This document shows, piece by piece, positions 1-64,000 of a DNA stretch of 64,000 bases. Positions within the stretch are counted from its first letter, which is position 1. Each line of letters begins with the position of its first letter. Origin of the DNA: Cyclobacteriaceae bacterium. Its GTDB lineage: Bacteria; Bacteroidota; Bacteroidia; Cytophagales; Cyclobacteriaceae. The stretch spans positions 1-64,000 of the forward strand of contig JAAUQL010000005.1 in the NCBI GenBank assembly GCA_012033595.1, read 5' to 3'. The notes under the pieces are model-generated. The model was not told the origin of the DNA. It saw nothing but the letters and a program-made list of their open reading frames with translations, and did no database searches. The translations under genes and the position numbers were made by a program.

Positions 1-547
1 GATAAGCGCAGGTTTAAGGTGTACCCGATCAAAAACGAATTTCTGAACAGCGAAGCGGTGGTGTTTGAAACAGAGGTGTACAACGACATTTTACGAACAA
101 ACCTTTGGTCATAAAATCGAGCTGAAGGTGACCGACGAACAAAATAATACCCGGGGATATAGCTATGTGACGAGTGAAAAAAACGCGCGATACAGGATCA
201 GCGACCTGGAAAATGGCATATATAGCTATCGGGCTGCTGCCGACATCAACGGCAAGCAAGAGCAGGTGGAGGGCACCTTTACGGTCAATGACCTGCAAAT
301 TGAAACCACCAAACTGACCGCAGATCACAACCTGCTTAAGAATATTGCTTTGCAAAACAATGGACGCTTTTATGAAAAAAGCCAATTTGAGGCGCTTAGA
401 AGTGACCTTGAAGCACAGGAAAAAACAAATAAAATATATACTTCTGAAAGATACCTCGCCATTATCAATATGAAGTGGGGTTTTTTTATCCTCATCGTAG
501 TCGTAAGTGCAGAGTGGCTATTGCGGAAATATCACGGCAGCTATTAA
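1..547 (+). CDS. C-terminal part of a membrane-anchored protein (VWA/BatA-like tail), frameshifted
   Basis: Only the 3' part is in the window. The reading frame open from base 1 stops soon after a run of four T at 89-92. Removing one T joins it to the frame ending at the TAA at 545-547, giving a continuous protein of about 180 residues. It has a beta-rich extracytoplasmic stretch and, at the very end, one transmembrane helix followed by a short basic tail (WLLRKYHGSY). Large Bacteroidota proteins with von Willebrand-like domains often end this way, but no diagnostic motif is visible here, so the family is a guess. The lysoplasmalogenase gene starts 10 bases downstream. The extra T is one of many homopolymer indels in this window and is probably an error. 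Confidence 0.5.
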
Positions 548-556
548 TGACAGCTT

Positions 557-1279
557 ATGGACAAACATCGCCTCACTTCTGTATCGTTGTACGCATTCTT
601 TACCGTGTCTATCATCAACCTGCTCAATCAGGTGGTTCATATCTTGTGGGTGGACTTGCTCACCAAGCCCTTGCTTATGGTCACGCTGCTCCTATACTAT
701 CTGGCCGCCAGAAAGGTTGAATTTTCGCGGATCGCCATATTCATGATCGCGGCACTGGTATTTTCGTGGTTTGGCGATGTATTATTAATGTTGCAAGGCA
801 GGCTGGAAGGTATGTTTATTGCCGGGCTGGCTTCTTTCCTTATTGCGCATCTGTTCTATCTGGTGGTCTATCAGCAGGCCCGGCATACGGTTGTCCTGGG
901 CAGTTATAGTTTGTTTATTACTACACGCACTGTTTTTTTGCTGCTTGTGGGTTTTGCCCTTATTTATATGCTATATCCATCGCTCGGTTCTCTGGGTATC
1001 CCTGTTATGATATACACTGCGGTGATTATTTCTATGGCCTTAGCTGCACTTATACGGCGCGGGCGCACTACCGAAAAGAGTTTCATATCGGTGTACAGCG
1101 GTGCTTTATTGTTTATTATGTCAGATGCCATGCTGGCCATCAATAAGTTTCTGGATCCGCTGGTGCAGGCCGACTTGCTTGTGATGTCCACCTACATTGC
1201 CGCGCAGTTTTTAATTGTAAAAGGAATATTATTTCATGAGCATGCCCCTGCGGAGGCAGATGCCCAAAAAGGAGCCTGA
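557..1279 (+). CDS. Lysoplasmalogenase, YhhN/TMEM86 family
   Basis: A 240-residue, almost entirely hydrophobic protein with about eight predicted membrane helices. Hallmarks of the YhhN/TMEM86 family are visible: a KPLLM segment in helix 2, a WFGDVLLML segment near residue 75 and an SGALLFIMSDAMLAINKF segment near residue 185, with the conserved Asp residues of the helix faces. Family members hydrolyse the vinyl-ether bond of lysoplasmalogens in the membrane, although many bacterial members are untested. Length fits the family (about 210-240). The ATG follows the preceding gene by 10 bases, so the two may be co-transcribed. Substrate in this organism is inferred only. Confidence 0.85.
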   Translation: MDKHRLTSVSLYAFFTVSIINLLNQVVHILWVDLLTKPLLMVTLLLYYLAARKVEFSRIAIFMIAALVFSWFGDVLLMLQGRLEGMFIAGLASFLIAHLFYLVVYQQARHTVVLGSYSLFITTRTVFLLLVGFALIYMLYPSLGSLGIPVMIYTAVIISMALAALIRRGRTTEKSFISVYSGALLFIMSDAMLAINKFLDPLVQADLLVMSTYIAAQFLIVKGILFHEHAPAEADAQKGA

Positions 1280-1510
1280 TATCGGAGAAATGTCTGTAAT
1301 AGCAGCATTTCTTCCACCATCTTTCCTGCCCAGTGCCGATTTTCAGCGTGTTTGCTGGCATGATGAAGCATTAATATTGACAGCCGCGTTGAACCAAAAG
1401 ACCGTGAGATCACTGGGCAAGAGCCACTGGGTAAAAAAGATTGATGTGAAGAGATTAGCAGGACTTACTGTAGGAAAAAGTGTGAGATGACTTCTTGAGT
1501 GATAAGCCAT

Positions 1511-2017
1511 CTACAACAATCGGACAAAGCCGAGTTGTGTATTGAACAGTTTAAGAAAACCTCTAAACCCCTGGTTTAGTGTCGTAAATGCTGTGTTTTC
1601 GCATTCCTGGTACAATGATGTTTCGCGGGTGATTAGTTTGCCTTTTTGTGGAACAACCAGTTGATTGCTGTCGGTAAGCTTGATATAGACATTGACGCTC
1701 GCCGCATCAGCTATTACCCCATCAATTATATTTTTGAAAAATCCTGATTTCTTATTTGAAATTTTGAGTACACCATGCTCCATGTTGGTTTCTAGCAAAT
1801 CCAGGTATTTTTTCGGACCTTCAAAAACCACCTTTTGTTCATCGCCAATGGAAACATAAAAATTGCAAGCCAGGTCGATGTCCAGTTTGTGAAAAGCGTA
1901 GGTATCGATTACTTTCGAGCCTGTTTCGGTTTCATTGCGCAGAAAATTGGATTCTGATAGCCAAAGCCCGGCGATGACACAGACGAGAGCTGAATAATAG
2001 AATAGTTCTTTTTTCAT
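1511..2017 (-). CDS. Short DUF2807-like protein (putative auto-transporter adhesin head), C-terminally short
   Basis: 168 residues with an N-terminal hydrophobic anchor (about residues 6-24) and then a segment typical of DUF2807: YAFHKLDIDLACNFYVSIG, then a KYLDLLET region and VYIKLTDSNQLVV. DUF2807 proteins are usually about 220-250 residues with a long right-handed beta-helix. Here the family resemblance fades after about residue 125 and the remaining 40 residues look unrelated. The gene may be truncated or carry an undetected indel. No catalytic role is known for the family. It stands alone, convergent with the lysoplasmalogenase and followed upstream on the same strand by mscS. Compare the full-length DUF2807 gene at 59936-60685. 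Confidence 0.5.
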   Translation of the reverse strand: MKKELFYYSALVCVIAGLWLSESNFLRNETETGSKVIDTYAFHKLDIDLACNFYVSIGDEQKVVFEGPKKYLDLLETNMEHGVLKISNKKSGFFKNIIDGVIADAASVNVYIKLTDSNQLVVPQKGKLITRETSLYQECENTAFTTLNQGFRGFLKLFNTQLGFVRLL

Positions 2018-2138
2018 GGGGGTTGTTCTGATTTACTGTATAGATGTAGCCACCTGCAAAAAAGTTGCAGCGGCTACGGATTTTTTTTGATTTGGTTAAA
2101 TAAAAAATCCTGTTTTACAGTATTGCTTGGTTTAGACC

Positions 2139-3383
2139 CTATTTTGATCCGGCATCTGCTTCCCAGTCTTTGGGCCTGGCCATAAATTCCTGAAGCTTTT
2201 TATTGAGCGTAGCAGTTTCCATTTCAAATTCCGGTGAGTTGCCCTTTTTTTCCGGGAAGGTCTCCATGTGCAAGGTACGGGTCGGGAAGGCAAAATTGAC
2301 TCCGAGGTTTTCGGCAAGCTTAACAATTTCTATCAAAATCTCGTGCCTGCAACGGAGCTCGTCGCCCCAGGTGGGTACTTCGAAGAAAATATAAAACATG
2401 ATGTTGAGCGATGAATTAGCCAGATCATTGAAATAGATATGATAGTTATCTTTCCACGTATGTGGGTGTTTGGTCACAATGCCACGTAAGCCATCTACAA
2501 ATACATTGATCAGGTGGGCGGGCGTGTCGTAGGTAATGCCGATTTGGGTGGTAAATCGGCGATATCTGCGCAGTCCATGGTTGTCAACCGTTTTGTCCGC
2601 TATCATGCCATTGGGCACATAAGTGACCGAGTTGCGAAAGGTGCGTACCCTGGTAGCACGAAAGCCCACCTCTTCTACTGTACCATCTATATCGCCTGAG
2701 GTGATCCAGTCGCCAATCTGAAATGGCTTGTCAATGAAGATCATGATGGAGCCAAAGAAGTTTTTCAAAGTGTCTTGTGCAGCCAGGGCAAAGGCCAGTC
2801 CGCCAATGGACAGGCCGGTGAGCAGCGGCAGGATGTCGATATCGAGATTGGCCAATATGGCCAATACACCAATAATGATCACGAAAATTTTGAGCGCTTT
2901 GCGGAGCAGTGGCACCAATTGGTCGTCGAGTGTGCTTTCTGTCCGGTCTGCCAGTTTCACCAGGTATTCTCCCAGCACGTCCACAATGCGATAAAAAACA
3001 ATAGTGGCAAACACAGGCCACAGTGCTTTGAGCGCAATGATGGTGTAGGTGGTGATGGTCAATGGCAACTGCAGCACAGGTACCAGGAGCAGCAGTATGG
3101 GAAAAATAATCAGTATGCTCATGGGTTTGGCTATGGGTGCCATATAGCTGTCTGCCACCTTGCGATATCCATACCTGATCATGAAATTGATAATGATCTT
3201 TTCGATAATGAGGGTGAATATTTTGTGAAACACCATAGAGATGATGATGATGAGCAGAATGCCCACCAGTTGCCACAATTGCAACCCAAAATATTTTGAG
3301 GTACCCATTTTGGGCAGTAGGTCTAGCAATTTGTCCACTCCAAAGGGGTAGATCTCGGAATGGATTTCAGGGATATGCGCCAC
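2139..3383 (-). CDS. MscS-family mechanosensitive channel, 5' end lost at the IS boundary
   Basis: The 414 visible residues hold about four to five membrane helices (residues 35-190), then the pore-lining helix and MscS signature (LLTGLSIGGLAFALAAQDTLKNF, about 195-217) and the beta-domain (FQIGDWITSGDIDGTVEEVGFRATRVRTF). MscS-like channels release solutes on hypo-osmotic shock. No ATG precedes this GTG. The same frame stays open upstream, without a start codon, right up to the IS end at 3451 (it encodes a peptide containing HIYLEKIGSRWYYSS). This means the original gene continued further 5' and was cut by the IS. The missing N-terminal part is not found on the other side of the IS, so adjacent DNA was probably deleted. 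The channel core is intact, but export and expression are uncertain. Confidence 0.85.
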   Translation of the reverse strand: MAHIPEIHSEIYPFGVDKLLDLLPKMGTSKYFGLQLWQLVGILLIIIISMVFHKIFTLIIEKIIINFMIRYGYRKVADSYMAPIAKPMSILIIFPILLLLVPVLQLPLTITTYTIIALKALWPVFATIVFYRIVDVLGEYLVKLADRTESTLDDQLVPLLRKALKIFVIIIGVLAILANLDIDILPLLTGLSIGGLAFALAAQDTLKNFFGSIMIFIDKPFQIGDWITSGDIDGTVEEVGFRATRVRTFRNSVTYVPNGMIADKTVDNHGLRRYRRFTTQIGITYDTPAHLINVFVDGLRGIVTKHPHTWKDNYHIYFNDLANSSLNIMFYIFFEVPTWGDELRCRHEILIEIVKLAENLGVNFAFPTRTLHMETFPEKKGNSPEFEMETATLNKKLQEFMARPKDWEADAGSK

Positions 3384-3450
3384 CGTCTCCGAGGAGTAGT
3401 ACCATCTGGAGCCAATCTTTTCGAGGTAGATGTGCGGGTATTTGCTATGA

Positions 3451-3464
3451 ACCTGAGTTCGATT
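3451..3464 (+). repeat. IS982 left terminal inverted repeat
   Basis: ACCTGAGTTCGATT, a perfect inverted match to 4444-4457. The match stops on both sides, which fixes the ends of the element at 3451 and 4457. Confidence 0.9.
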
Positions 3465-3546
3465 AATAAATAGGAGGAATTATATAAAATCCATGCTTTT
3501 TGGTTATATTAAAGCTTTGACAATCAACAATATAACCTACAAAAGC

Positions 3547-4443
3547 ATGGAATTAACAGATGATAAAATTACCGAAATTTTCTATCTTGTAGACGATTTC
3601 TGCCAAGAATTTGACAAATCGGTCAAAAACCACCTCTTGGGGCATAAGCCCAGGAGAAAGCCCAAGATGTGCTGTAGCGAGGTGATCACCATCATGGTGG
3701 CCTTTCATCTTGGGAGCTTTAGGAACATGAAGCATTTCTATCTTTATTTTGTCCAAAAACATATGGCACACCTTTTTCCGAACACGGTATCCTACAACAG
3801 GTTTGTAGAGCTCATGCAGGCCGCTACCTTACCAATGGCCCTGTGCCTGAAAACATGCTGTTTTGGCGAAGGGACTGGTATTTCATTTATTGATTCCACG
3901 CCCATCCGTGTTTGCAAAAACAAAAGGATAAAGCGCAACAAGGTCTTTAAAGATGTGGCCCAGGTGGGCAAATCGACCATGGGCTATTTCTTTGGGTTCA
4001 AGCTTCATATTGTCATCAATGACAAGGGGGAACTGCTTAATTTCGTCATTACGCAAGGAAATGTAGATGACCGCGAACCTTTGAAAAACAAGCGGTTTGT
4101 CAACGCTTTGAAGGGAAAGCTATTTGCCGACAAAGGCTACCTCTCAAAACACCTTACGGAAATCCTTTTCATGGATGGGCTTCATTTGATCACAAGTATC
4201 CGGAACAATATGAAAAACTGCCTAATGGAATTAAAAGATAAAATACTCCTCAGGAAGAGATCAGTCATAGAAACTGTAAACGATGAACTGAAGAATATCT
4301 GTCAGGTGGAGCACTCCAGGCACAGGTCCTTTTCTAACTTTATTACTAATTTGATCTCAGGACTTATTGCTTATTCCTTCATGCCAAAAAAGCCGACAAT
4401 CAAATATGAGAGTGTCACAACGGATCAAATCGCACTGTTTTAA
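3547..4443 (+). CDS. IS982-family transposase
   Basis: A DDE transposase of 298 residues from the ATG at 3547. An in-frame ATG at 3493 would add 18 residues, but the downstream start matches the usual beginning of the family (ELTDDKITEIFYLVDDF). Catalytic positions are recognisable: Asp in FIDSTPIRVC, Asp in LFADKGYLS and Glu in KRSVIETVNDELK. The basic stretch KNKRIKRNKVF follows the first Asp, as is common in this family. It carries out cut-and-paste movement of its own element. The frame is intact over its whole length, so the copy could be active. Its stop codon lies directly at the right inverted repeat. Confidence 0.92.
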   Translation: MELTDDKITEIFYLVDDFCQEFDKSVKNHLLGHKPRRKPKMCCSEVITIMVAFHLGSFRNMKHFYLYFVQKHMAHLFPNTVSYNRFVELMQAATLPMALCLKTCCFGEGTGISFIDSTPIRVCKNKRIKRNKVFKDVAQVGKSTMGYFFGFKLHIVINDKGELLNFVITQGNVDDREPLKNKRFVNALKGKLFADKGYLSKHLTEILFMDGLHLITSIRNNMKNCLMELKDKILLRKRSVIETVNDELKNICQVEHSRHRSFSNFITNLISGLIAYSFMPKKPTIKYESVTTDQIALF

Positions 4444-4457
4444 AATCGAACTCAGGT
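4444..4457 (+). repeat. IS982 right terminal inverted repeat
   Basis: AATCGAACTCAGGT, the reverse complement of 3451-3464 with no mismatch. It directly follows the transposase stop codon at 4441-4443. Confidence 0.9.
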
Positions 4458-4487
4458 ATTTAGTTTTAGTAGCCTGGTATGAGCACC

Positions 4488-5831
4488 TCATTCATTTGCT
4501 GAGCCCAACAGGTTTTGGTCAATAAATTTTGTGGATTTTGCGCCGAGTTCCTTCAGCCTTTCGGTCTTTCTGATCAGGTTGTCTCTACCATCCGAGAGCT
4601 TTTTCATGGCTTCCTGGTAGCTTTTGGAGGTGGTGTCCAGATTTTTGCCTACCGACATCAGGTCTTCGGTAAAGGCCACAAACTTATCGTAAAGCTGCCC
4701 ACCCTGGCGGGCGATTTCCAGGGCATGTTTGTTTTGGTTTTCCTGCCTCCATATACTGGCTATGGTGCGCAAAGTGGCTATCAGGGTCGAGGGACTTACG
4801 ATAACGATATTTCTGTCGTAGGCATCGAGAAAGAGTTCTGTATCATGTTGAACCGCCAGGCTAAAGGCCGGTTCGATGGGCATAAAGAGCAGCACAAAAT
4901 CCAGCGAACCGATCTGATACATGGCCTGGTAGTTTTTTTCACTCAGTCCTTTGATGTGCGATCGTATGGACAGTAAGTGGTTTTTGATCTCCAACTCCCT
5001 TTGGCCGGCAACATCGGCATTGCAATACCTTTCATATGCATTGAGTGAAACTTTGGAGTCGATGATGATGTTTTTTTGCGCTGGCAAGCGAACTACCACA
5101 TCGGGTTGTAGCCGTCGTCCTTCCGGGTTGGTCATTGATACCTGTACTTCGTATTGTTCTCCCTTGGCAAGGCCGGATTTTTCAAGGATGGATTCCAGCA
5201 TGTATTCGCCCCAATTGCCCCGTGTTTTGCTCTCACCTTTCAGGGCTTTGGTCAGGTTTTCGGCTTCTTTGGTGATTTGCAGGTTGAGCTCCCTCAGTCC
5301 GATGATCTGTTCCTTGAGAGCCGAATTTCGCTCTATACTTTCTTTGTTGGTCGATTCTACTTTGCGTTCAAATTCGATGATCTTTTCCCTTAGTGGAGTC
5401 AATATTTCCCCGAGGTTGATTTTGTTCTGATCGGTAAATTTTTTTGTTTTTTCCTCCAGGATTTCATTGGCCAGATTTTTAAACTGATTTTGAAATTTTT
5501 CCTGAAGGCTTTCCAGGTCGGTTTTTTGTTCGTGAAGCCGCTGGTTTAGGTTTTTCAACTCTTCTGTTCTGGTGGCCAGGGCGATGGAGGTGCGGTGGTT
5601 TAGCTCACGCTCCATCCTGATCTCATTTCGCAATGATGAGGACTCCTCCTGTAAATTCGCCAGTTTACCCTCGGCCAGCTTCTGTGCGATCTGAAGGGCT
5701 GCCCGTTCGCTTTCTAATTGCCGTATTTCTTCGGGTTTCAGTGGGTTGGTACTTTTATAATAATAAAAAAACGCCACGCCGGTTGCCGTGCCACCCAATA
5801 CAATTCCGATCAAAAGGTATAGCATGTCCAT
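4488..5831 (-). CDS. rmuC: DNA recombination protein RmuC
   Basis: About 447 residues from the ATG at 5831, chosen because it begins a clean membrane anchor (MDMLYLLIGIVLGG). A longer in-frame start at 5897 adds a charged leader unlike the family. After the anchor comes a long coiled coil (about residues 35-190) and then the RmuC nuclease-like core, seen in RGNWGEYMLESILEKSGL, PDVVVRLPAQKNIIIDSKVSL and FVLLFMPIEPAF. RmuC limits inversions at short inverted repeats and is membrane-tethered. The gene ends 31 bases from the right end of the IS and has no partner gene nearby. Confidence 0.92.
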   Translation of the reverse strand: MDMLYLLIGIVLGGTATGVAFFYYYKSTNPLKPEEIRQLESERAALQIAQKLAEGKLANLQEESSSLRNEIRMERELNHRTSIALATRTEELKNLNQRLHEQKTDLESLQEKFQNQFKNLANEILEEKTKKFTDQNKINLGEILTPLREKIIEFERKVESTNKESIERNSALKEQIIGLRELNLQITKEAENLTKALKGESKTRGNWGEYMLESILEKSGLAKGEQYEVQVSMTNPEGRRLQPDVVVRLPAQKNIIIDSKVSLNAYERYCNADVAGQRELEIKNHLLSIRSHIKGLSEKNYQAMYQIGSLDFVLLFMPIEPAFSLAVQHDTELFLDAYDRNIVIVSPSTLIATLRTIASIWRQENQNKHALEIARQGGQLYDKFVAFTEDLMSVGKNLDTTSKSYQEAMKKLSDGRDNLIRKTERLKELGAKSTKFIDQNLLGSANE

Positions 5832-6059
5832 GATTGATTCATTTTTGACATAATATTGAAAAAATTGCCGAACACCAACCCCCTTCAGTATTTTCAAAAA
5901 CCTGAAGGATGGGTGCCGGCACTTAGTTTATGCTGCCGCAGCTATTGCGCTTAATTTTTTTGGGGAAGACCCAAATAATACAAAAGACCGGCATAGTGTT
6001 GATGATTCGCTCTTTCACCCGTCTGGCTCGTATCCCGGCAGAATGCGCCTTATTGCGAA

Positions 6060-7498
6060 TCAGTTGGCATTGGGAAGGTTCACTTTGAACGCCGCTTCCA
6101 TCTCTCGATGCAAAATGCTGCTGAGTGAATCTACCAGCGGGCATGCTGAGGCATCTCAGAGATATTTACATTTTCATTGGGATCGGTGCTGTGGTCGTAG
6201 AGCATCCTTCCCACATAGTTGTTGTCTTTATCGAAGTACTCGGTGTATAGATAGTTGTCGGAAATAATCGACTCGCCATCCACATATCTGGAATAAATCA
6301 CATCTTTGAACTTCTGATCCGGGTTGTTTAGCAAAGGTACAAAGCTTCTGCCTTGCCATTGTGGCAAATCTTCCAGTCCGGCCAACTCGCTCAGCGTTGG
6401 AAAAATGTCGATATATTCGGCCAGAGCATCGGTTACCTGGCCTTGTTCAAATCCCGGTGCGCTAATGATCATCGGCACGCGCATGGCCACGTCAAAGTTG
6501 GAATGCTTGCACCACATGGTGTGTTCGCCGAGTTGCCAGCCATGATCGCCCCATAATATCACAATAGTGTTTTTGCGCATATCCAATTCATCGAGTGCGT
6601 CCAGCAGGCGGCCTATCTGGGCATCGGTATAGCTCACACAAGCGTAGTATCCCCTGATGAGGGTAAGGGCCATTTCGTCAGAAACCGGACCCTTTTCTGG
6701 TACTCCATAGTATTTGCGCAATTCGCCAAAGTTGTGAATGGCCACATCCGGCACATTTTCCGGACGGTAATAATTGTCGGGCAAAGCGATGGTTTCGGCC
6801 GGGTACAGATCCCAATATTTTTGAGGCGCATTAAAAGGTAGATGAGGCTTAAGAAAGCCCGCTGCTATGAAAAATGGCTCACCGGTATCTTTCAGTCTTC
6901 GTAAGTCTCTTATGGTTTTGTTGGCAATTTTACCGTCAAAGTATGCCGAATCCTCAACCAAAGGCCATTCGTATGGCCAGGCGCGCTTATTTTCGGTGGT
7001 TTGGGTGAGTGCCCGGTTTTCTTCCGAGATGTAGTTTTGCCAAAGGCCATCGGCTGATTTTGGGTGCCATGCAGGCTCAGACCAACTTTCAGGGATGTCA
7101 TCGCGGTGGTGGAATATCTTGCCGTTGGAAATAGTGACATATCCGTTGTTTTTAAAATGCTCCGGCAGGCTGATGGCCTCGGGCACATCATTTTGGGCAT
7201 AAGTATGATACTGGACATAGCGGTTTCTGGTGGGTTTGATGCCCGTCAGCAAACTGGCGCGCGAGGCACCACATACGGGCACATTGCAGTAGGCATGTGT
7301 AAAGGCCAACCCTTCGGAGGCAAGTCGGTCGATATTTGGCGATTTGATATGGCTCGACCCATAAAGGTTGAGCTCAGGGCGCAAATCGTCAACGGCAATA
7401 AAAAGCACATTTGGCTTTTGGGACACTTGCTCTTCGGAGCAGGAACACAATGCAAAAAGTAGTATTGCTATAAAAGCAAAATGAGACATGCGGTGCAT
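6060..7498 (-). CDS. Secreted sulfatase, iduronate-2-sulfatase-like; one frameshift near the 3' end
   Basis: Signal peptide with a lipobox-like ALCSC (about residues 16-20), then the alkaline-phosphatase-superfamily sulfatase fold. Metal ligands DD lie at 37-38 (FIAVDDLRPEL). The formylglycine motif C-G-A-S-R is at 76-80, with Ala in place of the more usual Pro. HLPF and GDHGWQLGEH follow downstream. It hydrolyses sulfate esters, probably of polysaccharides, at the cell surface or in the periplasm. As written, the frame ends at 6131. One missing base near 6137 (probably a C in a CCC run on the minus strand) would extend it through LVDSLSSILHREMEAAFKV to the TGA at 6060-6062, giving 479 residues. 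Active enzyme needs a formylglycine-generating maturase, which is not in this window. Confidence 0.88.
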
Positions 7499-7878
7499 AA
7501 TTGTGATTAGTTTAAAATTAAAAATTAGATTATTCCAAGGTACAAAAAAGAGTCAATGTAATGCCGAAGAACATTTCAATATTTTTAACCAAATGGTTTT
7601 TCTGAGACATCTCGTACAAAATGGTAGTCTTTTTTGATGAGTTGCACAAAAAAACCGGTCATTTTTATGTTTTGATATCATCCACAATAATGCTTTCGGT
7701 ATCACCACGTTTTACCCTCCCGGGCAGTAGATTTAGATTTTGCCTTCAGAAAATACCAGGAAACAATACTTTGAAATATCATTATTTTGTATTATTTTGC
7801 CCTAGCTTGGGGAAAAGTTTTTTTATCGAAACTATCCTTCGCATGCATTGACCTATTACTCACTAAATACTATAGCAT
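7499..7878. other. Divergent intergenic region, sulfatase / CBS gene
   Basis: AT-rich, with many A and T tracts. I see no tRNA, no convincing small gene and no complete promoter pair. One 76-codon plus-strand frame (7621-7851) has no family character. Both flanking genes are transcribed outward, so their promoters must lie here. Confidence 0.5.
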
Positions 7879-8337
7879 ATGAATTTCACTCCTAAATTTG
7901 AAGTCAAATCACCAGAAAACGCCCAAAAAGGCTATGAGCCGGTTACCAACTATATGGCCAGAGATCTCATCACCTTTAAGCCCGACGATGAAATAGGAAC
8001 TGTGATAGCCGTGCTCAACGAAAAACAGATATCAGGGGCACCGGTACTCAACGACCGCAAAGAACTGGTGGGCATTATCTCAGAGCAGGACTGTCTCAAG
8101 GTGGTGATTGACTCGGTGTATCACAATCAACCCGTCAGCAAACATTTTGTAAAGGACTATATGCATACCGACCTGATCACCATCTCAGAAAACGCCGATG
8201 TGGTTGATGTGGCCAACATGTTTTTGAAACACAGATTTCGTCGCTTTCCGGTGGTAAAAGATGGCAAACTGCTCGGGCAGGTCAGCAAGCGCGACATACT
8301 GCGGGCTGCATTGAAGATAAAGTTTACCACCTGGTAA
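7879..8337 (+). CDS. CBS-domain pair protein
   Basis: 152 residues with two CBS motifs in tandem. The first runs over about residues 25-85 (MARDLITFKPDDEIGTVIAVL ending in GIISEQDCLK), the second over about 95-150 (MHTDLITISENADVVDVAN ending in GQVSKRDILRA). Such stand-alone Bateman modules bind adenosyl nucleotides and act as energy or redox sensors, but no partner enzyme is adjacent. The gene is monocistronic, with a clear rho-independent terminator 24 bases after the stop. Confidence 0.88.
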   Translation: MNFTPKFEVKSPENAQKGYEPVTNYMARDLITFKPDDEIGTVIAVLNEKQISGAPVLNDRKELVGIISEQDCLKVVIDSVYHNQPVSKHFVKDYMHTDLITISENADVVDVANMFLKHRFRRFPVVKDGKLLGQVSKRDILRAALKIKFTTW

Positions 8338-8361
8338 TCAGTACCAAATTAACTGCAATGG

Positions 8362-8390
8362 GGAATATGAGCTTTCATATTCCTTTTTTT
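8362..8390 (+). terminator. Rho-independent terminator of the CBS gene
   Basis: Perfect 9-base stem GGAATATGA / TCATATTCC with a GCTT loop (8362-8383), followed by seven T. Confidence 0.85.
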
Positions 8391-8414
8391 GCCTTTTATT
8401 TCCTAAAAGGACTA

Positions 8415-8422
8415 TACCTTTG
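8415..8422 (+). promoter_or_regulatory. Putative Bacteroidota -7 box (TAnnTTTG)
   Basis: TACCTTTG lies 22 bases upstream of the ATG at 8445, after the preceding terminator. A TTTG at 8388-8391 could serve as the -33 element, though the spacing of 23 bases is slightly long. Its position supports 8445 rather than the TTG at 8420 as the start of the next gene. Confidence 0.45.
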
Positions 8423-8444
8423 TTGCACGTAGTGACCCACAAAT

Positions 8445-9463
8445 ATGAAGCTATCCCGAAATCTGTTCTTGAGTACGGTCTTTCCCTGCTATGTTTGCTG
8501 TATGGCATAGCGGGCAAAGCACAGCAGCAAGGTCTCTTCGATACTGACGAAGTGCTGGATGTGACACTGACCACCGATATCAAAAACCTGCTCAAAACCA
8601 AAAAAGAGGGGGAATACCAGCCTGCCGGTTTTTTGATGGAAGGCAAAACCTATGAAATAAAAGTGAAGGCCAGGGGCAACTACCGACGCGAAAACTGTGA
8701 GTTTCCACCGATCACGCTCAACTTTGCCAAAGCCGATTTTGAACACAATTCCTATATGCAATTGGACAAGCTAAAGCTGGTGAACACCTGCAACATGCAA
8801 AAATCCTATGAGCAATACATCCTGAGCGAATATCTGGTTTACCGGGCTTTCAACCTACTTAGCGACAAGAGTTTTAAGGTGCGTCTGCTCAGGATAAGCT
8901 ACGTAGATAGCCACGACAAGATAAAAACCGTGACGCGATATGGTTTTGTCATCGAAGACCAATATATGTTGGCGCAGCGACTTGGCGGAATGATGATTCA
9001 GACCGAAGGCATCCGCGACAGATCGACCAATAAAAGGCAAATTGTGATGCTGTCCATTTTTCAGTTTATGATAGGCAATACTGATTGGTCTATTCCCCGG
9101 TTGCACAATGTAAAACTGCTGAAAATAAACCAGGTGAACGAACCAGCGCCCTATGTCATTCCTTACGATTTTGACTATACCGGAATGGTAGATGCCTCCT
9201 ATGCCACCCCTTCGCCCATCCTGGGCATCAGTTCGCTACGGGAGCGCCTGTTTTGGGGCAAGTGCTATACCGAAGGGGAATTGAAAATGGCCATTGAGGA
9301 ATTTAAGGACAAAAAAAAGGAGTTCTACCAATTGTATGAAGACTGTGAACTCCTTGACAAGTCAAATTTGCTTGCTTCCCTTGATTTTTGGACAGTTTTT
9401 ATAAGATCATCGAAGACGAAAAAGAGCTGGAAAAGGTATTTTATTGATCAGTGCAAGGAGTAA
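8445..9463 (+). CDS. Secreted CotH-like protein, with three probable indels
   Basis: The plus-strand frame around 8465-9463 lacks a normal start. Adding one T to the TTT at 8481-8483 links it to the ATG at 8445 and creates a textbook signal peptide (start MKLSRNLFLSTV, cleavage near GKAQ). Near the end, one T missing at 9385-9389 and one T extra at 9439-9442 replace an acidic helix (FYKIIEDEKELEKVF) by a basic, unlikely one without closing the frame. The repaired protein has 339 residues. The core contains VKARGNYRRENCEFPP, FMIGNTDWSIPRLHNV and VIPYDFDYTGMVD, which recall the CotH kinase fold (N-T-D and D-F-D motifs). Bacteroidota homologues are common but uncharacterised, so function is unknown. 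Confidence 0.65.
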
Positions 9464-9624
9464 GTGTCGGTATGGGCGAGGCTAAGGTTTTTAGAATATC
9501 CTTTCTTTTTTCCCTTATTCCCAATTGCAGGATGGTGCTTTCGCCAAATAGTAATAGACTGACTGGTTTGGTTTGGAATGCATAATCAATTAGTTTTACC
9601 TCGATTTTTTTTGATTTTGCCTCT

Positions 9625-10560
9625 TTGGAAAAAATAAACCTCATTACCATCACCGGGCCTACGGCATCGGGCAAAACCGGGTTTGCCGCTCACCTTGCTG
9701 ACCGCATCCATGGCGAAATCATCAGTGCAGACTCGCGTCAGGTATATCGAAATATGGATTTGGGCACAGGCAAAGATTATCACGACTATGTGGTAAAGGG
9801 CAGGCAAATCCCCTATCATCTCATCGATATTCGCGATGCCGGCTACAAGTACAATGTGTTTGAGTTCCAGCAAGATTTCAATCGGGTATTTAATGAAATA
9901 AGCAAACGCGGCGTCATGCCCTTGTTGGTGGGGGGCACAGGCATGTACATAGAGGCCGTTACCAAAGGATACAAATTGGTGCCTGTACCTGTAAATGATG
10001 ATTTGCGGGCAGCCTTAGACCAGAAGGAACTGTCAGCTTTGCAAGAGATGCTCGCCAGCATAAACCCCAAACTACATAATACTACCGATACTCAGCACAA
10101 GAAAAGAACAATCAGAGCCATAGAAATAGCCACATTTTACCAGGAAAATCCAATGGTTGAGACCGACATTCCCCAGATCAACCAGCTTGTCTTTGGTGTG
10201 AAGACAGATCGTGGCCTGCGGCGAAAAAGAATAAGCAGGCGACTGGATGAACGGCTAAAATCAGGCATGATTGAGGAGGTAGAACATTTGTTGCAAAAAG
10301 TTGAGCCCAAAGACCTGATCTTCTATGGCCTGGAATATAAATACATTACCCAATACCTGATGGGTGAATTGAGCAAAGAACAAATGCACCAGCAACTGGA
10401 AATAGCCATACACCAGTTTGCCAAGCGACAGATGACGTGGTTTAGGAAAATGGAAAGAGAAGGCACGTGTATCCATTGGATTGATGGCGCCTTGCCGATG
10501 GACGAAAAAGTAGATTATGCTTATTCGATTTTAGACAATTTTAATATTGACACCAATTAA
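9625..10560 (+). CDS. miaA: tRNA dimethylallyltransferase MiaA
   Basis: 311 residues. The P-loop GPTASGKT is at about residues 10-17, followed by ISADSRQVYRNMDLGTGK, YHLIDI and LLVGGTGMYIEA. It transfers a dimethylallyl group to N6 of A37 in tRNAs reading UNN codons. The only start that fits is the TTG at 9625, because the frame has no ATG upstream before a stop. A TTG start or an indel in the T8 run at 9605-9612 could explain this. The gene stands between a CotH-like gene and a lipoprotein gene. Confidence 0.95.
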   Translation: MEKINLITITGPTASGKTGFAAHLADRIHGEIISADSRQVYRNMDLGTGKDYHDYVVKGRQIPYHLIDIRDAGYKYNVFEFQQDFNRVFNEISKRGVMPLLVGGTGMYIEAVTKGYKLVPVPVNDDLRAALDQKELSALQEMLASINPKLHNTTDTQHKKRTIRAIEIATFYQENPMVETDIPQINQLVFGVKTDRGLRRKRISRRLDERLKSGMIEEVEHLLQKVEPKDLIFYGLEYKYITQYLMGELSKEQMHQQLEIAIHQFAKRQMTWFRKMEREGTCIHWIDGALPMDEKVDYAYSILDNFNIDTN

Positions 10561-10659
10561 TTATGACCAGACATAGTGATTTACAACAGAATTATTAATT
10601 TGGTTAAGAATATCACAAATTCAATTTTTATTTACATTAACTAAAAATCAAATCTCGTT

Positions 10660-11409
10660 ATGAAACAATCCATTGTATTACTCTTTGCCGCCATTCTGGT
10701 AGCTTTTTCTTGTGTATCAAAAAAGGAAAATGATCAGGTGGTGATGGAAAATGAAGAACTAAAAGCAGAACTGGCCCGGGCACAACTGGCCGTATCTACC
10801 CTCGAAGAAGTAGGTACCCTGATGGACAGCATCGACAAAGCCCGCAACGCACTCAAGCTCGAACTCGAAGCGGGCACCAACTACGACGACTATCTGCAAA
10901 GGATGAACGACATCAACAACTATGTGAGCGATACCGAAGCTAAAATCGCTTCTCTTGAACAAGAACTCAACAAATCATCATCTAACAACCAGTCATACAT
11001 CAAAACCATCAACAAGCTAAAGGCTGATCTGGCTGACAAATCGAATGAGCTCACCGAACTGCAAACCACTGTAGAAAACTACAAACAGGAAAATACTGAC
11101 CTGCTCAATACCGTCGATCTGAAAACCACACAAATTGCCGATCTGGAAAGCAACATTGCCATGAAAATGGAAGAATTGAACCTGATAGAGAACAGAATAC
11201 AGGAATTGATGAAAAAGTCGCAAATGTCTGAGGCAGATGCCAATTACGCCCTTGGCGAAGCTCTGGAAGAAGCTGCAAAAAGAACCAAACTGGCTCCTAA
11301 AAAGAAAAAGGAAACCTTACAGGAAGCACTCGATTATTACCAAAAATCCCTTGACCTTGGCCGCCAGGATGCTCAGGCCAAAATAGACGAACTGAAAGAG
11401 AAAGTTTAG
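10660..11409 (+). CDS. Coiled-coil lipoprotein of unknown function
   Basis: 249 residues. A lipoprotein signal peptide ends at FSCVSKKEN (lipobox Cys about residue 18), followed by almost continuous heptad-rich coiled coil (about 28-190) and a C-terminal segment (EALDYYQKSLDLGRQDAQAK) resembling one TPR-like helix pair. It is probably anchored in a membrane facing the periplasm. No enzymatic motif is seen. A strong terminator follows 24 bases after the stop, so it is probably transcribed alone. Confidence 0.75.
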   Translation: MKQSIVLLFAAILVAFSCVSKKENDQVVMENEELKAELARAQLAVSTLEEVGTLMDSIDKARNALKLELEAGTNYDDYLQRMNDINNYVSDTEAKIASLEQELNKSSSNNQSYIKTINKLKADLADKSNELTELQTTVENYKQENTDLLNTVDLKTTQIADLESNIAMKMEELNLIENRIQELMKKSQMSEADANYALGEALEEAAKRTKLAPKKKKETLQEALDYYQKSLDLGRQDAQAKIDELKEKV

Positions 11410-11432
11410 TTTCCTTGCTATGATATCAGGCG

Positions 11433-11476
11433 TATTTGCCATAGGTTCCCGGTGGGCCTATGGCAAATATTTTTTT
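11433..11476 (+). terminator. Rho-independent terminator after the coiled-coil lipoprotein gene
   Basis: Perfect 13-base stem (TATTTGCCATAGG, 11433-11445, paired with 11457-11469), an 11-base loop, then seven T. It lies inside the longest possible LacI reading frame and argues for the downstream LacI start at 11537. Confidence 0.88.
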
Positions 11477-11536
11477 AACCACTTCCTCCAAACAATCATT
11501 TCCCCATTTTTATTAACTGTACACCAGCGCCCCAAG

Positions 11537-12556
11537 ATGCACTCACGACAATATACCATTAAGGACATTGCCAAACGACTAAAAATATCAGCCTCTACAG
11601 TATCGCGTGCCTTGCGCGACCTGCCCGACGTGAAAGCAGATACCATGGCTCAGGTTAAAGCCCTGGCCAAAGAATTGAATTATTTGCCCAATCCAATCGC
11701 CCAAAGCCTGGTAAAAAACCGCTCCTATAATATCGGAGTCATCATTCCGGAGTTTATGATACATTTTTACTCCGATGCACTCAGTGGCATATACAAAGTG
11801 GCCAACAAGGCCGGCTACAATGTGATGGTATGCCAGACAAACGAAAGCTATCGCAACGAGCTCAAGAGCATAAAAAGCCTGGTTTCCAGCCGGGTAGATG
11901 GATTGATCGTTGCTATTTCCAAAGAAACCAATGATTTCGACCACCTCAATTCCCTCAACATCCGCAAGACTCCCCTGGTCGTTTTTAACCGGGTGAGCAA
12001 AGAAATCACGGCAAGCAAGGTAGTGCTCGATGACTTCAAAAGCGGATACAAGGCCACCAGGCACCTGATCGACTGTGGCTGCCGGCATATCGCTCATATA
12101 GCCGGCCCTATGAACCTTCAACTGAGCATAGACCGGATGGAAGGCTTTAAAAAGGCGCTGGAAAAAAGCGGGATTCCATACGAAGAAGAATTGGTGGCTC
12201 CCTGTGATTTTTCCATAGAAGATGGCAAGGAAGCGATGGAGAAAATCTTACAAAGCGGGGAAAAAATAGACGGCGTGTTTTCTGTGTGCGATGCAGCCGC
12301 TTATGGCGCCATGTCGGTACTGAAAAACGCTGGCTACAAAATTCCCGAAGATGTGTCGGTGATCGGCTTTACCAACGAACCCTTTGCCAAACTGATCGAG
12401 CCCAGCCTCTCCACCATCTCCCAGCCGTCGTTTGAAATGGGCGAAATAGCCGCACACCTACTCCTGAAACATATTGAGAATAAGGAAAATTTTGTGCCTG
12501 AAATGCGCATTTTAGAAACAGAACTCATAGAAAGAAATTCAACACGTCGCATTTAG
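11537..12556 (+). CDS. LacI-family transcriptional regulator
   Basis: 339 residues from the ATG at 11537, chosen because the helix-turn-helix begins directly after it (YTIKDIAKRLKISASTVSRALR, about residues 6-27) and an upstream terminator excludes earlier starts. The hinge (ELNYLPNPIAQSL) is followed by a periplasmic-binding-protein-like sensor domain from about residue 60 (NIGVIIPEF, RVDGLIVAIS, DGVFSVCDAAAYGAM, SVIGFTNEP). Such regulators respond to a sugar or sugar phosphate. The downstream AGE epimerase gene, 19 bases away on the same strand, is the obvious candidate target. Confidence 0.92.
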   Translation: MHSRQYTIKDIAKRLKISASTVSRALRDLPDVKADTMAQVKALAKELNYLPNPIAQSLVKNRSYNIGVIIPEFMIHFYSDALSGIYKVANKAGYNVMVCQTNESYRNELKSIKSLVSSRVDGLIVAISKETNDFDHLNSLNIRKTPLVVFNRVSKEITASKVVLDDFKSGYKATRHLIDCGCRHIAHIAGPMNLQLSIDRMEGFKKALEKSGIPYEEELVAPCDFSIEDGKEAMEKILQSGEKIDGVFSVCDAAAYGAMSVLKNAGYKIPEDVSVIGFTNEPFAKLIEPSLSTISQPSFEMGEIAAHLLLKHIENKENFVPEMRILETELIERNSTRRI

Positions 12557-12575
12557 CCCTCAAAATCACCCGGAG

Positions 12576-13942
12576 ATGAAAATAATCATTCGATTTCTTT
12601 TGGTTGCCGCTACCATTGGCTGCCTGTACTTTTGTGCGCACAAAGCCGATAAAACACCGGTAAGTCCGAAAGAAAAGGTAATGCAACTGCTGGAAAAGCA
12701 CACTTTGCAGCTCTGGTACCCCCGTGTCGTTGATACGATTCATGGCGGATATTTTTCCACTTTTGCTTTCGACTGGGCAAAGAGCAACAATCAACAAAAG
12801 TTTATAGTGACACAAGCCAGACATATCTGGACTTTATCCAACGCGCTGGCACATTTTCCCGACAAGCCTAATTACCTGGCTTACGCCAACCATGGGTACT
12901 TATTTTTGAAAAATCATATGTGGGATGGCGAGCGGGGAGGCTTTTTTCAACTTACGGATTCGACCGGAGCTGTACCTCTGTACAAATACAGCAGGGAGAA
13001 AAGGGCTTACGGCAATGCTTTTGCCATTTATGGACTTGCTGCGTATCATCAGATATCCGGCGATACGGGGGCACTCGATTTGGCCGTAAAGGCTTTTCGC
13101 TGGCTCGATGACCATGCGCACGATCCGAAGTCTGGAGGCTACTACCAGTACCTCGACAGCTTGGGACAAGCTATTCCAAGAGCGGCATTGCAAGATGGCT
13201 ACCAGGCCCCCGACAAGATATTGGTGGGCCTAAAGGACTATAACAGTTCTATCCACATCATGGAGGCTTTCACGGTGTTGTACCAGGCGTGGCCGGACGA
13301 TACCTTGCGGCAGCGCTTACAAGAAATGTATCATATCGTCTCAGATACCATGATGGACAACCGCGGATTTTTGAAGATGCACTTTTATCCTGATTGGTCG
13401 CCGGTACCTGACCAGGAATTGATCGACTTAGCGGGCGAAGGAAACTTCAACTCCAACCACATTTCTTTCGGGCATGATGTGGAGACGGCCTTTCTGCTTT
13501 TAGAAACGGCTGCCTCTCTGGGGATAAGCGAGGAAGAAGTGTTGCCTTTGGCCAAAAATTGGTAGATCATGCCCTGCACAATGGATGGGACGATGAGAAA
13601 GGTGGTTTCTATGAGCAAGGCATATACCGGGATGGAAAAATGAAGATATTGGATGATGGAAAAAACTGGTGGGCACAGGCCGAGGGACTTAACAGCCTGT
13701 TGCTGATGAGCTTACACTTCCCAAACGATGCGCACGCGTATTTTGACAAATTCGAGATGCAACTGAACTATATCGATACCTATCTCATCGATCATGAGCA
13801 TGGCGGGTGGTACCCCAATGGTATCGATGCGCGTCCGGAAGCTAAAAAATCCCCAAAAGCCCAGATCTGGAAAGGAAACTATCATACCAGCCGTTCGTTG
13901 ATCAATTGCTATCGGCTGCTGGACAATCGCCAACATCAGTAG
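12576..13942 (+). CDS. AGE-family (cellobiose/mannobiose 2-epimerase-like) sugar epimerase, frameshifted
   Basis: Exported: hydrophobic N-terminus with Cys about residues 16-20. The (alpha/alpha)6-barrel family N-acylglucosamine/cellobiose 2-epimerase is recognisable from QARHIWTLSNAL, EKRAYGNAFAIYGLAAY, NHISFGHDVETAFLLLE and NWWAQAEGLNSLLLM. The catalytic His residues of the family lie in these motifs. It likely interconverts the reducing-end epimers of a mannose- or glucose-containing sugar. The frame breaks at 13554-13558, where a run of five A should be six (AKKLVDHALHNG). Repaired length is 455 residues, normal apart from the leader. A secreted location is unusual for the family. The LacI gene just upstream is its likely regulator. 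Confidence 0.88.
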
Positions 13943-14096
13943 CCCAACTCACCAAGTACAAAAATGCTATGCTGCGGGCGATCAATTTAAACCTTACACG
14001 CCCGGGCGCTGTCTATAGGTACCAATAGCATGGGCACATTGCATCTGCTAAGTAATTTTCATATATTTATTAGCATCCTTTGGTAATCTTACTCAC

Positions 14097-14660
14097 ATGA
14101 AATATGTAACAACGCTACTCACTATTCTTATTTTCCTCATTTCATCCCCTGGTTTCGCACAGGTTTCTCCATCGCATATAGCCAAAATTGGCTATGCCTC
14201 CGATTTTATGCCTTTTCAGGAAGATGGTCATTTTTCCATTCATTTAGATCTGGAAAATTCGACAAGAAACAATTTTGTGACCAATGAGTTTGGTCTGGGA
14301 TTTATGCGCAATGGCAGCGATCTGTACTATGCCAAATTCGACTACAAGTTTTATCCGATTTCTGCTTTGTTGCGCAATTTCAAATATCAGATATTTTACT
14401 TCGGCCTTGGTCCTGGTTTCTACTATGAAGATGTGGCTAATGCCAACGACAAGATTGGCTTGGGCGTTTTTACCACGGGGGGGATACAATTCTTACTCAA
14501 CAACCGTATTTCCATGGCTTTCGAAGTGGAAATGGATTTTGTCAGCAATCTGGCTACCGAGACCGGCGCCCAAGCCGATCGCACCAACAGGTATTTCAGC
14601 AATTCGGTGAAAGTGGGCTATGTGTTTAACAGAAAATCCAAAGCCTTGAGCGTGCCATAA
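14097..14660 (+). CDS. Small outer-membrane beta-barrel protein
   Basis: 187 residues with a Sec signal peptide (cleavage after SPGFAQ, about residue 21), then alternating hydrophobic/polar strands with many Gly and aromatic residues (KYQIFYFGLGPGFYYED, FTTGGIQFLLNNR). The C-terminus resembles barrel ends (VKVGYVFNRKS). It is probably an eight-stranded OmpW/OmpA-like barrel of unknown role. It is convergent with the GH97 gene and separated from it by a long perfect hairpin. Confidence 0.7.
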   Translation: MKYVTTLLTILIFLISSPGFAQVSPSHIAKIGYASDFMPFQEDGHFSIHLDLENSTRNNFVTNEFGLGFMRNGSDLYYAKFDYKFYPISALLRNFKYQIFYFGLGPGFYYEDVANANDKIGLGVFTTGGIQFLLNNRISMAFEVEMDFVSNLATETGAQADRTNRYFSNSVKVGYVFNRKSKALSVP

Positions 14661-14776
14661 ATACCGGCATGTATCTGCAAAACTTCCGATTGGAGGGCTT
14701 GATGCTAAGTTATATGTGTGTTTTTTATCTCATCCTCATATGCTTATATTAACTACTTGGCGCATGTTGAGAAATG

Positions 14777-14834
14777 AATAAGGATGCTATTTTGTGGCGC
14801 TACTCCATTGCTGCCACAAAATAGCATCCTTATT
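14777..14834. terminator. Perfect 22-bp hairpin between convergent genes (bidirectional terminator)
   Basis: The arms 14777-14798 (AATAAGGATGCTATTTTGTGGC) and 14813-14834 are perfect reverse complements with a 14-base loop. It sits between the beta-barrel gene and the GH97 gene, 17 bases from the latter's stop. T-rich tracts follow the stem on both strands, which fits a terminator for both genes. The stem is longer than most, so a fossil inverted-repeat element is the alternative. Confidence 0.8.
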
Positions 14835-14850
14835 TTCAATGCGTGTTGCC

Positions 14851-16827
14851 TTACCGTGCGGTCAGCTTAATTACGAATCCACCACCGGGCGCCAGATGAA
14901 ATGTTTCTTTGGAACCTGCTGCTATGGTTTTTTCGATTTTTTTGTAATCGTTGCCTATACGGTCGGCATTGATGCCGTCCCGGAATATTTTCGCATTGAA
15001 TTGTCCCTGGCCGAGGAAAGCGAAATCTACCTGCAAGTCGCGCGGATCCCAGTCGGTCATGCCGGCCACGTACCATGTTTCACCAGACCGTCGGGCAATA
15101 ACGGCATAGTCGCCGATTTTGCCATCGAGGGCCACGGTCTCGTCCCAGGTGGTGGGCACGTCTTTGAGAAACTCAAGTATTACCGGCTCGGCACGATAGG
15201 CCGTAGGTGCATCGGAAAGCATTTGTAAGGGGGCTTCATATACCACAAACATAGCCAATTGCTGGCAGCGCGTTCCCTGGCTCATAGGCCGATCGAAGAA
15301 AACCCCGAAATTGGCCTTTTGTGCGTTGGTCATAGCGCCCGGAGTGTAGTCTAGCGGACCCACGGCCATTCTGATAAAGGGGATGGTAACGGCATGTTCT
15401 GGGGTGGTGCCATAAGGCTTGGAAAATTTGTTGTATTCCAGGCCTCGAACCGACTCGCGGTTGATCACATTGGGGTATTTTCGGTGCAGACCAGATGGCT
15501 TGTAGGCACCGTGGTAGTTGACCAACAATTGGTTTTCGGCAGCAGCTTTGGCAATGCGGTGATAGTAATCGACCATTACCTGGTCGTCGCGATCCATAAA
15601 GTCAATTTTCAATCCTGCAATGCCCATTTCTTTGAACATGGCCATGGCTTCATCGAGCTTTTCATCCAATGGGTAATGCACGCACCAAAGAATGATACCT
15701 ACACCTTTGCTATGGGCATACTCAACAATTTCCTTCAGGTCGATCTGATCATCAAGCTTCATCAGGTCGTATTGATCCGACCATCCTTCGTCGAGATTTA
15801 CATATTCAAGGCCGTTTTCGGCGGCAAAGTCGATATAGTATTTGTACGATTCGGTATTGATGCCGGAGCGGAAATCAACACCCAGAAGGTTGATGGCGCA
15901 CCACCAGTCCCAGGCTACTTTGCCGGGCCTTACCCATGAAAAATCAATGCCGGGGGCTGGTGCATCACTCAATTTATAGACCAGGTCGGTGTCGAGCAAT
16001 TGTATGTCGTTGGTGGCGATTTTTACAAACCTCCAGGGAAAGGTACGCTGACCTTGTGTTTTGGCAATATAGTTGGCACGCTCCTGCACGATCAGGTTAA
16101 ATTTCATGTGACCTCCCGGTGTCCATTTGGTGGGCACACGTGGAAAAGTGGCCTTTAATCCATTGGCTGTTTCCGTGTTTTTTATTAAATGAATACCAGC
16201 ATAGTCATCGAGATCAGATTCGGAAATCAACATGCTGAAGTCCTGGTGTTTTACCAAAACAGGTAGCATGATAAGTGAATCTGGCAATTGAGAGATTTTT
16301 CTTTCGGTATAAAAATTTTCGTACGAATGTTCAAAGCTATTGTTGGAAGATAAGGACGACCATACGGTATAATCGCCGGCAAAATTGAACGTGGCTTCTT
16401 CATCTTGTACGATCACCTCGCCCTTTTTATTCAAAGCGAAACGGTAGGCAAAACCTTCGTCGTACATTCTTACTATCATGGCGTAGTCCCCTTTGAAATT
16501 GATGGTGAGCTCGCTGTACTGATCCTTTATCGCCTTTCTTTTGCCATACAGGGGTGCTATGGTTTCGTCTACATTTTTGATGCTATTTTTTCGGGCTACC
16601 GGGTTTTTGCCCAGCACGGTACCATCGTTGAGTGTCATGCTCACGGGCGATGGAGCCATGATCTGCCTGCCCTGGTAACTTAGCGAATATTGTATTTTAT
16701 CCTTTAGTTCGATGTTGGCCACGAGCTTTCCGTCCGGTGATTTGACGGTGTAGCTGCCGGGCGCCACAGCAAATACCTGAACGGTAAGGCACAATGAAAC
16801 AAGCAAAATTAAAGTTCGGTTTTTCAT
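14851..16827 (-). CDS. Glycoside hydrolase family 97 enzyme
   Basis: 658 residues: signal peptide (cleavage near QVFAV), N-terminal beta-super-sandwich (about 25-290), then a (beta/alpha)8 barrel (about 300-560) and a C-terminal beta domain. GH97 marks include FSWVRPGKVAWDWWCAIN, EYVNLDEGWSD, GLKIDFMDRDDQ, LVNYHGAYKPSGLHRKYPN and VGPLDYTPGAM. GH97 enzymes are calcium-dependent alpha-glucosidases (inverting) or alpha-galactosidases (retaining). The Asp in KIDFMD (residue 409) sits where retaining members carry their nucleophile, so alpha-galactosidase-like activity is more likely than SusB-type. That last step is inference from family knowledge. No susC/susD pair adjoins it. Confidence 0.92.
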   Translation of the reverse strand: MKNRTLILLVSLCLTVQVFAVAPGSYTVKSPDGKLVANIELKDKIQYSLSYQGRQIMAPSPVSMTLNDGTVLGKNPVARKNSIKNVDETIAPLYGKRKAIKDQYSELTINFKGDYAMIVRMYDEGFAYRFALNKKGEVIVQDEEATFNFAGDYTVWSSLSSNNSFEHSYENFYTERKISQLPDSLIMLPVLVKHQDFSMLISESDLDDYAGIHLIKNTETANGLKATFPRVPTKWTPGGHMKFNLIVQERANYIAKTQGQRTFPWRFVKIATNDIQLLDTDLVYKLSDAPAPGIDFSWVRPGKVAWDWWCAINLLGVDFRSGINTESYKYYIDFAAENGLEYVNLDEGWSDQYDLMKLDDQIDLKEIVEYAHSKGVGIILWCVHYPLDEKLDEAMAMFKEMGIAGLKIDFMDRDDQVMVDYYHRIAKAAAENQLLVNYHGAYKPSGLHRKYPNVINRESVRGLEYNKFSKPYGTTPEHAVTIPFIRMAVGPLDYTPGAMTNAQKANFGVFFDRPMSQGTRCQQLAMFVVYEAPLQMLSDAPTAYRAEPVILEFLKDVPTTWDETVALDGKIGDYAVIARRSGETWYVAGMTDWDPRDLQVDFAFLGQGQFNAKIFRDGINADRIGNDYKKIEKTIAAGSKETFHLAPGGGFVIKLTAR

Positions 16828-16975
16828 AATGTTTGAGATTTATAAAAATGGAAAATGAAAAAGTTAGTGTTTTATAGATAGACTTGCATCTAAAGATTTT
16901 CCCCTAAATTACTCCATTTGTGATTTTCCTGAAAGCGAATGAAAATTGATATTCGTGGCGCATGCGATGAATGCT

Positions 16976-17004
16976 AAAAAAAAAGGCCCGGATGCCTCCG
17001 GGCC
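16976..17004 (-). terminator. Rho-independent terminator of the fecR gene
   Basis: Stem GGCCCGGA (16985-16992) / TCCGGGCC (16997-17004) with a TGCC loop. Read on the minus strand it is followed by a run of nine T. It lies 60 bases after the stop of the FecR-like gene. Confidence 0.88.
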
Positions 17005-17064
17005 TAGTTCTACCTAATTAAATTACTGCGTATTTATTGTTTTTTGTTTCCTTTCGTCTTGAGT

Positions 17065-17871
17065 TTACAACATCACTATTTGTGGAGTGGCCTTGTCTTT
17101 CATGCTCTGCACTTTGTCGTGGTACTCACAGTCGGTGATCTGGCCAATGAGGTACTGCTGCTTGGCTTTGTTAAATGAAAACCGCTCACAGCTTTTTACG
17201 GCCACTTTGTTGCTTTCGCTATTCATCCGGTCGTTTTGTGCTATTTCTATTTGTCCCGATGCCAGGGTAACGTTAATCTCATTACTTTCTTTAAATGCCG
17301 AAATACTGAATTCCCTACCTCTGCAAATGGAGGTGATATTGTCCGATACCACCACAAATGGCCGGGTGTTTTGCTGATCTGTTTCAAAAGCTGCTTCCCC
17401 TTCCAAATGGACAACCCGGTATTTGGCGTTGAAGTTTTCGTAATAACTTAGGGTACTATGTGCTGCCAGGGTCACCCGGGTGCCATCTTTCAGCATCACA
17501 ATGGCGGGTTGGTCATTATCATTTACCTTGGTGATCATGGCTGGCGAGCCGTCTTGCACTGGCAATGACTGGTGGTCGGGCCTGAAGGCAAACCAAACCC
17601 CGGTGACGATGAGCACCGTAGCAGCCACCTTTATCCACCAATGGCTATGCAGCACTTTTACCTTGTTTTTGGCCGGCTTCATTTTGGCTTCTAATTCCTG
17701 CCAATGCTTTTCTGACCAGGTAAGCGCGCCGTTGGGTTCAAATTGCTGCCAATCTTGTTCAATGTATTTCAACACCTCAGCTTCATTGTTTTGCACCAGT
17801 TCACGGAGTGCTTTCAGCGCTTCACGGTTTAGCCTGTTATGGAGAAATCGATGTACAAGGGAATTTTTCAC
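17065..17871 (-). CDS. FecR-domain anti-sigma factor, orphan
   Basis: 268 residues. The cytoplasmic N-terminal part (about 1-80) is followed by one membrane helix (VAATVLIVTGVWFAF, about 87-101). The periplasmic FecR domain (about 125-215) has VMLKDGTRVTLAAHSTLSY, RVVHLEGEAAFE and FVVVSDN. FecR proteins receive a signal from a TonB-dependent transducer and control an ECF sigma factor. Here neither a sigma factor nor a SusC-like transducer lies next to it, which is unusual because the trio is normally contiguous. The C-terminal STN-interaction region is also short. Its partner must be elsewhere, or the system is decayed. Confidence 0.88.
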   Translation of the reverse strand: MKNSLVHRFLHNRLNREALKALRELVQNNEAEVLKYIEQDWQQFEPNGALTWSEKHWQELEAKMKPAKNKVKVLHSHWWIKVAATVLIVTGVWFAFRPDHQSLPVQDGSPAMITKVNDNDQPAIVMLKDGTRVTLAAHSTLSYYENFNAKYRVVHLEGEAAFETDQQNTRPFVVVSDNITSICRGREFSISAFKESNEINVTLASGQIEIAQNDRMNSESNKVAVKSCERFSFNKAKQQYLIGQITDCEYHDKVQSMKDKATPQIVML

Positions 17872-17999
17872 TTCCTGATTTTTGCTTTCAAAGGACTATA
17901 CACGCCGGTGCTCAGTTACCCCTATTGTGTTGTGCTTTTTTTAAATAGAATTATGATTCCGGGATAAAGCTTGCACTTGAAGCTGTGATTTGAAAAAAT

Positions 18000-18137
18000 A
18001 TTCAATGTCGTTTAATAAAGATTATTCGACCCTATGCAATCCTGGATGGGGTCGAATGTCTATAGAAAACATTCTTTGCTATAGACACAGGACTCCGAAG
18101 GAGTCAAACTCATTTCGCTAATAAAACGACATTGAAT
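18000..18137. repeat. 138-bp fold-back element with nested hairpins (MITE/REP-like)
   Basis: Bounded by perfect 14-base inverted repeats (ATTCAATGTCGTTT at 18000-18013; its complement at 18124-18137). Inside are three more inverted repeats: ATTCGACCC with GGGTCGAAT, GTCTATAG with CTATAGAC, and GACTCC-GAA-GGAGTC. The whole can fold into a multi-branched structure and has no coding capacity. Such short non-coding palindromic units are common dispersed repeats in Bacteroidota. Whether other copies exist cannot be seen from one window. Confidence 0.75.
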
Positions 18138-18229
18138 TATTATTAAACATGATGCGAATCAATCTGTTTCTTGCCTGCCATACTTAGGCTGAAAGGCTCT
18201 GGTTGTTACTTTCTTTTCCATGAAATCAA

Positions 18230-18278
18230 GACAAAACAATGCCTCCGCGTGCTACCCGCGCACCCCCACTGTTTTGTC
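18230..18278. repeat. Second inverted repeat unit next to the fold-back element
   Basis: GACAAAACA (18230-18238) and TGTTTTGTC (18270-18278) flank a GC-rich core. Together with the palindrome GGAAGTAACTTCC near 18305-18317 this makes the gap 17.9-18.34 kb a patchwork of short palindromes with composition unlike the adjoining genes. No gene is seen in it. Confidence 0.4.
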
Positions 18279-18338
18279 AGGCCAGCGCTCGTTGCGATAG
18301 GCACGGAAGTAACTTCCGCGCCAGAAAATGGGGAAAGT

Positions 18339-18515
18339 ATGAATAAGCCTGATAGGTTTACAACGGCTTATATCACCTTCTTTGATATTGAAAGTAAGGA
18401 GGTATTGTGGACAACCAAGACCAAAGGTTTGCCGGGTAGTAAATGGGGATATAAATACTATTGGTTTGAAGGATATGTGGAGTGCTTAAAAGTATTCATG
18501 TCGAAATACTATTGA
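18339..18515 (+). pseudogene. 3' remnant of a small protein gene
   Basis: From the ATG at 18339, 58 codons encode a compact sequence with natural character (TTAYITFFDIESKEVLWTTKTKG, then KYYWFEGYVECLKVFMSKYY). This looks like the C-terminal end of a longer secreted or lipid-anchored protein. Upstream in the same frame the sequence is repeat-derived and not protein-like (back to 18171). I read it as a gene whose 5' part was replaced by repeat DNA. A terminator-like hairpin follows at 18611. No function can be given. Confidence 0.45.
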
Positions 18516-18610
18516 GTTTTTTGCCGAGCTAACTTTACTTATGTTATTGATTTTTAGGCCTTAAGGGCATGGCCCATGCAGTAGAGAATTGATGGACATT
18601 TCAAGTTTTC

Positions 18611-18648
18611 AAAACCCCGGCAGGGTGTAAATCTCTGCCAGGGTTTTT
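18611..18648. terminator. Bidirectional terminator-like hairpin
   Basis: AAAACCC-GGCAG pairs with CTGCC-GGGTTTT (one C/A mismatch, 11-base loop), flanked by A and T tracts on both sides. It ends the minus-strand oxidoreductase gene (stop at 18674) and would also end any plus-strand transcript of the remnant. Confidence 0.7.
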
Positions 18649-18673
18649 GATTAAAAAAAACAAAATTTCAACG

Positions 18674-19975
18674 TTAAACCGGTATTTCGTAGCCTTTTCT
18701 GTACTGCTTGGTCAGAAGTGCGTTGGCCGCTTTGTTGCCAATAAATACTTCAGCCACCGGATCCCATTCCAGGTCGGTATGTAGCTGATAGGCTATATTG
18801 GCCAGGTTGCACACCGAAGCCGAGCGATGGCCTATTTCCACATCGCAAACCGGCCTTTCGCCCGATTTGATACAATCCACAAAATTTTGGTAGTGGTTAT
18901 CGCTCAGGTACAAGCGCTTATCGCTGTCCTTGATTTTTTCTTTCACTATATTTTTTGGGTTGCTATCGAGGTAATCGCGACTCACGTTGAGCTGGCCTTC
19001 GGTGCCAAAAAATTGCACGCCCCATCCCCTGCCAAAATCTTCATGCACCATCTCTATTCCGTTGCCATAGATCATCTTCAGGCCTCGGGTGGTATTTGCT
19101 TCTTTGGGTACTATGTAGTTGACAGGGCCAGAATTGTCCATACCGAGAGCCCATTGGGCAATGTCGAACATATGGGCGCCCCAGTCACACAGAATGCCAC
19201 CACCATATTCGCGATAGGCGCGCCACATGGGCCACCCCTGGTCGCTTGGAGGCGGGGCAAGTACGTTGCTAAAACCGCGGATAGGAGCCGGGCCAACCCA
19301 CTTTTCCCAATCAAAGTCGTCTGGTTTTTCATCCACCTGCAGGTGGCAAGGCAGGGCTGGGTCGCCCACACTTACCACCACCCTTTGTACCTCGCCGATG
19401 TAGCCATTGGAGACCAGTTCGCAAGCATGTCTGAAATCCTTCCATGAGCGCTGCATGCTGCCCGTCTGAAAGGTGATGCCGTTGTTTCGGGCGGCTTTTA
19501 CCATGGCTCGTCCTTCGGCCACGGTGTGGGAGAGTGGTTTTTCGCAATAGATATGCTTTCCGGCATTGGCTGCTTCTATCGCCGGCAATGCGTGCCAATG
19601 GTCAGGCGTAACGATTACCACGGCATTAATGTCGGCACGTTCGAGGATTTCCCGGTAGTTGTGGTAGGTTTTAAAACCCTTCCAGTCGTTGCTATTGTTT
19701 TTCTTTTGATAATAGCTATTCACCATTTTTTCGAAGATATCCATCTTTGCGTGATAGATGTCCGATGCCGCGACAATATTGACCTGGTCGAGTCCCAGAA
19801 AGCTGCCGCCAAGGCCAGCGCTTTGCCGTCCCGTGCCGATAAAACCTATATTCAGCTTGTCACTTGGAGCTACCATGCCTTTGCCAAGTACGTGGCGTGG
19901 TACAATGGAAATGCCGGCAAAGGCCAGTGCTGCGTTGCCGATAAATTTGCGTCTTGAGTGTTTAATCTTTAGCAT
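18674..19975 (-). CDS. Exported Gfo/Idh/MocA-family oxidoreductase
   Basis: 433 residues. A twin-arginine signal (SRRKFIGNAALAFAG, about residues 7-21) precedes a Rossmann domain (NIGFIGTGRQSAGLGG, about 42-57), the conserved CEKPLSHTVAEG (about 145-156) and the C-terminal alpha/beta domain (GGILCDWGAHMFDIAQWALGM). Family members are NAD(P)-dependent sugar or polyol dehydrogenases. TAT-exported members with tightly bound cofactor are frequent in Bacteroidota carbohydrate loci. The substrate is unknown. The gene appears monocistronic, with terminators on both sides. Confidence 0.9.
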   Translation of the reverse strand: MLKIKHSRRKFIGNAALAFAGISIVPRHVLGKGMVAPSDKLNIGFIGTGRQSAGLGGSFLGLDQVNIVAASDIYHAKMDIFEKMVNSYYQKKNNSNDWKGFKTYHNYREILERADINAVVIVTPDHWHALPAIEAANAGKHIYCEKPLSHTVAEGRAMVKAARNNGITFQTGSMQRSWKDFRHACELVSNGYIGEVQRVVVSVGDPALPCHLQVDEKPDDFDWEKWVGPAPIRGFSNVLAPPPSDQGWPMWRAYREYGGGILCDWGAHMFDIAQWALGMDNSGPVNYIVPKEANTTRGLKMIYGNGIEMVHEDFGRGWGVQFFGTEGQLNVSRDYLDSNPKNIVKEKIKDSDKRLYLSDNHYQNFVDCIKSGERPVCDVEIGHRSASVCNLANIAYQLHTDLEWDPVAEVFIGNKAANALLTKQYRKGYEIPV

Positions 19976-20087
19976 AATAAAAAATTTGGGTTATGATGGC
20001 TAAGCTAGTCAATCGCCGGACGAACACCAATAGCTCTCGCGGTAAATCAGGCCTGAACGGCGAAGTAATTGGGTATATTTAGCACAA

Positions 20088-20116
20088 ACGCCGCTCATGG
20101 TAAACATGAGCGGCGT
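20088..20116 (-). terminator. Hairpin downstream of the M16 peptidase pair
   Basis: Perfect 12-base stem ACGCCGCTCATG / CATGAGCGGCGT with a GTAAA loop, 93 bases beyond the stop of the second peptidase gene. The stem is GC-rich. The tract after it on the minus strand is only weakly T-rich. Confidence 0.65.
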
Positions 20117-20208
20117 CTGAACATGCCTGAAAAGCAGGCGCTGAAGTTTTAGGTAATCTTTTTAGCCATGGTCTTCAAATGGCCAAACCACCGTTTTGCA
20201 AGCTGGGT

Positions 20209-22275
20209 TTATTTTATTTCAAACTCGCCATCGGCTACACCGGTGTTTGTCTCTATGCGGTCTGCTGTGGCGTTCATCTTCATGGGGCCCATGGGCAACA
20301 CGTAGGCATAGGGAAATTTGACACCATTGACTTCTCTGTAGTCCGACAGATCGGTATCCTGCACCATGGTACCCTGAGGGCTTTGCAGCGTGGTGCTGGT
20401 ACGTAGCTTCAGACCGGTATTCACATCGTAGTAGTAGGTGGTTTTGTTTCCCGAGGGCTTGGTGATTTCCACGGCATAGGCTTGCGTGCCCTCCAGATTT
20501 TCTATTCCGGTGAGGGTGGTGGCCAACTGATGGTCTTTAACATACAATTCGGCAATGATGGCAGCTTCGAATGGCATGTCTTTTTTCTGTTCTTCATCAA
20601 CCGGCACCGGCTGACCCATTTGTTCTATTTTCACATCTTTGCCATCAAAAACGGAGGTCATCATGGGCATGCCACCCATGCTCACACTGGTCTTTGTCAT
20701 GTTCGGATCCTTGCTTATCATGGCAATTTCCAACTCCCGACCTTGCATTTCTGTTTTCATGACCAGGGTGATGTCCTTCACAGTCCTGGCCTTGCTTTCG
20801 CCACCAATGGCAGCAAGAAAACCGTCCAACACCTGGTCTGACGTAAGGCCTTCGGGCAGTTTGGTCTCAAGGGGTTCTACTTTATTGCCATAGATGTCGT
20901 AGTTGGTCACTTCTCCAAATTGTGTCAGCATGGGGCTTATTTCCGATCCTTTGCCCACTACCACTATATGGGCGTTTTCCGGTTTGATGTATTTTTTGGC
21001 CATGGCCTGCACATCTTCCAGTGTGACCGCCTCCACCTTTTTGAGGTAGTTGGTATAATAGTCGACCGGAAGTTTGTACCTGCTGATATTTAGTGCAAAG
21101 TTGGCAATGGTTTGGGGGCTCTCCATGGCCCTTGCAAATCCGCCCGACACATACGCTTTGGCGGAAGCCAATTCCTGTTCGGTGGCTTTTTCGCTTATGA
21201 TTTTGTTAAGCTCATAAAAAATCTGATAAATGGCGCTGTCCGTTACCTCGTTGCGCACGCTGGTGTTGGCGGTGAAATTGCCCACAATCATATCGCTGGA
21301 CAGGCTGGATCCAGCCCCATAGGTATAGGCGTGTTTTTCGCGCAGGTTTTGCATGATACGCGAAGAAAACCCGGCGCCCAGAATGGTATTCATGAGGTTG
21401 GCTTTGATTACATCTTCATCGCCTTTTTTCAAATCGATGGGGTAGGCCACACGAATTTCTGATTGTACAGAATTGGAACGGTTTACCAGCGCCACTTTGG
21501 TAGATGAAGGAGCCGTCACCGAGGGGAATTCCGGCAAGACCGGAGCCGACCCTTGCCACATCCCGAAGTATTTGTTTACCAGTTTTTTAGCATCTTTGGC
21601 GCTGATATCGCCCACAATGGCCAGATAGGCGATCTTTGGGCTATAGTATTTTTGATAATAATCTCGGCAATCTTCCAGTGTGATGTTTTCGACAGTTTCC
21701 TCCGTGGTCAATTCCCCGTAAGGGTGGTCTTTGCCATACAATACCACGCTGCGCACATTGGCGGCAATCGCAGCGGGCTCATCTTTTTGTGAGGCCAGCG
21801 CAGACAGGGTTTGTTTTTTAAGCTTTTCCAGTTCCTCAGCCGGAAAGGTTGGGTTCAACAACACGTCGGTCATCAATGCAAGCAAGGCGTCCTGGTGCTT
21901 GGTGAGCGCTGCGGCATAGATACCCGAAGCGGAGGTATTGAGGGTGCCACCGATAAAGTCTGCCGCTTCGTCTATCTCGGCTTTGCTTTTGGTGGTGGTG
22001 CCAGTTCGCATCAGGTCGCCAGCCATGGCGGCATATCCTGCTTTGCCACCTTCCTTCACGGCTTCAAAATCAAGTACCAGGTTAAAGGTCACCCTGGGCA
22101 GTTTGTTGTTTTCCACTACAATTACTTTCAGTCCGTTGTCCAGTTCAAAAGTAGTAGGGGTGCCGATGTTGATTTCCGGTGCAGGACCAGCTTTTGGTAT
22201 TTTGGTGCGATCTATTTGTGCAAAAGTAAAGTGGCACACGGCCGTCAGTACAAATATTATAAGTATTCTTTTCAT
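20209..22275 (-). CDS. M16 peptidase-like protein, non-catalytic partner, with extra C-terminal domain
   Basis: 688 residues with a signal peptide (ends near FTFAQ). Two M16 halves (about 35-250 and 255-455) start with FELDNGLKVIVVENNKLPRV, but the zinc motif HxxEH is absent (GYAAMAGDLMRTG stands in its place), so it should be inactive by itself. An additional 200 residues (about 475-688) resemble a LolA/outer-membrane-lipoprotein-sorting-type beta sheet (YYYDVNTGLKLRTSTT, NGVKFPYAYVLPMGPMKMN). It follows the catalytic M16 gene by 21 bases. Two-gene M16B pairs of one active and one inactive subunit form heterodimeric periplasmic peptidases. Confidence 0.9.
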   Translation of the reverse strand: MKRILIIFVLTAVCHFTFAQIDRTKIPKAGPAPEINIGTPTTFELDNGLKVIVVENNKLPRVTFNLVLDFEAVKEGGKAGYAAMAGDLMRTGTTTKSKAEIDEAADFIGGTLNTSASGIYAAALTKHQDALLALMTDVLLNPTFPAEELEKLKKQTLSALASQKDEPAAIAANVRSVVLYGKDHPYGELTTEETVENITLEDCRDYYQKYYSPKIAYLAIVGDISAKDAKKLVNKYFGMWQGSAPVLPEFPSVTAPSSTKVALVNRSNSVQSEIRVAYPIDLKKGDEDVIKANLMNTILGAGFSSRIMQNLREKHAYTYGAGSSLSSDMIVGNFTANTSVRNEVTDSAIYQIFYELNKIISEKATEQELASAKAYVSGGFARAMESPQTIANFALNISRYKLPVDYYTNYLKKVEAVTLEDVQAMAKKYIKPENAHIVVVGKGSEISPMLTQFGEVTNYDIYGNKVEPLETKLPEGLTSDQVLDGFLAAIGGESKARTVKDITLVMKTEMQGRELEIAMISKDPNMTKTSVSMGGMPMMTSVFDGKDVKIEQMGQPVPVDEEQKKDMPFEAAIIAELYVKDHQLATTLTGIENLEGTQAYAVEITKPSGNKTTYYYDVNTGLKLRTSTTLQSPQGTMVQDTDLSDYREVNGVKFPYAYVLPMGPMKMNATADRIETNTGVADGEFEIK

Positions 22276-22296
22276 CGTATTCGTAAGTTAAGCTGC

Positions 22297-23624
22297 TTAT
22301 TTGTTTTCCTGGTCTTTTGGCAGATAGTATAGCACCACCCTGTTTTCTTTGTTCAGGTAAATGTTGGCTACCTTTTTTATGTCCTCGCGGGTCACCTTCA
22401 TGTAGCGATCGATTTCCGTATTGATGAGGTTGGCATCGCCAAAGTACATGTGGTAGTCGGCCAGGTTTTCAGCTATCCCTTCTACCGAGGCGTTTTTACT
22501 TATAAAATCGCTCTCGATCTGGTTTTTTACTTTCTGAAATTCCCTTTCGCTAATCAGCGTTTGCTTTACTTTTTCTATTTCCTCGTCCATAGACGATTCA
22601 AGTTCTTCGGCGGTGACACCCATATTGGCAATGCCCAGGGCAATGAATAGACCGGGGTCTTCGCCAGCGATGGGTAAGGCGGCTACCTGAACAGCTTTTT
22701 GTTGGTTATCAACTATTTCTTTGTAAAGACGCGAGCTTTGGCCGTCTGATAGCACCGTAGTGAGCAAACTCATAGCGTAGTAGTCATCTGTGCCCTGAGC
22801 GGGCATATGATATCCCTGAAAAACCCCCGGAAGCTGGATGTTGTCATAAATCACCGCCCGCACTTCTTCTAACTGAGGTGGCTCCTCGACCGTAGGCCTG
22901 GGGATGGTATGCGAACCTTTTGGAATATCAGCAAAATAAGTATGAACCAATTGTTTGGTTTTTCGATATCGATATCCCCCGCAATGCTCAGTGTGGCGTT
23001 TTGCGGTACATAATAGGTTTTGTAAAAATCCACGAATTCTTCAAGCGAAGCCTGGTTGAGGTGCTCCAGTGAACCGATGGTGGTCCAGCGGTAAGGATGT
23101 ATATTAAAAGCCCTTTTGTACATTTCTTCCTGAAAACTGCCGTAGGGTTGATTGTCGATTCTCTGGCGTTTTTCTTCTTTTACCACTTCCCGTTGTGTCT
23201 CCACACCGACAGGCTCTATTTTGGCATGCAGTAGCCGCTCCGATTCCAGGTAGAGGCCTAGTTCCAACTGATTGGAGGGCAGTATTTCGTAATAATAAGT
23301 TTTGTCTGGCGTGGTAAAGGCATTGTTTACAGCACCGGCAGCGGTGAGCAGCTTGTCAAACTGGCCGCGAGGTATATTTTCTGATCCTTCAAAAAGGAGA
23401 TGCTCGAAAAAATGGGCGAAGCCGGTACGTTCTGGGTTTTCATTTTTAGAACCTACATGATACATTATTGAGACGGCCACAATAGGTGTGGAGTTGTCCT
23501 GATGGAGTATTACATGCAGGCCGTTGTCCAGGTCGAACTCCGTGAATTTGATTTGGTTGTTGGTAGCCTGAACAGCACTAAAGACCACCAAAAAAACACC
23601 AAGTGGAAAGAGGATTTTTTTCAT
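22297..23624 (-). CDS. M16 zinc peptidase, catalytic subunit, one frameshift
   Basis: 442 residues after repair. The signal peptide starts at the ATG at 23624 (cleavage near SAVQA). The inverted zinc-binding motif H-F-F-E-H is at about residues 71-75, with the distal Glu region REVVKEEKRQR near 150. The frame breaks at 22959-22963: five A on the coding strand should be six (DIEKTKQLVHTYF). With the fix, the N-terminal piece runs into VHTYFADIPKGSHTI and on to the end. It probably degrades peptides in the periplasm together with the inactive partner encoded 21 bases downstream. Confidence 0.9.
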
Positions 23625-23874
23625 GTGCATAAAAATTTGGTTTGTGCCTACAAGATAATAAGTGTGTTTGGTTATCAAACAGGTTTTTTTCTTTAAGTTT
23701 TTTTCAATTAGAAAAAAAAATTCCCATAAATGAATTCGCTTAATTCCGTGAGAAGGTTTGGCAGGGCTCAGGCAGCCAGTTGAGCGTGGGCCGCAGCTCA
23801 GTGTCAATAGGTTTCATTTGATGGGTTTGCGCTTGCCACAGCGCAGTGCCGTCTCCGATGCCAGGGAGATATTG

Positions 23875-23900
23875 AAAAAAGCCTCCCTAAGAGGCTTTTT
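23875..23900. terminator. Rho-independent terminator (bidirectional)
   Basis: AAAAAGCCTC-CCTAA-GAGGCTTTTT (23876-23900) with T tracts on both strands. It lies 14 bases past the acs stop on the minus strand. Confidence 0.88.
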
Positions 23901-23913
23901 GTACATCGCAAAG

Positions 23914-25818
23914 TCAACTTGCGGAGTCGGCGTCTTCTATTATTTTTTCCACAATATCGGGGTCGAGCAAGGTAGAGATATCGCCAAAATTATCGAACTC
24001 ACCATTGGCGATTTTGCGCAATATACGGCGCATGATTTTGCCCGATCGTGTTTTTGGCAGGCCGGGCACAATCTGTATTTTATCCGGCTTGGCGATGGGG
24101 CCAATAATATTTGACACTGTCACCCTGATTTCATTTTTGAGGTTGTCCTCAGAGCGGTCGCTCATATCGCATATGGCAAAGGCATAGATGCCTTGTCCTT
24201 TGATGGGGTGCGGATAGCCCACCACAGCCGATTCTATCACTTTGGGGTGTTCGTTGATGGCGTTTTCTACTTCGGCGGTTCCCATTCTGTGACCCGACAC
24301 ATTGATCACATCATCTACCCGGCCCAATATCCGGTAGTAGCCGTCTTCGTCGCGCTTGGCTCCATCGCCGGTAAAGTACAGGCCTTTGAACTGGCTGAAA
24401 TAGGCTTGGTGGCACCGGTCATGATCGCCATAGGTGGTTCGCAATATTCCGGGCCAGGGGTATTTGATACACAGGTTGCCCTGCACGCTGTTGCCTTTTA
24501 GTTCCTTGCCCTCGCTGTCCACAATAATGACTTGCACCCCGGGCAAGGGCATAGTGGCATAGGCTGGTTTGGTCGGAGTGATGCCCGCTAGTGGCGATAT
24601 CATAATGCCCCCTGTCTCGGTCTGCCACCAGGTATCTACTATGGGGCAACGGCCTTTGCCGATGTGGTCGTGGTACCAGTGCCAGGCCTCTTCGTTGATC
24701 GGCTCACCCACCGTACCCAATACCTTGAGGGAATCGAGTTTGTGGGGCAGCACCGGGTCGAGTCCGAATGCCTCCAGGGCACGGATAGCCGTAGGCGCGG
24801 TATAAAACTGGTTTACCTTAAATTTATCTACAATTTCCCAAAATCGCCCCGGATTGGGGTAGGTGGGCACACCTTCAAACATGACGGTGGTGGCTCCGTC
24901 GAGCAGTGGGCCGTAAACGATATATGAGTGGCCGGTGATCCAGCCAACGTCGGCTGTACACCAGTAGATGTCTTCGTCGCTATATTGAAATACATTTTTA
25001 AAAGTATAATAGGTATAGACCATATATCCGCCACATGTGTGTACCACGCCTTTGGGCTTGCCGGTGGAGCCTGAGGTATACAGAATAAAGAGCATGTCCT
25101 CAGCATCCATGGTTTCGGCAGTATTTTCTAATGAAATACCCTGAAGCTCATCGTGCCACCATACATCGCGATCCGCTTGCATGTGTACTGCTGTATTTGT
25201 TCTTTTCAATACAATGGTTTTTTCTACCGAATTGGTTTTTTGCAGGGCTTCGTCCACAACTTCTTTTACAGGAAAAGTCTTGGCTCCGCGAAAGTTGCCA
25301 TCTGAGGTGAGCACCATTTTGGCGCTACAGTCGTTGATGCGATCGGCTAAAGAATTGGCTGAAAATCCGGCAAAAACTACTGAATGGATGGCACCAATGC
25401 GTGCACAGGCCAGCATAGCGATGGCTGCCTCGGGTACCATGGGCATATAGATAACGACCCTGTCGCCTTTGCCCACCCCATTTTTGAGCAGCACATTGGC
25501 AAACTGACAGGTCTTTTCGTACAGTTGCTGGTAGGTGAGGGTGATCGCGGGTTCCATCGGATCGTTGGGCTCCCAAATGATGGCCGGCTTATTTTTTTTG
25601 GTATGCAGGTAGCGTTCAAAAATATTTTCGGTGATGTTTAGCTTTCCGTTGACAAACCATTTCACATTCGGGGTTTCAAATTCCCATTCTACCAGCGTGT
25701 CCCATTTTTTTTGCCAATGAAAGGTCTCGGCGATTTGTGTCCAGAAAGCCTCAGGATCGAGAATGCTCCGCTGGTACTCGTGAATGTAGCCTGCAAGGGT
25801 GTGGATTTTTCTAGCCAT
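23914..25818 (-). CDS. acs: Acetyl-CoA synthetase
   Basis: 634 residues, the usual length. ANL-superfamily motifs are complete: LYTSGSTGKPKGVVHT (P-loop-like), WWQTETGG, YFTGDGAKRDEDGYYRILGR (hinge Asp) and the C-terminal TRSGKIMRRILRKIA with the Lys that is regulated by acetylation. It activates acetate to acetyl-CoA in the cytoplasm through acetyl-AMP. The gene appears to be transcribed singly, with a terminator directly downstream. Confidence 0.96.
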   Translation of the reverse strand: MARKIHTLAGYIHEYQRSILDPEAFWTQIAETFHWQKKWDTLVEWEFETPNVKWFVNGKLNITENIFERYLHTKKNKPAIIWEPNDPMEPAITLTYQQLYEKTCQFANVLLKNGVGKGDRVVIYMPMVPEAAIAMLACARIGAIHSVVFAGFSANSLADRINDCSAKMVLTSDGNFRGAKTFPVKEVVDEALQKTNSVEKTIVLKRTNTAVHMQADRDVWWHDELQGISLENTAETMDAEDMLFILYTSGSTGKPKGVVHTCGGYMVYTYYTFKNVFQYSDEDIYWCTADVGWITGHSYIVYGPLLDGATTVMFEGVPTYPNPGRFWEIVDKFKVNQFYTAPTAIRALEAFGLDPVLPHKLDSLKVLGTVGEPINEEAWHWYHDHIGKGRCPIVDTWWQTETGGIMISPLAGITPTKPAYATMPLPGVQVIIVDSEGKELKGNSVQGNLCIKYPWPGILRTTYGDHDRCHQAYFSQFKGLYFTGDGAKRDEDGYYRILGRVDDVINVSGHRMGTAEVENAINEHPKVIESAVVGYPHPIKGQGIYAFAICDMSDRSEDNLKNEIRVTVSNIIGPIAKPDKIQIVPGLPKTRSGKIMRRILRKIANGEFDNFGDISTLLDPDIVEKIIEDADSAS

Positions 25819-26029
25819 AGGTGTTTATACATTGTGTGTGAATACTTTGATGAAGCGTTTAGGCAAGGAAAGAGCGCCACTTCCGCCAAAACGACCTGAA
25901 ATATAAAAACTTTTGTGGATAATTGTTTTTTGGCCAGACTATTTAAGCTGACGGATGCCGGCATGGAGCCAGGATTGGCACATCACAAACTGTTGCTTGT
26001 TCGCTGCATCTCTTTGGCCTTCTTCGTGC

Positions 26030-26768
26030 TCAATGCTGCAAAAATTCCGTAAGGATGGCCAACATGGCGCCGATAAGGCTAATGAAAATTTTCTTTTTGT
26101 GAAAGGTGTGATCCGGGCTCGACTCAAAATATATGGTGGTGGAGATATGAAGAAAATTGCCGCTGACTATAGCAAAAATAATCAGGAAGCCCTCTTGGCT
26201 GATCATTTGCGATGAATTCATGAACTCACTAAAAATGAGTCCTGCAGGTGAGGCCAGGCTAAAGACGAGGAGCAGCGCCACAAGGGCTTTTTTGTTTTTA
26301 AAGCCAATGAGCAACACAGACATGAGGGCGATGGCCGCTGGTATTTTGTGCAATACGATGCCTATGAGCAATCCACCGCTGTGGGCGCCTGCGGCATGTT
26401 GCCCGGGATGTACCAAAATGCTGCCGTCCATAAAGGCATGAATGCACAGGCCTACCATAAGCATTAGCGGCGAAAAGCCCACGTGATGTTCGTGTTTGTG
26501 CAGGTGGCCGTGCTCTACTCCTGAGGTGATAAAATCAAGAAAAATTTGCATAAAAAACCCCAGCAACACAAACATGCCTATGCGCTGCGGATGTGCTGAG
26601 GCGGTGAGCAACTCGGGCAACAGGTGCACAATGGTGATGGAGAAAATAAATGCCCCGGCAAATACCAAAAAATATTTGAGGTCAATTTGCAAGGGTTTTT
26701 CAGACTGAAATGATCAGTCCGGGAATAAATGCCGAGAGGAATAATATGATAGCGTAAGCCAGGTACAT
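26030..26768 (-). CDS. ZIP-family metal transporter, one frameshift at the 5' end
   Basis: 245 residues after repair. The downstream part alone lacks a normal start and first helix. The ATG at 26768 opens MYLAYAIILFLSAFIPGLII, and removing one base from the triple T (plus-strand AAA at 26708-26710) joins it to QSEKPLQIDLKYFLVFAG. Eight membrane helices are predicted. The His-rich loop (EHGHLHKHEHH) and the helix 4-5 signatures (CIHAFMDGS, GIVLHKIPAAIAL) are typical ZIP metal sites. It probably imports zinc or another divalent metal. It does not appear to share an operon with the neighbours. Confidence 0.88.
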
Positions 26769-26825
26769 CTGAGAATTATATGGTTTAGAATGGCCAATTT
26801 GCCAACACTAAAAAGTGCCTTTGCC

Positions 26826-27560
26826 CTATTTTCGGAGCACGAATATCATCCGCTCCGATTTTTCGGCAATATAGGAATTGAGTTTGTAATCGCCGAAAAG
26901 ATCGATCAATTCCAAATTGGCATTTTTAAAATATTCCATAAAATTGAGCCTTCTGATGGCCTTTACTTTTTCCTGAAAATGATAAGCCCTGCCCAGATGC
27001 TCAAAATTGATGTCCTTCACAATAAATTCGCCTTCCACTGATTTCTGTATATGGAAGGTGATGCCGTTGATGGTTTTTACCTCTTCGGGTACCATGTTGT
27101 TGATGACGGTGTAGGGGTTGAGGAAGTCGATCAGTAATTGGCCTCCGGGTACCATGCCCGAGGCAATGGCCTGTATGGCCTGCTGATTTTCTCCTTTGTT
27201 TTCGAAATAGCCAAAGCTGGTAAACAGATTGAGCACATAGTCAAATTTGTTTCCCGGCCAGGGTTGACGCATATCGTGGACATAAAATTTGAGCCGCTCG
27301 TTTTCAAATTTTGAGGCGTGTGCGATATTTTGTGGCGATAGGTCGAGCCCTACCACATCCAGACCCTTTTTGTTCAGATATATGGCATGACGACCTTTGC
27401 CGCATGCCAGATCCATAATTCGGTCTTGCGCCGAAAAGTGGAAGTAGGTGATCAGATGATCGATAAACCCCCTGGCCTCTTTGTCGTCGCGATGCTTATA
27501 CAATATGTGGTAGTAGGGCGAGTCGAACCATGCCCCAAACCATTCTTTATTTTTCAGCAT
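26826..27560 (-). CDS. Class I SAM-dependent methyltransferase
   Basis: 244 residues. The SAM-binding motif I is RIMDLACGKGRHAIYL (about 47-62), motif II GLDVVGLDLS (about 65-74), and the acidic loop NKFDYVLNLFTSFGYF lies near 105-120. The N-terminal EWFGAWFDSPYYHILYKHRDDKEA is a pattern seen in many Bacteroidota proteins of this group. The substrate is unknown. The start overlaps the 3' end of apbE by 14 bases, so the two are probably translated from one mRNA. Confidence 0.85.
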   Translation of the reverse strand: MLKNKEWFGAWFDSPYYHILYKHRDDKEARGFIDHLITYFHFSAQDRIMDLACGKGRHAIYLNKKGLDVVGLDLSPQNIAHASKFENERLKFYVHDMRQPWPGNKFDYVLNLFTSFGYFENKGENQQAIQAIASGMVPGGQLLIDFLNPYTVINNMVPEEVKTINGITFHIQKSVEGEFIVKDINFEHLGRAYHFQEKVKAIRRLNFMEYFKNANLELIDLFGDYKLNSYIAEKSERMIFVLRK

Positions 27561-28596
27561 GCTGTTGTTCTATTTTATCTGCAATGCCGGGGCTTACATA
27601 AGTTTGGATACCTCCATCTTCGCTGCTATAGATCAGGTAGGCATCTAGTCCGGGATCTTTTTCTAGTACAGCTTTGGCTTTTTCCACGCCCATTACCATA
27701 AAGGCCGTGGCAAATGCATCGGCAATCATGCAATTGTCGGCAAATACAGAGGCACTCAGCAGGTTGTGTACTATGGGATATCCTGTGGCAGGGTTGATGG
27801 TGTGTACAAACTTTTGGCCATCTACTACATAATAGTTGCGGTAGTTGCCCGAGGTGGCCACCGCTCGGTCTGTGAGTTGCACCACAGAGAGAACTTTTCT
27901 TTCGTAAGCACCCACTTGTGGATCTTCTATTGCCGTACGCCAGGGCTGGCCATCGGGTTTGGTCCCTTTGCAAATCAACTCTCCGCCAATTTCCACCAGC
28001 AGGTCTTCAATGCCTTTATCCTCAAGGTATTTGGCCACCACATCCACAGCATATCCTTTGGCTACAGCTGAAAAGTCGAGCTTGATACCGGCAATATCTT
28101 TGCAAACTTTGTCTTCGTCAAAATGGATTTTGTCATAGCCCACCAGCACCATCAGCGAATCGATCTTAGTGCTATCCGGAGCCATACTTTTGTCAGGGCC
28201 AAAACCCCAGGCATTTACCAGGGGGCCCACAGTAGGGTCGAAGGCTCCATCCGATTTTTCAAAAACTTCGCGGCTGGCCCGAAGCACCGGGTAAAAGTAT
28301 TCAGATTCAAAACTAAAACATCCGGTGCCGCTGTTGAACCGTGAAATCTCAGAGGCGGGAATATAAGTCGATAGCGATAGGTTCCATACTTTGAGGAGGG
28401 AGTCGATCTCGGCCGCATAGCTATGGCCATCTTCATTGAAATATTTGATCGAATAGCCAATAGTGCCCATAGTCATACCCGTCACTTCTACCATTTGCAG
28501 TTTGGGCGTATTGTTTTGCCTGATTTTCCAGACTATAAAAATAGCCAGAAGCAGTATCAGGGGGTATAATCGTTTCGAAAAAGTCTTTATATCCAT
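27547..28596 (-). CDS. apbE: FAD:protein FMN transferase ApbE
   Basis: 349 residues. One N-terminal membrane anchor or signal (about 10-24) precedes the ApbE domain: GMTMGTIGYSI, SEISRFNSG, FDPTVGPLVNAWGFG, DFSAVAKGYAVDVVA, VEIGGELICKG and DAFATAFMVMG. ApbE links FMN covalently to Thr/Ser of partner flavoproteins such as NqrB/NqrC outside the cytoplasmic membrane. No nqr or rnf gene lies in this window. It overlaps the downstream methyltransferase gene by 14 bases. Confidence 0.94.
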   Translation of the reverse strand: MDIKTFSKRLYPLILLLAIFIVWKIRQNNTPKLQMVEVTGMTMGTIGYSIKYFNEDGHSYAAEIDSLLKVWNLSLSTYIPASEISRFNSGTGCFSFESEYFYPVLRASREVFEKSDGAFDPTVGPLVNAWGFGPDKSMAPDSTKIDSLMVLVGYDKIHFDEDKVCKDIAGIKLDFSAVAKGYAVDVVAKYLEDKGIEDLLVEIGGELICKGTKPDGQPWRTAIEDPQVGAYERKVLSVVQLTDRAVATSGNYRNYYVVDGQKFVHTINPATGYPIVHNLLSASVFADNCMIADAFATAFMVMGVEKAKAVLEKDPGLDAYLIYSSEDGGIQTYVSPGIADKIEQQHAEK

Positions 28597-28797
28597 GAAA
28601 AATCCAAAATTTGCGGCAATTTACACCATTATCCATAAATTGTGAATTAATATTAAGGTCAAGGCCTAATGTAGGATTTGTCAAAAAAGAGTGCGGGTAT
28701 TTTAAATAAGCACATATCAATGGCATAAATTACCTTGCATCAGGCTTGCTATATAAGTCCAAAACCCCTTGTTTGTGAATTATTTATAATGAAAGTT

Positions 28798-28805
28798 TAT
28801 ATTTG
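28798..28805 (+). promoter_or_regulatory. Putative Bacteroidota -7 box (TAnnTTTG)
   Basis: TATATTTG, with TTTG at 28772-28775 as a possible -33 element (22-base spacing). It is 56 bases upstream of the ATG at 28862, in the divergent gap between apbE and the serine hydrolase gene. This 265-base gap shows nothing else. Confidence 0.5.
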
Positions 28806-28861
28806 TACTTCAATATTGTTGGAAGCAGCAGGTTGAGAGTGTAGATGAACCAGTATTGAAG

Positions 28862-30148
28862 ATGTTGAACAGGATGATGATTTTGAAACCACGACTATTT
28901 TACAAGAATTTTAGGCTTGTCAGATATCTGTGCAGCGGCATATTGATGCTCGCCTTGGTGCATGTATCTACCAGCATCACCTCCAAAGAAGAGGTGTCTC
29001 CCCACCTGCCCGTGAGCTGTGTAGAGCTCGATAGTTTTCTGGAAAAATTTGATCAATTGGCCGGTGAGCTTTTTGCAGAGTCCAAATCACCGGGGGCGGC
29101 CATCGCCATCGTGAAAAACGGACGGATCATTTACGGAAGAGGCCTTGGCGTAAAGCGCGTCGGCAGCAACGACTCCATAGACATCCACACCGCATTTCGT
29201 ATAGCCTCGGTTTCAAAAACCTTTGCCGGGGTGCTTACCGGTAAACTGGTCGGCCAGGGTGTGCTCCGCTGGGACGACCCGGTACAGCGCTACTATCCGC
29301 AATTCGACCTCAAAAACCAGCAATACGCCTCCAAGATGCAGGTGAAACATATTTTGTCCCAGTCCACCGGATTGATACAACACGCCTACACCAACTACAT
29401 CGAAGAAGGATGGGACCTCAACAGTATGATCTCTGCCCTGAAAGAAGTGGACCTGATGGGAGAGCCTGGCAGACTGTTTAGCTACCAAAATGTGGCCTTT
29501 GGTGTGATAGAGCCTATACTTAAAGCCGCCACCGGTCGCGACTACAACGAGCTGGTGCAGAGCGAAATATTCGAACCATTGCGAATGAAAGATGCTTCGA
29601 TAGATTATGCTTCTATGGTGGCCAACGACAATATCGCTTATCCCATATTTCCTCGGAGAGGTGGTTGGACTACTGGCAAAATATCGCCAACCTACTACAA
29701 TGTGCCCTCGGCAGGAGGCATCAATGCCAGCATATCTGATATGGCCAACTACATGATAGCCCTGTCGGGTCACAGACCGGAGGTATTTAGCAAACAAATG
29801 TTGGAGGAGGTCTTTGCCCCGGAGATCGACACCAACATCAGATGGAAGTATTTCAGCCGATGGGAAGATTATAAAAAATCGTACTATGGCATGGGGTGGA
29901 GAATAGTGGAGAACAACGAATCTACTATTGCCTACCATGGTGGCTATGTCAATGGCTATCGCAGCCAGTTGGCCATCAACAAGGATGAAGACCTGGGAAT
30001 ATGTGTCCTCACCAACTCGCCAACCAGCTTTTCGAGCAAGCTCGTGCCCGAATTCCTCAAGCTCTATGATCAATACAAGGAGCGCATCCACATGGAAGAG
30101 ATGAGCCAGATCACCATCAAAGCCCTGGAGCGAAAACCGCTTATGTAG
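28862..30148 (+). CDS. Serine hydrolase, beta-lactamase class C / PBP4-like family
   Basis: 428 residues from the ATG at 28862. A leader or signal anchor (about 17-38) is followed by the serine-hydrolase fold. The nucleophile tetrad is S-V-S-K (RIASVSKTFAGVLTG), the second motif YQN (LFSYQNVAFGV), and the third HGG (IAYHGGYVNGYRS). The family includes D-aminopeptidases, esterases and class C beta-lactamases, and the sequence does not decide between them. It is secreted or anchored on the periplasmic side. The stop codon lies inside a perfect hairpin. Confidence 0.88.
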   Translation: MLNRMMILKPRLFYKNFRLVRYLCSGILMLALVHVSTSITSKEEVSPHLPVSCVELDSFLEKFDQLAGELFAESKSPGAAIAIVKNGRIIYGRGLGVKRVGSNDSIDIHTAFRIASVSKTFAGVLTGKLVGQGVLRWDDPVQRYYPQFDLKNQQYASKMQVKHILSQSTGLIQHAYTNYIEEGWDLNSMISALKEVDLMGEPGRLFSYQNVAFGVIEPILKAATGRDYNELVQSEIFEPLRMKDASIDYASMVANDNIAYPIFPRRGGWTTGKISPTYYNVPSAGGINASISDMANYMIALSGHRPEVFSKQMLEEVFAPEIDTNIRWKYFSRWEDYKKSYYGMGWRIVENNESTIAYHGGYVNGYRSQLAINKDEDLGICVLTNSPTSFSSKLVPEFLKLYDQYKERIHMEEMSQITIKALERKPLM

Positions 30149-30173
30149 CTGCAAGCGGTAAGTTGCAGCTACA
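30144..30173 (+). terminator. Hairpin overlapping the serine hydrolase stop codon
   Basis: TGTAGCTGCAA (30144-30154) and TTGCAGCTACA (30163-30173) form a perfect 11-base stem with an 8-base loop. No T-run follows, so its role as a terminator is uncertain. Confidence 0.45.
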
Positions 30174-30303
30174 GGCAGGTAAGCAGGGCGCAGTTGACCC
30201 GTTTGCCTCAGTCGATTAGCCTCTTGCCGGGCAATTTTCAGTATTTTCAGCAAAGCTCGAAAACCAGCACCCAGTACCCGGCAAATAGCTTGTGGCTTTT
30301 TGC

Positions 30304-30311
30304 TATCTTTG
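30304..30311 (+). promoter_or_regulatory. Putative Bacteroidota -7 box for ruvB-queG
   Basis: TATCTTTG, 19 bases upstream of the ruvB ATG at 30331. No convincing -33 element is visible at the right distance. Confidence 0.4.
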
Positions 30312-30330
30312 TGGCCAGAACGCACACGCA

Positions 30331-31356
30331 ATGAGAGAAGACTATTTGAGCGGGGATGGCGAAAGCCTGAACCCGGTAGAGAAAGAATTTGAAAAAGCGC
30401 TGAGACCCCAGAGCTTCGACGACTTTTTCGGCCAGGCCAAAGTCATAGAGAATATTAAAATCTTTGTGCAGGCGGCCGTCAATCGCAACGAGCCGCTAGA
30501 CCATGTGCTGCTCCATGGCCCGCCGGGTCTGGGCAAAACGACGCTTTCGCATATTATTTCAAACGAATTGAAGTCGAACCTGAAGATTACTTCCGGGCCG
30601 GTGCTCGACAAACCAGGCGACCTGGCCGGTTTGCTCACCAATCTCGAAACAGGCGATGTACTCTTTATCGACGAAATACACCGACTCAACCCGGTCGTGG
30701 AAGAATACCTGTATTCGGCTATGGAAGACTACCGCATCGACATCATGCTCGACTCTGGGCCAAATGCCCGCTCGGTGCAGATCAGTCTCAACCCATTTAC
30801 GCTCATTGGCGCCACCACAAGGGCTGGCTTGCTCACTTCACCTCTCCGGGCCCGCTTTGGCATCAATGCCCGGCTCGAATACTACAATTCCGACCTGCTC
30901 ACCAAGATTGTGCAGCGCTCTGCTCACATCCTCCATTGCCCGATCAGCGACACGGCCGCCGTGGAAATAGCCCGCAGAAGCCGTGGCACACCACGGATCG
31001 TGAACAACCTGCTGAGGCGCACACGCGATTTTGCACAGATCAAAGGCGACGGCACCATAACCAAAGCAATAGCCGAAATGGCCCTCCATGCCCTGGATGT
31101 TGATCAACACGGACTCGACGATATGGACAACCGCATACTGCGTACCATCATCGAAAAGTTTAACGGCGGTCCGGTGGGCATCTCGACCATAGCCACTGCC
31201 TGTGGCGAAGAGGCGGAGACCATCGAAGAAGTGTATGAGCCCTTCCTGATTCAGGAAGGATACATCAAACGCACCTCAAGGGGAAGGGAAACAACCGCGT
31301 TGGCGTACAAACACCTTGGCCTGGTGATGCCGGGTAAAACCGGGTCTTTGTTTTAA
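30331..31356 (+). CDS. ruvB: Holliday junction branch migration helicase RuvB
   Basis: 341 residues from the ATG at 30331. The usual N-terminus contains SLRPQSF-like [13 protein letters not shown]. The Walker A motif GPPGLGKT is at about 63-70, Walker [12 protein letters not shown] about 109-119, sensor 1 [20 protein letters not shown], and the C-terminal winged helix has [21 protein letters not shown]. It is the hexameric AAA+ motor that drives branch migration with RuvA, which is not present here. queG starts 6 bases downstream, so the two are likely co-transcribed. Confidence 0.97.
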
Positions 31357-31362
31357 TCCATT

Positions 31363-32277
31363 GTGTCCTTAAGAGCGCAACATACCAGATTCATCAGGCA
31401 AGAAGCAGCTTCTTTAGGGTTCGATTTCTGCGGTATAGCCAAAGCCGAAAAACTGGAGGAGGAAGAAGCGAAGTTGGAAAATTGGCTGAACCGGGGATAT
31501 CATGGAAAAATGGGCTATATGGAAAACCATTTCGATATGCGCCTCGATCCGACCAAGCTGGTACCTGGCGCCAGGTCGGTGATCTCGCTCCTGTACAACT
31601 ATTATCCTGAGGAACAAACCACAGGCGAAAAACATAAAATATCCAGGTACGCCTACGGCAAAGACTACCACTTTGTGATCAAAGATAAGCTCAAGACCAT
31701 GCTGCATAACTTGCGCAGCAGGATAGGAGATATCGACGGACGAGTTTTTGTAGATTCTGCCCCCGTCATGGAGCGGCAATGGGCAGCCAGAAGCGGTCTC
31801 GGCTGGCAGGGAAAGCATACGTTATTGATTAATAAAAGCAGGGGCAGTTATTTTTTCCTTGCGGAATTGATCATAGACCTGGAGCTGGAATATGATGGCC
31901 CCATCAAAGACTACTGCGGCACATGTCGCAAGTGCATTGATGCCTGCCCGACAGAGGCCATACTCGAAGGAAAAACACTGGATGCCAGCCGCTGCATATC
32001 GTACCTGACCATAGAGCTGCGCGAGGCCATTCCCCTTGAATTTAAAGGTAAAACCGAAGATTGGGTCTTCGGATGTGATATTTGCCAGGAGGTGTGCCCA
32101 TGGAACAGGTTTGCCAGGGCACATCGCGAACCTGCCTTTGAAAAAACAGAAGGCGTAAAAAAAATCCAGGCTGGTGCATGGTCTGAAATCAGCGAAGAAG
32201 TGTTCGGCAAGGTATTTAAAGATTCGCCCATAAAGCGCACCAAATACCAGGGGATGGACAGGAACATACATTTTTGA
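31363..32277 (+). CDS. queG: Epoxyqueuosine reductase QueG
   Basis: 304 residues, GTG start 6 bases after ruvB. The cobalamin-binding N-terminal part has FDFCGIAKAEKLEEE, RYAYGKDYHFVIKDKL and VDSAPVMERQWAARSGLGWQGKHTLLI. Two 4Fe-4S clusters follow: CGTCRKCIDACPTEAI and CDICQEVCPWNRFA. It carries out the last step of queuosine synthesis in tRNA, reducing epoxyqueuosine. The C-terminal HEAT-repeat region present in some homologues is absent, as in many Bacteroidota members. Confidence 0.95.
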   Translation: MSLRAQHTRFIRQEAASLGFDFCGIAKAEKLEEEEAKLENWLNRGYHGKMGYMENHFDMRLDPTKLVPGARSVISLLYNYYPEEQTTGEKHKISRYAYGKDYHFVIKDKLKTMLHNLRSRIGDIDGRVFVDSAPVMERQWAARSGLGWQGKHTLLINKSRGSYFFLAELIIDLELEYDGPIKDYCGTCRKCIDACPTEAILEGKTLDASRCISYLTIELREAIPLEFKGKTEDWVFGCDICQEVCPWNRFARAHREPAFEKTEGVKKIQAGAWSEISEEVFGKVFKDSPIKRTKYQGMDRNIHF

Positions 32278-32348
32278 GGTAAAAAACGCACGTGGTTGGG
32301 CTGTGGCCTACTACAATCTGCTGAAAACACCCAGTCTGCTGAGTCTGC

Positions 32349-33361
32349 CTACAATTCCCAACCCAGTCCGGTCGAAAACACATAATCCGCATCGGGAGCC
32401 CCTTCGGCAGGCTGATTGTCGTAGTTGAGGGTGTAGCCCAATTTGATATAAAAATCCAGTGGCAGGTCATACTTGGTGTCCAGCACAAAATCTGCCCTCC
32501 ATCTGCCCGATTCGGTAATGCCCGGGTAACCCACTACCCGTGTGAGCAAGCTGAAGTCTCCGATATCGTATAGGTTGAGCTCGGTGCCGAAGTAGCCTTC
32601 CCAGCTATTTCGTTCAGCTTCGGTAAATACTTCGTTGACATAAGAAGCCCCTGCGGCAAAGCCCCAATAAGAGCTATTGGTATGGATTACGTATTTACCA
32701 AATCCGATTTTAGCGTTCGTTCTCAGGTCGATTTTTTGTTCGGTGTTCGACAAAAAGGTAAGATCGACCGGCAAGTACCAATCATTGGGCAGGTATTGCC
32801 TGAAGGCCAGGCCGCCATCTGTGCGCCTGATGGGGTCGGTATCGTCCTGGGTAGAGTTGAGTGTGTTGTAATTGGCATCTGCCGACCATCTGTCTGCCAT
32901 GTATCCTACATTGCTGCGCACGGTCAATTGGCGAAAATTTTGCGCTTTGGTCACACTCCATCCAACATCTATGGAGGCATTTACCCTGCTCCAGAATTTC
33001 TTATCCACGGATTTTAAAAAAACAATTTCTTCTGAGGCATATGCAATATTTCCGGCATCCGCATCGCGAATCATAATCTTGCCTTCTTCAGTGCTCATCA
33101 GTGTGCCGTTGTATCTGTTGCCATCGGAAGTGGTCACCAGAAAATTTGATTCGGTAAATATCTTTTGCACACCTTTCCATTCTATTTCAAAGTCGTTGTC
33201 GCTGTAGTCGGTTTCTATTATTAATATGCCCTTGTCAAGGTCTTTGATTTCGCCAAGCATTATATCTCCATTCACAAATATCAGTGAATCTGTTTGGGCT
33301 AAGGCAGAGCTAAAAAAAACAATGCTGAGGCCAGGGTTAGGAGAGGAATTTTAATTTTCAT
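32349..33361 (-). CDS. DUF481-family outer-membrane protein, one frameshift in the signal peptide
   Basis: 337 residues after repair. The long frame ending at 32349 has no proper start. Adding one T to a run of eight T on the coding strand (plus-strand A8 at 33312-33319) links it to the ATG at 33361. This gives a signal peptide, starting MKIKIPLLTLASALFFFSS and cleaved near ALAQT. The mature part begins with an LSm-like small beta domain (DSLIFVNGDIMLGEIKDLDKG, about 25-120), followed by the DUF481 beta-barrel (about 135-337) ending in Trp-Glu-Leu. Function is unknown. Convergent with queG. Confidence 0.8.
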
Positions 33362-33706
33362 GATATTGTAGATTGTGGTGGTCGATGAAGTAAACCCCGG
33401 CCTTAAGCCAGGCAGATAAATATTTTTCAAAGAAAAAAACTTCCGGGAGCTATGCAATGTTTTTGACCCGGGATTTTTATTCTTTTTAGCGCAAGCGAAA
33501 ATTGGATAGATCTAACTGGTGAATTATCGCGGCTATTTCTGATTTCAGCATACGATCGAGTATATTTAATGTGCTATCCAGCAATCAAATCAGGGTTATT
33601 TTTGTTGGTGCAATAGCGTTGTGGAGCCACAAGGAAAAATTGCTTTGCAGCCAAGTAATGATCTGCGGACCACACATAGACTATAACTACTACACACATT
33701 GACGCC
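33362..33706. other. Divergent intergenic region, DUF481 / DUF748 genes
   Basis: 345 bases without a gene. A TATTTTTG at 33597-33604 fits the -7 consensus for the plus-strand DUF748 gene, 102 bases before its ATG. Nothing else stands out. Confidence 0.4.
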
Positions 33707-35887
33707 ATGAAAAAGAGACTTTTTTTAGGGATCACTATCATTGTATTGGCCATCCTGGGTCTTGCCCTTGTTCTTCTTCCGCTTATCGTCAGGAAGGTGG
33801 TCGTTAACAATAGTAAAGAGTGGACAGGCAGAAGCATTAGCTGGAATAAGTTTAAACTCAATTATTTTACAGGAAGGGCCAAAATCATAGATTTTGAAAT
33901 ATACGAACCCGACGACAGCACGGTATTCGCAAGCTTCGACACCCTCATTATCGATATGGAACCCTATCGGTTGATATCAAATCAATTGGTGTTGGAGCAA
34001 CTTTACCTCAGGGGTCTGTATGTGAATGTGGTCATGAACGACTCTGCCTTCAATTTCGATGATCTGGTGGCGCGCTTTGCCAGGGCATCAGAAGACGATT
34101 CGGCCGAGGTGGCAGGAGCAGACAATGCTATTTCTATGGCAATGGAGTTTTCGAATATTGAGTTGAGCGATGGACTTTTCATCGTGCACGACGCGCAGAT
34201 CGATAAATCAATGGAGATGCAAAATCTGGATTTTTTTATTCCATGTGTCCGGCTCGATCAGGCGGCAAGGAGCGAGGCTGGTCTCAGGTTCGATTTTAAA
34301 AATGGGGGTTTTTTTCAGGCTGATGTCCACATCAACCCCAAGGGTGGAGATTTTGAAGCTGAGCTGGTCATAGAGGAGCTTGACATTTCGGGCTATGATG
34401 ATTTTGTGGCAAAATATGTGCAAATCGGCCGGTTCAATGGAGAAATGGATATGAAGCTGACATTGTCCGGCAACATCAACAGCCCCGAGGAAACCGTGGC
34501 ATCAGCGGAATTGCAACTGCACCATTTCGAATTGAAAGATTCCAAAGCCAGGCCGGTAGTTGGAACAAAGTCACTCAGGCTTGTCTTGACGGAGGCCAAT
34601 TACAGCCGCAACCAATATATGATCGATAGCATCCATTTCGATACACCTTATCTTTATTTCGAAATGTACGATTCTACCAACAATATCACCGAGCTGATTG
34701 CTAAGGCCATGCCACCGGATGATACGGTGGAGACAGCCGCTCACGATACCCTGCATGTGGAGTCAGGGTCAGGCCTATACTATCACATCAGGCATGTGGG
34801 CATCCGGGAAGGGATCATCGACTTTGTAGATAGCCGGACCGGAGAGCCATTTCGATACCACCTCAGCGCATTAAAAATGGACGTCGACTCCATTAGCAGT
34901 CAATCAAAATGGTTGGAAATGCAGTCAGAAATGCTGCTCAATAAGCGCGGCACCCTGGTGGCTGAACTGGGCATAGACCCCAATAATCCCATGGAGTTAA
35001 AACTAGACTACACCATCAAAGATTTTATGCTGGGCGACCTCAATATTTATTCGAGGTATTATATGGGTTTTCCGATACTCTATGGAGATATGTATTACAA
35101 AGCCCATACTGAGATTGTAAATGGTAAAATTACCAGTGAAAACAAGATAATAATACACAGTGTGGAACTGGGGCAAAAAAAAGGCGGCTTGCACGATCTG
35201 CCCGTCAGGTTTGCCCTGTTCCTGCTCAAAGACAAAGACGGAGTCATTACACTTGATGTGCCGGTGCGCGGCGACCTCAAAGACCCTAAGGTAAGTGTGG
35301 GCAAGATCGTGTGGAATACTTTTAAAAATCTGATCATCAAAGCTGCCGCCGCCCCGGTGAAGTTGCTGGCGGGACTAATCGGTGCCGATCCACAAGAGAT
35401 CGCCTCTATAAACTATGATGTAATGGATACCGCCTACAGTGAAAAACGGCAAAAGCAACTTGACCTCCTGCTGCAACTAGAGTTGCAAAAACCGGAATTG
35501 GAGATAGAATTGATCTACCTGAAAGACCAGGAAATGGAAAAGAAAGCCATAGCACTTTCAAAAGCCGGAGCGCAATTTGCCAGCAAGCAAAATGGGAATG
35601 ATGAGGATGATAAAGCGGGTTTCGAGGCATTTTTGATAGAAAAGGCAGGCGTTGATACCCTGGATGCGGAGGCGGCGAGCCTTTTGCTGGTCGATACAAA
35701 AGTACTCGATTCCATCGCCCTGGCATATGATGCCATGAGAATAGCTAAAGTTATAAAATACCTTAAATCGGCCAGAGACAGCACCGGAATAACCGTAATT
35801 CCCTACAGGGCTTTGGAACCCAAAAATGTGGGAAGTAAACCAGTATTCGAAATTAAATACAGCATGAAACAAGAACACCCGGAGTGA
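33707..35887 (+). CDS. DUF748-domain AsmA-like protein
   Basis: 726 residues. One N-terminal membrane helix (about 7-28) is followed by a long periplasmic beta-rich region of AsmA/DUF748 type (GRSISWNKFKLNYFTGRAKI, FASFDTLIIDMEPYRLISNQL). DUF748 and AsmA proteins are thought to form bridge-like lipid-conducting grooves between the two membranes, but this is family-level inference. The C-terminal 150 residues are helical and charged (QKQLDLLLQLELQKPELEIELIYL), a tail present in many DUF748 proteins. No co-transcribed neighbour. Confidence 0.82.
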   Translation: MKKRLFLGITIIVLAILGLALVLLPLIVRKVVVNNSKEWTGRSISWNKFKLNYFTGRAKIIDFEIYEPDDSTVFASFDTLIIDMEPYRLISNQLVLEQLYLRGLYVNVVMNDSAFNFDDLVARFARASEDDSAEVAGADNAISMAMEFSNIELSDGLFIVHDAQIDKSMEMQNLDFFIPCVRLDQAARSEAGLRFDFKNGGFFQADVHINPKGGDFEAELVIEELDISGYDDFVAKYVQIGRFNGEMDMKLTLSGNINSPEETVASAELQLHHFELKDSKARPVVGTKSLRLVLTEANYSRNQYMIDSIHFDTPYLYFEMYDSTNNITELIAKAMPPDDTVETAAHDTLHVESGSGLYYHIRHVGIREGIIDFVDSRTGEPFRYHLSALKMDVDSISSQSKWLEMQSEMLLNKRGTLVAELGIDPNNPMELKLDYTIKDFMLGDLNIYSRYYMGFPILYGDMYYKAHTEIVNGKITSENKIIIHSVELGQKKGGLHDLPVRFALFLLKDKDGVITLDVPVRGDLKDPKVSVGKIVWNTFKNLIIKAAAAPVKLLAGLIGADPQEIASINYDVMDTAYSEKRQKQLDLLLQLELQKPELEIELIYLKDQEMEKKAIALSKAGAQFASKQNGNDEDDKAGFEAFLIEKAGVDTLDAEAASLLLVDTKVLDSIALAYDAMRIAKVIKYLKSARDSTGITVIPYRALEPKNVGSKPVFEIKYSMKQEHPE

Positions 35888-36191
35888 AGGACAGATGGAC
35901 CACATAAAATTGAAATCGCACCAACGCTCCATTTACCTATGTACGGGAGCATCTGCTTTTTTTATTACGAAGGTTAGCGGCTTTTAGGAGGGATTATATA
36001 TCATTGAATTAAAATCATTGGCCAGGTAAGCGACTGAATCGGTAATCGATTACTATATTAGAAATTATAATAAAAGTGGTGGTTTTGTCCATTAAGTTGT
36101 TAATTCAAGTTTGAAAAGAAAGTATCTACTATTACATTTGTCGCTTCGAAAAATGACGCTTAAGCATACATTGCTGAAAAAAGAGAGTTCT
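35888..36191. other. Upstream region of the respiratory operon
   Basis: 304 bases. A weak hairpin GCTCC...GGAGC with a following T7 run near 35920-35963 may terminate the DUF748 gene. The perfect 12-base palindrome GTAATCGATTAC lies at 36042-36053. The act operon promoter must be here, but I see no full -33/-7 match. Confidence 0.45.
36042..36053. promoter_or_regulatory. Palindromic operator candidate upstream of actA
   Basis: GTAATCGATTAC, a perfect 12-base palindrome in an AT-rich context, 138 bases upstream of the actA ATG at 36192. The position suits a dimeric regulator of the respiratory operon, but the protein is unknown and a chance palindrome is possible. Confidence 0.3.
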
Positions 36192-37462
36192 ATGTTTATA
36201 AAATCGAGTTATAGAGGGTGCTGCTTAGTATTCGCCTCTATTTTTTTTATACTGCTCACTGCCGATATCTATGCACAAGGGGCAGATTCCACTACGACGG
36301 AATTAAATACTGAATTGGTATCCGAAGGGGCACTGATTTTCAAAAACAACTGTATGGTTTGCCATGAAATTCATGAGCAAAGGTAGGACCGGCGCTGGCG
36401 CACATCACCGAAAGACGTCCGATTGAATGGATCAAAGCATTCATCAAAAATTCCCAACAGGTAATACAAAGCGGAGACGAATATGCCGTAAATCTTTACA
36501 ACGAATTCAATCAAACCCTGATGACTTCTTTTGACTTTTCGGACGAAGAGCTCAATGCCGTCATTGCCTACATCAAAGACCAAACCCTGCAAGGCCCGCC
36601 GGCTACCGAAGTGGTGGTGGCAACAGGTGATGCTGGTCAGCAGGCGGCCAGTCAGCAAAGTGTGATCTCGACCAAAATGATCACCATATTTATGGTCATT
36701 CTTCTGTTCATCCTTGTGCTGATATTGGTGGTATTGTTTGTGCTGGTATCGGTGCTCACCAAATACCTGAAACAAAAATCACAGCTATCGGAAGAAGATA
36801 GTGAAGTGGTATTCCAAAGGTTTCAGCCGGGTCAGTTTGTGCGGAGTCCGGGCTTCATTTGGGTAGTCACCTTTATATTTACCGCTATAGTACTCAAGAC
36901 GGTCATCGATGGCCTGTTCAATGTAGGTGTGCAAACAGGCTATGCACCTGCGCAGCCAATAGCGTTTTCGCACAAGGTACACGCCGGCGACTTTAAAATA
37001 GATTGTAACTATTGCCATACCGGTGTACGTACCAGCAAAAATGCCAATATCCCTTCAGTAAATGTCTGTATGAACTGTCACAGCTCGATAGTGAAAGTAA
37101 CCGGTGCTACCGAGCTTTCGGCGGAGATTCAAAAAATCTACGATGCCAAGCTCAACGACACACCTATAGAATGGGTGCGGGTACACAATTTGCCAGACTT
37201 GGCATATTTCAACCATGCGCAACATTATAACGTGGGAGGCATTCAATGCCAGACCTGCCACGGTCCTGTAGAGGAAATGGAAGTGGTGAGGCAACATACC
37301 AATTTAACGATGGGTTGGTGTATCGACTGCCACAGAAAAACAGAGATCAGGACAGACAATGGCTACTATGACAAACTGGTAGAACTGCACAACAGTACCT
37401 CCAAAAATCCAATGGTAGTGGAAGATATTGGCGGACTGGAATGCGCCAAATGTCATTATTAA
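36192..37462 (+). CDS. actA: Alternative complex III subunit ActA, six heme c sites, one frameshift
   Basis: 423 residues after adding one A at 36379-36381 (the reading through CHEIHEQK then continues as VGPALAHITERRP). The ATG at 36192 starts a signal peptide (cleaved near DIYAQG). The first part is a mono-heme cytochrome c domain (CMVCH, residues 54-58), then a membrane helix (about 155-180). The ActA-type multiheme region follows with CNYCH, CMNCH, CQTCH, CIDCH and CAKCH. ActA supplies the heme relay of the quinol:cytochrome c oxidoreductase ACIII. The fused N-terminal heme domain makes six CxxCH sites instead of the classical five. It starts a cluster of thirteen same-strand genes. Confidence 0.92.
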
Positions 37463-37508
37463 TACAATTGAAGTTAAGCAGGATCGTATAAATCGCATAA
37501 AGATATTT

Positions 37509-40500
37509 ATGAAAGAGACTAAAAAACAATACTGGAAAGGGGTTGAGCAACTGACCAACCATCCGGAATTTGTTAAATATGCCACCAAAGAGTTTCCCAG
37601 GGATTTGCCTTACAAAGAAGGCGTAATGCAAGAAGAAGAAGGCGGAAGTTCAAGAAGGGATTTTCTGAAACTCATGGGATTTAGTGTTGCTGCTGCCTCC
37701 CTTGCCGCCTGTGAAGCTCCTGTAAGAAAGGCCATCCCCTATTTAGTAAAGCCAGAAGAAATTACTCCGGGTATTCCCAATTATTATGCTTCCACCTACA
37801 TGAATGGGGGCAATTACAGTAGTATATTGGTCAAGACCCGCGAAGGCAGACCCATAAAAATAGAACCCAACACGCTTGGTGATATCACCGGAAATGGCAC
37901 CAGCGCCCAGGTGCAGGCTTCGGTACTTTCGTTATACGACAAAGCCAGGCTTACTTCACCCTACATCAATGGGCAAGCGGTGGAATGGGCTGCTCTGGAT
38001 AGCCAGATAAAAGCCAAACTCGAAAACATAGTCTCCGGCAATGGCCAAATAAGGATAGTGAGCAAAACTTTGCTGAGCCCATCGACCAAGGCGGTCATCA
38101 ATGAGTTTATCAGCAGATACCCGGGCACCACCCTGGTAATGTACGACCCGGTTTCCTGCTACGGCATGGTCAAGGCCAATGAACAATCTTTTGGCAAAGC
38201 CGTTATTCCCAGCTATCATTTCGACAAAGCCAGAGTCATAGTAAGCTTTGGTGCTGATTTTCTTAGCACATGGATCAATCCCACCAAATTCAGCGCAGAT
38301 TTTATTAAAAACAGGAAACTTGATCAGGGCAAAAAGGAAATGTCGAGGTTTTACCAGTTCGAATCAAACCTCTCGCTTTCCGGCGCCAATGCAGACTATC
38401 GAACGCCAATAAAACCATCTTCTGAAGGTTTGGTAGTAGCCAATTTGTACAATCTGCTCGCGGCCAAGGCGGGAAAACCTGGTATTTCTGTGGCCAGGGT
38501 AGAGGTAAAACATTTGGAAAAGGCAGCCAATGACTTATGGAACAACCCCAGGCAATCGCTTGTGGTGTCTGGCAGCAACGACTCCAATGTGCAAATCATG
38601 GTCAATGCCATCAACGACCTGCTGCAGAATATTGGTAGTACCATCGATCTCAAAACCCCGGTATATTTCAGACAGGGCAATGATGAACAAATGAAGCAGT
38701 TTGTCAGCGAGCTAAATGCGGGAAACATCCAGGGGCTCATATTCCTGAACAGCAATCCGGTGTACGACCACTATCTGGGCGATACCATCAAAGCTGCATT
38801 ATCTAAAGTCAATCTAAAAGTAAGCATATCGGAGAGCCGTGACGAGACAGCAGTGGCAATGGATTATCTGGCTCCAGATCATCACTATCTGGAGTCCTGG
38901 AACGATGCCCAGCCCGTGGAAGGTACCTATAGCTTGTGCCAGCCAGCCATTTCGCCCCTTTTCAATACGAGGCAGGCGCAGGAAACCCTGCTGACCTGGG
39001 CAGGCAGCACCTCTACAGATTATTTTCAATATATCAGGCAACATTGGAGCGCAAATGTATTTCCGACGCAATCGAAGCAAGGAAATTTCCAGACCTTTTT
39101 TGATCAAAGCCTCCATGACGGCATTTATACCATCGCCAACAGAGCGGTGACTTTAGAATTAATCGCCTTCAATGGCGACCTCAATGCCGCTGCATCAGCA
39201 ATATCGACTTCGTACAAAGCAGATAACCCAGCACTGGAATTGGCTATTTACGAAACCATTGCCATTGGCGATGGGTCGCAAGCCAACAACCCCTGGCTTC
39301 AGGAAACTCCCGATCCCATTACCAAGGCGTGTTGGGACAATTACCTGACCATCAGTCAAGCCATGGCCAACGAGTTGGGCATCAGAGTGGAAGAAGGCAA
39401 AACATCGCAAGTGAAGCTTACGGTTGGAGAAACGTCGATAGAGTTACCGGCATTAGTTCAACCCGGTCAGGCACGTGGTACGGTAGGCATAGCTGTAGGA
39501 TATGGCCGAACCAACGCCGGGCGGGTAGCCAATGGCGTAGGGGTCAATGCCTTTCCTTTGCAAAAAGAAGCCAACGGAGTGCCCCTGATGTCGCGCACCG
39601 AAGGTGTGTCGGTGACCGTGACCAGTGAGCCGGCAAAGGTAGCACATACTCAGACCCACCATACCTTTATGGAAAGGGAATATGTGATACAAGAGACCAC
39701 ACTGGAGACCTATACCAGGCATCCGGAAAGTGCATTTCACAGGCCTAAAATAGCCGTATCCAATGCATTGGAGAAAAAATTGGACGATGAAGTGATCGAT
39801 GGCAAGATGCAACCCAGGGAAATCTCACTGTGGAAGGGGCACGAATACAACAACCATCACTGGACCATGTCGGTCGATCTTAACTCATGTATAGGATGCT
39901 CGGCCTGCTCGGTGGCTTGCCAGGCTGAAAACAACGTACCGGTGGTTGGTAAAGAAGAAGTGCTCAACAGACGCGAAATGACCTGGATAAGAATAGACAG
40001 GTACTATAGTAGCGAAGAAACAGCCACCAGTAATAAGGAACTTGAGCAAGCGGCAGAAAATCCGGAGGTTACTTTTCAACCGATGATGTGCCAACACTGC
40101 AACAATGCACCCTGTGAGACGGTATGCCCAGTGGCAGCAACTACTCACAGCCACGAAGGGCTCAATATGATGACCTACAACAGGTGTATTGGCACCAGAT
40201 ATTGCGCCAACAACTGCCCCTACAAAGTAAGGAGATTCAATTGGTTTAAATACCACGACAATACCAGGTTTGATGAAAACATGTCCATGAACAACGAGTT
40301 GGGTAAATGGTGCTCAATCCGGACGTGACTGTCAGGTCGAGAGGAGTCATGGAAAAATGCTCATTCTGCGTGCAACGGATACAGTATGGCAAGCTTGAAG
40401 CTAAGAAAAAAGGACGCATGGTGAAGATAGCGATATCACTCCGGCATGTGCCAGTGCCTGTCCCACTAATGCCATTGTATTCGGAGATATTCGAAATCCG

Positions 40501-40653
40501 GAAAGTAATGTATCGAAACTGCTTCAAATCACCGATGGTGGCGATACCCTGAGAATACACGAGCACAGGGCATACAACGTCCTGGAAGAAATTAATGTGA
40601 GGCCAAATGTTTGGTATTTGGCTAAAGTGAGAAATAAAGAAGAAAACGCATAA
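37509..40653 (+). CDS. actB: Alternative complex III subunit ActB (molybdopterin-like plus Fe-S), two frameshifts
   Basis: 1048 residues after two repairs, each one missing A (40305-40307, giving LGKMVLNPDV; and 40424-40425, giving [17 protein letters not shown]). The start at 37509 gives [21 protein letters not shown]-like motif ([22 protein letters not shown]) lies near residue 50. A molybdopterin-oxidoreductase-like domain without the cofactor-binding residues follows (about 60-730). The C-terminal ferredoxin domain has [40 protein letters not shown] and CSFCVQRI for Fe-S clusters. It passes electrons within ACIII on the periplasmic side. Confidence 0.93.
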
Positions 40654-40658
40654 TCTAT

Positions 40659-42032
40659 ATGGAAGTTGTTTCATCCGTACGTACCCCACTAGTTACCGGT
40701 GCCAAGACTGTAGGTGACGTTACTCAGGATATTTGTGAAAGGGTAGAGGCCAAACCGGCGAAATCCTGGTTTTTGGCTATAGCTATTTCACTTTGTTTTT
40801 TAGCAGTAGGTATTTACAGCCTCTATGTCACCCTTTGGGAAGGGATAGGAGTATGGGGTTTGAATAAGACCATTGGCTGGGCCTGGGACATCACCAACTT
40901 TGTGTGGTGGGTGGGAATCGGCCATGCCGGCACCTTGATATCTGCTATTTTATTGCTCTTTAGACAAAAGTGGAGGATGTCCATCAACCGGGCAGCAGAA
41001 GCCATGACCATATTCGCGGTAATTTGTGCAGCTATCTTTCCTTTGGTGCACATGGGCAGATTGTGGCTGGGTTTTTACTGGGTATTGCCATTGCCCAACA
41101 CCTTTGGGTCTCTTTGGGTCAATTTCAACAGTCCACTTCTTTGGGACGTGTTTGCCATCACCACCTACTTCACCGTATCGTTGGTGTTCTGGTACATTGG
41201 GTTAATCCCCGATTTTGCTACCATCAGAGACAGAGCTAAAAACAAAATATCTGCGGCCATCTACGGAGCACTTAGTTTTGGCTGGACCGGCGCAGCCAAA
41301 GATTGGTCGCGTTACGAAACTGTTTCGCTCATTCTGGCAGGTTTGGCCACCCCATTGGTGCTTTCGGTGCATACCATCGTATCTTTCGACTTTGCCACGT
41401 CCATCATACCGGGTTGGCACACCACCATCTTCCCACCTTACTTTGTGGCAGGGGCGGTGTTTTCCGGCTTTGCTATGGTATTGACCCTCATGCTCATTAC
41501 CCGTAAGGTTTACAAGCTGGAAGATTATATTACCATTCAGCATATCGAAAATATGAACATCATCATCATTGTGACGGGCTCCATCGTAGGAATCGCCTAT
41601 CTCACAGAGTTGTTCATGGCATGGTATTCTGGTGTATCTTACGAGCAATATGCCTTCCTCAACCGGGCCACCGGTCCATATTGGTGGGCATATGCCACCA
41701 TGATGACCTGCAACGTGGTGTCTCCTCAGCTATTCTGGTTCAAAAAAATCAGGACAAGCCTATGGGCAACCTTTGCACTATCTATTGTAGTAAATATTGG
41801 AATGTGGTTCGAGCGTTTCGTAATTATAGTCACCTCATTGCACAGAGACTTTTTGCCAAGTAGCTGGGCGATGTTTTATCCGACCTTCTACGACGTGGGC
41901 GATTATCTATTCACCTTTGGTTTTTTCTTTACGGCGTTTTTCTTGTTTGCCAAATTTTTCCCCGTGATTAATATGGCAGAGGTGAAGGGAATTATCAAGT
42001 CAAATACATCATCACAAAAAGCTTTGAAATAG
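40659..42032 (+). CDS. actC: Alternative complex III subunit ActC (NrfD/PsrC-like)
   Basis: 457 residues with about ten membrane helices, intact. NrfD-family marks: [21 protein letters not shown] (about 87-107), [44 protein letters not shown] and [19 protein letters not shown]. It is the quinol-oxidising membrane subunit of ACIII. Starts 6 bases after actB and is directly followed by actD. Confidence 0.95.
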
Positions 42033-42563
42033 ATGACAACAGGAACCAACTATATCTTAGGTGTGTATGGAGACGATGATGCGGCGCTCAAAGCTGTAAA
42101 GCAAATCAGGGCCGCTGGTGTCAAAGTTCACGAAGTATACTCACCTTTTCCCATACATGGTATCGATGAGGCTCTTGGATACAAACGATCGCGTTTGCCC
42201 AGGGCTGCATTTATGTTTGGCACATTGGGTTTGATACTGGCCTTGACCATGCAATTCTGGATGCTTGGCTATGATTGGCAAATGATTATCGGAGGCAAAA
42301 ACTATGCTTCATTGCCGCCTTTTATCCCGGTTACATTCGAGCTTACGGTATTGCTAAGTGCTCTGGGCATGGTAGCTACCTTTATGATCGCAAGTGATTT
42401 GAAACCCTATAAAAAGGCCAGGATATTTGATATCAGGATCACAGACGATAAGCACGTAGTAGCTATCGATCTGGCAAGCAATAATGCGTTGGCAAAAGAA
42501 GAAATCAGCAGTATTGTTGCGCAATCAGGTGCTGAAGAGGTAAATGAAAAAATTTTTGAATAA
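42033..42563 (+). CDS. actD: Alternative complex III subunit ActD (DUF3341)
   Basis: 176 residues. The N-terminal cytoplasmic domain has YGDDDAALKAVKQIRAAGVKVHEVYSPFPIHGID, typical of DUF3341. Two membrane helices follow (about 60-80 and 95-118), then a soluble tail. It is a structural subunit of ACIII. Its ATG directly abuts the actC stop codon. Confidence 0.93.
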   Translation: MTTGTNYILGVYGDDDAALKAVKQIRAAGVKVHEVYSPFPIHGIDEALGYKRSRLPRAAFMFGTLGLILALTMQFWMLGYDWQMIIGGKNYASLPPFIPVTFELTVLLSALGMVATFMIASDLKPYKKARIFDIRITDDKHVVAIDLASNNALAKEEISSIVAQSGAEEVNEKIFE

Positions 42564-42574
42564 AACTCATTACA

Positions 42575-43201
42575 ATGAACAAAAGTAATATTCATTACAT
42601 ATTACTCATATTGCTGGGAATATCTTTGTGGTCTTGCAAAGCAGAAGATGATTTTCCCGGACTGGAATACGCTCCAAATATGTACCATTCGGTGCCCTAT
42701 GCTCCGCTAAGTCAGATTACCAATAAAGATGCCGGTCAGTGGCTGAGCAATAGAGAAGATGGATTGGGAGAATATTATAATTCCAATCCACACAATCCGC
42801 ACAATATGAACATGCGTCCTCCGGTGCCAAATACGATCAAAAGAACAGAAAATGGTTTTCTGCCATATCGCATACACAAAGATAGTGTTGAATATGCCGG
42901 CAGGGTATTGGTGAATCCGTATGATTCTTCGGCTGAAGTGCTGGCAACCGGCAAAGAGCTGTACACGGTGTATTGTGGGGCATGTCATGGGGAGACCGGG
43001 CAGGGTGACGGTCTGGTCGGCAAAGTATTTATGGGAGTGCCGGCATACAATGTGGGTCGGGTCAGGGATCTGCCACAAGGTCAGATTTTCCATACCATCA
43101 CCTACGGTCGGGGTCGAATGATGTCTCATGCCTCCCAGGTAGATATTGACGAAAGGTGGAAAATTGCCCGATATGTTCAACTATTACAAAATCAAAACTA
43201 A
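42575..43201 (+). CDS. actE: Alternative complex III subunit ActE (mono-heme cytochrome c lipoprotein)
   Basis: 208 residues. The lipoprotein signal ends at LWSCKAED (Cys about residue 21). A single heme site CGACH lies near 132-136 in YTVYCGACHGETGQGDG, and a likely Met ligand is in GRGRMMSHASQV. It is membrane-anchored and acts as the electron carrier of ACIII toward the oxidase. Intact, 11 bases after actD. Confidence 0.92.
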   Translation: MNKSNIHYILLILLGISLWSCKAEDDFPGLEYAPNMYHSVPYAPLSQITNKDAGQWLSNREDGLGEYYNSNPHNPHNMNMRPPVPNTIKRTENGFLPYRIHKDSVEYAGRVLVNPYDSSAEVLATGKELYTVYCGACHGETGQGDGLVGKVFMGVPAYNVGRVRDLPQGQIFHTITYGRGRMMSHASQVDIDERWKIARYVQLLQNQN

Positions 43202-43221
43202 GACCAACTTAAAAGATCATC

Positions 43222-44483
43222 ATGTCTGAAGATAAATTTGTTTTTACCGCTGATAGTCAAAAAAAACTATGGTTGGCCAAGCTTGCGGGTCTTGTTTTGG
43301 TCGTGGTAGGAATTTTATTCCTGGTATTTGGCAGTCATGGCCATGAAGATGCTGAGGCCACAGGCCATCACTTTCACTGGTTGCACCGGATATGGGTAAA
43401 TCTCTGGATCAACAACATTTATTTTCTGGGCATATCTTTGAGTGGGGTATTGTTCCTTGCCTTGCAATATGCATCGCAGGCGGGTTGGTCAGCCTATATC
43501 AAGCGTGTTCCCGAAGCATTTGGAGGATGGCTTGTATTTGGTTTTGGACTCACCTTAATTACTTTCGGCTTGGCCAATTTTGCCGGGCCATATCATTTTC
43601 ACTTGTTTCATTGGCTCGACAGCTCCCTCTATGTGGAAGGTGGAGAGCATTACGATCCGATAATAGCCGGTAAAAGAGCTTACCTCAATATCGCATTTTT
43701 CCTGGGTCGAATGATCGCCTATTTCGTGCTCTGGATCATGATGTTCCGATTTATCAGAAATGAATCGCTCAAAGAAGATCAGTTTGGCGGCGATGGGCAT
43801 TGGCGCAAAATGCGTGTCTATTCTACGGTATTTATTATCCTGTTTGCTATCACTTCTTCTACCGCAGCGTGGGACTGGGTGCTATCTATCGACACCCACT
43901 GGTTCAGCACCATGTTTGGCTGGTATGTCTTTGCCAGTTGGTTTGTGGCAGGGCTTTCGGCCATCACCTTGCTCGTCATTTGGCTGAGAGAGCAGGGGCT
44001 TCTGATGCAGCTCAATTCCAGTCACCTGCACGACCTGGGCAAGTATGTGTTTGCGTTCAGTATTTTCTGGACTTACATTTGGTTTTCGCAGTTTTTGCTG
44101 ATCTACTATGCCAATATACCCGAAGAAACCATATACTATGTAGAAAGGCTCAAGAGTGGCCAATATGCGTGGGTATTTTTCCTCAATATTTTGCTAAACT
44201 TTATCTTTCCGTTTTTGGTTTTAATGACCAGAGACTCAAAAAGGCACACTATTTCTTGAAAATAGTGTGTACCGTGGTGCTGATTGGTCATTGGTTTGAT
44301 TTTTATCTGATGATTACACCGGGCACCCTGAGAGAAAATGGTGGAGTTGGATTTATCGAAATTGGAATGGCTTTGCTCTTCGCTGCCGGTTTTATATTTG
44401 TTGTATTGCGAACTTTGGCCAAAGCTCCACTGGTAGCTCAAAATCACCCGATGCTGGAAGAGAGCCTGCATCACCATATTTAG
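43222..44483 (+). CDS. actF: Alternative complex III subunit ActF (ActC-like membrane subunit), one frameshift
   Basis: 420 residues after adding one A to the run at 44238-44242, which turns the break into DSKKAHYFLKIVCTVVLIGHWFDFYLMI. It has about ten membrane helices. Familiar ActF segments: WAWDWVLSIDTHWFSTMFGWYVFASW-like stretch (near 215-235), SSHLHDLGKYVFAFSIFWTYIWFSQFLLIYYANIPEE and the C-terminal HPMLEESLHHHI. The N-terminal loop carries several His (GSHGHEDAEATGHHFHW). Last ACIII gene; two hairpins separate it from coxB. Confidence 0.92.
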
Positions 44484-44505
44484 TTTGTTGTCGCTTGCAA
44501 AGTAA

Positions 44506-44579
44506 TTCACGGCTTTCCGTGAAAGTTTTATAATAGTTGTTGTTAAGTAAAAGAGTGCTGTGAATCGTGGTAGATTCAC
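44506..44579 (+). terminator. Two tandem hairpins between actF and coxB
   Basis: Hairpin 1: TTCACGG (44506-44512) / CCGTGAA (44517-44523), loop CTTT, followed by AGTTTTAT. Hairpin 2: GTGAATC (44560-44566) / GATTCAC (44573-44579), loop GTGGTA, followed by a T-rich tract. They divide the act genes from the cox genes in a 152-base gap and may act as a partial terminator or an mRNA processing/stabilising site. Confidence 0.6.
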
Positions 44580-44635
44580 GATTGTTTCTTTTACACGCTT
44601 TTAAAGTTTTATTAAGGTACTAGCTTAAAATAATT

Positions 44636-45681
44636 ATGATTGGATTTTCGATCGCAGTCGGGGTTATACTTATCCTCGCCATTCTGCTATTGATCTTCAG
44701 GCTGCACACATTGGTAAATGTGATGAACAAGTCTGATGAAAAGATTGGAAGTGGAAGCAACAAGACCAATGCCTTGCTGCTGTTGCTTTTATGATAGTAT
44801 GCTTCATACTATTGTTTTGGTACTCCATTAAGGAATTCGACACCTATCAAATTCCCATAGCTTCTGAACATGGGGTCATTACCGACCGGTTGTTTTGGAT
44901 CACAATGGCGATTACCGGTATTGTTTTTATCATTACCCAAATTCTGCTTTTTTACTTTTCGTATAAATATCAGCACAGTCCGAGGCGTAGCGCCCTCTAT
45001 TTTCCCGACAATTATAAGCTTGAGTTCATCTGGACCATCGTACCGGCAGTAGTGCTTACCATTCTGGTAGTTTATGGTCTTACGGTTTGGAACAAGGTAA
45101 TGGCTCCTGCACCTGAAGATGCGGAGGTAGTAGAAATATTGGGCTATCAATTTGCATGGAAGGTGCGGTATCCCGGCAAGGATGAGACCCTGGGAGCGTA
45201 TGACTTCAGGAAAATAGATGCAGTAAATGATTTTGGGTTGGACTTTACGGATAAGGCGACTTTTGACGATTTTTCACCAAGAGAATTGCACCTCCCCAAA
45301 GGCCAGCCGGTCGAATTCAGGATTAGGGCCAGGGATGTGCTACACAGTGTTTTTGCTCCGCACTTCAGGTTGAAAATGGACGCTGTGCCCGGTATGCCTA
45401 CCCGTTTTTGGTTTGTGCCCACCAAAACAACCGCCGAAATGAGAGAAGAAACCGGCAATCCGGAATTTAACTATGAAATAGCCTGTACCGAAGTATGTGG
45501 AAGGGGACATTTTTCTATGCGCCTGCTGGTAATCGTGGAAGAGCCCGAAGCATATGAGCAATGGAAAGCCGAGCAAGAACCATGGCTTTCTAAAAATCCA
45601 GAATATTTGTCATCCGTTCCGGAAAACCTGAAGGAACTGGCCATGATCAAATCACAAATAGAACACACAGCAATAAACTGA
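44636..45681 (+). CDS. coxB: Cytochrome c oxidase subunit II, one frameshift
   Basis: 348 residues. The ATG at 44636 opens a hydrophobic leader (MIGFSIAVGVILILAILLL) that stops early. One extra T in the run 44787-44790 joins it to FMIVCFILLFWYSIKEF. Two further membrane helices follow and then the CuA cupredoxin domain, with the His ligand in RDVLHSVFAPHF and the CuA loop CTEVCGRGHFSM. There is no C-terminal cytochrome c domain, so electrons come from a separate cytochrome, probably ActE. It accepts electrons for the heme-copper oxidase. Confidence 0.93.
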
Positions 45682-45710
45682 CAGCAGTCTGAAAATAAAA
45701 TTAGATATTT

Positions 45711-47569
45711 ATGGCTTCAACAGTAGTAGATGAGCACGTAGATCACACCTTGGACGATCACACTCACGACCATCACGAGCATCACGAAAATTTCATCACC
45801 AAATACATATTCAGCACAGACCATAAGACCATAGCCAAACAGTACCTGATCACTGGTATTTTTTGGGCCTTGATAGGTGGTTTCTTATCTCTGATTTTCC
45901 GTTTGCAATTGGGTTTTCCTGAGACGCAACTGGAGTGGCTGCGACCCTTGCTTGGCAAGTGGATTACCACGGCAGGCAAACTGGATCCGGAGTTTTATCT
46001 CGCCCTGGTTACCATGCACGGCACCATTATGGTGTTTTTTGTATTAACTGCCGGGCTGAGTGGTACGTTTAGCAATTTCCTTATTCCCTTGCAGATTGGC
46101 GCCCGTGACATGGCGTCCGGTTTTATGAACATGCTATCGTATTGGTTCTTTTTTGCTTCCAGCGTTATTATGTTCTTTTCCTTGTTTATAGAAACAGGTC
46201 CGGCTTCGGGCGGCTGGGTTATTTATCCTCCGCTAAGCGCACTACCGCAGGCTATGTCCGGCTCCGGGCTCGGGATGACACTGTGGCTTATAGCGATGGC
46301 CTTGTTTATAGTGAGTACCTTGCTGGGAGGTATCAATTACATTACCACCATCATTAATTTGCGAACACTGGGCATGTCGTTTCTGAAATTGCCCCTTACC
46401 ATTTGGTCTTTCTTTTTTACCGCTATCATTGGCTTGCTCTCGTTTCCGGTATTGCTCGGCGCTGCCTTGCTGCTCATCTTCGACAGGAGCTTTGGTACCA
46501 GTTTTTATCTCTCTGATATTTATATTGCCGGAGAGGCGCTGCCTCACATGGGCGGTAGTCCCATCTTGTTCCAGCATTTATTCTGGTTTCTTGGTCATCC
46601 CGAGGTGTACATAGTAATCATGCCCGCTTTTGGTATCACCAGTGAAATCATATCTACCAACAGCCGCAAACCCATTTTTGGATATAAAGCTATGATCATT
46701 TCCCTATTGGGAATTACCGTGCTATCATTTGTGGTCTGGGCACATCATATGTTTGTGAGCGGAATGAACCCATTTTTGGGGTCTATATTTATGTTGCTTA
46801 CGCTGATTATTGCCATACCCTCGGCGGTAAAGGTATTTAACTACCTCACGACCTTGTGGAAGGGAAATATCATATTTACTCCGGCCATGTTGTTTTCTAT
46901 CGGATTGGTTTCTTTCTTTATTTCCGGTGGTTAACCGGGCTTTTTGTTGGCAATTCTGCCATCGATATTCAATTGCATGATACCTATTTCATAGTGGCGC
47001 ATTTTCATTTGGTTATGGGCAGCGCTGCCTTCTTTGGAATGTTGGCCGGGGTGTATCACTGGTTTCCCAAGATGTTTGGCCGGATGATGGATACCAAATT
47101 AGGATACGTTCATTTTTGGCTTTCATTTATAGGTATTTATATGGTTTTTTTCCCCATGCACTATATTGGCATTGCAGGCTTTCCGCGCAGGTATTATTCA
47201 TTCACCAATTTCGATGCCTTTAGCAGCTTTGTAGAGCTCAACTCCTTTGTGAGTATAGCGGCCATTATTACTTTTGCGGCTCAATTCATCTTTCTTTTCA
47301 ATTTTTTCTACAGCATATACAAAGGCAAAAAAGCACCGCTTAATCCGTGGAATTCAAATACTCTGGAGTGGACTACACCCCGGTTGCCTGTACATGGCAA
47401 CTGGCCAGGGCCGATTCCCATGGTATATCGATGGCCTTATGACTATAGCAAACCCGGGGCAAAGCAGGACTTTATTCCACAACATGTACCGTTTTCGGCC
47501 ACGCGGGAGTCGAATTTGCCACATGAAAATGAATTGATTGAGGAAGAAAAGGAAATTGCAAAAGCTTAA
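45711..47569 (+). CDS. coxA: Cytochrome c oxidase subunit I, one frameshift
   Basis: 619 residues after adding one T at 46931-46932 ([19 protein letters not shown]). Twelve or more membrane helices. Heme-copper ligands are present: MHGTIMVFF (low-spin heme His), [17 protein letters not shown] (CuB His and cross-linked Tyr), [12 protein letters not shown] (CuB His pair) and [16 protein letters not shown] (heme His). The GHPEV motif marks an A1-type proton pathway. The N-terminus is remarkably His/Asp-rich ([19 protein letters not shown]). It reduces oxygen to water and pumps protons. Its stop overlaps the ctaA start by one base. Confidence 0.95.
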
Positions 47570-48632
47570 TGGCTTTCAAAGACAAACATAGCGGTTTCAA
47601 AAAACTCAGTTTAGCCACCTTAGTCGCGGTTTACTTCCTCATTTTGATTGGGGGTGTGGTACGAAGTACAGGATCTGGCATGGGATGTCCCGATTGGCCA
47701 AAATGCTTTGGCAGGTGGGTGCCGCCCACAGACGTGGCCGAGCTTCCGGATAATTATAAGGAAGACTACTCTGCCTACAGACATCAAAAAAATGTGCGTT
47801 TTGCCCGTTATCTGCGTTTGTTCGGCATGGACTCCAAAGCTGATCAAATTACTACTGACCAATCTATTTTGGAAGAGGCCAATTTCAATGTTTACAAAAC
47901 CTGGACCGAATATGCCAATCGCCTCGCCGGGGTCAGCATTGGTCTGTTTATCTTTGCTATGGCCATAGGTTCGTGGGCCTACTTCAAAGAAGATCCTCCG
48001 GTATTTTTTTATCGCTGTTTACTTTCCTGCTTGTAGGATTTCAGGGATGGATTGGTTCCATTGTGGTTTCTACAAACCTGACGCCATGGATGATCACCAT
48101 CCATATGATCATTGCATTGCTCATAGTTTTGCTGTTGATCTATATCAATTTTAGGATTAGAATGCCAATTGATTATAAATCAGCAGCCATACAAAATAAA
48201 ACACTGGTTTACCTGTCCATTTTGTGCCTGGTGACGCTGGCGGTGCAGATTGTACTTGGCACGCAGGTCCGCGAATCTATAGACATGATATCGGCCAGCC
48301 TGGATTATAACTTCAGGAATAGCTGGGTTAACCAGCTTGGGCTTGATTTTTATATCCACCGTTCCTTTTCTCTGTTGATCCTGGCATTGCATATTTGGCT
48401 TTTGGTGGTGGTTTTGCGAAACAACCATCAATCGAGCCGGGTGAAAGCGATGGGCAAATATGTGGTTTTGCTGATCGTTTTGGAAATTTTCACCGGTATT
48501 ATTATGGCCTACTTTGGCATGCCACCATTTATGCAGCCCATCCACTTGCTATTGAGCACAGTGATTTTTGGTGCGCTTTATTATATGTCTTTATTGATCA
48601 AAAATGAAGATAAAACATATGCTCCCAGCTGA
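47569..48632 (+). CDS. ctaA: Heme A synthase CtaA, one frameshift
   Basis: 354 residues after adding one T to the T7 run at 48004-48010 ([20 protein letters not shown]). Eight membrane helices. The first heme-binding half starts [30 protein letters not shown], and ligand His residues lie in [27 protein letters not shown] and MQPIHLLLS. It oxidises the heme O methyl group to the formyl group of heme A. The start codon overlaps the coxA stop (TAATG), so translation is coupled. Confidence 0.93.
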
Positions 48633-48633
48633 T

Positions 48634-49533
48634 ATGACTACAGATACAACTCAACATATTGCACATTCGGCTTTTTTAGTGCACAAACTAAAAAGCTATT
48701 ATGAATTATTAAAGTTCAGGTTAAGCTTTTTGGTGGCCTTCTCTTCTGGGTTTGGGTATATCCTTGGCAGCCAGGGCAACATCAACTGGGCAACATTCAC
48801 AGCATTTTGTCTTGGGGGCTTGTTGGTAAGCGGAGGTTCCATCACCATCAATCAAATAATAGAAAAAGACTATGATAAGGTGATGAAGCGCACCATGAAC
48901 AGACCCTTGCCTACGCAAAGGGTGAGCCGCAGCGAGGCAGCAGTGTATGCAGCAGTTTTATTGCTCATCGGATTTTCTCTGATCTTGATCTATGCCAATT
49001 TACTTACCCTGCTCATTTCCATCGTTTCGATGCTGCTGTATTGCTTCGTCTATACCCCATTGAAACGTGTAGGGCCTATTGCAGTATTTGTAGGTGCCAT
49101 ACCGGGCGCTTTGCCACCATTTTTGGGTTGGGTTGCGGCTACAGGGCATATTACCTATGAGGCATGGATCATTTTTGGTATTCAATTTATCTGGCAGTTT
49201 CCACACTTCTGGGCTATTGCCTGGCTTGCCGACGAAGATTATAAAAAGGCAGGCTTTAAGTTGCTGCCTGCCAATGGCACCAAGGATATGAAAACAGCCA
49301 TCAATATCATGATTTATACCCTCTTTCTACTGCCTTTGGGGCTATTGCCTGCAAAGTTCGGAGTGGCCGGTATCAATTCCGCCATCATTGCCACAATTTG
49401 CGGTGTATTGTTTTTGGCACAGACCTTCAGTTTGATGCGCGACAATTCTCGCAAATCTGCATTGAAGATCATGTATGGATCTTTTCTCTATTTGCCTATT
49501 GTTCAAATCGCCTATCTCGTAGATAAAATATAA
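48634..49533 (+). CDS. ctaB: Protoheme IX farnesyltransferase CtaB
   Basis: 299 residues from the ATG at 48634, one base after the ctaA stop. A further in-frame ATG at 48604 would overlap ctaA. UbiA-family polyprenyl transferase: first Asp-rich motif INQIIEKDYDKVMKRTMNRPLP (near 76-97), second motif AWLADEDYKKAGFKLLP (near 205-221), about eight to nine membrane helices. It makes heme O, the substrate of CtaA, from heme B and farnesyl diphosphate. The stop overlaps the next start (TAATG). Confidence 0.94.
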   Translation: MTTDTTQHIAHSAFLVHKLKSYYELLKFRLSFLVAFSSGFGYILGSQGNINWATFTAFCLGGLLVSGGSITINQIIEKDYDKVMKRTMNRPLPTQRVSRSEAAVYAAVLLLIGFSLILIYANLLTLLISIVSMLLYCFVYTPLKRVGPIAVFVGAIPGALPPFLGWVAATGHITYEAWIIFGIQFIWQFPHFWAIAWLADEDYKKAGFKLLPANGTKDMKTAINIMIYTLFLLPLGLLPAKFGVAGINSAIIATICGVLFLAQTFSLMRDNSRKSALKIMYGSFLYLPIVQIAYLVDKI

Positions 49534-50117
49534 TGGTAAACCAGGAATTACATATTGAAAATCCAAAGCCGACATTGTCGATGCATCCGCAGAAATTTGC
49601 GCTGTGGTTGTTTATTGTGTCTATCGTCATGCTTTTTGCTGCACTCACCAGTGCCTATATCGTGAAACAGGCGGATGGTAATTGGCTGTCATTCCAATTG
49701 CCGGGCATTTTCGCCATCAATACAGTCATCATCGCTTTGAGTAGCCTAACGATGCACCTGGCCTATTTGGCAGCGAAAAGGGATGATTTGTCACGGATCA
49801 GGTGGATGCTCCTGATCACGGTGGTATTGGGCTTATTGTTTCTCGTTGGGCAATATATTTCCTGGGCAGAATTGGTGGCCGGCGATGTGTATTTTGTGAG
49901 CAACTATGCATCCGGTTCATTTATTTATATTTTCACCGGACTACACGCAGTTCACCTGATAAGTGGCATTGTGTTTTTGTTCATCACCTTCTGGTCATCT
50001 GTCAGGCTAAATATCCATTCCAAAAATATGGTGAGAATAGAAATGTGCATGACGTATTGGCACTTTTTGGGTGGTCTTTGGTTGTACTTATACTTATTCT
50101 TATTGTTTAATTTGTAG
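49533..50117 (+). CDS. Cytochrome c oxidase subunit III (first copy)
   Basis: 194 residues with five membrane helices. Heme-copper oxidase subunit III motifs: FALWLFIVSIVMLFAALTSAYIV and FIYIFTGLHAVHLISGIVFLF. It stabilises subunit I and binds lipid. Its start overlaps the ctaB stop. Two subunit III genes in a row are normal for Bacteroidota oxidase loci. Confidence 0.9.
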   Translation: MVNQELHIENPKPTLSMHPQKFALWLFIVSIVMLFAALTSAYIVKQADGNWLSFQLPGIFAINTVIIALSSLTMHLAYLAAKRDDLSRIRWMLLITVVLGLLFLVGQYISWAELVAGDVYFVSNYASGSFIYIFTGLHAVHLISGIVFLFITFWSSVRLNIHSKNMVRIEMCMTYWHFLGGLWLYLYLFLLFNL

Positions 50118-50133
50118 TAACTAAAATACATTT

Positions 50134-50907
50134 ATGGCATCTTCAGCTATAGCAGAAAAATCAGGTAAAAACCTTTGGGACGGTGGGGCATCGCCGATGA
50201 AGGCAAGTTATGGAAAACTCATGATGTGGTTCTTCCTGTTGTCTGATGCATTTACGTTTTCCGGTTTGTTGATTACCTATGGATTGCTAAGGAGCAGCCA
50301 CCCTGCATACCGTGGCGCCCATGCCGATTTTGTTCCATCACAAGAATATTGGCCGATTCCCGAAAAAATATTTGATGCTGTGCCCTTCTTGCATGGCGTG
50401 TCCATTCCTTTGGCCTTTGTTGGCCTTATGACCTTCATTCTCATTATGAGCAGCGTCACCATGGTATTGGCAGTAGAAGCCGGCCATAGAATGGACAAAA
50501 AAAATGTGATGAAATGGATGCTTTGGACCATCATTGGTGGCTTTGCCTTTTTAGGATGTCAGGCCTGGGAATGGTCGCATTTTATCACCGGTTCGGGCAA
50601 AGAAGGATGGGGCATTGACCTGAACGGCGACGGGATATTGCAGGCTGGGGTGGATTTTTTCGGAGCCAACCTGGCCATGAACGAATATGGCCCACAGTTG
50701 TTTGCCGACTTGTTTTTCTTTATCACTGGTTTTCATGGCACCCATGTCCTTAGCGGAGTGGTGCTCAATGTGATTGTATTTTATCAGGCTTCGGTAGGTA
50801 CCTTTGAGCGCCGTGGCCACTATGAAATGGTCGAAAAGGTGGGTCTGTACTGGCACTTTGTCGATCTGGTCTGGGTATTCGTTTTCACATTTTTCTACTT
50901 GATTTAA
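50134..50907 (+). CDS. Cytochrome c oxidase subunit III (second copy)
   Basis: 257 residues with about five to six membrane helices. Subunit III features: KLMMWFFLLSDAFTFSGLLITYGLLR, CQAWEWSHFI, FFFITGFHGTHVLSGVVLNVIVF and LYWHFVDLVWVFVFTFFYL. A soluble loop (DLNGDGILQAGVDFFGANLA) contains an Asp-rich DxNxDG stretch resembling a calcium-binding loop. Sixteen bases after the first copy, same operon. Confidence 0.92.
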   Translation: MASSAIAEKSGKNLWDGGASPMKASYGKLMMWFFLLSDAFTFSGLLITYGLLRSSHPAYRGAHADFVPSQEYWPIPEKIFDAVPFLHGVSIPLAFVGLMTFILIMSSVTMVLAVEAGHRMDKKNVMKWMLWTIIGGFAFLGCQAWEWSHFITGSGKEGWGIDLNGDGILQAGVDFFGANLAMNEYGPQLFADLFFFITGFHGTHVLSGVVLNVIVFYQASVGTFERRGHYEMVEKVGLYWHFVDLVWVFVFTFFYLI

Positions 50908-50922
50908 AAAAATTTAGTATAT

Positions 50923-51255
50923 ATGGCACTATTGGAAGAAACCTCGCATGTACAAGCAAAACCTGCAAACAAGGCAGAAATTAGCAAGCTATGGAAGATC
51001 GCCGGCATTTTGCTGCTCATTACCCTGGTGGAATTCGTTTTTGCTTTTACACTGCCCGAGCATTGGAAACTGATGAAAATTTCCATATTCGTAGGACTCA
51101 CCTTTGTGAAGGCATTTTATATCGTCTCTGAATTTATGCACCTGAAGCACGAAACCAAGCTACTTGTGTGGTCTATTGCCCTGCCACTGATTTTTGTCGT
51201 GTGGATGGTCATCGCCCTCGTGTATGAGGGGGAAGCAATTTCGAGTGTCCGGTAA
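50923..51255 (+). CDS. Cytochrome c oxidase subunit IV, prokaryotic type
   Basis: 110 residues, three membrane helices (about 27-45, 50-70 and 80-100). The family pattern is visible in KISIFVGLTFVKAFYIVSEFMHLKHE. It is a small accessory subunit of the oxidase and the last gene of the operon. The SCO1 copper chaperone and DUF420 genes that often follow in relatives are absent here. Confidence 0.88.
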   Translation: MALLEETSHVQAKPANKAEISKLWKIAGILLLITLVEFVFAFTLPEHWKLMKISIFVGLTFVKAFYIVSEFMHLKHETKLLVWSIALPLIFVVWMVIALVYEGEAISSVR

Positions 51256-51418
51256 ATGGTGCTTAATTCAACGCCGGTCTATGAATCCTGACCCAGCTTG
51301 CACGTAGTGGACAAAAGTTGCCCTAAATTCACTTGCCAGGGATGACATGAATGCAGAAAAGATTATCGCTTGTTGCCCATAAACCCAGCCCCGGAAATGG
51401 GTGTGACCTTGAGTAGTG

Positions 51419-52297
51419 TCAATTTTTGAAGAGGTGCTGCTCCCTGATCAAAAAATCCTGCAATAATCCCGGTTCATCGCCGGTAACTTCCTTCACCACC
51501 TGGCTCAGTTTGTGTCTTTTCTTTTGAAAACGGGGAAGAAAATGCAGCATGATCATCACAAAAATCATTGGCGTGGGGACTTCCTGTTTTTTCTTCTTCA
51601 GAAAAAAACTGCACAAATTGGGGCTGGTGTAGGTGATTTTTCTGCCAAGTACGCCGGTCATTTGGCGGGCGACTTCGTCAAATCCCAGCACTTCTGAGCC
51701 TGTAATTTCCAGTTCCTGATGCGAAAAAGCATCAAAATGAGTGAGGATATGAGCGGCTACTTTACCTATATCTACGGCATCGACCCAGGTAAATTTCACT
51801 TTGCCGGCAGGTACATAAATATGGTCTTGTTCCAGTATATCGGGCAAAAGGGTTGTACTGAGATTTTGCATGAAATAGCTGGGCCTGAGAAATACATATT
51901 CTAAACCCAAAGCTTTGATCAACTGCTCCATTTTGTAATGTGGGATTTTGGGTTGATCTTCGACCCCCTGCACCGACAGGAACACCACCCTGGAGACATT
52001 CTGCCTTTGCATAGATTCAAAGAATGGCTCGAAAAATTTTGATATATCGGCCAGGTTTGGTGGACGAAGCAAAAAAACAACATCTACGGCCTGTAGCGCT
52101 GCATCAAAACCAGCAGAGTCAGCAAAATCCAATTGCCTGACAGAGATGCCCTCAAAAGATTCTAATTTGTGTTGCGTGGATTTCACATCTTTTCCCGCCG
52201 CTATTATTTCATGTTTGGTGTTCAGTGGAGCAAGGGCCGCCATTACCTCCCTGCCAATATTACCGGTGGCTCCCGTGATTAATATTTTGTAAGTCAT
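51419..52297 (-). CDS. NmrA-like NAD(P)-binding protein
   Basis: 292 residues. Rossmann start ILITGATGNIGREVM (residues 5-19), then VVFLLRPPNLADI, RVVFLSVQGVED and YVFLRPSYFMQNL, the pattern of atypical short-chain dehydrogenases such as NmrA, HSCARG and quinone oxidoreductase 2. Such proteins either reduce quinones or sense NADP(H). The usual Tyr-x-x-x-Lys survives only as HYKMEQ. It starts 4 bases after the WD40 gene stop and likely forms an operon with it. Confidence 0.85.
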   Translation of the reverse strand: MTYKILITGATGNIGREVMAALAPLNTKHEIIAAGKDVKSTQHKLESFEGISVRQLDFADSAGFDAALQAVDVVFLLRPPNLADISKFFEPFFESMQRQNVSRVVFLSVQGVEDQPKIPHYKMEQLIKALGLEYVFLRPSYFMQNLSTTLLPDILEQDHIYVPAGKVKFTWVDAVDIGKVAAHILTHFDAFSHQELEITGSEVLGFDEVARQMTGVLGRKITYTSPNLCSFFLKKKKQEVPTPMIFVMIMLHFLPRFQKKRHKLSQVVKEVTGDEPGLLQDFLIREQHLFKN

Positions 52298-52301
52298 CCA
52301 T

Positions 52302-53393
52302 TCAATGTTTCAAATCCCTGTTGTTGAGTTGATCATCGGCCACTTTCTGATACAGACCCTGTTTGTGCTGCATGTTAGACAACACCATGTACAGGTTGAT
52401 GAGGCCACTGTCTTCATGTGCGGTAAGCATCAGCCTGCCGTCTTTCGAAAAATCGATATATTCTACCCTTGGACAGGGAACTTCAAGGACTTTTTCCAGA
52501 TCCGACAAACGATAAAAAGTGACACGTTTGTTGTGCCCGCCGGTAACCAAATACTGGCTATCATTGGTAAAGGCCACCGCCTCCACACGCATGGTCTCAC
52601 TGAAAGTCTTCAATTCTTTGCCGCTTTCCATTTCGAATAGTTTTGCTTCGTTGGCAAAACCGCCGGTTGCGATATATTGTTCATCGCCCGAAATGCGCAC
52701 GGATTTCACCGAGGCTGTATGCTCGCCATATGACCTGATCACATTTTTGCTTTGCATATCTACCAAACGGGCAAAACCAGTATAATGGGTTGCACCAGTA
52801 TTAGGGTCAGGGGTTTGGATGTTTCCTCCGATAAGTATGCGCTTGTCGTCAAGGGTAAAGTTAAGTGAATTGATGGTAGAACCCACTTTGATCTTCCAAA
52901 GCAAATCGTACGTTTCAGCATCCCAAAAGTACGCCTCTCCATCTTCCGATCCGCTGGCGATTATTGTGCCATCGTGCGACCAGGTAATGCCGTCCAGCCC
53001 GCTGGGATGTTCCCAGCTTTTTATTTCCTTTCCTGTTTCTACATCCCAAATTCGCACAAAATAGTCCTCGCCACCGGTGGCAATCCGTTTGTCGTCAGGC
53101 GAAAAAGTGACACATTCTACTTCCGACTCGTGTTCGGCCGTCCAGATAAGTGAACCATCGGGCACATTCCACAGCATTACTTTATATCCAAACTTGGAGC
53201 CGCTTACCGCCAACATGCCATCGTTAGAAATTTCGGCAGATTCCACCGCTCTTAATTTGGGCGAAAAATCGGCTACACGAGTCCAAATATGCTCTATTTC
53301 AGGTACTTCACTATTGTAAATATGATTTTGTGCAATGCCGCAGAAGGAGATAGCAATGCTAAGAAAAATCGAAGGGATGATTATTTTATACAT
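52302..53393 (-). CDS. Secreted WD40-repeat protein
   Basis: 363 residues from the ATG at 53393, chosen because a signal peptide follows directly (MYKIIIPSIFLSIAIS, cleaved near GIAQN). About seven beta-propeller repeats fill the mature part, several with the WD-like ending (VRIWDVETG, AYFWDAETYDLLW, VMLWNVPDGSLIW). WD40 propellers are protein-binding scaffolds. No enzyme domain is attached. The NmrA-like gene follows 4 bases after its stop. Confidence 0.85.
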   Translation of the reverse strand: MYKIIIPSIFLSIAISFCGIAQNHIYNSEVPEIEHIWTRVADFSPKLRAVESAEISNDGMLAVSGSKFGYKVMLWNVPDGSLIWTAEHESEVECVTFSPDDKRIATGGEDYFVRIWDVETGKEIKSWEHPSGLDGITWSHDGTIIASGSEDGEAYFWDAETYDLLWKIKVGSTINSLNFTLDDKRILIGGNIQTPDPNTGATHYTGFARLVDMQSKNVIRSYGEHTASVKSVRISGDEQYIATGGFANEAKLFEMESGKELKTFSETMRVEAVAFTNDSQYLVTGGHNKRVTFYRLSDLEKVLEVPCPRVEYIDFSKDGRLMLTAHEDSGLINLYMVLSNMQHKQGLYQKVADDQLNNRDLKH

Positions 53394-53605
53394 GGAACAA
53401 GTATTAGAAGTGAATTGAATTTGAGTGGAAAGATGGAGAATATATGTCTTAAATTCAACTAAAATGGAGCCTTCCATAAGAAAGAGGCGTGAGGCATGAT
53501 ACAACATGGCAGAATTGGCGACAAGCTAAAGTACTGTGCAGCTCATGGCATCAATGGCATGTTTATTCATCGGGTTTCATCAGACTCCTATCCCGCAGTG
53601 GGCAA

Positions 53606-53621
53606 TGTGACTAAAGTCACA
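53606..53621. promoter_or_regulatory. Crp/Fnr-type operator palindrome
   Basis: TGTGACTAAAGTCACA: an exact TGTGA-N6-TCACA, the classical Crp-family recognition pattern, with 7-base arms around AA. It lies 213 bases upstream of the WD40 gene start and about 110 bases before the orphan terminator. Confidence 0.6.
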
Positions 53622-53729
53622 AAGCCAAAATGCAAGGGGAGTAAATTAGGGAGGCTTTTGTGAAAAATGATATATCTGTAATCCAACGATTGTACTAATA
53701 CTTGAATTAAAGATATTATTGGTGTTTAA

Positions 53730-53762
53730 AAAACGTCGGTCAACATAGTTGGTCGGCGTTTT
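53730..53762. terminator. Orphan rho-independent terminator
   Basis: Fifteen-pair stem AAAACGTCGGTCAAC / GTTGGTCGGCGTTTT (three G-T pairs), ATA loop, with A-rich and T-rich flanks that suit both strands. No gene ends near it. Confidence 0.8.
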
Positions 53763-53856
53763 TATGTTTTATGGAAGGTGAGCGTCAGGTGGAGCGGCAT
53801 CAGAAAATCCGCAGCAGGCAATATGCTTTGTTTCTAATAAATGATATCGACTTTTT

Positions 53857-53889
53857 CCACACCTGTCAAAACAGCGGTGGTATTTTTTT
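53857..53889 (+). terminator. Second terminator-like hairpin
   Basis: CCAC-AC-CTGT / ACAG-CG-GTGG (two 4-base stems with a small internal loop, CAAA apical loop), followed by TATTTTTTT. Weaker than the first. Confidence 0.5.
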
Positions 53890-53969
53890 GTGCTGTATTT
53901 TTTTTCAAAATGCGGAATCTTGACAAAAGGGTTTTATTCAATCAATTAAAATATGAAAGCGTGATTTTA

Positions 53970-53977
53970 TATTTTTG
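53970..53977 (+). promoter_or_regulatory. Putative -7 box for the MerR-type gene
   Basis: TATTTTTG matches TAnnTTTG, 78 bases upstream of the GTG at 54056. No clear -33 element. Confidence 0.35.
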
Positions 53978-54055
53978 TGAAATATTTATACCCAAACATT
54001 AAACAATATGCTTGAGTTATGTGATTATTAGTTTAAATATCAAAAGACTATCCAC

Positions 54056-54943
54056 GTGTCGTATTATTCTATCAAAGAGATCGAGCAACTTTCAGGTATC
54101 AAAGCGCACACCTTGCGCATTTGGGAGCAGCGCTACAATTTTATAAAGCCAAAAAGGACAGATACCAATATCAGGTATTACGACGACACGGATCTAAAAC
54201 ATGTGCTCAATATTGCGCTACTCAAAGAAAATGGACATAAGATAAGCAGGATTTGCACCATGCACGAGGAAGACCTGCAGCAGGAAGTCTTGAAGCTGAT
54301 GGAGAGCAAAATCGGGTTTCCGGAGCAGATACAAGGCCTAACGCTGGCCATGCTTGAGTTGGATGAAGAACGCTTCGAAAAGCTGTTGAGTACCAATATT
54401 CTCCAGATTGGTTTTGAGCGTACTATGCTCAACCTTATTTATCCGTTTTTTCAAAAAATCGGAATTTTATGGCAAACTGGAGCCATTACACCCGCACAGG
54501 AGCATTTTATCTCTAATCTGGTCAGGCAAAAAATCATTGTCGCTATCGACGGACAAGCATTAGTTTCGGAGCCACACAAGAAATATTTGTTGTATCTGCC
54601 CGAAAACGAACTCCACGAAATGAGCCTGCTATTTTCGTCCTATATCATCAAATCAAGAAAAAACAGGGTCATCTATATCGGCCAAAACGTACCACACAAC
54701 GATTTGGTCACCATTTACAAAGACCACAATCCCGATTACATCCTTACCGTTTTGACAACATCTCCACCATTGAGCGAGGTGCAAGAGTATATTTATCAGC
54801 TTTCCGGGTCGTTCAAAAATGCCAAAATATTGCTTTCAGGCCATCAGGTGGTTGGTCAGGATATGAACATACCAAAAAATATGGTTTTGCTCAACAGGCT
54901 TCAGGATCTTATCGATTTTGTGGAAGCTCAAAGCAAAAGATAG
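54056..54943 (+). CDS. MerR-family regulator with B12-binding light-sensor-like domain (CarH/LitR-like)
   Basis: 295 residues, GTG start. The MerR winged helix is residues 1-75 (SIKEIEQLSGIKAHTLRIWEQRY). A helical bundle of the B12-binding-1 type follows (about 85-165) with the W-x9-EH motif (W139, E149, H150) that in CarH caps adenosylcobalamin. Then comes a Rossmann-like cobalamin domain (about 175-295) with the candidate cobalt ligand His187 in ENELHEMS. CarH-type proteins repress carotenoid genes in the dark and release DNA in light. No carotenoid gene is in the window, so the targets are unknown. The Gly that usually follows the His motif is replaced by Ser190, so cobalamin binding is likely but not certain. 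Confidence 0.88.
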   Translation: MSYYSIKEIEQLSGIKAHTLRIWEQRYNFIKPKRTDTNIRYYDDTDLKHVLNIALLKENGHKISRICTMHEEDLQQEVLKLMESKIGFPEQIQGLTLAMLELDEERFEKLLSTNILQIGFERTMLNLIYPFFQKIGILWQTGAITPAQEHFISNLVRQKIIVAIDGQALVSEPHKKYLLYLPENELHEMSLLFSSYIIKSRKNRVIYIGQNVPHNDLVTIYKDHNPDYILTVLTTSPPLSEVQEYIYQLSGSFKNAKILLSGHQVVGQDMNIPKNMVLLNRLQDLIDFVEAQSKR

Positions 54944-55142
54944 CCTGATCCTGGATCCACCTGAGGTTTTTTCAGTGCGTGAATTATTGCATTGCCAGGG
55001 CTGAATCCATGTGACGTTTACTTCCCTTGCACTCTGCCACGTTTGTGATAATCGAGCTGTACGCAATCGGACTGGCTTCAAATTCCTTTACATTTCTAAG
55101 CGCTTCAACAGATTTTTACACACAAATGGCTAAATTTCGGCC

Positions 55143-55544
55143 TTGAAACAAATTTTTTCCATATCGCTTCTTTTTGTTTTTCTCACAGGTAGCATCAGGC
55201 CCGCCTGGGTTTTTATAGACTTTCATGCCAACAGAGACGATTATACCAGTCAGTATTGCATCATGCTCGATCAGGGCATTACCCAATGCCGCGCCTCCTG
55301 CTACCTCACCAACCAACTCAAAGTAGGGCAGGAGGAAAATGCCCAACTAGCGCCTGGTCATCAACCCAAAAGCCCCGAGGTAGTTATGATCATTAAAAAC
55401 ACACCTTTGCCCCGATGCTTTCCCCTGCCTCAGCTCATGGTTTCTTTTGTGTTGGGTTTTATCATTTCGACAATATCCACAGCATATTTCATCCGCCCAA
55501 AGCTTAATCTGCATTATCTAAAGTTGGCCAATTACAATGCATAG
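55143..55544 (+). CDS. Small exported Cys-motif protein upstream of a copper-type TonB receptor
   Basis: 133 residues from a TTG start. Signal or anchor segment (about 4-20) and then NRDDYTSQYCIMLDQGITQCRASCYLTNQL (in two parts: YC at about 39-40, C-x3-C near 50-54). This is the pattern of small Bacteroidota proteins placed before metal-related TonB receptors. A second hydrophobic segment is at about 98-116. The Cys cluster suggests metal binding. It is probably co-transcribed with the receptor gene 135 bases downstream. Function not established. Confidence 0.6.
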   Translation: MKQIFSISLLFVFLTGSIRPAWVFIDFHANRDDYTSQYCIMLDQGITQCRASCYLTNQLKVGQEENAQLAPGHQPKSPEVVMIIKNTPLPRCFPLPQLMVSFVLGFIISTISTAYFIRPKLNLHYLKLANYNA

Positions 55545-55679
55545 ACGGCTCTTTGGGCTCAGGTGACAACCGAACCCTTTCCCCATGTGTGCATAGCTTT
55601 ACTATTATTCCCATACGGGAAGGTAAAGGTATGCCATGCCCAATGCCAGTCTGTGCTCCACACTAAATATTTAATTAAA

Positions 55680-57947
55680 ATGAAATTATATATAAATATC
55701 CTTTTTATACTCATTTGCCCTATGGCGGTTCACGCTCAGGACATTCAGGGCAAATTATTTGATAAACAAACTGGCAAACCGGTCTCGGGGGCCACCATAT
55801 TTTATCAGCAACACTTCGCATTCTCTGATGAAACAGGGGCATTTACCTTTGAAAACACCGGAACTAAAGTGAAAATAATGGTGACACACCTGGGCTACCA
55901 GCCATACGAAGGTACTTTGGATCCGGACGATGAAGCTACCTGGCAGATAGCAATGAACAGCTCGGTGAAAATGTTGGAAGAAGTGCTGATTACCGGCGAA
56001 AACAGGCCTTCGGTGGCGCAGAGCCGAATAGACCGTCAAAGCATAGCACGCGACAACCCTAAAAATATCGGTGATATTTTTAAAAACAAAGCTGGTTTCG
56101 GGGTCATCAAGCGAGGTGGATATGCCATGGATCCTGTCTTTCGGTCTTTTAAATATGAGCAAATTAACCTCATTTACGACGGTGGGGTCTATATTTCCAA
56201 TGCTTGTCCCAATCGTATGGATCCGGCTTCTACGCAAATGTCCACTGCAGAAATAGACCGCATAGAGCTGGTAAAAGGCCCATACAGTGTGCGGTACGGG
56301 CAAACCATGGGCGCACTCATCAACATCATCACCAACAGGCCGGTTTCTACCGATGAATTTAGCATCAGTGGCATGCTGGAAGGTGGCTATGAGTCTAATG
56401 GAAACGGACACACCGGTCGGGGAGCCATCAATTTGGCCGACAATCACTACGATTTGTCGGTCGAGGGCGGCACTATGTCTTTTGACGACTATAAAAATGG
56501 TGAGGGAGAAATTGTGCCCAGCTCCTTCACAAATTATAACTATACCGCCAAACTGGGACTCAACCTGAGCGCAAACCAACGGATTCAGCTCAGCTGGAGG
56601 CAAAATTTCAGTAAGGACGTTAAACATGCCTCGCTGCCAATGGATTCGCCAAAGGACAATAGCACCATCGTTTCGATGGATTATGGTGCCAGAAACCTGA
56701 GCAATACACTGGTGAGCATCAATGCCAAAGTGTACTATACTTATGTAGATCATCTGATGACGAACGAAAACAGACCTAATTTCCCGATGGTGTTTGCCTC
56801 TTCGCCCGTCACTTCCGGCACCTATGGAGGCAGGCTGGAATTTGGCTTGAGTCCCAACGGAAAAACGACCCTTTTTGTGGGAACAGACCTGCGCTCGGTT
56901 GGCAAAGACGGGGTGCGCAACCGCACGGTAAAGATTATGAATGGTACGCCGTTGGAACTGCCGCGTGAATTTACCGACCTGATCTGGCAAGATTCCTGGC
57001 TCTACGACCTGGGGCTTTTTGCCGAGGCCAACTGGCTCGTGGATGAAAAATGGAACGCACAGGCAGGCGCGAGGATAGACTACGTGAAATCGGGCGCCAA
57101 CAACCCAGCTGCAGACTTTGAAGCCTACTATGGTCAGATAGCGCCTCAAGACGAAATCAACCTGAGCCTCACCGGTAGCCTCAACTATCACTTTGCCGGC
57201 AATGGCCTGGTACAACTATCCATTGGTCGTGGTCAGCGAGCCGCCGACCTGCTGGAACGCTACATCAACCACTTTTCTGTGGGCATGGATGCCTACGAAT
57301 ACCTTGGAAACCCAAACCTGAAATCGGAGGTGAACAACCAGATAGACCTGACTGTTAAAAATGTCCATGGCAATTTTCATTGGAGTGCCAACATTTTTTA
57401 CTCTTATATGCAAAACTACATCACCGCCATAGTCGATGAATCTATAGGGCGAAAATATATGCCTGGAACCATGCCACTATTCACCAAACGCTTCATCAAC
57501 ATAGACCAGGCATGGCAAAGAGGCTTCGACATAGAGGCAGGCTACCGCTTTGGCAAGACCCTGACGGCCAATGTGGGGATATTTTGCACCAAAGCGCAAA
57601 ATGTAGATTTTGACGAGCCACTGCCGGAAATTCCGCCGCTGACGGGTTTGCTATCCGTAAAATACCAGCAAAAGCAGTACTTTGCCGAACTTAGAGGTAG
57701 GCTGGTTGACGGACAAGATCGGGTCGCTGATACTTTCGATGAAGCCACTTCGCCCGGTTTCGAGGTGTTTGACCTGATGGCCGGCTACACCCTATTCAAA
57801 AATATGACTATAGATTTTGCGCTTAAAAACATTCTCAATAGCAATTATTATGAGCATTTGTCGCGTCCATACAACAACCAGGGCGAGGCGGGCATGTTTT
57901 ATGAGCCTGGCAGATCGGTGAGAATAGGTCTGGTGTTGCGGTTTTAG
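55680..57947 (+). CDS. TonB-dependent receptor, OprC/NosA-like copper importer candidate
   Basis: 755 residues from the ATG at 55680 (signal peptide ending AVHAQ). A carboxypeptidase-like regulatory domain (about 22-100) precedes the plug (about 120-220, DRIELVKGPYSVRYG) and a 22-strand barrel ending in F. The plug carries C176-P-N-R-M180 and the barrel H358-L-M360 (VDHLMTNE). This CxxxM plus HxM pair is the copper site described for OprC. It should import copper across the outer membrane, possibly for the oxidase encoded at 44-51 kb. The Cys-motif gene upstream supports a metal role. Confidence 0.85.
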   Translation: MKLYINILFILICPMAVHAQDIQGKLFDKQTGKPVSGATIFYQQHFAFSDETGAFTFENTGTKVKIMVTHLGYQPYEGTLDPDDEATWQIAMNSSVKMLEEVLITGENRPSVAQSRIDRQSIARDNPKNIGDIFKNKAGFGVIKRGGYAMDPVFRSFKYEQINLIYDGGVYISNACPNRMDPASTQMSTAEIDRIELVKGPYSVRYGQTMGALINIITNRPVSTDEFSISGMLEGGYESNGNGHTGRGAINLADNHYDLSVEGGTMSFDDYKNGEGEIVPSSFTNYNYTAKLGLNLSANQRIQLSWRQNFSKDVKHASLPMDSPKDNSTIVSMDYGARNLSNTLVSINAKVYYTYVDHLMTNENRPNFPMVFASSPVTSGTYGGRLEFGLSPNGKTTLFVGTDLRSVGKDGVRNRTVKIMNGTPLELPREFTDLIWQDSWLYDLGLFAEANWLVDEKWNAQAGARIDYVKSGANNPAADFEAYYGQIAPQDEINLSLTGSLNYHFAGNGLVQLSIGRGQRAADLLERYINHFSVGMDAYEYLGNPNLKSEVNNQIDLTVKNVHGNFHWSANIFYSYMQNYITAIVDESIGRKYMPGTMPLFTKRFINIDQAWQRGFDIEAGYRFGKTLTANVGIFCTKAQNVDFDEPLPEIPPLTGLLSVKYQQKQYFAELRGRLVDGQDRVADTFDEATSPGFEVFDLMAGYTLFKNMTIDFALKNILNSNYYEHLSRPYNNQGEAGMFYEPGRSVRIGLVLRF

Positions 57948-58080
57948 TATCCCTTTTTCTCCAGTAGTCCCAGGACAATTTGATAAGCAAATGCTGGATA
58001 ATGGCTGTTTTTCCGATAAGGATATGGCTTTTATTTCAGCATTTGGTTATCATTGCGGCAGCAACAAAAAAGCCTTATTT

Positions 58081-58530
58081 ATGAAAGCACTCGCCCTCAT
58101 TTTTTTGTTTTTGTCATTGCAAATGTCGTCTAAAGAAAAGACACGTCAGCTCCAGTACAATGGTGCTACCGTGATGACTACCTTCGGAATCGATAGCAGA
58201 TTTTTGGGCAAGTACACAGGAAGCAAAAAGGGCTATCTTCAGCTCAATGAAAACGGGGAAGGGACTTACCGCTACGACTATCCGGGCATTTCGCCAGAGT
58301 GCAAGGGTGAAAATATTGATTTCAAATGGGGTTTTATCCTAGACGACAACGGGGAGATTGTGCGCTTTAAGCGCGATTATGGTTATTCCTATCCTGTCAT
58401 CTATAATTGCACCAGCGAAAACACCTTTCAGGGATGTACCAAAAATACCATGGTGGACTATGTGTTGGAGTACGACAATGGCACCATCACCATATCATCG
58501 TCTGACGATTGGGTGAAGCACCAGCAATAA
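58081..58530 (+). CDS. Small secreted protein of unknown function
   Basis: 149 residues from the ATG at 58081, where a signal peptide begins (MKALALIFLFLSLQMSS). An earlier in-frame start at 57991 lacks signal character. The mature part is beta-rich (GKYTGSKKGYLQLNENGEGTYRYDY), with four Cys likely forming disulfides (SPECKGE, YNCTSE, QGCTKN). It resembles small lipocalin-like or LEA-type extracytoplasmic proteins but cannot be assigned. Confidence 0.6.
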   Translation: MKALALIFLFLSLQMSSKEKTRQLQYNGATVMTTFGIDSRFLGKYTGSKKGYLQLNENGEGTYRYDYPGISPECKGENIDFKWGFILDDNGEIVRFKRDYGYSYPVIYNCTSENTFQGCTKNTMVDYVLEYDNGTITISSSDDWVKHQQ

Positions 58531-58754
58531 TGGACAGAGCGCCACTTCCTGCCGAAGTGCTTTACCAAATACGTATTTCAAAATCATAATATCGGGTTTG
58601 TGGACTGCCATATTGCTCGCGACAGTTTCAAACCGTGTGAAACCAATGGCCACAATAAGTGAAGTTGGGCCGCTATGGGTACTTCCAATCGAAAAAAATG
58701 GGCGGATCGCCAAGTTATTCCCTCAGGGACAATGACCATAAATCACATTTTTAA

Positions 58755-58762
58755 TACTTTTG
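58755..58762 (+). promoter_or_regulatory. Putative -7 box for the acyloxyacyl hydrolase gene
   Basis: TACTTTTG matches TAnnTTTG, 22 bases upstream of the ATG at 58785. No -33 element recognised. Confidence 0.4.
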
Positions 58763-58784
58763 ATTTTTGATTTCAACTTTCTGC

Positions 58785-59939
58785 ATGACCAGGTATTGCC
58801 CTACGCTTATTTTTTTTGCCTTATTCACCTTACCCTCGTTATGGACAAATATCCATGCACAGCATGTTAAATATCCACTACAAGACAGCGTATCCAGGTC
58901 ATTTAGGCTTACACCACATGTAGGTCTGGTGGTTCCGCACCATGCAGATATGGTGTATTTTATCGAAGATTTTTCTTATGGGCTCGATCTCAACCTGGGC
59001 ATTACCAAATACAATAGCGAGTGGTACAAGTATTTGAATTACCCGGAGGTTGGTCTGGGACTTTTCTACAATTCCTTTGGCAATAGTGAGGTCTATGGCA
59101 GTGGCACCTCGGCCTATGCGTATATTCATTCCTATCTATGGCGCTATCACCGATTTGCCCTGCGCAGCAAAGTTGCGCTGGGTCTGGGCTACGTTTCTAA
59201 ACCTTTCGATCTGGATCGCAACCCATACAATCATGTCTTTGGCTCTTCGCTCAATGTGTACATCAATTTTGGTCTGTTGGCCACCTATCAGTTATCGCCT
59301 CACTGGGAAATATCGGGCAATCTTGCCATCAATCATTTATCCAATGGTGCAATTAAAAAACCCAACCATGGTATCAATACCGTTACGGCGGGCGTAGGAT
59401 TGGCCTGTAAACTCGATGCCGGCGACGACATTAAAATTCAGGGTTCCGTCAAAGCCCCGCCAAGCAATGCCCGTGATTTGTGGGTAGTCGCCAGCGTGGG
59501 CCGTAGCCAGCGGAGTTTGTACAAACCCGATCATTATTTGTCGATGAGTCTCAACCTGAGCCACTTGTGGTGGATATCAAAGAAGACGGCCTGGGGCATT
59601 GGGCTGGATGGCATCTACTATGGCGCGGCTCCATACGAATTTGAAATTGAAACCGCCGAACCGGCGAACAAAAACTATTCGAATGCCGACAAAATGTACG
59701 GCGCTCTATTTGGTTCATACAATTACCGTTTCAACAATACTCAGATTTTTGCCCATGTGGGCGTTTATTTATTTCATACCCTGGATCCCCTGCAGAATAT
59801 CTATCCCCGGATGGGCGTAAGGCAGCGAGTCTTTAAAGATTTGTATGCCAACTTTAGCATTAAGGCCAGTTTTTTTAAAGCGGAGTTTATGGAGTTTGGC
59901 CTTGGGTACCAGATCAATTATAAAAAAAGCAGCCTGTGA
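58785..59939 (+). CDS. Acyloxyacyl hydrolase / lipid A deacylase (PagL-like)
   Basis: 384 residues from the ATG at 58785. The signal peptide is cleaved near NIHAQ. The outer-membrane barrel has the PagL-type active-site stretch NHLSNGAIKKPNHGINTV (His and Ser of the catalytic triad). PagL removes the 3-O acyl chain of lipid A. Bacteroidota members have a barrel about twice as long as the enterobacterial enzyme, as here. The stop codon overlaps the GTG start of the next gene by 4 bases, so both are translated together. Confidence 0.82.
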   Translation: MTRYCPTLIFFALFTLPSLWTNIHAQHVKYPLQDSVSRSFRLTPHVGLVVPHHADMVYFIEDFSYGLDLNLGITKYNSEWYKYLNYPEVGLGLFYNSFGNSEVYGSGTSAYAYIHSYLWRYHRFALRSKVALGLGYVSKPFDLDRNPYNHVFGSSLNVYINFGLLATYQLSPHWEISGNLAINHLSNGAIKKPNHGINTVTAGVGLACKLDAGDDIKIQGSVKAPPSNARDLWVVASVGRSQRSLYKPDHYLSMSLNLSHLWWISKKTAWGIGLDGIYYGAAPYEFEIETAEPANKNYSNADKMYGALFGSYNYRFNNTQIFAHVGVYLFHTLDPLQNIYPRMGVRQRVFKDLYANFSIKASFFKAEFMEFGLGYQINYKKSSL

Positions 59940-60685
59940 AAGCACTTTTCATCATTTGTACCCTTGCAGTTGCCGTATTGCCTGCTTGCGACTACGTAGA
60001 TGGCCTGCACCACCAAGGCCGGGAGCTGACAAAACATGTGGTGCTGGGTAAATTTGAATATGTAAATGTAAAAACGCCGGTAGCTTTGGTGCTGCAACAA
60101 TCAGACGATAGCGTGGCCCGCATTTCCGGCCAGGATTTCAGGGTTGAAAGTGTACAGTTTTCTATAAAAAATGGGGAGCTGATCATCACATCAAAAGATG
60201 ATGTTTATAGCAGAAAGGATCAAATAGTGCGGATTCATTTGCCAGTTCAAAAACTTAACAGGGTGATGCTCAATGCCCCCACCGAGCTGATCGATGAAGG
60301 CGGCCTTGTGTTGGAAGATTTCTCACTTATTTCTAACGGACTGGGCACCTATTCTGAATCTGACCTGCACTTGCAATGCAATTCAATATTCGTGGCAGCT
60401 TTTGGCAACAACTCTGGTCAACATCGCTTGAGGGGTGCCTGCGAAAATATGCACATCATCATGGAAGGACTCGCATGGGTAGAGGCATCCGGCTTCAAGG
60501 CTGTGCAAGCAGAAATGATCCAGCGTTCTCTTAAAAATACGTACCTCAATGTGGCCTCGGGGCTTACTGTCAAAATGTACTCATCGGGTCATGTGATCTA
60601 CGCGGGCTTGCCTGTGGTATCGTACGAAACATTCCCTCAGGATTGGAAGGTCGAATTTGGGAAAGCGATCCATCAATCTGAGTAG
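59936..60685 (+). CDS. DUF2807 lipoprotein, coupled to the PagL-like gene
   Basis: 249 residues, GTG start inside the previous stop (GTGA overlap). Lipoprotein signal with VLPACDY (Cys about residue 18). Beta-helix of the DUF2807 type follows (FEYVNVKTPVALVLQQSDD, ISGQDFRVESVQFSIKNGELIITSKDD, RVMLNAPTEL). Such domains are usually called putative auto-transporter adhesin heads. The tight coupling to a lipid A deacylase suggests a shared envelope role, which is inference. The gene is convergent with truA and only 4 bases separate the two stop codons. Confidence 0.82.
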   Translation: MKALFIICTLAVAVLPACDYVDGLHHQGRELTKHVVLGKFEYVNVKTPVALVLQQSDDSVARISGQDFRVESVQFSIKNGELIITSKDDVYSRKDQIVRIHLPVQKLNRVMLNAPTELIDEGGLVLEDFSLISNGLGTYSESDLHLQCNSIFVAAFGNNSGQHRLRGACENMHIIMEGLAWVEASGFKAVQAEMIQRSLKNTYLNVASGLTVKMYSSGHVIYAGLPVVSYETFPQDWKVEFGKAIHQSE

Positions 60686-60689
60686 CTTT

Positions 60690-61466
60690 TCACTTTTCAA
60701 ATTGCACCTTGTTCAGAATCAGCCCCGAAGCCGGGGCAATGCAGTCTAGTGGAGTATCATCCGGATGGCGCAGGGATTGCTTGATATCTTCCAGGCCCAA
60801 CTCGCCCCGGCCAAGACGAAACAAAGTACCCATCATAAGCCTGATCTGATTGCGCATAAAGCCCTTGCCATGAATATGGCAGGCATAGCTCCTTGCCGGA
60901 AAAAAACTGGCGGTGTAGCTGGTATTTTCTTCGATTTGGCATTTGTCAATTATCCTGTCAAAGTTGGTCTTTTCCGAAGGTTTGGTGCAATATTTCCTGA
61001 AGTTGTGGCGGCCTTCAAATAGCCGCGCCCCCTCTTTCATTAGTTCGATATCCATATTTTCCATAAAAGACGCGAGTATGGGTGCACAAAATGGATGGCA
61101 TTTTTCACCAACGGCAAATAAGTAGAGGTATTCTTTGAGTTTGGGCGATTGGATAATATTGAAAGAATCATCTGTAGGAATGATCTCAATCACCCTGATG
61201 TCAGTAGGCAGATTGCTGTTGAGCGTATCAAAAAACAGCTCGACATCCAGCGGCTCTTTGAGAAACAATTCGAATACGGCATGGTTGGCCGATACCATAG
61301 CGTCGGTTCGCGAAGAACCAAGTGTCTTAAATTCGCTATGACCCAGCACAAAGGGGAGGGTCTTGTCGATCATGTGGTGGATCGTTTTCACATTGGGTTG
61401 CTTGGCCCAGCCGTGAAACCTGAAGCCGAGGTATTGGATATGAATGAGGTAAAAGTATTGCTTCAT
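60690..61466 (-). CDS. truA: tRNA pseudouridine synthase A
   Basis: 258 residues from the ATG at 61466, where the usual beginning lies (FYLIHIQYLGFRFHGWAKQPN). The catalytic Asp is in TLGSSRTDAMVSA (about residue 60), followed by RDNPRR-like LKEYLYLF and the C-terminal GKGFMRNQIRLMMGTLFRLGRG. It makes pseudouridine at positions 38-40 of the tRNA anticodon arm. An earlier in-frame ATG at 61508 is less likely. Confidence 0.93.
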   Translation of the reverse strand: MKQYFYLIHIQYLGFRFHGWAKQPNVKTIHHMIDKTLPFVLGHSEFKTLGSSRTDAMVSANHAVFELFLKEPLDVELFFDTLNSNLPTDIRVIEIIPTDDSFNIIQSPKLKEYLYLFAVGEKCHPFCAPILASFMENMDIELMKEGARLFEGRHNFRKYCTKPSEKTNFDRIIDKCQIEENTSYTASFFPARSYACHIHGKGFMRNQIRLMMGTLFRLGRGELGLEDIKQSLRHPDDTPLDCIAPASGLILNKVQFEK

Positions 61467-61649
61467 GCCGTGTGTTTTTTGCCTTTCGGCAAATATTGCA
61501 TATTTCAATATAAAATCTGCCCGCGATCGCGAATCAGTTCTGTAAGTCTATCAATCAGCACGAGATGGATGATAAGTGCAGGGTGCATCGATCTGTGATA
61601 TGGCTCTAAAAATATAGCAATTCGCCAGAGTTTTACCTAAATTTATTTG

Positions 61650-62447
61650 ATGAGCTCAATCATTTTGACTTTAGCTGGCAAAAAAATTCAGTTCCTGTTC
61701 ATTTGTCTGTGCATGTCTTACGCTATGCAGGCGCAGACCGTTATTGGGGTGGTCGAATACATCAAATCCGACGATGATGAGCTATTTCTGGATGCAGAAA
61801 AAGTTTGGCATAAGATCAACGAGGAGCGTCTGAATGAACATACTATTGTGGGTTGGGTGTTGTACAAAGTGATGAACAAATCTACTGATGATGCCTACAA
61901 TTACGTTGCGTTAACTTTGTATGATAGTTTTACCAAATTGGACAACGGTATTTCAGAGCAAGTTGTCAGGAGGGCATTTCCCGCCGCGGGAACCAAAGAA
62001 CGGGGAGAAATGCTGCACCGGGCTGAGGCGGCATTTCAAGTAGTTTCTTCGGGGGTATTCCACCGACGGCTTTCTTGCAATACTGGCCTGGACAAACAAA
62101 GCGAATACTATTTGATCAGGGAGATCAGGGTGAAGCCCGGCAAAAGCCATGAGTATCTGAAAATAAAAAGTGAATACTTTGAACCGGCGTACCGGGAAGC
62201 CATTTCAGAGCAAAAGCGCTCAGCATGGAGCCTGTGGGAAAAATGGGCTGGTAATATGAAGGATTTCCAGTATGTAGATGTAAATGGTTACCTCAACCTG
62301 GCGCAACTGGAACAAGCCGGGATAAGTGAAAATTTCAGCAAAATTCAACCTGATAAAGCATTGGAGACTAAAAGCACCCAGCTCGCAGCACTTTGCAAGC
62401 CTTCTAATACCGAGCTGTGGAAGGTAGTAAGCCGCGTGGTCGATTAG
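61650..62447 (+). CDS. Secreted protein with dimeric alpha-beta-barrel-like repeats, unknown function
   Basis: 265 residues from the ATG at 61650. The signal peptide ends near MQAQT. Two halves (about 30-130 and 150-250) each look like a ferredoxin-type alpha/beta fold. The second contains REIRVKPGKSHEYLKIKSEYFEPAYR and SAWSLWEKW, a pattern seen in NIPSNAP/EthD-like extracytoplasmic proteins. No catalytic residue can be named. It stands alone, divergent from truA. Confidence 0.6.
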   Translation: MSSIILTLAGKKIQFLFICLCMSYAMQAQTVIGVVEYIKSDDDELFLDAEKVWHKINEERLNEHTIVGWVLYKVMNKSTDDAYNYVALTLYDSFTKLDNGISEQVVRRAFPAAGTKERGEMLHRAEAAFQVVSSGVFHRRLSCNTGLDKQSEYYLIREIRVKPGKSHEYLKIKSEYFEPAYREAISEQKRSAWSLWEKWAGNMKDFQYVDVNGYLNLAQLEQAGISENFSKIQPDKALETKSTQLAALCKPSNTELWKVVSRVVD

Positions 62448-62734
62448 GTGGATTTATTCCCCCGAAGTCTTTTTGGGGGATACAAATCACTACTGCACCC
62501 ATCTCAGATGCCTGGTGCTCTTCTTTCGCAGTATGTTTAATAATATTTATTTTTCATTACTACTTTAATTGCAAGTGTTATTAGCCTTATGTCCGAATTT
62601 CCTTTCAAAAAAGACAGCGCAGAAACAATGCAAAATCCTGATGTATTTCCCTGAACATCATAATTGGAGTTGTTCGGTAAACCTATTTTATTTTTTGGAA
62701 TACAGAGAGTCGTTGCGGCAGCAACGCCTCCTGA

Positions 62735-64000
62735 TCAGATCCTGATATTGTAGTTCACTTTGAGCCTCGTTGAGCTCTGTTGCACGGCAAACCGCGTTTC
62801 TTCCGGCAGCTCATACATGGTGCTGTTCCACACAAAAAGTATTTCATTGCCCGGTTTAATGATCCATCGAAAGCGCGTCTGCCAACCCATTTTTTCCGAA
62901 ACATTGTCATATTGTATAAAATTGGTAAGCGAGATATCGGGGCTGAAAAAGATATTGGCGTTGACCCGATACACCTCTGTATCAAAATCTCCTGCCGGTA
63001 GCGAGATCCAATTGTGCTGATATTCCATGCCGATAAAGATCGGCGTGTTGATTTTGTAGCCAAAGGCAAATTCAAATTCTTGCCTTTGCCCGTTATAAAA
63101 TGATCCCCAGCTATATTCGGGTTGAACCCACACGCGCCTTCTCCTGGCGCTTGAAAACTGTAGCTTGTGCTTCCAAAAATCGTATTTGCCTGCTGGTATC
63201 GAAATAGAATCGCGCTCAAAAATATCGAATGCTTTATCCAGAAATTCGAATTGCGAACTGGTGTTAAATTTAAAACCGTCGCCGGAAATCATCTCGATCT
63301 GAAATGGGGTCAGTTGAATATCGCGCGTGAGCAACGAATTATCGTATGACGTGATAAAGTCGCCTTCAGCTTTCACATTTATTTGCAATATGCCCCATTT
63401 ATCCGGCCTGGGTCCGAGAGACATTTCGGCATAATTTTCTTTGATGCCCAATCGGGGAACAAAACCGATACCTGCCCTGTAATTTTTGCCTATTTCCTGA
63501 TGTCCAAGTCGAAATTTGAAAAAATCATTGGGGTAATTGATTTCCGCTCCCCACGAAAGGTCTTTACCTTGCAGGCCTTCGGTATGCGATTTCATCACGT
63601 AGCCTGTAAATGCCATAATTTTATTGCCCTTGAATTTGGCCGTCGCCAGTCGGGTATCGAGACCAAGCAGCAAATTGTCTGACACCGAGAGGGCATTGCC
63701 AAGGGTACCAATGGCTCCAATGTACGATTGGCTGCCCATATTGCGTGATATTCTGGCCACGGTAAAGCTCCGCCCGTCGTCTGGTTGGTCTTGTATGTGC
63801 TGAAAACCAATATTATAACGTCCGGCCTGGCCTGTCACTTTCCCACCCCACAATATCGGAATGGGATTGCCAGCGGAATCCAGTCCGATTTGCCTTGAAA
63901 AAAATGGGATATTGCGATTTCCGTATGTGTTGTCTTCTTCACTGGTGCCACTAATGCCGAAGTTGAAGTATTGCGCCCCGTCCAGAAAGAAGTTACGCTT
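62735..64000 (-). CDS. DUF5916-domain protein, 5' part beyond the window
   Basis: The frame is open from the right edge (64000) to the stop at 62735, 421 residues. The part present is an outer-membrane-like beta-barrel (KRNFFLDGAQYFNFG, PIPILWGGKVTGQAGRYNIG, LLLGLDTRLA, ARRRRVWVQPEYSWGSFYNGQR), typical of the C-terminal half of DUF5916 proteins. These usually carry an N-terminal carbohydrate-binding family 9-like domain, which would lie outside the window. Function is unknown. No indel is seen in this part. Confidence 0.85.
   Translation of the reverse strand, partial: KRNFFLDGAQYFNFGISGTSEEDNTYGNRNIPFFSRQIGLDSAGNPIPILWGGKVTGQAGRYNIGFQHIQDQPDDGRSFTVARISRNMGSQSYIGAIGTLGNALSVSDNLLLGLDTRLATAKFKGNKIMAFTGYVMKSHTEGLQGKDLSWGAEINYPNDFFKFRLGHQEIGKNYRAGIGFVPRLGIKENYAEMSLGPRPDKWGILQINVKAEGDFITSYDNSLLTRDIQLTPFQIEMISGDGFKFNTSSQFEFLDKAFDIFERDSISIPAGKYDFWKHKLQFSSARRRRVWVQPEYSWGSFYNGQRQEFEFAFGYKINTPIFIGMEYQHNWISLPAGDFDTEVYRVNANIFFSPDISLTNFIQYDNVSEKMGWQTRFRWIIKPGNEILFVWNSTMYELPEETRFAVQQSSTRLKVNYNIRI

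Follow-up and report, generated by a model that had tools for sequence, protein, structure and literature searches.

The window analysed here is a 64,000-nucleotide stretch of a Cyclobacteriaceae genome (contig JAAUQL010000005.1, positions 1 to 64,000). Within it, 662 bases separate two divergent genes, one encoding a WD40 protein and read leftward (start at 53393) and the other encoding a MerR/B12-binding regulator and read rightward (start at 54056). The regulator resembles CarH/LitR proteins and scores 92 bits against the NCBIfam CarH model, under the cut-off of 400 for that model. The initial annotation had proposed that the interval holds a Crp/Fnr-controlled small RNA reading rightward, as one or two tandem units. 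The features of the region are:

52302..53393, - strand: WD40 beta-propeller gene, start codon at 53393
53606..53621, no strand assigned: Crp-type operator TGTGACTAAAGTCACA, centre 53613.5, recognised from its sequence
53642..53649, + strand: weak -7-like box TAAATTAG, ending 36 bp from the operator centre
53654..53765, + strand: hypothetical rightward RNA of ~110 nt, suggested by the operator-to-terminator geometry
53729..53763, + strand: intrinsic-terminator hairpin of 16 pairs, rightward, from folding, shuffles and a window scan
53857..53889, + strand: second, weaker terminator-like hairpin with T tract, 4+4 pairs with an internal loop, z -2.3
53966..54044, + strand: MerR promoter-proximal region with TTAAACAAT, 75% identity to the region upstream of the orthologue in congener G003 (E 1.1e-5)
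54056..54943, + strand: MerR-type regulator with B12-binding domain (CarH/LitR-like), Pfam MerR_1 5.6e-16 and B12-binding_2 1.3e-10

The perfect Crp-type operator that had been claimed is present at 53606-53621, and 107 bases separate it from the main stem, close to the roughly 110 proposed. These bases had been described as free of ORFs, which is not the case, as a 55-codon ORF (53496-53663) crosses the operator. We rejected this ORF as a small-protein gene, since searches of 294 other family genomes (at E 0.01), of Pfam and of NCBIfam all gave no match. The transcription start implied by TAAATTAG would lie near 53654.

The main hairpin, 53729-53763, was annotated with 15 pairs and has 16 (13 Watson-Crick and three G-T), with a loop of 3 nt and ATGTTTTATG directly after the stem. 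Part of its T run lies within the stem and the remainder is ATGTTTTATG. The + strand RNA (53724-53768) folds at -16.6 kcal/mol, compared with -5.1 (sd 2.0) in 100 shuffles (z -5.8), and the - strand RNA at -9.0 kcal/mol (z -3.6). Each of the three positions that are not Watson-Crick is a G-T on the + strand and can therefore pair only in RNA of that strand. A scan of the window, in which genes were taken from a greedy ORF list, returned this as the longest terminator-like intergenic stem. It combines a stable hairpin, beyond that of shuffles, with a following T run, as in intrinsic terminators, and appears to be a terminator of rightward transcription for which, as the initial annotation had noted, there is no gene.

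The second hairpin is found 93 bases after the main stem, where one had been placed at about 95, and is the weaker of the two. Its stem (CCAC..CTGT/ACAG..GTGG, 53857-53880) is followed by seven T (53883-53889) and folds at -9.9 kcal/mol. The interrupted stem was missed by the terminator consensus scan. Neither 53622-53768 (z -1.2) nor 53765-53895 (z +1.0) is unusually structured overall relative to shuffles. The idea of two tandem units found no backing, as the score of 19 for the local alignment of one against the other (16.5 on average in shuffles, sd 2.2) was reached by 81 of 500 shuffles.

Other identities for the interval were considered and rejected. No Rfam model matched at gathering score anywhere in the window, and the four matches up to E 5 in 53300-54120 were all far under their cut-offs; no tRNA or tmRNA was detected in the window. 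The search for a decayed gene, covering 10 of 12 stop-to-stop frames of at least 28 aa by Pfam and three of them also by NCBIfam, gave weak hits only (YesK, ribosomal L37e and S14), far under cut-offs. The interval does not appear to be a multicopy element, its best match elsewhere in the same genome being at E 0.147. Regarding a phage or plasmid origin, no match was found, and the stem pattern is absent from viral contigs.

Synteny and conservation on both sides of the interval

In three congeners (G002, G003 and G004) the MerR orthologue is 72-82% identical to that of the window and divergent to an aminopeptidase-P-like gene, with the two starts ~230-340 bp apart. An ECF sigma gene follows the MerR gene in all three, and phytoene-desaturase/synthase-like genes come next in G002 and G003 and not in G004 (the names of these aminopeptidase, ECF and phytoene genes were assigned by inspection). 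The MerR gene of G005 has different upstream neighbours, and the contig ends inside the gene; G001 has a match of 39% only and G006 none. The window genome has a single MerR match, on the window contig, and its ECF/carotenoid-type cluster is on contig C99 (L061). As a counterpart of the aminopeptidase, only a 30%-identical relative was found in the window genome.

On the left side, the cytochrome oxidase operon of all six congeners has two further genes (~202-234 and 178 aa) downstream of subunit IV, subunit IV not being called as an ORF in G005. The window operon stops after subunit IV (51255-51419), and an NmrA-like gene and the WD40 gene are found there on the other strand; the absence of the two further genes was judged at this locus only. 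The WD40 gene was not found in the six congeners at E 1e-40, and one other of 290 genomes of the order has it at E 1e-70. Three WD40 relatives for which an upstream flank is available (L081-L083) have other surroundings, without the interval. Thus, the gene order indicates that the interval lies within rearranged DNA, a false assembly join being less likely. The initial annotation had read proximity to the respiratory operon as a clue to function. This clue is lost, because the operon runs on with other genes in six of six congeners and the proximity would be a product of rearrangement.

A lack of conservation in close relatives had been named beforehand as refuting the small RNA. This is what was observed at the resolution of the genomes compared, the interval proving unconserved beyond its MerR promoter end and short, scattered matches. 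Conservation was gauged in six congeners, five of which have MerR identities of 39-82% and the sixth no match, and in 389 other genomes of the order. The best match among 38 relatives is 53966-54044, upstream of the G003 MerR orthologue; the others are short, at E of at least 5e-4, and mostly in the AT-rich right part. Against the 389 genomes, 53394-53920 returned only two pieces at E 0.001, of 32 and 27 nt.

Alignment of the MerR upstream regions showed TTAAACAAT to be common to G002 and G003, with AAAACAAT in G004. In a comparison that covered + strand loci only, GTTTAA/TTAAAC boxes were conserved near the MerR and ECF starts (MerR-ECF spacers L059, L056 and L058). These spacers also contain conserved elements of the ATTTAGATT/ATTTAGAA type. 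Features of these kinds were noted at 53998-54037 of the window as well. It is possible that the boxes and these elements are MerR operators and sites of a second regulator. Identity of the window palindrome as a CarH/LitR operator was rejected, as the conserved boxes near the MerR/ECF genes are TTAAAC/GTTTAA and not TGTGAC.

The operator in the genome and across the family

In the 662-bp interval, no 16-nt dyad other than TGTGACTAAAGTCACA has 7 or more of its 8 pairs. Merely as a dyad it is not surprising; dyads of at least this quality number 35 in 64 kb, with 24 expected at equal base frequencies. The whole genome contains six copies of TGTGAN6TCACA, compared with two for the reversed control and ~5.5 expected at equal base frequencies. 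Five of the six are intergenic. In a 248-kb sample drawn from this genome and from its congeners, where intergenic was defined as outside ORFs of at least 90 aa, 11.4% of the sequence and 12 of 81 comparable dyads are intergenic, giving P ~1e-4 for five of six relative to the sample share and ~4e-4 relative to the dyad control.

The window site has the TGTGAC-N4-GTCACA dyad of the family operator, and both such sites of this genome sit between genes. The other is on contig C202, between Fur-like and sulfite-reductase-like genes (names by inspection), and like the window operator it does not follow the TTTG rule described below. No TTTG occurs at 36-38 bp from the window operator on either strand. 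The best box nearby is TAAATTAG, on the + strand, which has one mismatch and ends at 36; a box with one mismatch would arise by chance within 36-38, on one strand or the other, with a probability of ~0.06. No strict TAnnTTTG was found before the main hairpin, and the two relaxed -7 boxes in the interval match the shuffle mean of 2.1, so we recognise no promoter for a small RNA in the interval.

A further TGTGAN6TCACA was noted upstream of the ECF-sigma gene on C99 (G000:C99:5246, L061). At the aligned position G002 has TGTGACGTTTAGCACA, and G003 and G004 have remnants only.

Across 98 family genomes, TGTGACN4GTCACA occurs 19 times and its reversed control 12 times. Among the 17 sites outside the window genome, 13 are intergenic (the control share comes from the 248-kb sample only) and four are within ORFs (L069, L071, L073 and L077), of which L071 and L073 are probably before a later start codon. 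Ten of the 17 (L064, L066, L067, L071-L076 and L079) have a TTTG that ends exactly 37 or 38 bp from the operator centre on one strand, when 0.73 would be expected (P ~3e-10, for a distance picked after inspecting the sites). The other seven are L065, L068, L069, L070, L077, L078 and L080. The sites are not all independent, since L071 and L072 belong to the same gene in two congeneric species.

TTTG is the core of the Bacteroidota -7 box, TAnnTTTG. A Flavobacterium study places that box at -12 to -5 (PMC9723704). Combined with a TTTG at 37/38 bp, this position implies a class II arrangement in which the operator would be centred near -41.5/-42.5. TGTGACN4GTCACA thus looks like a genuine Crp-type operator class in this bacterial family, and one that, judging from the aligned distances, tends to follow a strict class II promoter rule. 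A TTTG at 37/38 bp provides a concrete criterion for separating likely live operator sites from orphans.

These counts bear on the view that TGTGACTAAAGTCACA is a chance dyad that was never under Crp control, the hairpin being an insulator or stray terminator. Total numbers fit it, both in the genome (six with ~5.5 expected) and in the family (19 relative to 12), and the window and C202 sites both have no -7 partner. However, although operator counts are hardly raised, the sites are mostly placed between genes, in this genome and in the family alike, which overturns a pure-chance view. We consider this explanation of the window site doubtful.

Neighbouring genes and candidate regulators

The genes beside the sites that follow the rule encode an MBL-rhodanese (L073), a SoxA/TsdA-type cytochrome c (L072, and L071 by sequence likeness), a redoxin and a thioredoxin (L075, L079), an outer-membrane efflux protein (L074), glyoxalase-like and RidA-like proteins (L066, L076) and a 137-aa protein (L064). 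Neighbours counted outside the rule include a second MBL-rhodanese (L067), from which the TTTG is directed away, a molybdopterin oxidoreductase (L078), a MauE-like protein (L065) and a glycosyl hydrolase (L070). Judged from the predicted products, the sulfur/redox theme among the neighbours is real and not exclusive. The initial annotation had guessed at an oxygen- or redox-related role; its argument from proximity fails, and the guess is nevertheless not absurd given that several family-site neighbours are sulfur/redox genes.

Three family sites adjoin Crp-like genes, with recognition helices SREVISR (L074), SRETLSR (L076) and SRESLNR (L065). In Pfam, the L074 protein has a cNMP-binding and a Crp HTH domain, the L076 protein a cNMP-binding domain alone and the L065 protein none. 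The RExxxR helix pattern is that of E. coli CRP, where it is paired with the TGTGA half-site. We propose the sites L064-L080 as a candidate sulfur/redox-linked, Crp-type class II regulon in this Bacteroidota family.

The window genome encodes five HTH_Crp_2 proteins over the cut-off, all of which were examined, plus four weaker matches. Just one of the five has the RExxxR helix (SREVVSR), namely the C198 regulator (G000:C198:18694-19337; L102, L107), the sensor half and HTH half of which are in different frames. This disruption could be a true lesion or an assembly error. As the HTH_Crp_2 search would miss divergent Crp-like proteins of the L065 and L076 types, another regulator may exist in this genome.

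The C198 regulator gene adjoins a gene for a SulP-like transporter (name by inspection), which is preceded by a sub-perfect site, TGTAATCCTTATCACA, with TAATTTTG at 37. We rejected this site as an in-genome positive control: the implied start falls just beyond the ATG of the ORF, and three other hits as loose as this one occur in the 64-kb window.

Interpretation and comparison with known systems

We favour, with a probability of about one half, the explanation that the interval is a breakpoint spacer, probably yielding no product, in which a genuine rightward terminator accompanies a Crp-type operator that is an orphan or a relic. A rearrangement would have split the MerR gene from an ancestral ECF-sigma/carotenoid-type neighbourhood, as the direction of change appears from the congeners, and the MerR gene would have retained ~90 bp of its own promoter. 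The sequence from 53394 to ~53960 may then carry what is left of a transcription unit, earlier or minimal, that was read rightward, the -7 partner of the operator having been lost or never present. With this partner missing and the best candidate regulator frame-disrupted, the operator is most likely silent or nearly so, and the main hairpin most likely still halts stray rightward transcription in a passive way. The explanation draws its support from the unmatched spacer, the broken synteny on both sides, the operator without TTTG and the split regulator. Against it, most exact copies of the operator in the family are intergenic and seemingly functional, and the strong + strand hairpin with its three G-U pairs looks maintained. 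Moreover, an assembly error could account for the split in the C198 regulator, the genome may encode other regulators, certain real small RNAs are lineage-specific, and a contig mis-join could be present.

The small RNA originally proposed would, in its surviving form, be a single rightward unit of ~110 nt (~53654 to 53765) driven by a Crp-type activator on TGTGACTAAAGTCACA. Two of its elements stand: within the family the operator seems to belong to a genuine class, and the main hairpin is biased to the + strand. Also in its favour, the one-mismatch TAAATTAG ends just one base off the class II distance. However, that box has no TTTG and is misplaced by the same base, the interval is unconserved in the genomes searched, and neither an Rfam match at gathering score nor a second unit was obtained. 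The RNA overall is not unusually structured, and in the assembly the reading frame of the best candidate regulator is broken. We regard this small RNA as unlikely.

A variant would make the lack of ancestry part of the account, with a sulfur/redox-linked Crp-type regulator, of which a limited literature search turned up no description, having captured a newborn, species-specific small RNA gene at a fresh rearrangement breakpoint. If true, this gene would have no ancestry in the genus; its operator would be complete and its terminator strong, and its promoter weak and class-II-like, at -40.5. We find this rather improbable.

Control of the leftward genes is the least probable explanation: a Crp-type protein at 53613, 220 bp upstream of the WD40 start codon, would regulate the WD40 and NmrA-like genes from a class I position at about -92.5, and a one-mismatch -7 box, TACTTTAG, with TTG at spacing 18, does end 88 bp from the operator centre, which is an allowed helical phase for a class I Crp site, but the distances over-represented in the family are 37 and 38 bp, not 88, the number of relaxed boxes in the interval is that of shuffles, and the flanks of the three WD40 relatives have no such region.

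The interval by itself is an ordinary unconserved intergenic stretch, in which nothing is of a new kind; a palindrome and an orphan terminator are insufficient to call a small RNA. Spot 42 and CyaR of enterobacteria are Crp-controlled, conserved across genera and have mapped transcripts. The putative unit in the window is like them in being short, with a Crp operator and an intrinsic terminator, and in needing no ORF, and unlike them in having been found in one genome only and having no recognisable -7 box. Rfp18 of Flavobacterium psychrophilum, one of the independent small transcripts of Bacteroidota, is similarly intergenic, and the phylum-type -7 box TAnnTTTG is expected for such transcripts. 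Rfp18 came from transcriptomics and is described as having wide conservation across its genus (PMC9723704), whereas the window element is predicted from sequence and unconserved in the genomes searched.

A limited literature search found no description of this operator or of a Crp-controlled small RNA in Bacteroidota, and the family's class II rule for this Crp-type operator, with several sulfur/redox genes nearby, may be new to the literature. In comparison with class II Crp-dependent promoters, the window operator is identical in its defined positions to the family sites and differs in having no TTTG at 36-38 bp on either strand. The family operator rule, with its sulfur/redox neighbours, represents a testable regulon.
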